Shown: piece after piece, positions 1 to 64,000 of the stretch
Layout of the letters: every line of letters starts with the position of its first letter
How positions within the stretch are numbered: the first letter of the stretch is position 1
From: Ricinus communis
Lineage: Eukaryota; Streptophyta; Magnoliopsida; Malpighiales; Euphorbiaceae
Reading direction: 5' to 3'
DNA length: 64,000 nt
Assembly (NCBI RefSeq): GCF_019578655.1
Contig: NC_063260.1
Location: forward strand, 20,332,723 to 20,396,722
Notes under the pieces: generated by a model
What the model was told of the DNA's origin: nothing
Databases searched by the model: none
What the model saw: the letters and a program-made list of their open reading frames with translations, nothing else
Made by a program: the position numbers and the translations under genes

Positions 1-300
1 TGACTAGTGATTGCGATCTTGGGTACTACAGATTTTGAAGTGCTTAACGTTTGCAGTTCACCGACATACACATACATTAAGTCATTCTTTGATGATAATA
101 CAGCTATTTAGACAGTTTAGGTTGCTCATCTACTATTTCTTGAATGAGCTGTCACTTTTTGTAAATTGAAAATTCTAGTGCTGCCTCCTTCTCCTTCATA
201 ACTGTACGATTAGTTAGATGATCCATTTACTCATGTTTTTAATTATATATTTATAACTTTCTTTGCTTTGTCTTATCATAATCGTTGCTGTTTTATACAG

Positions 301-3300
301 GTTGCTGCATCAACCAACAAGGAGGTGGATGCCCATATCCCTAATTACCCAAGTTTACCCCCGCAACTTATATGTCAGCTTCACAATGTGACCATGCATG
401 TAAGATAAAATGTGCTTAGCTTGAGGGTTCCTTGTTCTGTATTTCCCACTGGCACTGCCTCAAAGGCTAAGAAAATTTCTCTGTTTCAGGCAGATGTTGA
501 GACAGATGAAGTGTATGCACAGATGACCTTGCAACCATTAAGTCCTGTATGCCATAGCGTCTTTAATTATGGGGTTTTAACTTTTTTCTTTTTGGTTGAC
601 ATTAATTTTAATACATGGTTGAAATGACCTTCTACAGCAAGAGCAAAAGGATGCATACCTTCCAGCAGAATTGGGCACTCCCAACAAACAGCCAACAAAC
701 TACTTCTGTAAAACTCTGACGGCTAGTGATACAAGTACTCATGGTGGATTTTCAGTCCCTCGCCGGGCAGCTGAGAAAGTGTTTCCTCCCTTGGTAAAGC
801 TTCTATTTTGGTGCGAAACAAGCCCATTAGTTCAACTTTACTACGGTCGAAATCTGAAATTTTACATGGATCTTTCACTTGCAGGACTTCTCCCAGCAAC
901 CTCCAGCTCAAGAGTTGATTGCTAGGGATCTGCATGATAATGAATGGAAATTCAGGCACATCTTTCGTGGTGAGTTGTTTTTTTTTTTTTGTAAAAGAAA
1001 GCTAGTGTTGTTCTCTATTTAAGCAACCAAACAAACTTGACCTTAAAGCTGGCTGGACTCATACTTTAGCAATGAGGTATCTATGTCTTTTGGTTGTTTG
1101 AAATGAATGATTAATATGCTATGTGCTAAGCATTTCAATATTTATCTCGTAGTTGATGCTCAGAATGATGACAGCACTCTATGTAAGATTGGCTGTGTTT
1201 TTCTTTCTTCAAGAAGTTACTACTTGCTCTCTTGTATGATTAATTTAATCGCTTGTTTTACAAGTTGGCTTGCTTCTGTGCAAAACTTGGATATTAAAAG
1301 TTAAATCTTTTGAAATTAAGTTGATGTTGGTATTGGTAAAGTTGAGTTTTTTGTGACTGTTATAAATCCACCTCCTGCAGTTCCTTGTTGGATTTTGCAG
1401 CTTGTTTTGGATTGCAGCTTTTAAATTTCATGCATAGTGGAATGTTATTCTGAGCTTATTTTAATTTTGAAAACAGGAAAGCACTTTCTATGCGTAACAG
1501 TATTTGACAGTTCTTAACTTTCTTCTTTCAGGGCAGCCCAAAAGGCACCTCCTTACAACAGGGTGGAGTGTGTTTGTAAGTGCTAAAAGACTTGTTGCTG
1601 GGGATTCGGTCCTTTTTATCTGGTAGGCTGTTGGCCAATTCCCTTCTTTTGATTTTTCTTGTCATTTCTTATCTCTTAATCTTAAATGGTGCATGCGAGG
1701 TACTGTTTCTTATGAGCCTCTTTCGATTTAAGTATTACACCTGAAACTCATCTAAACTGGTGACCCAAGCCGAGTAACTCATCTGTGCTCTTGGATACTT
1801 GGAGATAAATATGGCATTAGGGTCAGTTAAAGAGCTTCATGTGCTTGGTGTCTTGTAAATTTGAGATTGCAACATTCTGGACCAATCTGCCAAAATATTC
1901 TCTCCGTTATATGTTTAACTTCTGTGTGCATGAGATATGGATGCTTATTTAGACCCTATTCCTTTTTTTCCTATTTTCTCTAACATCTTGCCTCTTTGTA
2001 TCTATGAACATGAAATTATGGTGTCTTGTTGAATACCTTTGTCAGGAATGAAAAGAATCAATTGTTGCTTGGTATACGGCGTGCCAATCGTCCTCAAACT
2101 GTGATGCCTTCATCGGTCTTATCAAGTGACAGCATGCACTTAGGGCTTCTTGCTGCTGCAGCTCATGCAGCTGCAACAAATAGCCGTTTCACCATATTTT
2201 ACAATCCGAGGTGCTATTCTTAGTATGTTTGCAGAATTTAAAATTTCATTGATATGATCATACTCTTTTAACATGTTATCATTTCCTATTTAGGGCTAGC
2301 CCCTCAGAGTTTGTAATACCACTGGCAAAGTATGTTAAAGCGGTCTATCATACCCGGGTTTCTGTGGGCATGCGCTTTAGGATGCTGTTTGAAACAGAAG
2401 AGTCAAGTGTTCGTCGGTAGGAACCTGTATTGTTATATTTATTATATTTGTAGTTACTGCAGAACTTGTTTTTGGGTATTCACTTCCTTGCCATTTGTTT
2501 TATCTTTTATTTTTGTCAAGCCTATCGAAGATGAGCTTCATTATTGTCTGCACTGATGGAAAATTCATAACATACAAACAGATGTTAAAAATTAAAACAT
2601 TGTTGATTTTGGCTGAATTCAACAGGCTTGAAGTTGGATTACTCTGTGCACACGTGCACCCACACGTGTCTTTATGTGTAACACATTTTTTTACTTATAG
2701 CCATTTTTATGCTTCTATCTAGTACTCTTTTGGCTCATCTGACTTGTTTTCTTCTTTTTTTATTGCTTAATCTACTATTTTTGTTGTGATGGATCTCTTA
2801 TTGAGAAAATTATGCATCGACTTGATGTGCACATCTGACAATTGTTTATTATCCAGCTACATGGGCACAATAACTGGCATAAGTGACTTAGATCCTGTTA
2901 GGTGGCCAAATTCACATTGGCGCTCGGTCAAGGTATGCTAGGAACAGTAGACAATGTTGTTTATTGTTCAATATGTTGTTGCTTGGTAAAATGTTATTTT
3001 TGTCAAATGTTCTGCAAATGTTGCACTCAATACATCATCTAAGTCTACCTGATATTGATAGAGCAACTAAATGCAGGTTGGCTGGGATGAATCCACAGCT
3101 GGAGAAAGACAACCAAGAGTTTCCCTATGGGAAATTGAGCCGCTAACAACATTCCCAATGTATCCATCTCCATTTCCTCTGAGGCTTAAACGACCTTGGC
3201 CCCCTGGACTACCCTCATTTCATGGTAAGCTTTGAGTGTTTCGATGAGATACAAAATCTTCTAAATTTTGTTTTATGCTCTGGATTTTTCGTTTCCTAAT

Positions 3301-5305
3301 CCCTACTTGGCACAGTTTGAGAGTATGCTTATATTGTTATGATGGCATTTGAAGTCTTTTTCGCTTTGGGGAAAAATAGCTATCTTTTTTTTCCTTACAT
3401 TTCTTGTTTATAAATCTTATGGTTGTAGGCATCAAGGATGATGATCTGGGAATGAATTCTCCCCTTATGTGGCTGAGAGGAGATGCAGATCGTGGAATTC
3501 AATCTATGAATTTTCAGGGGCTAGGAGTTACTCCATGGATGCAGCCAAGGGTTGATGCTTCCATGCTTGGTTTGCAAACTGATATGTACCAAGCTATGGC
3601 TGCTGCTGCACTTCAGGAGATGAGGGCTATAGATCCTTCTAAATCACCAACTACGTCCCTTTTGCAATTCCAGCAACATGCAAATCTCCCAAGCAGGACT
3701 GCTGCTTTAATGCAACCCCAGATGTTACAGCAGTCCCATTCTCAACAGGCCTTTCTACATCAAGGTATTCAAGAAAATCACCATCAGTCTCAGACTCAGG
3801 CTCAAACACAATCACACCTTATTCAGCAACAATTGCAGCAGCAGCACTCACTTAATAGTCAGCAGCAGCAGCAGCACTCACTTAATAGTCAGCAGCAGCA
3901 GCAGCAGCAGCAGCAACATTCACTGCCACAACAACAGCAACTGGTTGAGCAGCAACAGATTCCGAATGTTGCCTCGGCCATATCTCAATTTGCTTCAGCC
4001 TCTCAATCCCAGTCACCCCCTCTGCAAGCCATTTCTTCCCTGTGCCAGCAGCAGAGTTTTTCTGACTCAAATGGGAACCCTGTGACAAGCTCTGTTGTTT
4101 CACCCTTGCACAGTCTCATGGGTTCATTTTCTCAGGATGAATCGTCTCATATGATCAACCTGCCTAGAACCAATCCCTTGATGACTTCTTCTGGCTGGCC
4201 GTCTAAGCGAGCTGCTGTTGAACCGCTTATTTCTTCACAGTGTGTTCTGCCCCAAGTAGAACAGTTGGGGCATCCTCAGGAAAACATCTCTCCAAGTTCT
4301 GTTTCATTACCGCCCTTCCCGGGCAGGGAGTGTTCGATAGACCAAGAAGGTGGTGCTGATCCGCAAAGCCATCTTCTGTTTGGTGTCAATATAGAGCACT
4401 CATCTCTCCTACTGCAGAATGGAATGTCAAATCTTAGGGGGGTTGGCAGTGATAGTGATTCCACAACCATACCCTTCTCTTCTAATAATTACATGAGTAC
4501 TTCAGGCACTGATTTTTCTCTTAATCCAACAATGACACCTTCAAGTTGCATTGATGAATCAGGTTTCCTGCAGTCCCCAGAAAATGTGGGCCAAGTAAAC
4601 CCACCAACTAGAACCTTTGTTAAGGTTAGTTTCCTCTGGGCTTGCTGTCTGATGCCTTGTGAAAATTACTTTTCATTTTTATTTGGTACTGATATTTTAA
4701 TGATCGACAGGTTTACAAGTCAGGGTCCTTCGGTAGGTCGCTGGATATTACCAAATTCAGCAGCTACAATGAACTGCGAAGTGAGCTTGCTCGCATGTTT
4801 GGCCTTGAAGGTCAGCTGGAGGACCCTCTGAGATCAGGCTGGCAGCTTGTATTTGTTGACCGGGAGAATGATGTTCTTCTCCTTGGTGATGACCCCTGGC
4901 CGTGAGTTCTTAGCTTCATTCTGGGCTATTATTTGTGTTTTCCCGTTAAATGTTCATCATCATTATTTTTCTGGAAGACCGTTAATTGTGCTTAAACTGA
5001 TCACTACGTTGTCATGAAACTATCTTGAAAATTAAAGTTATCTCTATATTTGTTCTGCGTCATTCTCTGTTTGTGCTTCTGATATATTTCATGCTTCTTG
5101 AATCAGGGAGTTTGTGAACAGTGTGTGGTGCATCAAAATACTTTCACCGCAGGAAGTGCAGCAGATGGGCAAACGTGGCCTTGAGCTTCTGAACTCAGTT
5201 CCAATTCAGAGGCTTTCCAATGGCAGTTGTGATGACTACGCAAGCAGGCAAGACTCGAGAAACTTGAGCACTGGTATTACTTCTGTGGGGTCTTTGGACT
5301 ACTGA
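301..5305 (+). CDS. ARF6: Auxin response factor, ARF6 type (5' end outside the window)
   Basis: Transcription factor that binds auxin response elements in the nucleus and activates auxin genes unless held by Aux/IAA partners. Exons read: 301-399, 490-546, 638-793, 885-969, 1532-1622, 2046-2210, 2294-2416, 2857-2932, 3077-3224, 3429-4624, 4711-4901, 5107-5305. They total 2586 nt, which is 861 codons plus the stop, and stay in frame across all 11 introns; each intron is GT..AG. Domains in order: B3 DNA-binding domain ([16 protein letters not shown] through LLLGIRR), the ARF dimerisation/ancillary region (exons 6-9), a Gln-rich activation region (exon 10) that marks the activator class, and a C-terminal PB1 domain with the [12 protein letters not shown] lysine face and the [14 protein letters not shown] acidic face. 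About 70-80 N-terminal residues must lie on exons before base 1; bases 1-300 are intron. ARF8 is the nearest alternative. The long Gln-rich middle and the gene neighbours favour ARF6. No frame breaks were seen. Confidence 0.95.
3824..3958 (+). repeat. CAG/CAA repeat coding polyglutamine in ARF6 exon 10
   Basis: Runs of CAG with a few CAA code for glutamine tracts. Inside lies a 30-bp unit (coding [10 protein letters not shown]) repeated twice in tandem, followed by a longer CAG run at about 3891-3915. Such tracts vary in length between alleles. They form part of the Gln-rich activation region of class A ARFs. The complementary strand reads as an open frame only because CTG repeats lack stops. 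Confidence 0.9.
4830..4850 (+). promoter_or_regulatory. miR167 target site in the ARF6 mRNA
   Basis: The 21 bases here include the core GATCAGGCTGGCAGCTT, which pairs with miR167 apart from a central mismatch and the ends. They encode the RSGWQLV stretch of the PB1 domain in exon 11. ARF6 and ARF8 of land plants are known miR167 targets at this position, so this gene is probably kept in check by miR167-guided cleavage. The pairing was judged against the miR167 sequence from memory. Confidence 0.88.
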
Positions 5306-8300
5306 ACAATTTTAACCAGTTAAGATATCATTCTCTTTTGTAATATTAGATTTCTCTTCGTGGCCTTACAGAGGTGGAAAGTACTGCCTAATCCTAGGTC
5401 CTTAAAGTTTATATATAAGTATTACTGTAATTAGAAGATGCTGTTCCCTGTTTCTATGCTATTTAATACATACAATGCATATTTAGTAGGAATACGGTCT
5501 CTAGCTGTTGGTTTTTGTTATTTTGCAATCAATTTTATGATGAGATATTGTAGAATGAACATGATGCTCCTGTGTCTTTTTGTGACCTTTTTGGTTGATG
5601 TGACAAGTTATGGGGTTAGATAACTAATACAAGTTGTAGATTCCAGTTGCCATGTGATGGGTTGTATTAATAGTTTAAGTATTGAAGACAACTTGCTGTG
5701 CTTGCATTAAATGCTAAAATGGCTGGAGTTGTTAGGCTCCTGTTTCTGCAGAGTAGCGTAGGCCTCACTTGTGCTTTTATTCTTCCATCTTATAGTTTCT
5801 ATCTGGATTGGATGCCTTGTATGTTATGTATAGGTTGGTATCAGGTCTGGCTGAAGTTTTTGACTCGCTAGCTGTTTTTTTGATGTCAAGGTTCACGCAA
5901 ACTCCCCTTTAGGTCGCCCTTGCTAAATGGCTTGAAATGCCTAAAGAACTGACATTTGGTATAAAAGTATTATGCTGTAATCTTTCTTATTCTCACTGAC
6001 AGTCTCTCCCTGCGCTTGTGCACGTGGAGGTGTATCTATTCCTATAATTAACTTGTGAGAGACAAGTTCAACGGTTCATTCAACTTTGAGGTGGAACGGA
6101 AACACAACACTGAATAGTTGTGTAAATAAAAATCGCGATAAAACATAAAGATACTCGAGTGGACATGGTGAAATCTTTTTTTACGCCCCCAAATGGTTGG
6201 GATTGATGTTATGGGGTAGGTAAACTGGGTTAGTAGCAAAGCTGTACATATTTGAAAATCTTACTCTCTACCTGTGAGAAATGGAATGAGCATTTTAAGT
6301 TTGAAGCTAGGAACGTTGGTGCATTATTATTGAAAAGGAAGAACAAGCAGTAGACATAAACCTTCCCTTTGGGTACAATTGAATAATCTTACATGTATAT
6401 ATATCATAGGATGTCCGTATGTGCTCTGCCCTATCCCTTAAAATAGTGGGACAGCGGCTGTCGGTAGATTATGTGTGTCTGTGCGTGCATGCTTCTCTGT
6501 GCAGTCTTATTGCTTAAAATCTTATCAATTTCTTCTTTGATACTTGCAAGGATGATTTTGAACCAGTGAAAGGGAAAAGGAAAGATTGATGAAGTTCAGC
6601 TGTCCTTTTTTTTTCTCCTAAATATTTTTTCTTACATGTGGGAGTGGGACCGAGTGGTGGGAATGAACCAAATGCAAGAGAAAGAAATTGAAAGGGGTTT
6701 GTATGTGCATGGTTGTGCTGTGGGGCAGTGAAGTGGTAGATAGAACCTTTTTTCTCAAGGGATGGAATGGTGACAAGGTAGAGCACTATCCGCAATAATA
6801 CCAACTCCAGTGAAATGTAGGGCTGCCTATGCAACAACCCCTTTAGAAGGACCTTTTTATGTTGGTTTGAGTGGGAGGTGAGGAGGGCACCCTTTCTTTC
6901 TTTCTTTCCTTTTTTCCTTTTATTTTTTTTGGTTGTTTTTGCCCCACTTCTTAGTCTGTCGCTTTTACTATCGAAGCTATTTTTCTTTATTTAACCATAT
7001 TCCCTGTCAAGCACAAAATGATGAAAATAAGAAGTTCTATCTCTTTTTAACATATTTGAAAATGTGTTTTAGCATGTGGCCACTTTATGTGTGGGCTGAC
7101 TAAATAAAAATCTGGAAAAAAATGTGGTTGAATCCATTTTTTCTCTGATTTTGATTTTGGAATGACAACCCTAAAGATACTTTTATAGATCACATTCCCA
7201 TTTTCAACACATTAAACTTTTTAATTTGAATAAGAACTACTCCACATTTGATTTCCATATGTTAATTGTGGTATATTTTTGCTACGACTTGTGATACAAT
7301 AACCACTATTGTAAATCAAGACAATCTTATTAGTGTATGAGCGTCCATAAAATTGTTCCCAAAACTATTAACAGATTACTGACATTTTTAATTCCATGCA
7401 CAAAATCTTATCGCAATAAAACAAAGACCACCGTATTTAAATGCGTATACAATTGGATCATTATTACACAGTTTGAACTTAAAATAAACATATCAACGAA
7501 TAGTATTTTGTTTCCACAACTATTTGAGAATTGAGTACTAAAATAGTACAAAGTAAGAGCACCAAATAAGGTCTTAAAAGGATTAAAAACAATTGAAATC
7601 CAATTTCAATTGGGGCAATTCTAACACAGAAAATTAATAACTTTTTTTTAAGAAAAAAAAGATTTACTTATATATATGGAGGAATAGAGAGTTATCTAGT
7701 ATTGATTAAGATATTGAGAACAGAGAACTAATAGATTCATGAGACTTAAAGTGGGTCGGTAAGCATGAGTTGATATCGAGTTAGTTGGAGGCAAGTGATT
7801 GAGCTGTCAGAAAAGGAAAGAAAATAAGAAAAGAAAAATATTGGTCAAGCTGAAGTTCTGATAAATTAAAACACCGCATTATTTATTAGTTATTATATTT
7901 ATATCAATTAATTTTTTTAATAATATAAGATTAATAATAATAATAATAAATAAATTAATATAATATTTATAATTATATATATTAATATATAATTTAATTT
8001 ATCTCTTGATAATGTAGTAGATCGAGTTTAATTAAAAAAAATTTAAAATTTATTAAGTGCACATTATATATGGAAATTCTTTTAAGGACAAAAAATCATT
8101 TTTTGCTGCAACGTAGCATAATGTAAGACTACCACGTCTGGACAGTTGGAAATTTTCTATTACGTAACGGCAAAAAATTAATCGTCTATTAGGAAAAAGA
8201 TAAAAGAATATAATCTATTTAATTAAGACCAAATTGATTCTGTCTTGATTCTTTGTGGGACAAGTTCTAAAGGAGTAGTAATATTAAAATTAATATTTTT

Positions 8301-9110
8301 TAATCCAAGTGACGACAGTAACCAAGAATTAACTTCTACAGTTAGATCTCAAAATTTCCACAATTGCAGTTGTTTGGAATATAAGGGCCGTCAGCAATGA
8401 CCCCATGCGTAGACGTCTCGACGATCTTGCTCAGATCGGCCTTTAGTCTTTAGTTGTCATCTTGAAACCAATGGTTAGAAGGTCTAACTATGTATCAAAA
8501 TGGAAGTGAAAATTGAATAAAAAATATATATTAATGCCGTCTAAAAAAATTTAAAGAGTTTCTCGTATAAATTGAACCGTTAGAAATTCTTCATATTCTT
8601 GTATTGTGATCTAATCTTTTTCTTTATCTATGCCATGATAATATAAAAAACCATATATATCTACGAATATCCATATCCTACATCATTAAATAAATTATAT
8701 TTGATTAAGATGAAATTTAGTAAAAATTCTCTTCCTTGCCAAGGTCCAATAGAATAAACCGTCATTCCCTATCGTATTAGTGCTAACAGCCAAAAAGCTG
8801 AGTGGAAGATTAAAAATTTGTTTAGGAGTCGTTTTGGTTTAAGTGTGAAGATGGTATCCTTGAAATCACTACATTATGAAAACAGATTTCTGCACCATAA
8901 GATTAAGATATGTAGCGAATTGGGGATTGGACTGCAACTTCGTTCCTATTAAAGTGCGTGCCATCATAATTGAGCACCAAGCCCTCTCTTGTCCTCGGTC
9001 CTTATTCCTATTTCCTACTAAAAGAGTCATAATAAGATGTATCCAACTGGGCCCAGTTTCTGGTGTTGGCCCTATTAACGAGCGTGCTGCAATTCGTTAG
9101 TGTTTTCCAG
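5306..9110. other. ARF6 3' untranslated region, then intergenic DNA
   Basis: The first few hundred bases should hold the ARF6 3' UTR; no single polyadenylation site could be chosen. The rest has no supported gene. Visible are a CTTT tract (about 6893-6925) and very AT-rich DNA at 7860-8060 with AAT runs. Short open frames here carry no domain and no codon pattern that I recognise. Confidence 0.6.
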
Positions 9111-9534
9111 TAGGTATGGCAGTCGAGCTAGTATTTTTGGATACCGGATTCAATCAAATTATATTGCAACATATTTAAATAGTGACAAAGGAATTTAAAA
9201 TATAAGTTTATTATCTGTGTCGAGTTTGGATTCGACAGTACGGATATATGCTTTCCCAACCCATTTATATACACGGATACAGATACAAGGTACCCAAACC
9301 CGCTATCCGCTATTCATTTATTTAAATGGGTATCTTATAGGATATCCGTGGGTGCTCTATTCTATTAGACTCATAAGAATTTTTTTTTATCATTTTGTTC
9401 TCCGTGTGTATTGAATCTTAGATCTTATAACAAAAACAAAATCATTTTATAATTAAGCCATTTAATTTTTTCCGAAAAGATACACATTATATATATATAC
9501 AATACGTATATATGTACATATATATAATACATAT

Positions 9535-9576
<42 letters not shown>

Positions 9577-10763
9577 TCTTTTATTAATCTCTTTTAGTAA
9601 AATCAACACTACGTCATCAATCAATATAACTGAGAACAATGTATACATAGAGTACTGTTATACTAAGATATAAAAGAACATTAGACTAAATCACGTTAAA
9701 AATTATTATAATGCTCGACCTAACATATTAACGTTATTAACTTATGATTATGTAGTGCTAGTATGAAATTGATCATGTTTATTAAAAAATCTTGACCAAT
9801 TTATGTTTTTTAAATAATTAATATGATATTAAATAATTTTATACCATATTGTTATATAGTATAATTTAAATTTTAACCTGAAATTTTAAATTTTAACCTT
9901 AAGCTTTTAATTTTAATTTTAACCATATTACAACAATAGGACAGTTACTAGTAAATATGACAAGTGTATTGATATATAACCTTTATTAAAATTGAATGTT
10001 AAGTGTATTGATATTTGCTAAATGTTAAGTGTATTGAATCCCAAAGTGTTGGAAATAAATTAGTAATTTTGTAATGTTAAGTGTATTAATGTTTGCTAAA
10101 TATATGGGATATATTTAAATCTAATTTGTTGATTGTAATTTTATTTTATTTAGATTGTAACATGTCAAATACAAAAAATACTTTTAAATGTATAAATAGT
10201 TAGTATACATTTTCAAGCTTTCGAAAGTATTCAAATGCTCCAATTACACCTAGTATCAAATTGTACTTTGAATATAGAGTTGCACAAATTGTAATAAATA
10301 TTGCATTTATTTAGTTTTTATTATTTATAAAATTGTTTTAGATTTTATTAAATTTATGCTTGGTCTTATTAATATATCAAACATTTGATGTTGAATATTT
10401 AGACTTGATTAGTTTATATTTTATAATTTTTATTTTTTTTATTGATTCAAATTATTGTAAACGGATTTTATAAACGGGTACTCATTTAATTATTTAAATA
10501 TCTATATAAACGGATTTTAACGGATATTGATACCCGCTACCCATTTAAATACCCATAAAATTTATTTAATAATCATTTAATCTAAATAAATTTTAATCGG
10601 ATTCAGGTAGTTTGCGATTAATCCTATTAGGATTTGGAAATAATTCAAGTGACAAAAATAACTTTTTAAACGGATTTGGAATGAGTTCGAATAATTATAG
10701 TTTAAACGGATTTGAGTTCGGATAGCATTAAACAGACGAATATCCTATCCATTACCATCCCTA
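9111..10763. mobile_element. Decayed hAT-like DNA transposon, no transposase left
   Basis: The left end begins TAGGTATGGCAGT and the right end, read on the other strand, begins TAGGGATGGTAAT, which resembles hAT terminal repeats. The outer flanks read TTTCCAG on the left and TTTCCAC on the right, compatible with a worn 8-bp target duplication. Both ends are rich in subterminal motifs of the ACCCG, CCCATTTAAAT and ACGGAT type (9285-9355 and 10475-10745), as hAT elements often are. No transposase frame remains between the ends, so this is either a non-autonomous copy or an internally deleted relic. Family assignment rests on the ends alone. Confidence 0.6.
9533..9577. repeat. (CA)n/(TA)n microsatellite
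   Basis: A run of CA dinucleotides passes directly into a run of TA dinucleotides. It lies inside the hAT-like element and is a likely length-variable marker. Confidence 0.9.
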
Positions 10764-11141
10764 TTTCCACGTCCTATGTCAAAGTACATTCTCTATACTC
10801 TAATCCCTTAGCCAATCCAGTTTGCACATACAATGTTGCGTAACAGAAGATCTCATCTTGGGAGTTTTTTAAGCAGTTGGTTCTTTGCATTGGTTCGTTT
10901 ATCAACCGGAATGTTTTTGAGGATCATATTCCGATGCATGTGTGAATGAAGTTAATCTGCTCACTACAAAAGCGGGAACCCCTTTTAATAAACTTCACTT
11001 GCAAATTCGGGTACTCCATTAGATACAAAGGAACAAACACTCAAGCTGAATTTTGAAAGAAGAAACGAAGTACAAGACTAGCCACTTTGAGTATGAGCAA
11101 CTTCCTTCCACTTGAATATTTGATAATTATGAAAAAAAATA

Positions 11142-14100
11142 TTATGATAACCAGCCACAACAGATGTAATGGGATGATGGCATCCGTCCTGTTTGTCGGA
11201 TATACTCTGCTTGAGCTGCAGTTCTTTCTGCATCTCTATTTTTTCTGGCTTCTGCTGTAGCTCGTTTTTCTTCTGATTTTTGCCTCGCCATAGCAATCTT
11301 CTTTACCATCTTTGCTTGAGCCTGGGCTCGCATTTGTTCGACTCTGGCCTGAGAAAAGAGAGAGAGAGATGTAATTTGTAGTGATATTAGCTTTCTACAG
11401 AGTCTTGGCAATTTCTTCAGCATTACTTTTATGACGCTCTACCCCGTTATCATTATGATGCCTGGTTTTGAACTAATGAGTAGCTGGGCACTGTCCAGCT
11501 CTCTTCAAATTTTCAACTGATAAAATTATGGAATAGGTAATACTTATTCTATTAGACGAGAATGCAATTGTAACTTTTATTGCTCCAAAAATGTTGGCAA
11601 TCAATTCGACATTTACATACCTCTATTCTCCTCATCTCTGCTTCTAGTTTAGCTTTCTGCTGACTTTCCCAAGCTTGAATTTTGATTTCTTCACGTTTAT
11701 ATCTGAGTTTCAGACATGCTTTTTGTCAGAAAAAACATACAGAAAAATGTAAACTTCATCATGTGCTACTTATATTGTGAGAATACTAATCCAACTACTA
11801 TTGGGCTTATGGAAAATAACCTTGCTGTATGTTTAGATTTTTCAGCTTCTTCCCATGCAGCTGCACGTTTTTCAAATTCAATCCGCTCAAGCTCTTCTGC
11901 ATCGACTGACGATGTATTCTTGTCCTGATCTTCTTTACTTGCCCAAGCAGCAATATTCATCTTGCCAAGCTGGACACCTAGGGCTACGATCTCTCTTCTA
12001 GTCTTTAGTTTGAATTCTTGCTCAGTCAACTCCTTTTTGCCATTTTCACAAGTACTTTCTGCATCCTCATCAGTGCCATGCTCCATAGGTGTTGGTGCCG
12101 GAGCCCCTCTTCGAGGAGTAGATGGGATTGAAGAAGTTGGGCTGCGGAGATCGTGAGGAGTTGTTGAACCCACTGGTGTACCAGTCCTTGAAGGCTCTTG
12201 ACTTGCAATTGGCGTCATTTCAGTTCCCATGTCTCTCATGCAGACGGATCTTATGACAGGAAGAACTGCAAAATATATCAACATCATCATCTCCATTCCA
12301 TTAGGCAGGGAACAACAACGCGGTTCATAATAAATATTTGACATCATCATTCCAACATGCCTAGAATTATACCGTATTAAAAGATGGTCAAATGAGAGAA
12401 TCTCAATGTGCCAAGGCTTTTTCCGACACCTATGAATTTCATTTCAAAATCCTTTTGGTATATTCCTATATCAATAGGTTGATTGTTTCCCCTCCAAGTG
12501 CATAAAGTAAGATAATCATGCAGAATCAATTAACAAACCACCTAGACTCTAAAATGTTTGGTTCAGAGGTATATACTAATATATGCCTATTAGGTGCTGA
12601 AATAGACATTGTTGTGTTTCCATGCCAATTATATTGGCCTTTCTAATAGCACAATGACAATGAATGGGCAAAAAAAAGTCAAGAATGGGAACAAAGTGTT
12701 TTTTGTTGATTATTTTGTTAAAGGGGGCCAAATGTCAGAACAAACCAGTACTAAATGTCAGGATGCATCAGTGCAAAGTTGGTTTTCCCAAATTTAGTTC
12801 TTAGAGAAGAAATGCATGTCCGTACAAAAAGGTATTTCATTATAAAAGAACTTTGATATTTATCAGTTAATATTAGCACTTATTTATCTCAGATTAAGTC
12901 AGACGCAGTTCTTAACTTAAACATCAGCTAAATCACAAATAAGCACACTTTACCTGCTGTGTCTTCTACTGAACTTCTAGTAATAGCTAGTTCTCTTTGA
13001 TCCACTTCTCTTAAATCCTTACTTTGAGTGCACTGATCAATGAGAACATTCCCCCCATATGCTTGACCAGAAACGGAGGGAGTTCCAGGGGAAATAAAAG
13101 AGAACTTTTCTAATGCCATTTGCGAAGCAGGCTGACAGAAATCTACACGTTTAGTGTCTACGACTCTGCTAAGTGATAGCTTAAGATCATGATTAACTGA
13201 TTCTGGGGCAACCCTAACCATATTTGTTCCTGGCATCCGATTAGCTTGATTGTATACAGCATTCTTCTTTGAAAAATTCGGGCGCATATTTTGCCTATTC
13301 ATTATCCATTTCTCTGCATCATTCCACTTAGATGGCATAGGCCTTGAAAATGATCTTGTAAATTGATTATGTGCTGCTCGCTCCTTGTGGAACTCAAAGC
13401 TAGATGAGCTAGCATTACTATCGTAATCAAGATTGTCATCTTCTAGTGATCTCATTGGGTGAACTGCACTTGAATTAGCACTTTCACCCTTTGTGAATTG
13501 CTGCATTTTAAAGCGACCCATGTTGCCATTTTCCTTTGACAATGTATCCTTCAGCTGGGAAGATGTCTGGTCAACTTGGCTGGGGTCAACCACTGCACCA
13601 TCCGGCACACTCAGATCTAAGCTGGGAGCTGCGACTGGGTATAACAGTTTGTTATAAATACTCAAAGTTCATTTAAGAGCATGCATCAATTAGAGCAAAA
13701 GCAATCCAATATCTAACTAAAGACTTAAAAGAACAGAGGGGAAAAAATATAAATAAATTGAATTAAGTTATTACCTATCCATTATATGCAAATTATATGA
13801 CATCAATTTGGAGATGAAGACTAGTAATACCAACCTTCCTCATCATTGGAGGCTAATAAGCTATTCTTGACAAATTCAGTATCCTCAAGCCTTGAAGGTG
13901 ATGTTCTGGAAGAATTACAGTTTGATCCATCCTTCTTTCTATTATGGTGAGGTCCCAAAAGCTTCATCCTCAGCTTAGTTGGGGATATCATACCAGTCTG
14001 CAATTGATAAATCAAAACTTAAGTAATAGGCTTTTCTACAATCGTTTCTTTTGCAAAATCATAGAAGACTATTCTCAAATTCAGCTAACTAGCATTAACT

Positions 14101-14591
14101 TGAAGAAACAAAAGAAATAGCCGTCAAAAGTTAGACCTTTTAAAATTCAATGCCAATAATCAGAAAAACTCCAAAAATTCTAACCTCAACTAAAAACTTA
14201 AGACTTAAAAGAAAGTTGAAGAATTAAGGCAATTCTTAACTTTTTTTCCAAACGCCAAAAGTAAGCATTCTGAGCACAAGAGAAAAAAATTACTAACTCG
14301 AAAACTTTGCAAAACTCAGATCATAAAAGAGTTAGTTGGCAATAACAAATAACGTTACTGCCTCAGCTTAGACAACAAAAAAAAAAGGAATAACAATTAC
14401 TCACAAAATCCACAAGCTACGAAAGAATGGAGAGGGAAAAAAAAAAAAAACGCATTACTGTGGAAGTCACAAAAAGAAAAAATCAAGAACAAACAAAAAT
14501 AAGAAATGGGACTTTGAATATACTCATAAAAGCAGAGTTCAAACACAAACAAACCTATTACCTGAACTTTGTGTATCCTTTCATACTCCAT
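11142..14591 (-). CDS. Remorin with long N-terminal extension
   Basis: Membrane-associated plant protein of the remorin family, which sits on the inner face of the plasma membrane in nanodomains. Exons on the - strand: 14591-14562, 13997-13835, 13628-12954, 12265-11821, 11702-11621, 11348-11142; 1602 nt, giving 533 residues, in frame with GT..AG introns. The start codon gives MEYERIHKVQ; this 30-nt first exon joins in frame to TGMISPTKLRMKLLG. The N-terminal two thirds are polar and probably disordered, with Ser/Thr/Pro-rich stretches (SSIPSTPRRGAPAPTP). The last 160 or so residues form the Remorin_C coiled coil (AWASKEDQD, AAAWEEAEKSKHTARYKREE, KLEAEMRRIEARVEQMRA) and end in a Cys-containing tail (HYICCGWLS) of the kind that can be S-acylated. 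It lies tail to tail with ARF6, and Arabidopsis has a remorin (At1g30320) beside ARF6, supporting orthology. Confidence 0.93.
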
Positions 14592-14608
14592 TAGATAGAT
14601 CTTTCTGT

Positions 14609-14730
14609 CTCTCTAATAAAGAAGCAAAGAGAAAGGAAGCTACAAGCTTACGTCTCTCTCTCTCTCTCTTTAGCTTAACTAAATTTGGCTCTCTAATAAA
14701 GAAGCAAAGAGAAAGGAAGCTACAAGCTTA

Positions 14731-14768
<38 letters not shown>

Positions 14769-14770
14769 AT
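14609..14770 (-). repeat. 80-bp tandem duplication and GA repeat in the remorin leader
   Basis: A 44-bp sequence at 14609-14652 recurs at 14689-14732 (period 80 bp), each copy followed by a CT run on the + strand (GA on the coding strand). The second run, about 14733-14770, is the longer. The block begins 18 bp before the remorin start codon, so it probably lies in the 5' UTR or core promoter. GA-rich leaders of this kind are common in plants and can bind GAGA-type proteins. Confidence 0.85.
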
Positions 14771-17700
14771 CTCTCTCTGTGTCTCTGTTAAGAAAGAGCT
14801 GTTCTCTGTAGCAGGACAGGTCACAGGTGTGCAAAGAAAAGAACTGAGCTTGATTCCTGTTAATCAAAGAAAGATCCAACCTTTCTTTAGCTTCCCTTTC
14901 TCTTCACTACCCCACTTCGAACTCGCCACGTCACCATGGGTCAAAATTTCTATACATAAACAATCCTACCAAGAATGGTGGTCGGCGATTTTTTTTACCT
15001 TGACCAGCCGAGGAATTTCCGGTTTTCTAAAAGAAAGAAATGTGCTAATTACTGTTACACCTAGAAAGTTTATCATAACATGCACTTTAGCCACTTTTTA
15101 AGTAAAAAAGAAATTCAACTCCTCGACATGTATGTTTCTGATCTTAATAACTAAATGATATATAATTGATACTTAAATAATAAATATATGTTAATTATTT
15201 AATAATTAATCTAAATATATTTATATAAATATATTATCTTTGTGATGGATAGGAATTTTTTTAAAATTCTTTTATCATTGTTAAATGAAAAATGTTGAAG
15301 GAATTAAAGTTTTCGATAATACTAATATTGGTAATTTTTTTATATATCTAAAATTGGTAGAAGTATAAAAGAAAATATATCTGTGAATTGTTTTTCTTTT
15401 AAGAATGCGATATAATACTTAATATATGTGGTTCAGTGTACTTAACAAAATTAAATACAACGTTATAATACTTATAACTTTATTAATTTACTAGATTTTG
15501 TTGATTTTTTCTCTTTTTGACTTACATTTTTTATGTCATCTAAATACCACATTAATTAATGATACTATTAATAATACATTAATTTGTTAAGAAAAAATTA
15601 TCCGCTTAAAATTAAAAAGTAAATATAAAAATAATATTTTGTGATTTTACTAGTTTACTACTTTAAGAATATATATTTTTCAGATAAAAAAAGACATGAT
15701 TAAAAATTATAATAAATTTTTTTTAAAAATTTTAATTTATAAAAAATTAATTATTTTTATTTGAATTAGTCATCGTTATAATATTGTTCGTGTTTGAAAC
15801 GCGAGTTTAGAGCTTGATAGCTCTTATTTTTGTTATTTGGCCATTAAATTAATTAATAACCTTTAAATTTTAATTTGACGATCACAATATAAAATTATAA
15901 ATTGTTAAATTTTAAATTCATATTATAAATAATATAATAATGATAATTGATTAAATTGTTAAATCTTTCTATCAAAATGTTTTAATGGCTAGATTTTCTT
16001 ATCACAATTTATAATTATATTTTTTTTATCTAAAAAGATATACCTAAAATTATAAAATAATAAAAAATACAAATTATATACTTTTTTTCTAAAATTAAAT
16101 ATTAATGAAATCACCGACATTTTCTCAACTCTCCTTTTATATGTTTTAGGGATTGAAGTATATTTAAGCTTTAGATATTAGAGCTTATAGCAGAAGAGGC
16201 CTTTTTGTTTCTCCCAAAACGCCAAGTGTCATCACGAGATTTTTAATTCTTAAATTGCAAACATTATAGCATATATAATAGTAAAATATAACGGTATTTA
16301 ATATTATATTTAAAATGAACTTCTATATTTATTATTTGATACATTTAATATAGTACTCATCTATAAATAAAAGAAATTGATTAATAAATTTCCAACCAAT
16401 ATTAGAAGTAACTGATTAAAAAGAATAAAAGTAAGTTGCTGTAACAGTTCTTGAATTCAAACAAAGGCAAAGGGTAAAAATTGTGGGGAATGATTTAAAG
16501 GGAACAGTACAGAAATGATGGAAAAACAGTAAGAGTTCCCCCTTTGCTCTGTATAGTAAAGCTGTTGTTTTAAGTAAGTTTTGTTGTTGTCATTATCTTT
16601 TCATCAATCAGAAAATAGGTTACCAAAAATAAGTTATAATGGAATTTTCTTTATTTTTGTTTACGCTCTGTTTTCTTTGCTTTAATTGTCACTTCAGAAA
16701 CTAAAAGCCTTTTTGTTATTGGATTTCATGTTTGACTGTTTCGCTTTTGCATTATTGTCGCTTTGACCATTTCGATTTATTATTATTGTGTTATTTTCTT
16801 GTTAAATAACAATTTTAATATTAAGAAGTATTACTTGACAAGTTACTTTTTATTTAAATAATAACTATAGCTTTTATTATTCTTAATATTAATTTATACA
16901 AAAAATTCAACAATTTGTATTTATGTAGAACCGCAGCTTTCAACTAATAATTGTTTTAAAAAGAATCGACAATATAAACTTAAAACAGTGAGTTTTAGAT
17001 TTAATTACAAAACTCACAATTTTAAATCTAAATTAAAATCAATTATCCGAGTATGTTTGCTATATCCACCATCATGCAAGAACTAACACGTCTTCCACCT
17101 CCACCGCCACTCCCGCTCGTCATCATGCTCGCCATCCCCAAAGCTCATGTATCCAAATTAGAAAAAGAAAAAAGACAAAACAGAAACAAAACTTCACCAC
17201 AAAAAGAAGAAAGGAAACAACAAAAATTGTTTTCTTGCACAATAACGCCCATCAATTCAAAATTAAAATTTTGTTAAATCTCTAGCTATTACCAACTCTG
17301 TAATCAATTTTTGCGTTTTTTCTCAACAAAATTACAATTTTTTTTAAAAAAAATCTTTATATCTCTATTATTTCTTCATCAATCAAACTTTTTTGCATTA
17401 TTTAGCTCTTCATAATGAACAAAAATCTGCATCATCGCCGTTATCCTATATGTACTAACAGTAGATACTCACAGCTGCTGTAATCACAACAACTAAATAC
17501 TAAAAGAATTATCTTTGTCACTGTTATTGAAATTGAGATCAATATACCATAAAGAGAAGAGGAAGGTTCAAAAAGAGACGAAGCAGAATTAGTATATAAA
17601 ATTTGCATTCTTTATTATTTTTCTTGAGATCAATGAAGAAATAATCTATGATTTAGCCTAGATAATTTTATTTTAAGAATGTCATGAAATAAAAAGAATT

Positions 17701-20278
17701 AAGAAATTATTTTAAAATCTTAGATTTCAAATACAATAAAAGAAATAATAATACTTTATTTAAACATGGCAAAGCTAAAGAATATACATGATTTTGATAT
17801 CAAGAAATATGTTTATCGAGCTTATTAAGGAAAATATTAGTTTTTGGGTAAAAATATTCAATTTTCACAGATATTTTTGTTGCTAATTTAGTGATTTGGT
17901 TTTATTAATTTAGGTTAAATTTCAATTTATTAAAATTATGTAGTTGAAAATTTACATGATAAATTAACGCTAGAATTTTAGTTGACGGTGCAGTTTCTAA
18001 TTTAGAAAGAAGGAAGAATCTGTTTTGTGGAGGAGGGAGGAGAAAGATATGAAAAAGCTGTACTTTTGTTTTCTGAATTAAAATAATATAAGAGGGCGTA
18101 AATTGCAGAATTGCAAAGTACTCTCGCCCGTGTCCTCTGATCCATAATCAGACGTCAAAGTTAAAAACTATTCTGACATATTCTTACAAGTGGTTGAGAT
18201 TTTCCTCAAAAAATTGACTTACATTTGAATCTTCTATTTTGATTTTATTGGCTTCTTTCCTGTTTATTTCCTCACAGCATCTTTCATCTTCAACTAATAT
18301 TATTTTTTTTTTAGCTATAAATAAATAAAGAGAGACTCAAATTTAAGAATTTTATTTAAATTGATATAATCTATTATCAAGTATTTATATAAAAAAAAGA
18401 TAATTACACGTATAAATTGCTACAAACTTGACAAGTATCCCTTATTTATTAGTGACGGATAATGAAAAACCTATGCAAACTTAGGCTGAAAAGACAAAAG
18501 AATTTAGCCTAACAAAATGGAAAATTAGAAGCGATAATCACGCCTGTGTCTTTGCCTTCAATTTATGATATAAAAAGTAGACAGAAGAAAAACTATATAC
18601 ACATGAGAGCAGAAAATCAAAAAAGAGTTATTGAAAGGAATGTGATTAGAAAGAAATGAAAGTAGTTATTAGTCAAAGATACTGCTGAAAGAGAACATAA
18701 AATGAATTTTAAAATAAATCAGCTTTATTAATGATAATAAATGGGTTTGAAAGAGTGTCAGACTCTTCCTCCACAATGGTTTCAGAATTCTGTAATGTGA
18801 CCCTTTCCCTTTCCCTTGAACCAACCACCTACGCCCCCTATTCCCTTGGGAAGCTTTTACTATCACTCCATAAGGGCACCCTACTATTTTTTTAATTGCT
18901 CACCCTAATAATATTTTCTATTAAATTATAATAATTATTCAATTAATTTTTATTTTTATTTATTTTAAAATATGGTATTTTATTTAAACTCTTAATAATA
19001 ATAATAATAAAAAAAATATAAACAAATAAAATGTGATACTTTCAAAGAAAAGAAAAGAAATAAGTAAAATACTCTTAATGATTATTAGAATAATAAAACA
19101 CATAACTAAATATTATATTATTATAATAATATTATTAATAAAAGTATGTGCTAATTGCTTACACTATATGTAAGCGTTGATAGCATTGCTCTTAGAATAT
19201 TATATTTCACTTTTATAATTATAATTTAAAAAATAATATAATTAAAATTATAACATTATATTTAAATTTTTCCTGAGAAAATAAATTAATCGACACCTAT
19301 GCTTAAATATGATTTGAATGTAACAAATTATACAGAGAGCCGGTTAGTTTTACGTTTTTTTTTTTTTCATACCAAAACTATTTTTGTATTTTTTTTTAAT
19401 TATAACTTCTACGAAAATTGAAATCATGTTATTATAACTTTAAAATAGAACTGTTATTATACCCGAAATATTTAACTAAATAAACATTTTGAAACACAAA
19501 TTTGATAGGGTGAATGAAAAAATACCCTTGACACTATTAAGAAGTATTAGCTAACCCTTTAACAACATATATTCAAAGAGAGGTTAGATTTATTATTATT
19601 ATTGTTATTATGATATCAATTGTTAGGGTAAGTAGGCTTCCATAGATTGAGCAGGTTGAAGAGGAGGCAATTAATTTTGTTTGTCCTACAAACTTTCTTC
19701 CTCAAACGTTGCCAAGGCTGCTCAACCACTACTGGTACTTCTTTTTTTTAAAGCAAAAATCTGGAGACATGTGCGCCTATCTGAAGAATTTAGAATAAGG
19801 AGGATGTATTTGAATATAAAATAAGAGCTTTTAGATTTCCATTTCTAATGAGGATTGAGGAATCATAAAATTATCATCTCAAACAATATAAAAGAAAAAT
19901 AAGTGCTGTACAAGTATTATGCTGTATGATATGAACTTTTTCCTTAGGAAATATATGATAAAAGCTACACTTTTAAATTGTTACAAATAAATTATTGGAA
20001 GTTACAATTGCAAAGATTTTTTAAAGTATTTTCAGATATCTCAATTAGGGTGTAATTCATTAAAAAATCTATATAAATTTAAATAATACCATTTAAAAAA
20101 TATATACACTTTCATCTTATTTTACAGTAATAGGTCCATAATTGAACAAATAAATATTAAATTGTTGATTACAGGACTAAGTTTCAATTGTTAATTAAAT
20201 TTTCATGATAAATAAATCTTTATTATTAGGTAAAAATACATCAATGTTATTCTACTATTCTTGTTAATCGAACAAACT
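14771..20278. other. Intergenic, strongly AT-rich; no gene seen
   Basis: The first few hundred bases should contain the remorin promoter. Beyond that the DNA is dominated by A/T runs. A short open frame at 17053-17277 (MFAISTIMQELTRLPPPPPLPL) has no upstream support and its codons look like spacer DNA. No transposon ends could be paired with confidence. Confidence 0.55.
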
Positions 20279-23202
20279 TGTCACGACCCCATCCGTGGGC
20301 CCGTGACCAGCACTAGGGAATGGGTAGGCGTAAGGCCACCGAAACCCGTAGTAAGCCTGACACTCATTGACTTAAACAAATCTCATCTCATTTAATGTTA
20401 TTAAAGCCACAAATTATCTTAATAGCTACATTTTATATAATTTAATCGATCTGCCAGAAGAACTAGGCGAGACCCGAAACTCAGAAAATTTATAACTGAT
20501 ACATCTACTATTACTACTGCGGAGAATCTAAGATTTTAAAAATTAACATACCAAATCGAATACACCACCCGATGATGAAGGAGTCGGGTTACTGAATAAG
20601 AGTCGCGAGAGGACTAACAGTCACGAATCTGAAAAACAGTAAATGGAGACTGTCAGTCTCGAGAGTGAGTTAAAATCAAATAATCTGGGAACTATTGCAT
20701 TCTTCTCAGAAAACATAGATTGTTCAAATCAGTATATCAAACATGCACATAAATACCTTTCTTCACAGAAAAATATTGATCATTCGAATCAATATATCAA
20801 CCATGCACGTAAATACAATCCATATTATAATCATACCATAATAAATAAATAAATGAATAAATAAAAATATATTTCTACTTTTACGGGACGAGTGGCTCAG
20901 TAGAACCCTAACCCCAAATTCTAACGTACCATTTTGGCTCTCTTAATCCAATAAGATCATGCCCCCGAGAGCAAAGCTCGACCAGAGACCTTACTTCCAG
21001 TCTGGTCACTTAAGTATCCAAATAAGTCGGCGCCCCGAGAGCAATGCTCGACCAGGGACCTTACCTCCGGCAATTTACACAAATCAGCCCAGAGAGCCAT
21101 GCTCGACCGTGGCAAACCCATAAAAAAAATCCGATTACATGTCCATGATCATTCGCGTCCCGATGTAACCCATCAAAGGCATGTTCTACGAAAGCCACAT
21201 CCCCAAATTGAAATCATCACATATAATAAATATCATTGTATAATGAAATCATTCAACCATATCAAAATAACAATTAACAATTAAGAGTAAGACATCGGGC
21301 AACTCATGTGGAAAATCGATAATATTTGGTATTATCATAACATTACTATAATAATACTTATATTACCTTTAATAATGAATAATTCAAATTGAAATTATTT
21401 ATGTTGCGATACTAATAACCATATTAAGCACGAACTTTCAAAATAGCATATTAAAATCAAACTTAGCAATAGCGCAATGATTAAATGACTTTAACTCGCG
21501 ACCTCCTAGCTCACTCCGGTGCCTCGGTTGGAGCGAGCCGAACAGACAGATCATCTAATCACGGAAAACAATTTATCAAAACGTCAAACAATCGATCATT
21601 AATCCTAGGTCTAGACTCCGCAGGATCGACTGTCTAAGAATCTCGACTCAAGAGAATTCTCACCGAAATCCGGCAGAACCTCCCCTACAACACGAACATT
21701 ACCCCCCGTGAAAACGGGTCCAGGACTGCCGGAAAAACACTCCAAATATCCAACAATTTAAACAACGGAGTCGGGTCCCCAAACTTCACTATTTCCGACC
21801 GCCACACAAAGACAAAATACGAGGCAGACAAACTGACAGACAATTATTTTTGACTCACAAATATCATTAAATAATCAATATAACCCAATAGACACAAATT
21901 TAAAATCAAAGGATTTCCAAGATCAACGGCCAGAGAAAATTATCGAGACGCTCGGTCGACTCGCCTCCGGCCGCCGGAGTCCGATCGACGATCTGGACAC
22001 ACCATCGGACTCACAACGACGCGCTAATGACGATCCCTGCTTCCGTTTTTTGATCTGACACCCGATCATCCGGAGAGATTTGCGGACGATCTCGACTGTC
22101 GATTTGCAAACGGAGCCCGATCGCCACCAAACCGGTGCCATTTCGAAGCTTGAGCTGAGGAGAGTCGGGATACGTCCTCCGATCGTCCATCCTCCGCCGG
22201 AGCTCGCCGGAAAAATCAGAAAATACTGCCACCACTTCGCCGAACTCTCCTCCGGCCACTAAACCGACGCCGGCCAAAGGAAACTCTCCAAGGGAGCCGA
22301 TCGCCACCGAGATCGGCCGGAAAGGTAGGAAGCCATTTCCGCCGACGCCTGCCACCGCCTCCATCGCCACCATCGGGTGGCGTGCACTCCTTCCGACGCC
22401 AACGCCGCCTCTGGCCTCATCCACCATGGACGCCGACGCCCTCTCTCTCCTCCCTTTCTTCCTTTCCTTCTTTCTTTTCTCTCTCCCCGATTTTCTTTCC
22501 TTTCAATATCGACATTAGGCCCCCGAACTTTTCTTTATTACAATTTAGTCCCTCAACTTTCTTAATTACTTACAATTTCATCCTGCAGAATTTCAATTTA
22601 ATCCCTAAACTTCTTTTTAGCCTTTCAATTAAGCCCTTAACTATTTAATTTGGGCCAAAACCGAATTATTGAAAATACACAATTACATAAATACCCCTGA
22701 CCGACATATTTATTTACAAAAATACCAAACTCACAAATTTCCATTAAACCCTCATAAAAATAACATTATACTTTCAATCCTTATTCCAAAATAAATTTTC
22801 AATTAAATCCTACACACAATTAAATTAAATAATCAATTTCCAACTTAAAATTTAATACTACTAATCAATTATAATATCAGTTTTCTCAAAATTCTTTTAT
22901 AAAAACATCCCTTACAATTTCTATCATAATTTTCCAATATATAATTTTATTTATATAAATATGCATTTGGAGAAAATTTGAATAACTAAATAAAAATATA
23001 ATTTATTCCTCAAATAATTTATTTAATTAACTCCTTAAAAAGCAAACTAATTGGATAAGGAAAAAATAACTCATTTATTTGTCTAACATTAACATTCAAA
23101 ATTTGTATTTAAATCATTCCAATTAAACCGAATAAAAATAAAGCTAAAATTAACTTAAATAAAAACTCATTATTAAATATATAAAAAATTTCGGGTGTTA
23201 CA
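20279..23202. mobile_element. 2.9-kb TG...CA repeat, copy 1 (probable solo LTR)
   Basis: It starts TGTCACGACCCC and ends GGGTGTTACA, the TG...CA form of a long terminal repeat, and matches the copy at 49773-52693 over its whole length. Flanks AAACT (left) and CAACT (right) fit a worn 5-bp target duplication. There is no polymerase, integrase or protease frame, so it is either a solo LTR of a retrotransposon with very long LTRs or a non-autonomous unit. The inside is mosaic: a 5' part with hairpin repeats, a GC-rich block rich in CGCCGG at about 21950-22450, then a T/A-rich tail. Orientation and superfamily are not decided. Confidence 0.75.
20965..21112. repeat. Three imperfect repeats with a hairpin core inside the 2.9-kb element
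   Basis: The motif GAGAGCAATGCTCGACC occurs in variant form at about 20967, 21036 and 21091, roughly 55-70 bp apart, the first two followed by a GGGACCTTACCTCC-like segment. Each has the self-complementary core GAGCAATGCTC. The sister element carries the same set at about 50456, 50518 and 50575, so it belongs to the family rather than to one insertion. Confidence 0.75.
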
Positions 23203-26200
23203 CAACTATTGTAAGATGGAATAAATCAAAAGATATTTTAAGAAGAACACAAACTTTTATTGTATTATATCATTTTCATGATATGATTTTGGAAGGTATG
23301 AAGAATAATTATAAAAAGAATTTACACATAATTTTAAAAGAAAGACCTAAAAATCTATTGAACCCCCACAGAACATAGAGGGCCAAATTTATTCTCTGAA
23401 CAAACTTTCATCTCTAGGGTTGCAAAACTCAATGCCAAAAATTATAAGGAATACTGTTTTCTTTTTGTTAAAAAGAAGGAAGAAGCTTTATAGGATTCTA
23501 TAATCAATTTGCACCTTTGAGAAAGTAGTATTTTCTAATGATTTCAGGAATTTGTTTCATTCCAAGACTACATAATTCTGTCATATGGTCTCACAAGTTG
23601 CATCTTACTAATACATATAATCTTTTCCAGATTGTTGCCTATTTAAAACCATGTTTTATTCGTAAATATTGTTTTCTTTTTCCAGAAAAAGGAAAAGGAA
23701 TAGTTAGATAAATATATGAAGAGATAGTAATCTAAATCTGAACTCATCCAATCAAATAAAATTCTTCCAACAACAGAGACGAATCTCGTTAGACATGGGA
23801 CCATAACCTCCCAAACATTTAAAACATTTTTATTCATAATTTAATTTAATATTTCTAGTAATTCTTTTAATGAAATTCCATATTTAGCTCTCTTGAAAAC
23901 AAATAACGAGATTAGAATGGTATTGCTCTTGATATATGATCATTGATTCTATTTGTTAAACTTACAAATATTTAATTTCGTTCAACATACATATATATAT
24001 ATTCTTCAATGAAATTAAATACTATTGAAATTGATTTTTTCCGACAAATCAATTTTAAGAGTGTACTTTTTAAGGGTGTACTTCATATTGATTTTTTGAT
24101 GCATTTAAATAATATTTTAGAGTTGAATAATTAGACATCGTTTACCATGAAAAATGACACATTCCTTTATACCAACTAGAATAACTTTTTATAGGTGAAA
24201 ACATAAACCACCGAATCTCCTTGTAAGCAATCCATTTTAAAATTTACTAAACTTTTATAAAACTGAAATCAAATTGCAATAGTTTGAGTGACGAGTTAAA
24301 TCAAAATGTGGCTCTTTAGATAATTGAGTACTCAAGTTTTATAGTTTAAACAATAAATATTATTCAAGCTGAATGCTGACTTATTTAATTTTAACTGAAT
24401 ATGTCTAAAATTTAATTTGAAACTCCTAAATCTTTTGAGTTTAAATATTTTAAATATTTTTTTTAAGTGTCTTAAATATTTAAATACTTAATCAATAATA
24501 AAAAGAAGTTAAGTTTTTAACATGGAAGTCCATCTAATGTTGTATATTGCAGCTCAACCCTTGTCAAAAGATAACCATACTCACGTACATATGCTGATAA
24601 AGAAAGACAGAATCCAAGGAGTCTTTTCATTAATAAAATGACTGTTAATTTTTTAGGGCGATGCACCCAATGCCTTTACCTTTTAGTGGTAAAAAAATGC
24701 CTTATTTAATATTTTCAGAATCCACTTTGGGTGGAGACTATTTTTAATTTAATGTAAAAAATGCCTTATTTTTTTTTTTTTTTTTTTTTAAAGAGAAGCT
24801 TAACTTTAAATAGCATTATCCAAAAATTGTAACTCAAAGCCGGAGGCAAAAGGAAGAGGTCCCCCCCACCCCATTGTTAGTATAATTAAAAAAGCTTTGA
24901 TGGGGTCCTCTAGTTTAGAAATATAAAAAAAGGAAAACGGGAAATGGGGAGCAATTGTTTGTATAAAAGGGCTAGTAAAAAGAATTTCAGTGAATCGGAA
25001 GTTAAGATATTGAGGGTTGGTGTGTGTGTCCAAAAACATTCTTTATAATTTTATATACTAATATAATGTGAAACTATCATTAAATGGAATTTTGCGATGA
25101 GCCCTACTCACATGTATTGTCCCCTTGTCAGTGTTCAATGTCCTTTTGTTTGGATTTACATGAATGGTGTGGGTTGGGATTTTTGACCCACCATCTGGTT
25201 GGCTAACCCTGTTCCTTTCAAGTTTCAACCAAAATCAAAATATGAACGCATTGACTAGCCCACTTCTTTGACCACATTCCCCACATGGCAAGATTACACG
25301 GCGCCACCTAATTATTCTTCTTCTTTTCATTTTTAGTACAGCTTAATTTTTGACTTCCAACTATACTGACTCTCAGCTTCCCTTGTTGCCTTGTATGTAT
25401 GGAAATTGTTCCTCTTTCCTTTGGACAAAAAGCATTTATAACGCATTTCTAATAACTTCTCAGAATTGATTAGGAGTACTCATATATAATTTTAATTATA
25501 TAATTTCTTTTTAAATATTAAATTTGAGTGATCTGGAAATAAATATCTCTTATTTTATACAATTTAAAATAATAAAAAAAATAAATTATTATATTAGAAT
25601 CAAATATTTTCACTATTACTATCTATCTATTAATTTGAAACTTTTTGGTTAGCAGAAAAGTGTATTCTCTGAATCTAACAAGATCAATTCAGAGTTAAAA
25701 GTATCTTTATGATGCAAATGAAATTCCAATATCCTCATTCTCCTATTAAAGAAAAAAATAGTCCAGGTTGAGGTGGGAGGACTGAAAATAAAGGGGGCTG
25801 AAGTGGAGCTAAAAAAGGTTCCCTTTTCTTTGAATCTCAAAATGTTATCAGAAAGTACAACTTAGAGGGCATTGTCTCCAGTCTACCTCAAGAGGATGGT
25901 TAGGTATCTATCCTAAATACATATATTTGTCTCTTGTTTTGAACAAATTTGTCTCCATTCCATCGTGATCCTGGCAATATTTACAAAAGTTGTACCATTT
26001 TCCCTACTTAGATTCCTGCACCGCACATGCCCTCATCTTTCCCTCATTTCCTGTTTACAGCAACAAACCATGCAAACAGAAAAACCAAAAACGAAAAAAG
26101 AACAAACCCAGCGACTTAAAAAGTAATTAATTTATTTTGAGATTTTACTAATATCTAAATTAGTGAGTGAGTTGTGATTTTAATAAAGAATAATCTTCTT

Positions 26201-29164
26201 AATAATTGATAGTTTTTCTTTTTTGCCCAGATTTGCATATTTTCTTTATTTCCTCTTACTCCATTGATCTCATTTTGTCCCTCCAAAAGAAATTCAAACA
26301 TTTAACAACTGTCAAAGAAATTGAAGAACATGGCATACGGAGCAGGTAACACAATTGGGGGGGTTTGTGGAAAACAACATATCCCAGAGATTTAAAAGCT
26401 ATTAGATTTTTTCTTCTAAGATTCCACCCTATATAGAAGGAAATAGAAATGTGGGACATGCAATTGGAAAGAATTCTAAGTTAATTAGGACTCATCTCAA
26501 AACACATGGAGTTTGACTGGAATGGGCACTATAATCTTGTAGATTTCTCTCACGGGTCCATTTGATTATAACTTTCCCTCCAATCTCTGAAAGTTTTGGT
26601 AGGCAAAAAGTCACCTTTTTTTTTCTTCTTTTTTCCTTTTCTCAATCAATGGTGATGCTGGTAAGGTTTTATGGTCAATGATGGTGCATTGCCTTTTGGA
26701 AGGATTTAGATAGAGCAGTTGTTGAAGGTGGCAGTCCTAAAATCTCAATGTGGGCTCGTGCATAGTGCTTGTCGATCAGAACCAAAGGAATTAGTTTTCT
26801 TATCAAAATCATCTTATTCAAATATATAAGTTAATTAACAGACATGTCTGTGAATATTCTTTTAAAAAAATCTTTCACCGAAAAATTATTTGATACTGGT
26901 GGGTATTATTGTTTAACCGCTGTGTATATATATATATTTAAGAAAAAGTTTGGAGCTTGATTACTTCAAAGTGGGTCATCAATATCATTAGGGTAGGGCT
27001 AATGAAGTAATGATCACCCATTTGAAAGGTTTGCTTAATTGCCTACAAACATTTGGCAGCTTATGTTTATTCTTTAGTAAATCATGAAGTAGGGCTAAAA
27101 TCAATTGGCAGTTTATTTCATGTTTAATTGACTAATTTAGTTCATTGATATTACTTTGTTTTCTAGTTTTTGGATTTTATTGCGCAATGTTTAAAATAAA
27201 ATATATTAATAAATTATTTTTTTTTATTTTTTATTCTTTAAAACTTAAAATAAATTTTCATAAATCAATTTACTTTTTAAGAATTAATAACTCGGCCAAT
27301 CAAATGTGGGCTATCAACAAAGATCTTCGAGAGCCAATGGAATATCTGCAAAAAGGATTAAAAAGCGCTAGACGGGATTGTCCGATCACTTACACTAATG
27401 ATAAAGTCAGTAGTTTGTTGGAGGGTGGCTAAATTGTATAAAGGTGTAAAATAGCATCAACCTGTAAGTGTGGTATCCCCATTCCTTATATAGACATTAA
27501 TAGTCTTCTTGTCATACTAGAAGTAGAACTCCGTAAATGTAGGTCGGCTTAGTTATAATATGACTCGTTCTCTTGGTTGTCTAAAGGATTCTATGCCGCG
27601 TCGAATTCTCTGACTAGAGTTCATCAATGATATGATGTTTTAGACTTTCTGTTGTGGTGGAATACAAGCTTGGTCAACCTCTCTTTCTCAGATATTATAG
27701 GTTCACTTATAATGCTCTATTATTATCAATAATAAATATTTTAACTTTAAAACATAAAATTTAAAAATAAGAAATAAAAACATAGCAAAACGATCCTTTA
27801 CATAGATGATTATTGATGGCAAAAACTCATTTAACTTTAGTAACCTTAATTATGAATTCTCTTAAAACTTCGTCCAAGACTATAATATATATTACGAGTT
27901 TAGAAGGTTCATAAATGAATAAAGAGAAAAATAGATATTAGTAGAAGAAAAAACAATGTTGTTTAGGTGATTCAGTTTTTTCAACCTATTTTTATGATCT
28001 ATACGCAAGATATTCTACTAAAATAGTAAACAAAAATAAATATTGATTTTTGACAAGAGAATTAAAAAGCCCTATCACTATACACAATCCAGCAGCTCCT
28101 ACATTATACACTCTTTTTGCCAACCCATCAATATTAATAATTTAATGCTAATTTATTGAGATATCACTAATAGATAAAAAGAGTCGGACAAAAAAAAATA
28201 AAATCTTATGGTATAGCTAAAGATCATAAGAAATTAAGTTAATAGAAAAATCTTAAATATTTACATTTCTCTGCTGTTAATACTAGAATTATTATATTTT
28301 CTTCCTACGACCATAATTTTTCTCAAAAGACAAGATTTCAAATGAAATTCAACAAAAGAAAGAAAGTGGAATAGCATTTGAAAACTGCACCTTGTTTAGG
28401 CTAATTCACTGTAACAGTGAAGAAGAAGATTGCAAGTATAAGTTTAAAATGGGCCTTTGATGGGAGCCCAAGCCTTACATTCTTGAATTTCCCTTAGATC
28501 CAAAGCGAAAATATGCGTCTATTTTCTCACTAAACATGATTTTGGAACAGAACTTGACTATTTTCTAGAAGATTTTGAAGATATCATAACTTTTAAGATG
28601 CTTGAATAAATCATGAGTAATTGCAATTCCTTGGTTTATTAGAATTTGTTAATTTTTATTTGGTAAGAAATTTTGTGCTATAACTTTTACTTGTTAAATC
28701 AATATGGTTTGCCAAATTAAGTTTAAAATATGATGTGCTTATAGTTAATATCTCTTTTATTCACAAATATTGCTTGAGAAATTACTTTCGACATGATCCT
28801 CCCAAGAGTTATTGAACGTTTGACAATCAAAAAGCAAGAAAGAAACAATGTTTCTTTTTGAGACATATGTTGAAGAATATTGCAAATGATGGTTTGAGGT
28901 AACATAGTAAGTGATATGCCAATTAATTTTTTAGTTGGCCTTAGAAAAAAACTAAAATCTAGAAATTGAAACTGTAAATGTAATGCAACTCAGTATAGTT
29001 GGATTGCAAAATGCATAGAATGCACATAGTTTGCATGTCAGTAAACATATGGTTTAGTGTAACCACAAATTAACACGTGAATTTTTACTTAATATAAACA
29101 AAATATTAATTTACATCAGGAGACATTATTCACAAAAGGGTTAACAGTAGGAATAAACATATGT
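23203..29164. other. Intergenic, AT-rich; no gene seen
   Basis: No coding region supported. Visible are a T run at about 24770-24790 and a slightly less AT-rich patch at 27290-27660 that reads like an old transposon or gene remnant without a recognisable domain. The last 250 bases probably include the 3' UTR of the gene at 29165-30343. Confidence 0.5.
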
Positions 29165-30343
29165 TCAATCTTGGACAATTACCTGTCCTTTCTCTTTGCT
29201 AGTCTCTCCATTTTGTAGCATCTGATTATTAGAAGCAAGATGTGGATAACTTACAACATTGTCACTGCTAACAAAAACTACCCTGAAGATGTCATACTTA
29301 ACATCAAGAGAGAAACGTTCGAGGTATGGAAGCACTGTCTTCCTGTGGTCAGAAGTTATGATCCACGAGTAACAAAAATGGAGGGATCTCCACACATAAA
29401 GACATGCCACTCTTGGGATGCTTTGGCAGTTCAAGCAAACTCCTGCATTTGCACCTTCCATCTTCAGGAATCTTGATTTGAACAGTGCTAAATTTGCATA
29501 GGAAAGGTCGTTGATATTGTTGCTCCTGGACTGGTGGGGTGATATTATGTTCATGGAGATTGTATCTCCTGTTGAAAATTTTGCGGCAGCTGAGCCGTCT
29601 CTCGACTCTCCCGCGTATGCATCGAAGAATCCATGTTCGCTTAAGATTGCTATGCTTGATGTTGCTTTTGTCAGCATTGATAGCTAGTGCAAACAAAATT
29701 TAAGAAAAACCCAACAGAGGAAGTGAGAAGTAATTAAGATTTAATGGAATGTAGTAGTGCTTAAACTCGAATTATAAATGATTTTACAATAAGGTTATTA
29801 TAGTAGTGATATAGAATCCTAAGAAAGAGTGACATCAAACTTACAAGGACCGCAGTCAATAAGTCTTTGTTTTGACTGGATTTCTTGATCCATGCTCCAT
29901 ACCATATGATCTGAAGGCAAACTGAACCAGTTAAGATCTCAAAACAACTTCCGGTATCATATATCCAACCAAAATTACTTAAAAAGTAACAAATTGGAGA
30001 AAAAGAAAGAAAAGAAACAGAAAACTCCCTAATGAAAAAGAAATAAAAAAACAAACATTATATATAATATATAGGTTGCCCTAGTATCATATCTGAATGA
30101 TAGAAACTTAACCCAGTTAATTACTTAAACCTGGAAACAGTAAACTTTTACATAAATAGAAATTCTAACCATATTTCCATGGATGCTTTTGAAAATGGAA
30201 CTCTGCACACAACCGAGACTCTCAGTGCTTCCAGAAAATTGCTTAAGAGACCCAACAATCTCATCAACCAGCACAGCTGTTGGCCTGAGCACAAAAAAGC
30301 TTATATCCAAATTCCTGTTGTTAAAAGGTACAAAGCATCCCAT
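29165..30343 (-). CDS. Conserved plant protein of unknown function, 252 residues
   Basis: Not named in public families that I can recall with certainty. Three exons on the - strand: 30343-30170, 29910-29845, 29683-29165, all in frame with GT..AG introns (58 + 22 + 172 residues, then stop). The start gives MGCFVPFNNRNLDISFFVLR. Other stretches that look conserved are NMIIWYGAWIKKS across the first junction, GFFDAYAGES, AAKFSTGDTISM, SRFLKMEGANAGVCL and SLDVKYDIFRVVFVSSDNV. There is no signal peptide, long membrane segment or known catalytic motif. The alternating hydrophobic pattern suggests a compact soluble fold. I remember similar proteins in other plants, so the model is probably real; the clean splicing supports this. 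A fourth 3' exon is possible because a GTAATT donor-like site lies shortly before the stop. Confidence 0.75.
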
Positions 30344-31154
30344 CTCTCTTTCTGCCTTAAACCTTTCCTTCCTTAATTCTTTTCTTTCTTTCTTGCTTTT
30401 TTATTTTCCTTCTTGTCTGCTAAAAACGAATCACGAAACTGTCAATAAATCGCCAAAAGGTACTTGAAAATCTAGATTGAAAAGATGTTTTTAAGGTGTG
30501 AATTATGAATTAGATTGGAGGGCATAATTTTGAAAGAGGAATTCAAATGGTCAAGGTGATTAGTATTTTCTGTCATTTTTAAGATTTGTTTTGTAAGGTC
30601 AAGGAGAAGAAAACTAACATGGGATTCGAAGACTTTGGAAATGGAGGTTCTATTAGTCTTGTATTTTGACTGTTTCTAGATGGTTACAGGATCTATTAGA
30701 ACAGCAGAACATTCAAATTTTTGTTATTGCTAAACATAAGAAATTAGTCAATATCCCTATTTGCTTAAACCTTTTTTTTTCTATTTCCTTTTTTGGAACA
30801 ATATATATTGCAAAATTGTTTACAAAAATCATATATAATTTTTCATTAATCATAAACTAGCTTGTCTCACCCAAAAAAGAGAGGATTCACTAAAGATTCA
30901 TGTCTACTATGACTGAAATTCTAAGAGAATGTGTGAGGACTCTAGTCATAGAGGCCGATCCGATCTAGAACTCTGAAGATGAACAAAAGTACCTAATACA
31001 ATTAGGACGACCTACAAATATGATTTTTTTTTTTAAATAGACTAAAACACCTTCAACACTTATATAAAGAATAGGGGACATCACAACCACCCTTACATAA
31101 ATTATTAACTTTATTGTCAAAGTGAATAACCGGATAATTTCGTCCGACGCTTTC

Positions 31155-31262
31155 TAACATTTCCTTGCAGATACTCTGAAAATTGAAATTAGCTTTTAAA
31201 AATTCTTGTAACATTTCCTTACAGGTATTCTGAAAATTGAGATTAGCCTTTAAATTTTTTTA
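31155..31262. repeat. 54-bp tandem duplication
   Basis: Two adjacent units start TAACATTTCCTTGCAG (31155) and TAACATTTCCTTACAG (31209). They share a CTGAAAATTGA(A/G)ATTAGC core and differ at a handful of positions. Confidence 0.85.
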
Positions 31263-32739
31263 TTAATAGCTCGTCTCAGTCGGCCGAGTTATTAATAAAT
31301 GTATTGAAATTTTAGACCCCGGAGTAAAGTTTTCAAGCCTTTGGAGCTGATAATATCAAATCGTTTGGCAAACATTATTATGATTTTTTCTTTACCTTCG
31401 ATACTCACGGAGATTATAGATTGGAATATCAGTCACAAAACAACAACAATAATAATATCTAATTACTTTTAACACCAAGAACAACATTTGGAAAATAGAT
31501 GCCTAACATACTGGACAAGGTGAGTTATAGTTAACCATAATAAAGTATGTATAAATAATAAAGTATGTATGAATTATTAAATATTAAAATATAAAACACT
31601 TTATATGTAATAAGAATTTTTTTTTAATTTATTTCGTTGTGATCCAAGAGTGAAAGGATAAAAATTTCTTTTAGCTTAATTAAAGTTTTAAAATCAAGTC
31701 TTGGATATACAGTTGCATCAAAAACTCTTATATAGTATTTTATTATCTATAATAATCAACCTCCGACGCATTCTAAATTACTAAATAATTTTTTTTTATG
31801 AATATAAAAAAATTATATATATATATTTTTCACAAATAAAGTAAATTATATATTTTTTAGTAATACAATTTAGAAAGTAAAATAGTAAGAAATATATATA
31901 TATATATTTAACTTATTACATGGCTCAAAGTGGTAAAAAGAAGTAACACAAGTACAGTATAAGAGAATGCAAGTAAAAAAATCTATATAAGGTGTTGATA
32001 TCAGTTGTTATAATCCGTATTCAAATCAATAGTTCTGATAATATAATAATTAAGCTCGTTGCTCGAAGCAGGTGGTTAGAATTAGACTGTAACAAATAAA
32101 ATACTTCTTTTTTCTAAAAAAAAATAAATCAAAAGCAACATTTTCTAAAGTAATACTGAACTGATTATAACCCCTAATCCAGGCTATACGTTACAAAACG
32201 TCTACTAGTAAAAGTAAACCAAAAATCTAAATAATAATAACCAAATATTCAACCGTTTGAATTAATCAATTTCCAAATTGATGTTTATAGGCCAACTTTG
32301 ATGTCCCATGCATCGAGATTTCACTTTTACCAATTATTTTGTTTTAAATAAGGAATTGATATTAATTGAAGTATCAATCAAATCATTAAATAAAATAATT
32401 TTAGATTGATTACGAATTTGATTTGTTAGTGGCCATACCACGTACACAGCTGCACATTATATGCAATACCCCCGCATATTCCGAGCGACCACAACTAAAG
32501 TAGGAGTCCAAAGCTCTTCCATTATCTTTGCTAGTAAAGTTGAAAATTGCACCTTTTACATTTTGACACGCAATCGACTATTGTTTTCGTATGATGAAGC
32601 CACGTATGACCTTAAATAAATAACAGAAAAGAAATTACGAGAAAAAGAAGGTACAATTGAAGAAGAGGTCAATGCCAAATCGCCATTCCAAAAGCCACGA
32701 GGATCCGAGAGGGATAGGTGAACTGCTGCTTATAGCATT

Positions 32740-33390
32740 TAAATTATAAATAATTACTTGTTTATCCGTATATTTTATTTTAATTATAAAATTAAATTTA
32801 TAAATATAATTTAATATTTTAAAAAATAATAATAAACTAACTATTTTTAAATTTTTTAAATTTTTTAAAAATTTTATTAGTATAATAATAAAAATTATAA
32901 AATTTATTTTTTAATTCTAATATTATATAAATTAATACTATCAATATAATTGATATTATTATTTTTAAAATTAAAAATTATTATATAATTAAAAGTTATT
33001 TAGTAGTGAATATAATATTTAAAAATATTATTTTCTATAATTATAATTATTATCTAATTAAAAAATTAATTTGTTAGTTAATATAATATTAAAATATAAT
33101 TAATATACTATTTTTTAGAATAATAATTATCTAATTAAAAATCTAATCATTATCTAATTGAAAAATTAATGTATTATTAATATGTTATTTTTTAAGATTA
33201 GAATGAATGTTTAAATAGAAATGTAATTTATTAATTAATAACTTAATAAAAATAAATCACAAAATTACACATCAGCTTGAATTTCATATGTTAAAAGTAA
33301 GTACACGTGTTAAAATAAAAATTTTATGTATTAAAAATTAAACATGCATATCAAAAATACTTTAGGTCACAGAAATATATATATATAAAT
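32740..33390 (+). repeat. Dispersed AT-rich repeat, copy 1 of 3
   Basis: This stretch follows the same order of words as 46290-46960 and 62410-62960: AAATTTATA...AATTTAAT, ATTTTATTAGT, TAATATTATATAAATTAA, TTGATATT(A/G)TTAT, a series of TTATCTAATTA-like units, then AAAATTACACAT and a TTTCATATGTTAAAA-like tail. All three lie in the same orientation. The family is unknown; no ends or target duplication could be fixed. Low sequence complexity lowers certainty, but the shared order of non-trivial words is hard to explain by composition alone. Confidence 0.6.
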
Positions 33391-33951
33391 TAATTTTGAT
33401 ATTCATGTGTTTCTTAACAACTTTTTCTATTCTATCTTCTATTTTAATCTTTTATTAATAGAAAAAAAGAAAAAAAATATGTAAAGAGAATTATTTTTTG
33501 TTACTAGAAGGAAAAAAATATGTAAAGAGAAATAGGAAAAAGATAGAGAAATAAGAAATTTCTCAAACAATTCTAGAACTCAAAAGAGATGATTTTTTTT
33601 TTTTTTTAAAAAGATAGATTTCTTCAAACTCAATCTCAAACATGACTGATACCAAAGGAAGCCGAGAGCCGTTCATTCCATAATCCTCATGCTGTAAACT
33701 CAAGGCAGGAGAGATCCTCAAGCTAAGACCGTATATAGGCACCTCGCCATGTGAGGTCTTTCTGCTCTTTTGGATTTCGATAGCCGAGTTAGCCCTTTCG
33801 GATCATAGAAGAACAGATCGTGCAGACAATTAGTTCATTGCCAATGGATCGAGAAGAAGAGAATGCGGAAATTTAGAAAGCCATGAGAGAGAAGAATATT
33901 ATGCTCATAGATGAAAGGAAAAACTTGCTTGCTTTCATTACATATCGACTT

Positions 33952-33969
33952 CTCCTCTTATAGAGGAGT
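33952..33969 (-). promoter_or_regulatory. Likely pararetroviral pregenomic-RNA promoter (TATA box)
   Basis: Read on the - strand this is CACTCCTCTATAAGAGGAG-like, with a CTATAAG TATA box in a near-palindrome. It lies between the last viral codon and the primer site, where caulimovirids keep their 35S-type promoter. It would leave a leader of about 300 bases before the primer site in the circular form. Upstream GATAAG words are also present. Confidence 0.6.
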
Positions 33970-34262
33970 GTAAATACAAAACGACAGAAAAAGATAAGGT
34001 GGGAATCTTATCTTTGACACATGTTTTCCTTAGAGGAAGAGTTGAGATTTTCCACTTACAAAAAATAAGTCTAATAATATACTGACAGCTCACCGACAGC
34101 TCACATGCATATTAAGACGACAAGTCTTAATAATGCACTTACTTTACACATGTGAAAGACATAAAATAATGCACCGAAAGATGAATTTGACACTTCATCT
34201 TTTATTACATATTATTATTGAGGAGAAGGCTTGTCTTCACGTCCAGCGCACACACCACTAAT

Positions 34263-36326
34263 TTAGAAAACACTGTCATAGTCATCGTCATCCATAGGTT
34301 GAGAATCTTGCATGATGGCATCCTTCTGTTCATTGGTCAGATCCGAATCATCTAGTGGAGTTGGAAGTATAGGAAAAATGGAATGTTCAATAATGGGATG
34401 TTCAGTCTCAGTCCATAGATGTCCATTGTAAGTGCAGACTAATGGTGTAGAGACATCGGTCGTCCCTAACTCATTTCTTAGGTGCAGAGCCTGCTTTAGA
34501 TCTCTTGTAATTATTGGAGGAGCAAGATGCAAAGACACTTCAATCGACCTCCAATAATGACAGATGTTTTGAGTTGCATAAGTGTCTTTTGAGATCTGAA
34601 GGTAAGGCCTGTGGAGGATGAAAATGGCATGATATCCTGAAGCCTTGGGATTATTGTCTGTAAATAATCTGTTCTCATGAATAACCTTGAGAAGTTCCCT
34701 TCTCCATTGGTACGGGGTTTTGAACCAAGTAAGGTATCTCCATGGATATGTTCCAGAATTTGTCTCATTATTGAAGAAGTGTAAAAGATCCATAATGGGT
34801 ATTTCAATAGCATGATAACAAACTGTAGAAAGGCACCATAAAAACCACAATTCACTTTTAATCTGTGGATGGGTAGGAGAAAGGTGATAAAGGAGACACC
34901 AAGGGTAGTCTGGGTAAAAGAAGTTGGGTTGAATGGGTAGTGAGAAAGTTTGTTGGAAAGTTGCCAAATAATGAAACATCATATTTCTGGCAAAATCAGT
35001 GACTTGTCTGGTTGTGAGGTTGGCGGGAAGATCTGGTGGAGAGGGAGGTTGCAGAGTTGGTTTTGAGGACGAAGAGGCCATGAAAATTATAGGGAGATTG
35101 ATTGTTGAGGTGAGGAGGACTATAGGTTGATTTTGTGACTTTGAGAGTCTGGATAAGAAATCTGGAATGAGATTTCTCATCCCTTTTATATGCTGGACTT
35201 CAAAATCATACCTGCTGAACCATGATTTTAACCTCAATAATTGAGGCTCTGGTAAGGTCTTTTGGTGGGATTCAAGGATTTTTGGGAAAGAAGAATTATC
35301 CATCCGAACCAGGAAGTGCTGTCTAATCAGAAAAAACTTGAACTTCTTTATCCCGTATTTGACTGCCAAGATCTCCTTGTAGGTTGTGTGGTAATGTTTT
35401 TCTGAAGAAGAAAACTGTCCTGATGAGTAACCACACAGTTGTTCTTTGCCATTGAGATTTTCAAGGAAGATGGCCCCCCACCCATAATCAGACGCATCTG
35501 TCTGAAGGATAAGATCTCTTGTGGATGGGATAGTGAGAGATGGAGGATTGTGGGCAAACTCTTTTAGTTTTCGGACAGCTGTAGTCTGCTCTGTTCCCCA
35601 AGGATGAGGGTCCTTTTTGAGCATCTTAGAAATATGACATGTGTAATTGGACATGTGTGGTATGGCTTCTATGACATAATTGAGAATCCCAAGGAACTGT
35701 TGAATTTGCTTTACTGAGAGATTCTCTTCTGGGAAGTAATCAAGCTCCTTTGTCAGATGCAGACTATACGTGTATTGGCCGTTTTTGAAATGCATGCCAA
35801 GAAACTCTATCTCTTGTTGGCCAATAAGACTCTTTTTCTCTGACAGCGTGATGTTATATTTTTGAATAATAGCGAGGAACTGTTTTAGGAGTTGATGATG
35901 TTCCTCAGCTGTTTTCGAGAATAGTAGAATGTCATCAATGTAGATCAAAGAGGAGTAAAGGATAGGCCCAAAGATTTCTATCATGGTCTTTTGAAATTGT
36001 GAAGGAGCCGTTTTGAGCCCAAAAGGCATGACTGTCCATTGATACTGGGCATTTGGGATACAAAAGGATGTTTTGTATCTTTCTGAGGGCTGGATACCTA
36101 ATTGCCAAAAGCCCGCTTTGAGGTCAAATTTGGAATAGAACTGGGCCTTTTGGATATGGACTTTAAGGTTCGAAATTCGAGGGAGAGGGAATTTGTTATC
36201 TTGAAAGAAATGGTTTAAAGGCTTGTAATCTATAACAAGTCTCTTTTTCTCTCGTAACTTCTCAGAGCTTTTTTCCACATAAAAGGCTTGACAGGCCCAT
36301 TGTGAGGTTGTGGGCTCAATAAGGCC
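34263..36326 (-). pseudogene. Pararetrovirus reverse transcriptase-RNase H with C-terminal extension
   Basis: The longest open part of the viral polyprotein (671 codons from 36278). Reverse transcriptase motifs are clear: LVIDYKPLN, FDLKAGFWQL, MPFGLKTAPSQFQ and the catalytic YIDD at about 35932-35943. RNase H follows with LQTDASDYGWGA, YKEILAV and the LIPDFLSRL end. After it the same frame runs another 270 or so residues with an in-frame Met at 35081 (MASSSSKP); this part has no motif that I know. A stop at 36327-36329 separates it from the protease side. Frame and order match 36819-37250 upstream. Confidence 0.88.
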
Positions 36327-36329
36327 TTA

Positions 36330-37597
36330 TTGTAACAGAGTCGAGCATTCTGATCTGGCAAGAGCTAGATCTGTAGGAGACATTCCTAGATGTGTGGCCT
36401 TTGTAGGGTTGATATCTTCATTGAGTTTGAAAGGGAGGCTGATGTAGAACTGGAGATTTTTCCATAAGGGAAGAGGATGTTGGAAATGTGAATGGGATTC
36501 TGGACAAAAGAGAAGGAATTTCTCTGTGTATTGTAAAAATGGTGGACCTGTATCTGCTATAGTGAACATATTAGAGGTCTCTGTGTATGGACGAAATTAC
36601 CTCTTGAATTTTATACTATTGGGAAGAATCTGGAGCTTCTGAGCCTGATGATAAACATCAAACCCTATCAGGAGGTCTTTGCTTGGAAGATCTGAACCGA
36701 TAATATGCGTCCATACCACGCAATCAGAAAAAAACTGTATCCCGATTTTCTACTTTATGATTAGAGTAGTCTTGAAGGTTTGACCATTTGCTGCTCTGAA
36801 AAACTGATCATGAGGCTTCTAGTATTCAGATGGAAGGACTTCGGGATTCATCATGCTTCTTTGAGCTCCAGTGTCAAAGAAAGCTATAACTGAAACAGGT
36901 TTTGCATATTTTGAAGGCAAAACTTGTATAGGAACATAGGAGACTGGACGAATTTTGGTTGCAAGCTGAGATAACTCAGGAAATGGATATGGAGAGAAGG
37001 AATACTGCATTACATCTCTCAAGATATCTTCTTCTCTTTCTCCTCTCAAAGAGAGACTGATCATTAAGATTGGGATCTCGTTGTCAACCGAGTCTGAAGA
37101 GGACTCTTCTGAGGATTTAGTGGAGTCTGAATATTCTGCCTCGATCCTAAAGAGACTCTCTGAAGTAAGATTATCTTGTTCTGATAGAAGCGACTCTATA
37201 TCCTCTTCAAATGAGTCTGGAAGAGACATAGACATGCTGACTTGTATCATCCTTGCTGATTTTTCCGAATTCTGAGGACAATTCTTAGCATAGTGTCCCT
37301 TTCTTCTGCAGATATAGCATCTGTCAGATTTGTGGCCTTGATTCCGCTTTTTTTTTGAAAATATATGAACCCTTTTGAGCGCGTCTTTCTTTCTCTGAAT
37401 TCTTTGTTTCTGCGCGGGTATTTTTGAAAATGATGCCCGATCTTCTTTTTATGATTGGAGCAGACGCAGTTTGAGGCCTTGCATTTAATCTTGAGATGAT
37501 TTTCGTTATAGGCCTTTTGAACAATCAAGTCCCGTTGAGATAACCTTTTGAATAATTCTTGCTGATCACATAATCTCTTAATGGAAGAGAGAGTGAA
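36330..37597 (-). pseudogene. Pararetrovirus zinc finger and aspartic protease, broken
   Basis: A CCHC knuckle of form CYIC-x4-GH-x4-C is coded at about 37278-37319, after a lysine/arginine-rich stretch. The aspartic protease shows FFDTGAQRS, its catalytic Asp-Thr-Gly at about 36864-36875. Frame changes from that of the capsid region to that of the finger at a homopolymer run near 37350-37358, so a one-base slip is likely. Further stops fall in frame at 36819 and at about 36755 and 36590. The link between protease and polymerase is at 36330-36600. The breaks are all consistent with neutral decay. Confidence 0.8.
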
Positions 37598-39238
37598 TTA
37601 CCAAATCTCTCCAAGTGTGATGGAGGTGACTGGTTTCTTTGTTGCAGCAATCATGTTGTTGACCTTTGGTTGTATTTCATCTGGTAATAAGGTGATGAAA
37701 GTATACTTTAACGTATCATCACCATCATGCCCTCCAATGACATAATACAGTTTTGACATAGTAGAATAATGTCTTTCCAGATCCTTTATTTTTAACGAAC
37801 AACATTTTCGGTCAAAGTATTCTTGTTTTTTTTGTCGTATAACAAGATCATAACTTCCAAGGAATTGATTATGGAGGACTGTGACCGCAGCTGAAGGAGT
37901 TGGTAGTGTCACAAATTGGAGCCTGGTGTACTCAGACTGTGACTGAAACCAATCTCTTAAACTTCTTGTGAATCTCGTGACAAATTCAGCAAGAACTTTT
38001 TTGAGTGTAGCTCCATCAAGGGTCATTTGGAGATCAATCCATGCTAAAAACTCGGAAAGCTTATCTTTCCATTTTGATGGAGGCAGATTATCAAAGGAGA
38101 ACCAAGGTCCCGTGCCAGTTGTTGGTTTTGACCTTGGGTATGGAGCTCTAGTGGGAGCAAAAAATGACTGTGTATCCTCATCCTTAGGTTCCACTACTTC
38201 TGGGCTGGGTTCAGTGGTAGAGGTATTCATCAGAATTTCTGTGATATCAACAATCTCTGAGGTGTTTGAGGAAGAATCAGAATCATAAGGACTGATGAGT
38301 GATTGGTCTGGTAGTTTTTCTTTAGAGACTGGAGGAGGAGATATTTTCTTTTGCTGGGTTACGGAGTCTTTTGGGTAAAGATGAGAGAAAGTGCCAAAAG
38401 GTTGGTAGAGAGTTTCTTGTTGTTCTGGCTGTGGGAGGAAAGAAAATGCAGAATAATATGAGGGAGCAATAACAGAAGATGTAGAGGTTGCTGATGTAAA
38501 AGATGAAACTGTAGAAGACTGGTCTCTTCGAAGATCATGTTCAATCTGATCAATTTGTCTTTTAAGCCTTGTAATCTCCTTTTCCTTCTGGATGAAGGCT
38601 GGAGTGATCGGCTGAGGAACTCGAAGCTCTTTATCCAGAGCTTGATATCTGGCAGTGAGAGATGAATAGAGTTGGAGTACTTCCTGAGAGAAGGTGTCCA
38701 ACTTTTGGTTCAGCTTGTGAGCCAAGTGTAGAGCCTGATCCAGCTTTCCATCTATTTTCTTTAGATAGGAATTATGGACTATAGAATTTGAGGTCTGCCA
38801 ATTCAGAACCTCTTCTGGTGGAGTGAGGGGCTCTATAGATCCGGAAGGAGTAATCCTTGAGGGAAGGATTTCCGATCTTTTATTCTCAGTCTTCCCTAGA
38901 GGAGGAAAATCTTCTGGCTGGAACATAAAACAGCTTTGGATTGTATGGGGTGGTTGTACTGCCGGTAAATCAGACTGAATTTCTTTTTTACAAGTTGCAG
39001 GAGAACTTTTTTTAAACTTAACTCCCAATTGGGCCAAAAGTGCCTTCATTTCATCAAAAGTGATGTCAAGGACAGTCTTTCCTTCTTTTGCAAGAAGATC
39101 TAAGGCTTCCTTAAATATTGGGAGAGGAGCTTTGCTCTGATTTTCTTTTTGTCTCTTGTGGATGCCAATCCGAGGACCGTCTGGATCCTGGTCATCCGAC
39201 CTTGGGTCCATGATTGAACATGGAGTCTCTGGAGTCAT
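37598..39238 (-). pseudogene. Pararetrovirus capsid (Gag-like) region
   Basis: An open frame of 546 codons in the same frame as the movement region. The N-terminal half is polar with a heptad-like stretch near LAHKLNQKLDTFSQEVLQL and an acidic, Ser-rich section. The C-terminal 200 residues resemble retroviral-type capsids of caulimovirids (SLRDWFQSQSEYTRLQF, QKKQEYFDRKCCSLKIKDLE, YTFITLLPDEIQPKV). It ends at a stop just before the basic/zinc-finger part. A movement-region stop at 39263-39265 lies only 24 bases upstream in the same frame, so it is unclear whether the virus had one polyprotein or two. Confidence 0.8.
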
Positions 39239-39262
39239 ATTTCTTGGATCTTTCCTAGAATG

Positions 39263-40429
39263 CTAAAAACATGGTTCAGCAAAATCGAGATCATCTCCAC
39301 AAGTGCATCCTGATTGGCACATTCCTGGGTCAACATCCCAGATGAAGTGTCCTTTTATTCTGGCAGCATAGATCTGATGTCCAGAGGACTGGAATGAGTG
39401 GATAGGGATCTTCTCCCTAGGTCTATATACAGACTGTATCATTGATGCTTGGAAGATAGAAGGTGCAGAAGAAGATTCTCCTGTCTTTGTAAAGATCGTA
39501 TTTACCGTACCATCTTTTTGATTGACAAAAAGAGGGTCGGTGGCTTGAACAGGCTTCGCCCGAGATGCCTGAAGCTTTTCATAGTTGGTCACCCATTCAG
39601 TTAGGATCAGCTTCTGCAAATCTTCCTTTTCCAGCTGCCTTGGGGCCTGAACTATTGTAGGAATCTGGCCAGAGTCAGCCATAATGAATAAAGCATCAGA
39701 GGAGGCTTGAAAGCCTGGAATTTGGAGATTAAAGGCATGATCTTGTAATCTGTAGACTATCTGATGGTGCAGGATCGCAGAGAGAGCATCGGTCACTTGA
39801 TTTGCTCCCGTGATCTGGACTTGGACCTTGAGTGCAGTTGACAGATAGGGATCGTGGAGAGATAGATTAAAATTGGGGAAGAAAGTCAAAATAACACTCC
39901 CAGTGTTAAGTGTTGTGACTATCGTGCCAATTACTGCATGTTCGTACTTAGGATATTTGGTGTCCAGCAGCGACATACGGGCCGTAACCGATAGACCCAT
40001 CCTGCCATGATATGAGAGGACTAGTTTGACAGCTCCGAGATGGAGATGCGTATATCCCTGTTTCCTCCATTATTCTATGAAGGAAATTGGGATCTCAAGA
40101 GTGACATACTGCTCTTTAGTGGTAGAAGTAAGAGAACATTGTGAAAGAGAGGAAGATTGAACATATTCTTTTACGGATAAGGGTTGTTTGTAGATGATTT
40201 AGTTGAAGGTTTTTCTGACAAAATTCTGTTTTTTGAAAATATTATATGGGTTAATAATACGTACAAGAGTGTTTTCAATTTGGACATTCTCAGGAATATG
40301 AGAAATCTTCACAAGATGATCAATCTTATTGGATATGGTTTTTCTGCAGGAAGGAGAGAGTTGTAGGGTAGAGGTGTGAGTAATGATTTCTGAAGTCATG
40401 ATAGTTGGATTTCTCTTCTCTGTCACCAT
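39263..40429 (-). pseudogene. Pararetrovirus movement protein region, two in-frame stops
   Basis: Starts with an ATG (MVTEKRNPT) that directly follows the tRNA-Met primer site. The core shows the pattern of caulimovirid movement proteins (30K superfamily), which guide virions through plasmodesmata: ALKVQVQITGANQVTDALS and HQIVYRLQDHAFNLQIPG. Stops break the frame at 40199-40201 and at about 40071. The C-terminal part has CQSGCTCGDD. Assignment is by motif pattern and position, not by an alignment. Confidence 0.78.
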
Positions 40430-40430
40430 G

Positions 40431-40442
40431 GCTCTGATACCA
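40431..40442 (-). promoter_or_regulatory. tRNA-Met primer site of the pararetrovirus
   Basis: Reads TGGTATCAGAGC on the - strand, complementary to the 3' end of plant initiator tRNA-Met, the usual primer for caulimovirid reverse transcription. The viral ATG follows directly. Confidence 0.9.
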
Positions 40443-40443
40443 A

Positions 40444-41864
40444 GAAATGAGTTAGAAATTATAATATCACATATTTGATTTATTTTATTTTATTTTTCAG
40501 ATTTTTGAAATTATAAAAACAGATTTGATAAAACACAGTTAATGAAAAAATGAAAGAATTTAAATATTTAATTAAAAAGATTTAGACCTATTTTTTAACA
40601 CCCGCTTAAAGCAAACACACACTTAATACATGTGTTAAGGTCAGCCGTCTCAAATTGTAATTTTGACACATCAAAGTTTTTCCATGGCCAATGATATTAT
40701 AATTTAAACCAAAGCCCTTCCATGAAACAAATATAATATCACCATCATTCATGCGAAGCCACCAGCATCCATATATCTTCTAAAATTTGCACACAGGGTT
40801 TGATAATTGCGCAAAAATGGGTAAATAAAATCAAAAGGTTGAAGCTGACGCCAGTACAAGTTGGACACCTTTACAACACATTTAGAAATTTGTAATAATA
40901 CAGTACTATATATTGTATTTATATTAACCTCATTTTCTTGGATATCCCAAAACCATTTTGATATTTTTTTTTCTTTCAAAAAAGATCTTAATACAGTCAG
41001 AATTGCTTTTAAGAGTATTATTCAACAAAATTTTCCGCAAAAACAATAACACAAAAAAATACCTCTCAGATTACCCTGATTGACCTAAAGAATAACGTTT
41101 ACAATAATAAATTGAAGGATAAATGAAAAGTACGACATAAAACTAATACATCTAGTTAGTAACATCATTTGATTGTTTAAACATTTACTCCACAAATTTA
41201 CGAAATAAAAATAAATCATTAAGTTGTATATGATTCATTTATTTACTTAGGAACTAATGGTTTAAATCATTAAACATAAGTAAGATTTTAAATTGAAATG
41301 CGGGAATAAAATTAAATTATTAGGGATTTTTTTTCAGTGGGGCCAAATATGGACTTTAAATATGGGGCAAAGTGCAAACAATTAATCACAAAGGTTTTTC
41401 CTTTTCTCTTTGAAAGTAAAAAAAAAAAAAAAACTTTAGAGAGACTACGGGAACTTTTGGGGGGCAAGTGCCACCATTGCCACCATGCTACAACCGTCCC
41501 TGCCCTTGTTATATATAGCCCCTGCTTGTTCAAAAAATTTGCTTCGACGATTTGAATGTTATCTGCTGAAGCTATAAAAAAATACCAATATCGTTTAGTC
41601 CTCCCATCACAATGGGATGGAAACTATGTGTTCGTATCTTGCCATAGTTGGTAGCTCCTATCTCAACCTACAAACAGAAATGGAATAAACAGTTCGTTAA
41701 TTTCAACATTTACATCATCCCCAGATGCTAGTTGTACCCACTGTAGTAATGCATCAGTACCAATTCAGAGTGAAAGGGTGAGCGGGGCTGTTTATATATT
41801 AAATGCATAAAATTTGAAATACAGTTAACAAAAATTCACTTTCTTAGAACACCAGTTTACCTTA
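40444..41864. other. Intergenic; 3' flank of the hydrolase gene
   Basis: No gene supported. An A run at about 41418-41434 and a short G/C-richer patch at 41455-41515 (GGGGGCAAGTGCC...) look like a transposon end fragment. The 3' UTR of the hydrolase probably covers the last few hundred bases. Confidence 0.5.
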
Positions 41865-44800
41865 TCATAAGTCTATAGGCACTCTCATACCATCATGCGC
41901 AAGCTGCACTGGTATTCCTTCCCTGCAATGTAAACAATGGCTGTTAGTTTCTTATTCCTACTAAAGTATACTGACATCATCTGTTGCTTTAGTCAATTTC
42001 CAAAGTCATGCGGTTGAAGGAATTAATGGGCGATTAGTTCTCATCAATTAGGCTTTGAGGTTGAAACAAAAGGAAAGACAGCCCCCTTTATTTTAAAGAA
42101 AATTCAGAATCAAAATACAAAGGTAGATAGTCGTCTAGTAATCCTTTTATGTGCTGGCTATAATAAAGAACTCAATGGGAATAACCTACCTAGATATTAA
42201 ACCAAAGAAACTTGAAAAAAGTAGCCCAAACAACATTGATAAAAAAGAAACCTAAAATATTAAATAAGAAAACTGAAAGAAACTTGAACCAAATTTTATA
42301 AGAATATTAAAACCAAATTAAATAAGAAAACTAAATTACATGTGCTCATGCACCATGAAGATGTCAACCATGACCAGCAATGCACTTCGTCATTGACTAT
42401 TAAATATTTATCATGAAGGTAAGTACATTACAAACCTTTTAGACCATTCCATTAGGAAATCATTGTCCTTGTGATGATCAAATTCATGAGTCATTCCAAT
42501 TAAAAGAGCTCGCTTAGGACATAATCTCTTCACAGCTTCAAGGGTCTATATATATACAGCAGTATATAAGTGACAGTACATTCCATAAAGGCTAAAAGAC
42601 TGGACTACAAACAAACCTGAGGAAAGCAGAAGTGAGTATTATGGGAGCCAGTCTGCAGAGAGGAGGCAAGGAGAACATCACATATTTAACTCATCGAAAG
42701 AAAGAATAAAGCAGAAGAGAAATAAACAAGCATACTGTACAATTAGGTTTCTCATAATAAAGGAAATTGACATAATAAAGAAGGCACCTCATTCCTATGA
42801 CAATTTATCATTCTTATTTGTCTACATACTTATAGCTAGTGAATAAATTTTATGGAAATACAAGTTAGCAACTGAGGGTGATACAAAACACGAATAACCA
42901 TATTTTGATGACTGACCTTGTACAAAGTGTCCAAGATAAGAAGATCCAACTGCCCAGCCCCAGCCTTTGAAATTACTGAAAAATCAAGAATTTGCTAAAT
43001 AATGATAGATATCTAGAATATAGTCCTCCTTTTTGTGTATCCATAAACAGTAGCAAATCTTTCTCTACTAATTAAAGATGAATCAATCTCTACTTGTTCC
43101 ACTGGAATTAAAAGCAGAAATATTATAAAAATGCATATACTAAATCAGCATGAAAAAAGATGCACGAAATAGAGCTCACCATACTCCGTACTTGCGGGGA
43201 AGCGTGAAATATCAGATATATAAGCTACTCTACTTTTTTCACCAAAGAGAAAACCCAAAGAAATATAATCTTCTCCATGCATCACCTGCACTAAAAATAG
43301 ATCATTAGAAACAAACGCCTCTGAAAGAAGCACATGCTTGTATGTGTGTCCAAACGAATATGATAAATCTCTAAAAGAAAAGGTTCAGAGCAAGTAACTG
43401 GCAAAGGCACAAATTTTAATCCTGATGTAACAAATGGTCTCTGAGAGTCTTCCTCAATTATCTGCCAATCCAGCTGTGCTACCCGTCTTACTTCTTGACC
43501 TTCCTTTAATTTTTTCTTCACCAGGTAAGGAAATTTCACTGCTATACTGTTTCAAAAGTGAACATAGCATAATGCTAATGACGTTAAGTTAAATTCCAGT
43601 TGGCACAACAAGAAGTAAAAGAAAATAAAAATCTCCATAATTCTGACAATTATCTGTAATCGGGTTAAGGTAGCAGAATCTTTACATATCAGGCATAATG
43701 CTAGTACTCAAATCTCATGCAGTATTAGTAATTATTAGTCAGGAATAAGTAAAAGAGAACATGTAAGACAACTAAGATTCCAGTCGTTTAAGATTTATGC
43801 ATAAAAGCAGTGAATGAGGCACCTGACAGGTAGGCATTAAAACTTTCCTGTTGTTCATTAAGGATGATAAATATTCATGTAGAAGATTAGAAGTGTCTTT
43901 GATTAGAAAAGGAAATATATCAAGCAAACGAAAAAAGATAATCATCATATCCACAATGGATAGACTTCCAGAAATACTAGAGGTAAAAGAGTTGAGTTGT
44001 CATCCTCTTCATTTTGTTCTTTCTTTTCACTTTTCGAGTACTTCCTATCAAATTTTAAGAGCAAATTCTAAGTGACATCATGTTCAAACAAAACAAACCA
44101 ACATTCTAATTTTAATTGTTGTAACACATTTCCAAGAAGATGGGAATTTCAAGCTTGTTGGACGCATAGCTTTGCCCTTCCTGTTAATTTGGAAAATGTC
44201 CTAATGCTTATCTTTATAGATAATGGATCTATTTGAAATAAAAGCTTCAATATACTTGAATCCTTGGCTTAGGTCATTAATTTTCAATATTAAAGTATCA
44301 ATATTTATAAGATTGCAAATTTCATCACCAAGACAGCATAAGCAGATCATGTGTCCATAATTGTCACACATTACAATGCACAGTCTAATAATGGAAGACA
44401 TAAGTGACAATTCATTAACTTGATAGAGAGCTGCACATATACAGCTGGAAAGGAAACAAGGGGTACCTATCCATGGCGAACTGACTTAAATAAATTGAAG
44501 TAGGATCAATATCATTAGTAGGACTAAACGGTTGTACGGCACGGATATCATCAAGACCAAGAACTGCATCAGCATGCTCATGAGTCAAAATAATCTGCAT
44601 TTAAATTACAAAAATAAGAAATCATTTGTTAATTTTATTTTATGAAAATTAAAAGATAGAGAAGTTACTCACAGAATCGACTAGAGGAATCTTGTGGAAA
44701 GTAAACCATCTAAGAACTTGCTCTCTGAATGTCTTTCCAACATCAATTAATATATACTTGTGTTTCTCATCGCTCTCGCTATAATAATCTATCAGCAGAG

Positions 44801-45082
44801 ATGTATTACACCTATATATACATATTACAGTTCATATTAAATACAATTGAAAATTACAGATCTTATTGAAATAGCAATTAAAAATAGGAAAATCAACCTG
44901 TAATTAGGGTTTTGCTCCGGCGGGATTGAGAGAGACTGGGAGCAAACGTGGCAAGGAGGATCGGACGGCTGGATCAAGCACATTGCATTAGGGACGGCGC
45001 TGGAGCATCCGGTGCCGAGAAAGATGACGGCCGATCTGCCGTCATAATCTGTGCCGTTTTCAACGGTGCAGTTTTGAGCCAT
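41865..45082 (-). CDS. Metallo-beta-lactamase-fold hydrolase (PhnP-like)
   Basis: A predicted metal-dependent hydrolase, probably a phosphodiesterase by family; the substrate in plants is not known to me. Nine exons on the - strand: 45082-44898, 44811-44673, 44594-44467, 43546-43399, 43285-43180, 42975-42917, 42652-42617, 42545-42436, 41922-41865; 969 nt, giving 322 residues, in frame with GT..AG introns. The N-terminus has FLGTGCSSAVPN, the beta-lactamase-fold start. Metal ligands are seen in THEHADAVLGLDD, MHGEDY, YISDISRFP, LLILDTLY and the C-terminal MTHEFDHHKDND. A Cys-containing loop (PCHVCSQSL) near residue 45 recalls the zinc-binding insert of PhnP. Arabidopsis At1g30300, near ARF6, encodes such a protein as I recall it, which fits the local gene order. 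A Mutator-like element ends about 200 bp upstream of the start. Confidence 0.92.
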
Positions 45083-45279
45083 TTGTTCGAAAAATTGAGA
45101 GTGAGTTGAGAGAGAGAGGAAAAGAAAGAGACGAATACTTTCTCTCGAGTTTCTCTCGAGTGTGGGTCGGGGCGTTGATCTCCGCCCGCGAAACTTAACG
45201 GTTTTGGCGGTTGGTGGTCTTTGTTCCGTTCACGTGGCAACAACTTAATGCGATTGCTTTTGATTCTCCTAAAAAATTT

Positions 45280-46033
45280 GAAGGGGTTAGGGAAAAGGTG
45301 CATTTTGGCCCTTAATGTTTATAGGGAGAACGACTCAAACCCCTATATATTCTTTTTGGTCCAATTAAATACTTAATCAATGAAAAAACATAACTCAGAT
45401 CATCATCAACATGAAAATAATAGACCACCATTAGGTTAAAGTGGCAATTTTTGTTGAATTTTTCTAGAAATAGGACCTAGAATAATGCCACATTACTGTC
45501 ATCTTCCATCCTCATTGTTCTTTACTGTGCTCTTACTTTTCTCTTACATATATGCATTTTTGCTTTTTTACAAAACAAACACTCTTTATTAGCCATAAAC
45601 TTATGGAGACCATTGAAAGTAGAACATCTCTATGGTAACAACTTCAGCAATTGCTATGGACACACTCAATTTTGCAGTTTCTAATATTAAAGCTAATCCT
45701 ACACTATTGAGTTTATGTTTGTGATGCCAAATTTAGAATAATAGTATGTAGAAATGTATTGCTGGTATGGATTTTTCTTTTTAGATCCAAAATATGCGAA
45801 ACCTTAGTAAAGAAATGGGTGCATGCCACATGGTTGGTTAGCATAGAACAAGAGGTGCGCGAATGACATCTTTCCCCTTATCATGCTCTACACTTGGACA
45901 TCTGCGAATGAAAGTACATTAACGACTAGCAAATAGGCAATTTTTTTTTTTTACTATTTAAGTTCTTGGATAAGTGTTGATAAACAAGCTTTCTTTTGCC
46001 TAAGGACCTTGGTCCCTTCTCATGCTCTACACT

Positions 46034-46074
<41 letters not shown>

Positions 46075-46282
46075 AAAAGAAAATGAAAGAAAAGAAGATG
46101 AATAATGTGGCAGTACGGCGAATATCACTTTCTAGAAAAATTCAAACACAAAATTGCCACGTCACTTTAAATTAAGGCATTTTCACTGATTAAGTACCTA
46201 ACTAAACCAAAAGATGTTTAAGGGCCCATGCTTCTCACTATAAACATTAGGGGCCAAAATGTATATTTTTCTAAAAGATTAC
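45280..46282. mobile_element. Long-TIR element, Mutator-like, non-autonomous
   Basis: Arms of about 200 bp (45280-45512 and 46080-46282) are inverted copies: the outer CATTTTGGCCC(C/T)TAATGTTTA and the inner TTGAATTTTTCTAGAAA recur reversed. Flanks are AAAAAATTT (45271-45279) and TAAAAATTT (46283-46291), 8 of 9 alike, fitting the 9-bp duplication of Mutator-like elements. The loop holds no coding frame but has two copies of CATGCTCTACACTTG (about 45886 and 46021) and an AT run at 46036-46071. It sits in the upstream region of the hydrolase gene. Exact ends carry a few bases of doubt. Confidence 0.7.
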
Positions 46283-46289
46283 TAAAAAT

Positions 46290-46960
46290 TTAGTTATTGT
46301 AATTATTTTGATCATAAATAATAATATTAATTAAATCAGTAGGTAAAATTTAATATATTTTTTAATATTTATAATTATTATAATATTTTAAAATATAATA
46401 ATAAACTAAATAGTTTTAAGTGTTTTGTTAATATTTTTAATATCTTACAATTTTATTAGTGGAATAGTCTAAAAGTTATTTAAAAGTATTTATTAATTGA
46501 TTTATAATATTATATAAATTAAGACTATAAATGTTAATTGATATTGTTATTTTCTTAATATTATAAATTGTTGTATAATTATAAATTTAATTTATTAGTT
46601 AATTTAATATTAAAAATATTACTTATAATGTTATTTTTTACAATTAAAATTATTGTCTAATTAGGACTAATTCATTAGTTGACATAATATTTAAAAATAT
46701 AATTAAAACACAATATTTTAGGATTAGAATTATTATTTAATTGAAAATATATTTATTAATTAATAAATAATAAAAAAATTATAAAATTACACATAAACTT
46801 AAATTTTATGTGTAAAATTTAAATATACATATTAAGATAAAAAATATCATGTGTCAAAATAAAGTGACAAATTTCAAAATATTTTTATATGTCAAAATCT
46901 AATATATTTTGTAAAATTTTTCAAATGAATGTGTGAATTTGTTAAAGAATAATAAAAAAA
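46290..46960 (+). repeat. Dispersed AT-rich repeat, copy 2 of 3
   Basis: Same word order as the copies at 32740 and 62410, including ATTTTATTAGTGG, TAATATTATATAAATTAA, AAAATTACACATAAA and TTTTATGTGT. It begins right beside the Mutator-like element. Confidence 0.6.
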
Positions 46961-47293
46961 TTATATATGGTAAACCGGCTTTAAACGTGGAAAGAGAAGA
47001 ATATTCAACATGCTCATGTGGATTAATACTGACATAGACTCAAGAACAATAGCAATAAGCAGCCTGATTATAAAGTCATAAGCTTTACTTTGTAATTGTT
47101 CCATTTATTTTGTCTATCCAACAAGTAATACATATGGAACCAATGTTCTTCGTTACCAATTCGTTCCCTGAATTTAGAAAAGCCATTGTTGCTGATTTAG
47201 CTGAGTTCTTTCAGCTGCATGCATGTGTTCTTAGTTTTTTTTAGTTTGTCTGTCATAAGATAGCATTAATTCTAGAACCGCATGCATCAATAT

Positions 47294-47584
47294 TATGTCT
47301 ACTTCACTCATTTATTTCCATCATCTTCAACAAAAGATTCTACTCCAATCATCACTCAAGTGCTAGTTTCATGCCCTTGGGGGAGAAAACGAGGATCTCT
47401 AACAAGTTAAACACATAGTTATTAAATGGTAATTGGTGATCGGGAAGTAGATAAAAGCCCAAAAGATGGTTTTTTTTTTTTTTTGGTTATGTTTATGGTG
47501 ATCTTAAAGAAGAAGGAATAAACTTCTGAGAAGCCTTAGTGTTGACAAGGTTTTGCTTTTTCTAATCCAATTATAATGTTTAAG
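47294..47584. repeat. Left copy of the host segment flanking the Copia element
   Basis: A 291-bp stretch from TATGTCTACTTCACTC to TATAATGTTTAAG recurs as 55445-55746 on the other side of the Copia element. I count three base changes plus one 12-bp insertion and poly-T length change between the two. It shows no similarity to the element itself. Confidence 0.95.
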
Positions 47585-47842
47585 TGAAGAAGTTTGTATA
47601 AATTTGTATTGATAAAACAATGATGAGTATGTTACAAATTCTGAGTTTATTTACAACTGATGAAGAGTTTATATTGATGCTTGTATATGTCCAACGGCTA
47701 TTTTTCTGAGAGGGGAAAGGTAGAACAGGAAAGGTTGCTCCCTTTCACCCTTGGTCAGTGATGAGAAGCCTGCACAAGCAATCCAGCTTGTGCAGTCTCT
47801 GAGGCCATGCCTTCCATGTCCCTCTTTCTGTTTTCTTTAACA
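47585..47842 (-). repeat. Copia 3' LTR (complete)
   Basis: 258 bp, from TGTTAAAGAAAACAG to CTTCTTCA on the - strand, preceded by the purine-rich GCTTGAGAGGGAG. It differs from the 5' LTR at three or four bases and lacks one arm of a hairpin present there. Confidence 0.9.
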
Positions 47843-49772
47843 CTCCCTCTCAAGCTGGGTTCATATAGATTTATTGAACCCATCTTGCTGAGAATGGACT
47901 TATGACTCTGCTTGTCCAGGGCTTTTGTAAATATGTCTGCCAATTGATCTTGACTCTTGACGTAAGGAGTTTCAATTTCTCCTTTTTGAACCTTTTCTCG
48001 GATGAAATGGCGATTGACTTGATGTGCTTGGTCCTTTCATGAAACACTGGGTTTGATGCTATGTGCCGAGCGGCGTGATTGTCACAAAACATTTTCATAG
48101 GCTCCATCGTTTCTACTTTCATGTCCTTGAGTACTTGCTTTACCCAAATGAGTTCGCTAGCCGTGGATGCCATCGCACGATATTCTGCTTCGGCGCTTGA
48201 TCTAGCAACTACGCTATGTTTTTTGCTTTTCCATGTCACCAAGTTTCCCCCGACGAATATACAGAATCCAGTGGTTGACTTTCTATCACAACTTCCAGCC
48301 CAATCCGCATATGAGAAACCAACTACATTAGTGGAGCTATTTTTCTTCATCCAGATTCCCTGTCCGGGTGTTCCTTTTAGATATCTGAGGATCCGATCAA
48401 TGGCTTCAAGGTGGCTGGTACGAGGAGCATGCATAAACTGACTTATCACACTAACTGCAAAAGAAATGTCAGGTCTAGTGACAGTTAAATAAATTAATTT
48501 CCCTACTAAACGCTGATAGTGTCCTATGTTGGTCAAAGGATCTTCGTCTTCTAAATTGAGTTTAGTTTTAGTTTCCATTGGAGAGAGAGCAGGTTTGGTT
48601 CCTATCTTGCCAGTTTCCTTTAATAGATCAAGGGTATATTTTCTTTGGGATAGAAATAAACCTTTGCTGGACTTTGCTATTTCTATGCCTAGAAAGTATG
48701 ACAACTGACCTAGATTTTTAATGTCAAATTCCCTTTTGAGACATTGTTTGACATTTTCTATCTCTCGATTATCACTCCCAGTTATTATGATGTCATCAAC
48801 ATATACCAAAATAATAATGGTGTGTGTGCGAGTGTGTCTAACGAACATGGAAGAATCAGAATCACACTTATTGAAATTGATACTTAATAGAAAATAGCTG
48901 AGTTTAGCATACCATGCCCTTGGAGATTGTTTCAGACCATAAATTGCTTTCTTGAGCTTACATACCAGAGATAAGTCTGAGTTTGTCTTATACCCAGGAG
49001 GAATGGCCATGTAAACTTCTTCTGCTAAGTTTCCTTAAAGGAAGGCGTTCTTGACATCCATTTGGAATAGATTCCAACCTTGATTAATTGCTACTGAGAG
49101 TAGGATCTTAACCGTGTTAATCTTGGCCACTGGAGCGAAGGTCTCTTGATAATCAACTCCGTAAGTTTGAGTGAAGCCTCGGGCTACGAGTCTGGCCTTG
49201 TACCTGTCAATAGTTCCGTCACTATTGTGTTTGATCTTGTATACCCATTTGCACCCCACTGGTTTTTTATTTGGTGGAAGAGAGACAACGCTCCATGTAT
49301 CATTCTTTTCCAGGGCTAGAAGTTCTTCTTCCATAGCTTTACACCATTTAGGATCGACATTGGCTTCGTAGAAGTTTGTAGGTTTGAAATGATTGGAGAG
49401 CTGAGATAGATAATTGCGATATTGGTTAGACACAACATTATATGAAATAAAATTCTGAATGGGGTACGTCACCGTATGAGACACATAGTCTCTAAATTTC
49501 ACAGGTGGTCTGGTTTGTCGACTGGAACGTCTCAAGGCAGTTACTTCCTCTGAGACTTCGTGAAATGAAGCTTCTTGTTCTTGTGAGTGGTTATCTCCCC
49601 CTGAAGGAATGTGCCTTGAGATGTCAGGTGGTTGTTCTGGGAGTGGACTGTGATCAAAGCTGTTAAGAGAAATATCAGAGTTAAGCGGAAAAAGAGAATG
49701 AAATTCAGCACCGGTAGGGTTGGTATAATAGGACTCATTCTCGAGAAAAGTGACATCCCGAGAGACATAGGT
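47755..49772 (-). pseudogene. Copia reverse transcriptase and RNase H
   Basis: Reverse transcriptase motifs: WVYKIKHNSDGTIDRYKARL, GVDYQETFAPVAK, FQMDVKNAFL, AIYGLKQSPRAW and the catalytic YVDD in LVYVDDIIITG. RNase H shows YADWAGSCDRKSTTG, SSAEAEYRA and the final ADIFTKAL. One in-frame stop lies at 49035-49037 just after NAFL, and a frameshift falls near 48010-48030, after HERTKHI. The frame ends inside the 3' LTR, as is usual. The N-terminal part of this block was cut from the integrase by the insertion at 49773. Confidence 0.92.
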
Positions 49773-52693
49773 TGTCACGACCCCACTCGTGGGCCCGTGA
49801 CCGGCACTAGGGAATGGGTAGGCTTAAGGCCACCGAAACCCGTAGTAAGCCTGACACTCACTAATTTAAACAAATCTCATCTCAAATTAATATTATTAAA
49901 GCCACAATTTATCTTAATAGTTACACTCTACATAAATACTTCGGTCTGCCAGATAAACTAGGCGAGACCCGAAGCTCAGAAAATTTACAACTGATACATC
50001 TACTATTACTACTGCGGAGAATCTAAGATTTACCAATTTACATACCAAATCAAATACATCACCCGATGATGAAGGTCAGATTCTTGAATAAGAGTCGCGG
50101 GAGAACTAAGAGTCACGAATCCGAAAAAAATATAAATGGAGACTCGGTCTAGAGTGAGTTAAAATCAAATAATCTAGGGACTATTGCTTCTTCTCGGAAA
50201 ACATAGATTATTCAAATCGATATCAAACCATACTATAATCATACCCTACTATTTCCTTCACATAAAATATTAATGATTCGAATCAAAATATCAACCATGC
50301 ACGTAAATACAATCCATATTATAATCATACCACAATAAATTAATAAATGAATAAATAAAAATATATTTTTACTTTTACGGGACGAGTGGCTCAAGAGAAC
50401 CCTAACCCCAATTCTAATAGCCTTTCGGCTCTCTTAATCCAACAGTCCGGCGCCCCAGAGAGCAAGCTCGATCAGGTCCTTACCTCCGACTGAACACTTG
50501 AATTCCAAATAAGCCGCCCAGAGAGCATCGCTCGATCGGGGACCTTAACTCCTAGTAATCAATCGAACTCGGCCCAGAGCAATGCTCGATCAGGCGACAA
50601 ATCCATAATAATCTTATATCCATGATCATTACCGGCAAGACGCTAGTCCCGATGTAACCCATCAAAGTGGCATGTTCTACAAGCCATGTTTCCCAAGACA
50701 CAATCATCCATTTAATAAATATCATTGTATAATGAAGTCATTCAACCATATCAAATTAATGATTAACAATTAAGAGTAAAACATCGGAAAATTTCGGTGG
50801 AAAATCGATAATATTTGGAATTATTATAACATTACTATAATAATACTCATATTATCTTCAATAATTAATAATCCAGTAAAATTAATTACGTTGAGAAATT
50901 AGTAACCATGTTAAACATAAACTTCCAAAATAGCATATTAAAATCAGACTTAGCAATAGTACAATGATTAAATGACTTTAACTCACAGAATTGGGCGACC
51001 TCCTAGCTCTGCTCCGGTGCCTCGGTAGGAGCGAGCCGAACAGACAGATCATCTAATCACGGAAAATAATTTATCAATACGCTGAGACAATCGATCATTA
51101 ATCCTAGGTCTAGACTCCTAGGACTGACTGTCTAAGAATCTCGACTCGGGAGAATTCTACCGAAAATCCGGCAGAACCTCCCCTACAACATGAACATTAC
51201 CCCTCGTAAAAACGGGTCCAGGACCTGCTAGAAGAACACTTCAAATACTTAACGATTCAAACAACGGGAGTCGGGTCCCCAAACTTCACTATTTCCCGAC
51301 TCCGCCACACAGCACAAAATACGACTATGGCAGGCCAACTGACAGACAAATATTTATGACTCATAAAAATCATCAAATACTCAATATAAACCATTAGACA
51401 CAATTAAACCAAGAATTTTTTAAAATTAACGGGCCAAAGAAAATTACCGAGACGCTCGATCGCTCGGTCGACTCGCCTCCGGCCGCCGGAGTCCGATCGA
51501 CGACCAGGACACACCATCGGACTCACAACGACGCGCTGACGACGATCCTCGCTTTCGATTTTCCGATCTGACACTCGATCGTCCGGAGAGATTTGCGGAC
51601 GATCTCGACCGTCGATTCGCAAACGAAGCCCGATCGCCACGAAACCAGTGCCATCGCGAAGCTTGAGCTGAGGAGAGTCGGGATACGTCCTCCGATCATC
51701 CATCCTCCACCGGAGCTCGCCGGAAAAGCCAAAAAACGCGGCTGCCTCCACTTGTGAACTCTCTCCTCCGACCACCAAAACCGGCCGGCCGCCAAAAGGA
51801 AGCTCTCCAAGGGGAGTTGATCGCCACCGAGATCGGTCGAACGACGGCCGCCACACGCCGCGCGATTCCGCCTCGCCGCTGCTGCTGCCGAAGCCGCTCT
51901 ACAGATCGACGCCAACTACCGACGACGCAAGACCCGGCCTCTCCTTCTTCTCGCGCGACGCCCGCTTTTTCTCTCTCTTCCTCTCTTCTTCCCCGATTTC
52001 TTTCCCTTCAATATCGACATTTGACCCCTGAACTTTTTCTTATTACAATTTGGTCCCTCAACTTTCTTAATTACTTACAATTTCATCCTACAGAATTGCA
52101 ATTTAACCCCCAAACTTCTTTTTAGCCTTTCAATTAAGCCCCTAACTATTTAATTTGGGCCAAATCCGAATTATTGAAAATACACAATTACAAAAATACC
52201 CCTGACCGACATATTTATTTACAAAAATACCAAGCTCACAAATTTCCATTAAAACCCCATAAAAATAACATTATACTTTCAATCCTTATTCCAAAATAAA
52301 TTTCCAATTTAGTCCTAACACACAATTAAATTAAATAATCAATTTCCAACTTAAAATTTAATACTACTAATCAATTATAATACCAATTTTTCCAAAATTC
52401 TTTTATAAAAACATCCTTTATAATTTCTTCCAAAATTTTCCAATATATAATTTTACTTATATAAATATGCATTTGGGAAAATTTGGATAACCAAAATATA
52501 ATCATTTCTCAAATAATTTACTTGAATAATTTCTTAAAATTTCAAACTAATTGGGTATAGAAAATAACTCATTTATTTGATTAATATTAAATTTTTCATT
52601 AAATCATTTCAAATTAAACCCAATAATAATGAAGCTAAAATTAACTTAAATAAAAACTCATTATTAAATATATAAAAAATTCCGGGTGTTACA
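49773..52693. mobile_element. 2.9-kb TG...CA repeat, copy 2, inserted in the Copia element
   Basis: Starts TGTCACGACCCC and ends GGGTGTTACA, 2921 bp, flanked by a perfect 5-bp duplication TAGGT (49768-49772 and 52694-52698). This fixes the ends and shows LTR-retrotransposon-type integration. It matches the element at 20279-23202 throughout, with scattered base changes and small indels, roughly nine in ten bases alike where compared by eye. No polymerase genes are inside, so a solo LTR is the simplest reading. It interrupts the Copia coding region between integrase and reverse transcriptase and is therefore the younger of the two. Confidence 0.85.
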
Positions 52694-54173
52694 TAGGTCT
52701 TGTGAGTCAACGGGTCATAGCACTTGTACCCTTTTTAGGTGGAGGAATATCCGAGGAAAAAGGTCCTGACCGAGCACTTGTCTAGTTTGTGATGGCGAGT
52801 GACGTGCACATAGCACACGCATCCAAAGACTCGAAGGTGACCTAAATCGATTTTCCGACCTTTGAGAATTTCCAAGGGACTCATATTTTTTAAGGTGACT
52901 GAGGGAAGTCTATTAATAAGATAGGTAGCAGTCAGGAGGGCATCCGACGAAAAAGATGAGGGAACATTATGTTGAAATAGGAGAGTACGGGTGACATTGA
53001 GGAGATGGCGATTCTTTCGCTCAGAGACTCTGTTTTGTTCGGGTGTATTGACACAGGTAGTTTGGTGAGTAATGCCATGTTGTTTAAAAAAGGTCGAAAA
53101 ATTTTGATTGATGTACTCTGTACCATTATCGGAGCGAAAAAATTTTATATGAGCATTATACTGATTTTTGATAAAATAGTAAAATTCTTGGAATCGAGAG
53201 AAGACTTCGTTTTTGCCTTTTAACAAATAGAGTCATGTAGTTCGGGAATAATCATCAATAAAAGTAATAAAATATCGAAAATGATTGTATGAGGTAACGG
53301 GGGCAGGTCCCCAAACATCGGAATGTATTAATTCAAAAGGTTTTTCAGACATGCTTGAAGATAATGAAAAAGGAAGCCGTGTGTGTTTGAAAAATTTACA
53401 TACATCACAGTGGCTAGAATCCAAGTTAAAACAAAATAATTTATTGAGAACATGGTCGGAGGGATGCCCTAATCTTCGATGCATAAGCATGTCTTGGGGG
53501 GTTTTGGACACTAGACATTGCTGGAAGGATCAGAAAGACAGTATAGGCCATTTTCTAGGTGTCCCTTACCAATCGTCTTCCCGGAAATTCGATCCTGAAA
53601 AAACACTGAGGATGGTGAGAAAATAACATTACAATTTAAATCGCGAGTGATTTTTCCAACAGATAACATGTTAGATTTAAATTCTGGTAAGAATAAAATA
53701 TTCGAAAGAGATGAATTAAATAAGTTTGAGGTGCCAAAACCCTGAATTTTAACTTGATTTCCATTGGCACATCACATGCTCGAATCTCGCTCGTAAATTT
53801 TCTTTAATTTTGCAGGATTCCAAGTCATGTGATCAGTAGCACCTGAGTCAATAATCCAGTCATGTTGATTAGATGCAGTATTATTTTTAAGTGACTGAGA
53901 ATTAAATTGAACCGAACCTGACCCATCGGGTTGAGAAAATCCAAACTCGTGGGGTTGCTGGGCCAAGGCTTGGAGCTGGGCCACAATGTCTTGAATTTGG
54001 GCTTGGCGGGCCTGCTGAGAGGAGGGTAGATGGGCCTGAGGCAGATGGGGCCGCCCTTGAGGACATATAAGCCAGGCCTGGGCCGAGCCCAGAAGAGAGG
54101 AGCGGGCCTGGATCAGCATAGGGCCGGGTTGAGCTACTGGGCCGGACTTCTGAGTAGGGTCGGTGGAGCCCAA
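52694..54173 (-). pseudogene. Copia protease and integrase
   Basis: The aspartic protease shows WIIDSGATDHM (about 53830-53865). The integrase has its HHCC finger (HRRLGHPSDH...CDVCKFFKH) followed by a DDE core: HSDVWGP, FRSDNGTEY and NTPEQNRVSERKN. Frame changes separate protease from gag and from integrase. In-frame stops lie at 53233 (after DDYSRTT) and 52735 (after FFLGYSST). The last codons before the insertion rejoin the frame at 49772 on the other side. Confidence 0.9.
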
Positions 54174-55098
54174 TATGTCCGGGTCTGGTCTCGGGTCGGG
54201 GCGTCATATAACTTTCAGCATATGACGCCCCCGCACGCACACCTCTTCGCCTAGGGTTTTCTTTCTCTCCAAATTTTCTGCCTCCTTTCCTCCACGCCGC
54301 CGAGCCTTCCCACCCCCGTGCTGGTCGCAGCTGAGGGTGGAGGTGCCAGACCATCACGCCGGTGACCGCTGCTGCTGGTCGCGGCTCGATGGCGCCGACC
54401 TCCCTTCCGTCGATCGGTCGCGTGGAGTAGGCTCTGTTGTCGGTGGTCTCTGGAATCTCGTTCATAGAGTTCCTTCTTGTTTCCTCACGCTGAATTGAGG
54501 CTATTATGGCTTCGATCGATGGTAGTTGAGGAGCGAGCAGGATCTGCGATCGCAAGCCCTCGAAGCTTGAATCCAGACGCCTCAAGTATGTGTAGATGAG
54601 ATCTTGTTCCGCTCTCCTCTGTAGTTCTTCCAAATCGTTTGATGGTGGGAGGTAGTTTTGTAACTCCTCCCACCTGGTTAGAATTTCTGTTGAATATTCG
54701 GTTGAGCTTTTGGTCCCTTGAGCAATCTGAGACAGTTCTTGCTTTAATTTGAATATATGTGCAAAGTTGTTTTGGTGGCCGTAGAGAGTCTTTATTTTTT
54801 CCCATATTGCTCTCGATGTCTCCATAAGGATACATAACCGAGCTATTTTGCTGTCCATTGCGTTGGTGAGCATGGACATGACCAAATGGTCAGATGATGG
54901 CCACTCTTCTAGTTTTTCTAATTCTTCTTTTGTTGGTGCTTCTGGAATTGCTGGCTTTGGCTTTTGTTTGTTGCCTGTGATGAATCCAATTTTTTTTCTG
55001 GCACTGAGGGCGATAAAGATGGATTTTGACCACTCAAAATAGTTGTGACTGCCCTACAGCACAATATTGGTGATTTTGGTGGTTTCATTGTGAGCCAT
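53902..55098 (-). pseudogene. Copia gag
   Basis: Starts at 55098 (MAHNETTKI), has a stop after 14 codons (55054-55056), then stays open from about 54900. Recognisable Copia gag patterns: WPSSDHLVMSMLTNAMD, ARLCILMETSRAIWEKI, IFKLKQELSQIAQGTKSSTE and a Pro/Arg-rich tail. The usual CCHC zinc knuckle was not found, perhaps lost to decay or a frameshift near 54100-54250. Confidence 0.85.
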
Positions 55099-55168
55099 GA
55101 TTTGAGTGTTGAGCTGTGATTTTTTTTTTTTTTTTTGTGGCTGGGTAGGTGATGACTGGCTTAAACCA

Positions 55169-55180
55169 GCTCTGATACCA
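55169..55180 (-). promoter_or_regulatory. tRNA-Met primer site of the Copia element
   Basis: TGGTATCAGAGC on the - strand, directly inside the 5' LTR; the typical Copia primer site. Confidence 0.93.
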
Positions 55181-55445
55181 TGAAGAAGTTTGTATAAATT
55201 TGTATTGATAAAACAGTGATGAGTATGTTACAAATTCTGAGTTTATTTACAACTGATGAAGAGTTTATATTGATGCTTGTATATGTCCAACGACTATTTT
55301 TCTGAGAGGGGAAAGGTAGAAGTGACCTTTCTTGCTTTGCAAGAAAGGTCGCTCCCTTTCACCCTTGGTCAGTGATGAGAAGCCTGCACAAGTAATCCAG
55401 CTTGTGCAGTCTCTGAGGCCATGCCTTCCATGTCCCTCTTTCTGT
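55181..55445 (-). repeat. Copia 5' LTR, lacking its outermost bases
   Basis: Matches the 3' LTR from CAGAAAGAGGG to CTTCTTCA but lacks about the first 12 bases (TGTTAAAGAAAA), so it does not begin with TG. It has a perfect hairpin at 55324-55350 (12-bp arms, TTT loop) whose outer part is missing in the other LTR. Confidence 0.9.
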
Positions 55446-55746
55446 ATGTCTACTTCACTCATTTATTTCCATCATCTTCAACAAAAGATTCTACTCCAAT
55501 CATCACTCAAGTGCTAGTTTCATGCCCTTGGGGGAGAAAAAGAGGATCTTTAACAAGTTAAACACAAAGTTAAACACATAGTTATTAAATGGTAATTGGT
55601 GATCGGGAAGTAGATAAAAGCCCAAAAGATGGTTTTTTTGTTTTTTTGTTATGTTTATGGTGATATTAAAGAAGAAGGAATAAACTTCTGAGAAGCCTTA
55701 GTGTTGACAAGGTTTTGCTTTTTCTAATCCAATTATAATGTTTAAG
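55445..55746. repeat. Right copy of the host segment flanking the Copia element
   Basis: 302 bp equal to 47294-47584 except for three base changes, a 12-bp internal duplication (AAACACAAAGTT-type) and a broken poly-T run. Base 55445 fits both the LTR and the host segment, so one base of overlap lies at the join. Confidence 0.95.
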
Positions 55747-58700
55747 CAAAGAGGGAGTCAATTGCTTTTGGCTCTTTTACTATCGTATTATCTATTTGGT
55801 GTGAATTTTTACCAATTCCTTCTCCATTCTGCATGAACTCACTTTTCTTTTCTTATACCTAGCCACAACATAGAAGCGAGCAATTAGCTTATTCCTTTTG
55901 TTTTTTCTTTTTTCTTCTTTTTGGCGCTCTGAAACATGCATCTATTTTTTTTCTTCATATCTAATTGTCATTTGGAAAAGAATTTGTTCTTGCTTTCTTG
56001 TCTCTCGAATAGATAGTTATGAAAAGACTTGACGTTAAAAATTTCCTTTCTTCATCAATAACCCATCTAAACTTTATCCTTTTTCTCCACATGCACCTGA
56101 ACTTTTGAAGGGCTTTTATGATATTCAAGCCCGTCTCCATCTCCCATTCATGTTAAAATAACATGCTGATAAAAAATTTGACAACTATACAAGAATCCGT
56201 ATTAACAATCTGATAAGTTTGTACGAGTTCCACTGTTGGTCCTGTTGGTAATGGCAGATAGACCTGTAGTACTAGTGTTCAAGCCTAGTTTGTCTTGCCT
56301 CCTAATGGCTACTGCTTTAGGATGTCGATTGTACAATAAATATCATCAGGCTTATATTTGTTGCTTTAATATCACATAATTTTGATATTCTGAGGCATGG
56401 CCCAGTTCCGCACCATACATTTGATTTTATGTTCATTCTGAATTGTCACTCTACTCTACCTCTTAGGATGCATGTGGTGAAGCGAGAGATTCAGCCAGAC
56501 GTTCGGTAGATTAGTTATATTGATGCGGTTGATGATAGATCGCTGCCACTGTCGCTTTCTATGTTCCCTGAAAATAATGATCGTAGGTTTCTAAATGTAG
56601 TGAAACCTGAAACGTGGCTAGGGATATTGTAGAATATTGACATTGAATGAAGTGATTGTGAAATAGATGTTTAGAACGATAATTCACTGGTATTTGTTTC
56701 TATCCTTCTTTATATTTCTACTCCGTGACATTACAAATTGGTAACTTGATAGTGATTTTGTAACTAATATCTTTCATCAATTTTAACAACGCTGGATGAC
56801 AGCATTTAGATAGTGTCATTATCTAATATTTCTTTTATCAATTTTGTAAGAATTTCACAAGATTATATTATTTTTTATTTTTATAAATAACTGATATAAA
56901 TGTAAAATAGAAATATCAGAAAGATAAAAAAATAAAATTTATATTCTATATTAATATTACTATAAATTGAATTATATATAATATAAAATAAATAAAATAA
57001 TCATGTAATAATATGAGCAAATTGCTAGCTTATGACATAGATAATAGAAATTCATAAAATTATTTACGTTATAAGGTAGATTAATTGTTTCTCTGATCTA
57101 CTTGGAGAATTAGAAGATGGGGCCTCTTTGACAGAGTCAACACCGTTAGAAGGCAATCATCTCATCTGGTTTCTATAATTTGAGAGCAGCGATTGAGCTT
57201 GTCGGGTTCGATATGATGGAGAGCTTAGAAAGGTTAACTTTCACATTTTCTTAGGTTATCGTTCTAATATATATCTGTAATATATATGAGTGTCAAGGTA
57301 GTCGTCGTGGTTCCAGCTGCTTCCATGTTTTACTCCATCAAGCCCTCCATTATTGTTATGCTTTAGATTGGAACAGATACCTTTCGGCTTTGCTTTATGT
57401 TGTGGGTCCTTGGTAAGAAAGGAAAACACAATATCAACTTCCAATGTAATTGAACGTGGTGAGACAGAGGGAATTAATTGTGTCTCTTTTCAGACTGCTA
57501 ATCACCAAAAACTGATTGCTTCCATGTAATTAAATTGAATTTTGGCATGCAGGAAGAGACTTGTGTCCTTGCATAGAATGACAGGATAAAGTGGTAGTTG
57601 AGCTACGTTTCTGCATGATCAGGAATCCAGCATGTCTGCAAACAAAACTTAACTATAATGTGATTATGAATAAATCTCTTTTCCATGAGCTTTGGGTCTA
57701 CACAAGGAGTAATGTGCCAGAAATTTCTTGTTCTTTTTTGCATGTTACGGAAAGCTGCTAAAGATTTTCAAGAAAAGGGTCTGCATCAGCACTGGCAGAC
57801 AAGATGAAGATATTAGGTCTAAAAGGCTCAAAATTTTCTCTCAATCAATAATGGAGATTGTAAATAAAGCATATTCATTTTATCTCTTGTAGTTAATTGT
57901 TATTTTGGAGTTTTTTAATTCTGTAACAACTGACAATTAATGTTGAGTGAGAATGTTCTCTAGCTGTTGCTACTAATTATTCAGATAAATTCAATGAAAA
58001 TAACCAAAATCACTAATCAAGATCAATTAACTTGGCCATGTAAAGCACTTTGAAGTGTCCCGTAATATTGCGATGAGATTTTCTGCAGCGCTTTCCTATT
58101 GATAATGAGAGAGGCATCTCACTCACTCACTCACGCACTCACAAGTGTAAAGGAGTCGAATCATCTGGAGAGAAAAGGAAAAAAAGAGGAAGGGAAAGTG
58201 GAGCAATTTGCATGAGGAAATGGCTTGGCTGGGGCTCTCTACTTGTTTTGGCTTTTAATTTTGAAGATATAGAAAAGGAAAGGGTATCTTATATTGAAAG
58301 TTACATATAGAAACCTTCAACCTTGTCTGCCTTATGGCCGACCCGACGATTGCCAAAAGATTGTAATGTTGATTATTTACAATTATTATTTCTTTTGGTG
58401 CAAGATATATATGAATTTCATTATGGGGATTCTTTTGTTTATCTCTATTGATATTATTTCTTATGTGAAATCATACACCAAAGAGCAAAACACAATTCAA
58501 TTAGTTGAATCCCCATAAATTGTAGTCAGTCCATTTGTTGGTGATGTCTAATTAGAGATATTAAGATTATTCAGGAGTCCCATTTAACAATTTAAGTCTT
58601 TAGATGGTATAATATTTTGACAAGGTATTAGAGTTAGCTTTTATAATCATAAGATTTTAAAATCTGATAATTTGTCAATCTCTTTTTATCAATTAAACAT

Positions 58701-59667
58701 TTCGGCACAATTCGTGTTTTTAAGTCTAATAAATATTTAAGTGCAAAGTGTGTTAAAAGATATTAACAATAATACCTCTAATTATAGCAACTACAGGCTC
58801 TCAGATTTGCAAAGAGATATTTTCTTTTCATTGATATATCGAAGACATCGTTCATTGCCTAACTATATAAACTCTTTTATGCAAACATAAAATGTCCATT
58901 TCATAATTGTGATTTCCATGTAAATATCTCCAAGTGTAACCGTTGATGTCCTCTTCAGAATTGCATTTCTTCTTTCCATACTAAATAAATTAACGGACAT
59001 AATAATCACTAGTCACGTGCATTTCTTTTTCCACCAATTTTCTTTGCTTGTTAAGGTGCAAAAATCCTAAAAACAGACAGTGAATTACGTATTAAAAATA
59101 GGAGCCTTAATAATGACCACATGAACGAACTCTCTCATATAAAAGCTCACAAATCATATGTGGCAAGAACCCCGCAATAAATAACAAAAAATATATGGAT
59201 TCATTGTATATGGTTCTCTCTATAAAACCTTCCTATGATATTGTTCACACAAGGGAGACTTCCAAGTAATGCAATTTTTTGGCAGATTATCGATGTCTTC
59301 CTCTAAGTCTTTCTTAAACATCTTTTTCAAAGAAGAAAAGAAAAGAAAAAAATAAAATAAAATAAAAGTGGGAACAAGTTATTGTTCATTTAACATGTAT
59401 ATGAACGGTTTGGATTCAACTCGTATGGATGTCTTTGTGTTTCATTTTATGTACAGTGTACATGAATCTTTATCGACGGGCAAAGGTCCAAATTCATGTT
59501 CCATATCACTGTCAGTGCATTTCATAAATAATATATAGACATTCTTCGTCCCATAACCTTCATTATTGGGCCAATGTAGTACACCTGTCCCTCTTTGTTA
59601 ATGGAGGCCTTCTTTCTTTTAGAATATTTTTGAAAATGATTAGCTCGACTATTTCTTTTCTGAAAGA

Positions 59668-60555
59668 AAATTAGTATAAGTATTTAAATACAAAACATGG
59701 TAGCTACAGTAGTAGTGTTTTATTACAACTGGATGAAAACATATTTGCTACAGTCCTTTAAAATCCTTTTCAAAATGATTAGGTCAATTAATTTCAAAAA
59801 TTAAGTGTAATTTACGTGAGACATGATAACTATCTTTGTCCTTATAAGGCCAAAAATAATAACATTTGGTAGATGGGTATCTATTGTTGTCCTTCTTGAA
59901 TCAATTAATTGGATATAAACATGGTACTTCCAATTCTTGGTTGAATATGTATACCTCAATTATAAATGATTTGAGTGTCACTTTTTTCTTTTGATGCATT
60001 GTATATCACATTTTGTTACGTCTAAATTAAGAATTTCTTGGGTGGATCCACTCCACATGATAGACTTTATACATAATAGAAGAATTAATAATATTAAATT
60101 CTCACAATCAATTGAATTAGTAAATTACACTTTTTTTACCTGTTTGAGTTAAAGTCTTTGACAATCATAAAGAGTTGTTCTCAATTCAATTAGTATAAGA
60201 AATATTTAAATATAAGATATGGTATCTACATTAGGTCTTTATGATAAAAACATATAAAGTCATTCTAAATCCTTTTCAAAATGATTAGTTCAATCAATTC
60301 CAAAAAAAGTGTAAATTTATACGAGACATGGTAGCTATAGATTGTAGTCTTGATTTGATAATTAAAAAACATGCATGTTACTGTAAATTCTTGTCCGAAT
60401 ATGTGTAGCTCAATTATAGATGATGTACATCACATTTTGTAACTATCCTCTCTTTTAGATCTAAATTAAGAAACTTCTATATAGACCTTACAATATATTG
60501 GATGAACTAATATTGAATTTCCACAATTAATTGAATTAATAGAATACACTTTAAT
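59668..60555 (+). repeat. Worn direct duplication of about 400-500 bp
   Basis: Unit A (59668-60132) and unit B (60188-60555) share in the same order: TTAGTATAAG, AATCCTTTTCAAAATGATTA, GAGACATG(A/G)TA, CTCAATTATA(A/G)ATGAT, ATCACATTTTGT, TCTAAATTAAGAA and AATTGAATTA at the end. Many small indels separate the units, so the duplication is old. Confidence 0.75.
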
Positions 60556-62409
60556 TATTTGAGTTTGGATTGAGATCCTCTCATACTCAAGTTAGATATG
60601 ACATCTTCATTTGAAATCTAGCAGTTCAAATTTTATTAAAAAAATTTGAGTTTAAAATTTAGAAAATAGATAGCTTCTTTTATTAAATAAAAAATCTCAA
60701 CCATTAATTTTAAATCAATAATCAAGATTATACAAACATGACCAATTATGTTCCACTTGTACATGAATAAATAAGTTTATATATATATATAATATGATGA
60801 AATATATATATTTATACAATGAACTTGACTATTTAATCGGTTTAACATTTTAACTTTAAATTTAATTTAATAAATATTTAAATTTATTTTTTATTTTTAT
60901 TGTTTTCGATATTTAAATTTTTTTAATATTTGTCTTCATTCAATACATCAACTTGTATTGCATAAAAGTGTTTAAATATATCAAAATAATAAATTTCACA
61001 AGTATGTTAGATTAAAATGAAAGTTAAAGCTATTAAATATTTAAAAAAATCGCTTAATTGCCAATTGAATTCTAAATTTTTACACTTCTTAATAATTGAT
61101 CTAATTGTTTTAAAATTATTTTAAAAAATACCTATGCTTTCAATTTATTTTTAACTATAATAATTTTTTAAATTTTACAGTAAAAAGATGACGTGAAAAA
61201 TTAACTACACTTAGTAAATGAATAATTATTGTGAGTCAGTAAAAGTAATTTATCCTAAACTTAACCAGATAGCCATTAAAAGTCTCACATATGTGTATCA
61301 TTTCCCACATCTTACCTTGAAACGCAATAAATCTTTTGTTAACTCACTAATTTTTATTTTAATAAGAAAAATTGACTTGCCATGTGATTTTTCTTATTGT
61401 AAAATTTTAAAAATTATTATCGAAAAGTATCTTTAAGAATAAATTGAGAACATGAATATTTATTTTAGAATTTTAAAATAAAAAATATTAAAAAGTGTAA
61501 TGTTAAAGATTAAATTAGTAATTAAACCTTAAAAAAAAATAAAAATCAGATATCTATTGAACTAAATTAAAAATAAAATTTTAAATTAAAAAATAGATAT
61601 AAAAATTAGGCATGACTATGCATTTATTCTTCAACCATAAAAACATTTATATGATGTGAAGGGACAAGTAGATAAAATGTAACTTAAGTATTTTGACATT
61701 CTTAAAATTAAGTCTGACTATGAATGTAGCTGGCCAATGATTGGATGTCTGTATTGTAGTGCAGAAACAGAACAAGTATTTCATAGATCCATTAAAATTG
61801 AATTTGGAGGCCAGAGAAAATGATTATTACTTCCTTTTATGATTTTTCATACTAATTTTTTAGTTGAGAATGTTCCCCAATCCTACCACATTAAGCAGCA
61901 TAGTAACACATATGTATTGCCTTTGGTTAGTTTTATAGACCACAATGCCCTGACAGACTAAGAGATGTTTATGGTGGATTATCTCTTAATCTGTAATCAT
62001 TAACAAGGTATGCTCTCACTTTCCTTTTGTTGATTTTATATTCACTCACCTTTTCTTTGGCATGAGTTAGTGACTTGGTGTTTATGTTGATTGATGATAA
62101 TCTTTGCTATTAATGATTATCTTTGTTGGAAAGTATAAGGGTGAGGCATAAAGCTTTTGCTGACAATCAACTTAGGGCATGCACTGTCCCCTCTTCGGTT
62201 ATCAACCATATCCTCCATCTCATGAATCTCCTCTTTTTATACCTTTTTTCATTCATTACAAATAATTTTTTGTATGAATCTTGATATGTTACACAACTGA
62301 TTTTAAATACAATATTACAGGAATGAATTGGATAGTAGAAACTTAAAATACTTTTATTCTAGTTGATAAATTTATTTAAAATTAGTAATTTCTGCGTGCG
62401 TTACATGAC

Positions 62410-62960
62410 CATTGCTGTTATTTTATTTATAAAATTAAATTTATAGATAAAATTTAATAATTTTTAATATTTATTTATAATATTTTAGAATAATTTCAAG
62501 ATTAAATATTTTAAAATATTTTTAATATTTCAAAATTTTATTAGTGTGATAATATAAAATTAAAATAATTACTAATTGATTTTAATATTATATAAATTAA
62601 TATTATCAGTATAATTGATATTATTATATTTCAAAATTATAATATTAAAAATATTTATTTTTTAGAATTCAAAACATTATCTGATTAGGAAATTGATCTA
62701 TTAATGTATATAGTATTAAAATATAATTAAAATGTTATTTTTTAGTATCGGAATATTATTTAATTAGAAATATAATTTATTTATTAATAAAATCATAAAA
62801 TTACACATAAATTTCAATTTCATGTGTTGAAAATAAATATACATACGTATCAAAGTAAAAACACCTATATAAAAGAATTTTATATCTCAGAAATTAGTAT
62901 ATGGATATATTGAATCAATTCATCTTAAAATAGTTTCATAAAACAAAAAAATTTCCTTTT
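62410..62960 (+). repeat. Dispersed AT-rich repeat, copy 3 of 3
   Basis: Shares AAATTAAATTTATA, ATTTTATTAGTGTGATAAT, TAATATTATATAAATTAATA, TATAATTGATATTATTAT, AAAATTACACATAAATTT and TTTCATGTGTT with the copies at 32740 and 46290, in the same order and orientation. Confidence 0.6.
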
Positions 62961-64000
62961 AGCACCCACCGTTTCCAACTCTTTCCACTAATATCGGATA
63001 CAATAACAAGGGTAATTATGGAACTCCGGGAAACAAATTTATCCAACTCGCCCTCTTTCTGAAGTAGTACAGAACTCGACTCATCCAAGAAATGAACTAA
63101 CAGAACTGGATATCATAAGGAAAAAACATGCTCCAATTATTATGTATACTATTGAAGGTCACAGGCATAGAAAAACACAAGCAAATGGCGCATTCTTGAC
63201 CTAGAATTAATCATGGGCCCAATTCTACAGCGGAAACTGGCAGTAAGCAACCAAATTTTAGCGGCTTGATTTGCAGATTGATCTACTTATTGTCGTCTTG
63301 TCTCTGCAGATTTTATTGTTTCTCCCTGTTTTCTATTCCCTTAATCTCAATTCCTGGATATTTATATCATATAGCTTTTTTTTCTTATACATGATATTTT
63401 TATAATTACTTCTTGTTTCGACCAGTTTATAAAAATATAAAATTAACTTTAAAATTTCAATTAATAATTTAAATTTTTTGGTTGAATGATTGTTAAGATC
63501 TTATCTAATAAAAAAAGAGAGTAAAATTTAGTATAAGAATTATTTATTTCTTAGAAGAAAGTAGAGTTAATATGTTTATGCAAACCTGACATAAAAATGA
63601 ATAAAACGAGAAAACAAAAATCATTTTAAGGAAGAATTCGAAGGATAATATAGAAAAGTTAAAAGCTGAAACGGATAAAGAAGAAGACATGAAATTTCTT
63701 TCTTGACTTCCTTTTCAACTTTAATCAAACATCCCTTTCCCCTATTTATTTCTTCCTTTCTTTTTTCTCTCGTCTTTTATCTTTTCATTACCATCCACTA
63801 AATAAGTAGAGACCTTAACTGTTGTGTAAGTTGGATGTCTTGGACTAAATAATACTCCTCCACCTCTCTTTCTCTCTCATAATTATTAATGTTATATTAT
63901 ACAAGTGTATGTTGGCATCTTGGTTAATTCCACAGTTTACAACCTTAATTATCATCTAAATCTCAGGCTTCATCATCATAAAGGGTTACTTATCCAACAA

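Follow-up and report, generated by a model that had tools for sequence, protein, structure and literature searches.

The window analysed here is a 64,000-nt stretch of Ricinus communis DNA (contig NC_063260.1), and all coordinates are positions within it. Between 47585 and 55445 it contains a minus-strand LTR retrotransposon (Table 1), along whose coding strand the Pfam domains Retrotran_gag_2/3, gag_pre-integrs, SH3_retrovirus (with rve below cut-off) and RVT_2 follow one another. The gene order is that of a Copia element (gag, integrase, reverse transcriptase). One short stretch is recognised, on our reading, as the polypurine tract, and another we assign, presumably correctly, to a primer binding site for initiator tRNA-Met; with these, the set of TG...CA LTRs, primer binding site and polypurine tract is full for the 3' LTR, and the 5' LTR is without its TG end. 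Judged by its predicted proteins, the element is a Ty1/Copia LTR retrotransposon, and it is the insertion event that is abnormal: in place of the 5-bp target site duplication (TSD) of a Copia element, there is a direct-orientation repeat of host DNA, 291 bp long on the left (47294-47584) and 302 bp long on the right (55445-55746).

The coding strand of the element is interrupted by stops and frame changes. The gag frame matches Retrotran_gag_2 (1.6e-12) and Retrotran_gag_3 (2.1e-08), and the frame that overlaps it carries DSGAT, which we take to be the protease motif, together with a match to Pol_BBD (0.00098) below cut-off. In the integrase region, the matches are to gag_pre-integrs (7e-07), SH3_retrovirus (3.7e-13) and rve (5.7e-06, under the curated cut-off). 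Neither protease nor RNase H was found above any Pfam cut-off in the Copia frames, and a Pfam search of 47758-48036, the expected RNase H region, found no family. The best-scoring protein for the reverse transcriptase part is another Ricinus sequence (91% identity over 76%). Among viral contigs, an exact scan with 29 bases of the LTR start gave 0 matches, and a protein-guided scan gave 29 pattern-matching stretches and 0 confirmed relatives.

Table 1. Features of the Copia element and of the host DNA on either side of it (strand and positions as in the window; sequences in element orientation unless they belong to the host)
Feature	Position	Strand	Details
Left host copy	47295..47584	+	290 bp; 291 bp with the T at 47294, which is paired with the T at 55445
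3' LTR (left in window)	47585..47842	-	258 bp; both termini whole, TGTTAAAG...CTTCTTCA; internally 18 bp shorter
RT C-terminal part and expected RNase H region	47758..49034	-	RVT_2 3e-41 on 47874-49034; frame change
Polypurine tract (presumed)	47843..47851	-	GAGAGGGAG; abuts U3 start
RT N-terminal frame	49038..49823	-	RVT_2 1.6e-28 at end of frame; first codons inside nested LTR
Nested solo LTR	49773..52693	.	Later insertion inside the Copia element; perfect 5-bp TSD TAGGT
Integrase region	52738..53529	-	Zinc-finger part 53236-53529, core/SH3 part 52738-53232, stop between
gag and overlapping frame	53775..55053	-	gag 53905-55053; second frame 53775-54203 with DSGAT
Primer binding site (presumed)	55169..55180	-	TGGTATCAGAGC; adjoins LTR directly
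5' LTR (right in window)	55181..55445	-	265 bp; without outermost 11 U3 bases
Right host copy	55446..55746	+	301 bp; runs on into flank CAAAGAGGG, absent after left copy

The solo LTR nested in the Copia element belongs to one large LTR family (~2.9 kb) with a second solo LTR at 20279-23202, which is 84% identical to it and is flanked by AAACT and CAACT, alike in four of five bases. Since both have TSDs of about 5 bp, ordinary insertions exist in the same window. Elsewhere in the window, gene frames at the left end match auxin response factor 6 of Ricinus (XP_002532983.2, 100% over 99% of the query), and a minus-strand region at 34266-40069, with RVT_1 and RNase H frames (34266-36326) and a CCHC zinc knuckle (36822-37448), looks like an endogenous pararetrovirus or a Gypsy-like element. 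Three diverged copies of an extremely A+T-rich repeat of ~400 bp (32792-33158, 46362-46764 and 62433-62845) are ~69-75% identical and have a G+C content of 6-10%.

In a BLAST self-comparison of the window, the two host copies align over 47294-47590 and 55445-55752 in direct orientation (E ~1e-134) and abut the element directly on the left and on the right. The T at 55445 can be assigned to the LTR or to the host, and the copies are 290 and 301 bp long if it is left out. The host segment has no third match in the window at E values up to 1e-5 and, as expected, none in the phage collection. Beside the LTR ends stand TTAAG on the left and ATGTC on the right; because these pentamers differ, there is no 5-bp TSD at the Copia element. 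ATGTC is the opening of the host segment itself, and TTAAG terminates both host copies. The geometry of the duplication is that of a normal TSD with the joining points ~290 instead of 5 bp apart. A first-pass annotation of this DNA had described a host duplication of about 300 bp in place of the TSD, made up of 291- and 302-bp copies directly abutting the LTR ends. Our self-comparison confirms the duplication, the lengths are right if the ambiguous T at the left edges is counted, and the abutment stands; the outer edge of the right LTR, by contrast, is not complete.

The two ends of the element are indeed unequal. The LTRs align over 47585-47831 and 55181-55445 in direct orientation (E ~1e-107). 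The outer U5 end, on the left, is exact and closes at CTTCTTCA. The outer U3 end, on the right in the 5' LTR, is short by the 11 bases TGTTAAAGAAA, which include the terminal TG (12 bases, if the A shared with the flank is counted as host). The whole U3 start is nevertheless kept inside the element, where the 3' LTR opens with TGTTAAAGAAAACAGAAAG straight after the polypurine tract; the 5' LTR opens only at ACAGAAAG, with its A possibly host, and closes with CTTCTTCA against the primer binding site. The lengths are consistent with this reading (258 + 18 = 276 = 265 + 11). Two of the three relatives fetched are long enough for a comparison at the U3 start, the third (P0051) stopping short of it; beside the polypurine tract, P0001 reads RGSVKE and P0002 reads RGSVEK. 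Because these relatives encode the 11 missing bases, the bases are genuine element sequence, and we rejected the idea that they are an insertion in the left LTR. At the U3 junction, LTR and host overlap by 1 bp, which is at chance level, since at least 1 bp was shared in 45% of simulated junctions (P 0.45). The break sits at a purine run, AAAGAAAA; the surrounding region is purine-rich anyway, and we do not count this as evidence.

A second difference between the LTRs is the 18-bp stretch present in the right one. Within the right LTR, 55322-55352 form a near-perfect hairpin with a 14-pair stem (z -5.8), the counterpart in the left LTR lying at ~47714-47742, and the translated tail of the Ricinus relative P0001 appears, by eye, to carry the stretch. 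Because the longer LTR has a hairpin there and P0001 appears to keep the stretch, it is probably the left LTR that lost the 18 bp.

Both pairs were recounted between exact borders, a count that the first-pass annotation had proposed. The LTRs differ by 5 substitutions in 247 compared bases, all of them transitions, and by the one 18-bp indel, and the host copies by 4 substitutions in 289 compared bases (one within a poly-T run) and by two indels, one of 1 bp in the poly-T run and one of 12 bp. The latter is the biggest difference between the host copies: the 12-mer AAGTTAAACACA is present as a tandem pair in the right copy (55555-55578) and singly in the left. The earlier estimates, three or four differences between the LTRs and about three between the host copies, were therefore slightly low, and the former omitted the indel. 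Per site, the differences are 0.020 for the LTRs and 0.014 for the flanks (Fisher p 0.74; p 0.48 with the poly-T site dropped and the denominator set by hand at 282). The two divergences are indistinguishable, which allows a single event, and the counts are too few to prove equal age; of the earlier suggestion that duplication and insertion seem equally old, the likeness of the divergences stands and the equal age is not provable from such small counts. Insertion ages calculated from a rate of 1.3e-8 per site per year are not relied on here. It is plausible that the duplication was made at the time of insertion. The LTR pair and the flank pair, if made together, would be two clocks for one event.

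In words at least, it would be simple for a Copia element to come to lie between two host copies by inserting precisely where the units of an older tandem duplication of the host segment meet. The first-pass annotation had raised this alternative, and long "pseudo-TSDs" arising through segmental duplication have been discussed for HERV-K (PMC5488345). Such an insertion predicts that U3 is complete at its outer end and that TTAAG follows on the right, and neither is found; it also needs a chance deletion that stopped exactly at the edge of the repeat. The unequal ends argue against an older tandem junction and are in line with aberrant retroviral integration. With the U3 end short and the 5-bp TSD missing, we rejected this alternative as very improbable.

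We consider uncoordinated one-end integration, half the work of integrase and half that of host repair, to be the best account of the locus, and probably the correct one. The locus has one normal terminus, one truncated terminus and a host duplication far above the normal TSD. Copia integrase would have inserted the cDNA by its intact U5 end, making the joint to one host strand at 47584/47585. The U3 end, 11 bases short and with the terminal TG/CA pair missing, would have been defective, such that concerted joining 5 bp away did not take place; instead, it may have been joined to the opposite strand ~290 bp upstream, at 47294/47295, either through host repair or by an independent, late joining. 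Fill-in or copying of the ~290-nt stretch would then have left one host copy on each side. Nuclease trimming may account for the short U3 end, or plus-strand synthesis may have begun within U3 itself, a few bases in, at the purine run; alternate polypurine tracts have reportedly been described in RSV by Oh et al. in 2006. A short 5' LTR beside a whole U3 start in the 3' LTR is predicted equally by such mispriming and by trimming of the finished cDNA. We infer that integrase acted at the U5 end, that U3 was short before insertion, and that the two joints were made in a single event. The exact U5 end is not proof of integrase action, because the primer binding site abuts the LTR and the end of an unprocessed cDNA would look identical.

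For the same reason, the cDNA could have been captured with no part played by integrase, a finished linear molecule being ligated into a double-strand break with a stagger of ~290 nt (or one that was resected and refilled), with one end trimmed by 11 bases. The final structure would be identical; the U5 end of the cDNA, flush with the LTR where the primer binding site abuts, would need no processing by integrase; and break repair in rice is reported with insertions of 10-1000 bp that include tandem duplications (PMC7407515). Against this, an unrelated break with a long stagger would be required, and one terminus would have to be kept without the change of a single base. In Tf1, moreover, insertion independent of integrase leads mostly into homologous element sequence and yields tandems (PMC12786077), and the flanks here are dissimilar to this Copia element: self-comparison within the window found no BLAST match of the flanks to it and no adjoining tandem copy, the features of integrase-independent (Rad52/SSA) insertion. 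We regard capture by this route as unlikely. The first-pass annotation had favoured the capture of linear cDNA at a staggered break that was then filled in, and the geometry of that proposal, with joints ~290 bp apart and fill-in or copying between them, survives; passive capture is not the best fit to a pair of asymmetric ends.

Two further alternatives bear on the host copies. The element could have been inserted normally with a TTAAG TSD and broken subsequently at its right junction, the end of the right flank then copying ~290 bp upstream from a sister chromatid or a homologous empty chromosome and being end-joined to the LTR minus 11 bases. Such a later repair predicts that TTAAG closes both host copies, as found, and the flank divergence is nominally slightly under that of the LTRs (4/289 against 5/247). 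TTAAG in both places is, however, also given by the other models, the gap between the divergences is not significant by either form of the test, and two independent events would be required at one site; this makes a later repair, in our estimation, distinctly unlikely. We give a similarly low probability to an assembly artefact, in which a haplotype with the insertion (left) was spliced to an empty haplotype (right) such that the host segment was printed twice. Copies ~1.4% apart, with indels, are allele-like. The window sequence contains no N, though, the splice would have had to fall by accident 11 bases from the end of the LTR, and the host copies have diverged to about the same degree as the element's two LTRs.

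If one-end integration is the correct reading, the castor genome preserves, as a natural fossil, a reaction known to us from descriptions of retroviruses, for the most part in culture, under drugs or with mutations, and the locus suggests that Copia integrase, too, can act on a single end, after which host repair duplicates hundreds of bases. Without disturbance, one-end events appear to be rare, since unperturbed HIV vector controls had aberrant proviruses in 0/99 and 0/85 cases (PMC5041404), and the evidence here is a single locus. Loci with long duplications are probably missing from a survey of plant elements, because elements were filtered for a TSD and those with TSDs of 4-6 bp were analysed (PMC6911290). 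A search rule for such loci follows from the structure described here: an LTR minus a few terminal bases, abutted by a direct host repeat of 50-1000 bp. A more general reading, which we consider unlikely, is that plant LTR retrotransposons are regularly diverted into an integration that is half integrase and half host by errors of reverse transcription at the U3 end, where the plus strand is primed from a purine-rich stretch within U3. Elements with one shortened LTR end and a host duplication of 50-1000 bp would then form a hidden class, missed by surveys of 4-6 bp TSDs and scored as "truncated" or "no TSD".

In full-text searches of CC-licensed PMC articles, the titles and abstract openings of the matches listed showed no such duplication at an LTR retrotransposon of a plant, which is weak evidence of absence, since subscription journals lie mostly outside that collection and the searches were not always plant-specific. 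In the portions drawn on here, PMC11899658, PMC6097286, PMC4812662 and PMC8090852 hold no closer precedent, the last giving median TSDs of 23-26 bp for somatic insertions of three Drosophila LTR elements, values that its authors hold to be uncertain. The nearest plant system is patch-mediated repair in rice, which, like the castor locus, involves insertions of 10-1000 bp that include tandem and partially tandem duplications; unlike that locus, it has no central LTR element with one intact terminus among the cases described in the relevant part of the source (PMC7407515). Asymmetrical nicks are the hypothesised cause of the duplications made by inaccurate break repair in rice (Vaughn and Bennetzen, 2014, as cited in PMC7407515).

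Long TSDs at natural germline insertions of LTR elements are known from HERV-K (HML-2), with lengths of 100-250 bp, and up to 450 bp inferred elsewhere. Two of them measure 250 bp, at 7p21.2, and 111 bp, at 6p25.2, and Table 2 of that study has eight loci above 10 bp, from 451 TSDs inferred at 622 sites (PMC5488345). Unlike the Ricinus element, these are animal retroviruses, their pre-integration alleles were sequenced, and the sections of the study used here mention no lost U3 end (PMC5488345).

The closest likeness is to one-end integration of retroviruses. Proviruses of HIV-1 and ASLV/RSV integrated in this manner combine, as here, a normal end, an often truncated end and a long host duplication (PMC5041404). 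In most aberrant HIV proviruses one end is normal and the other "often, but not always, truncated", and the commonest change to the host is a duplication; these "could be hundreds or thousands of bp long" (PMC5041404). The ASLV work traces such events to a viral DNA end that is a poor substrate for integrase, and in HIV and ASLV alike an end that integrase cannot use is inserted by host enzymes (PMC5041404). Short homology at the aberrant junction is usual in such integrations, not constant. Drugs, mutations of integrase or changes to the viral ends had provoked the retroviral cases (PMC5041404); the castor case is natural and concerns a plant retrotransposon. Among 15 XMRV proviruses, 13 have a 4-bp duplication, one a 5-bp duplication and one, clone C-3, a duplication of 273 bp beside a damaged U3 end, the left LTR having lost 5 bp that include the conserved CA (PMC2857682). 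C-3 differs from the castor locus in that XMRV is a gammaretrovirus, integrated in cultured human cells, with a normal TSD of 4 bp and 5 rather than 11 bases lost (PMC2857682), and it is nearly identical in kind. The Ricinus locus adds a plant Copia case to a type of event that is already known.
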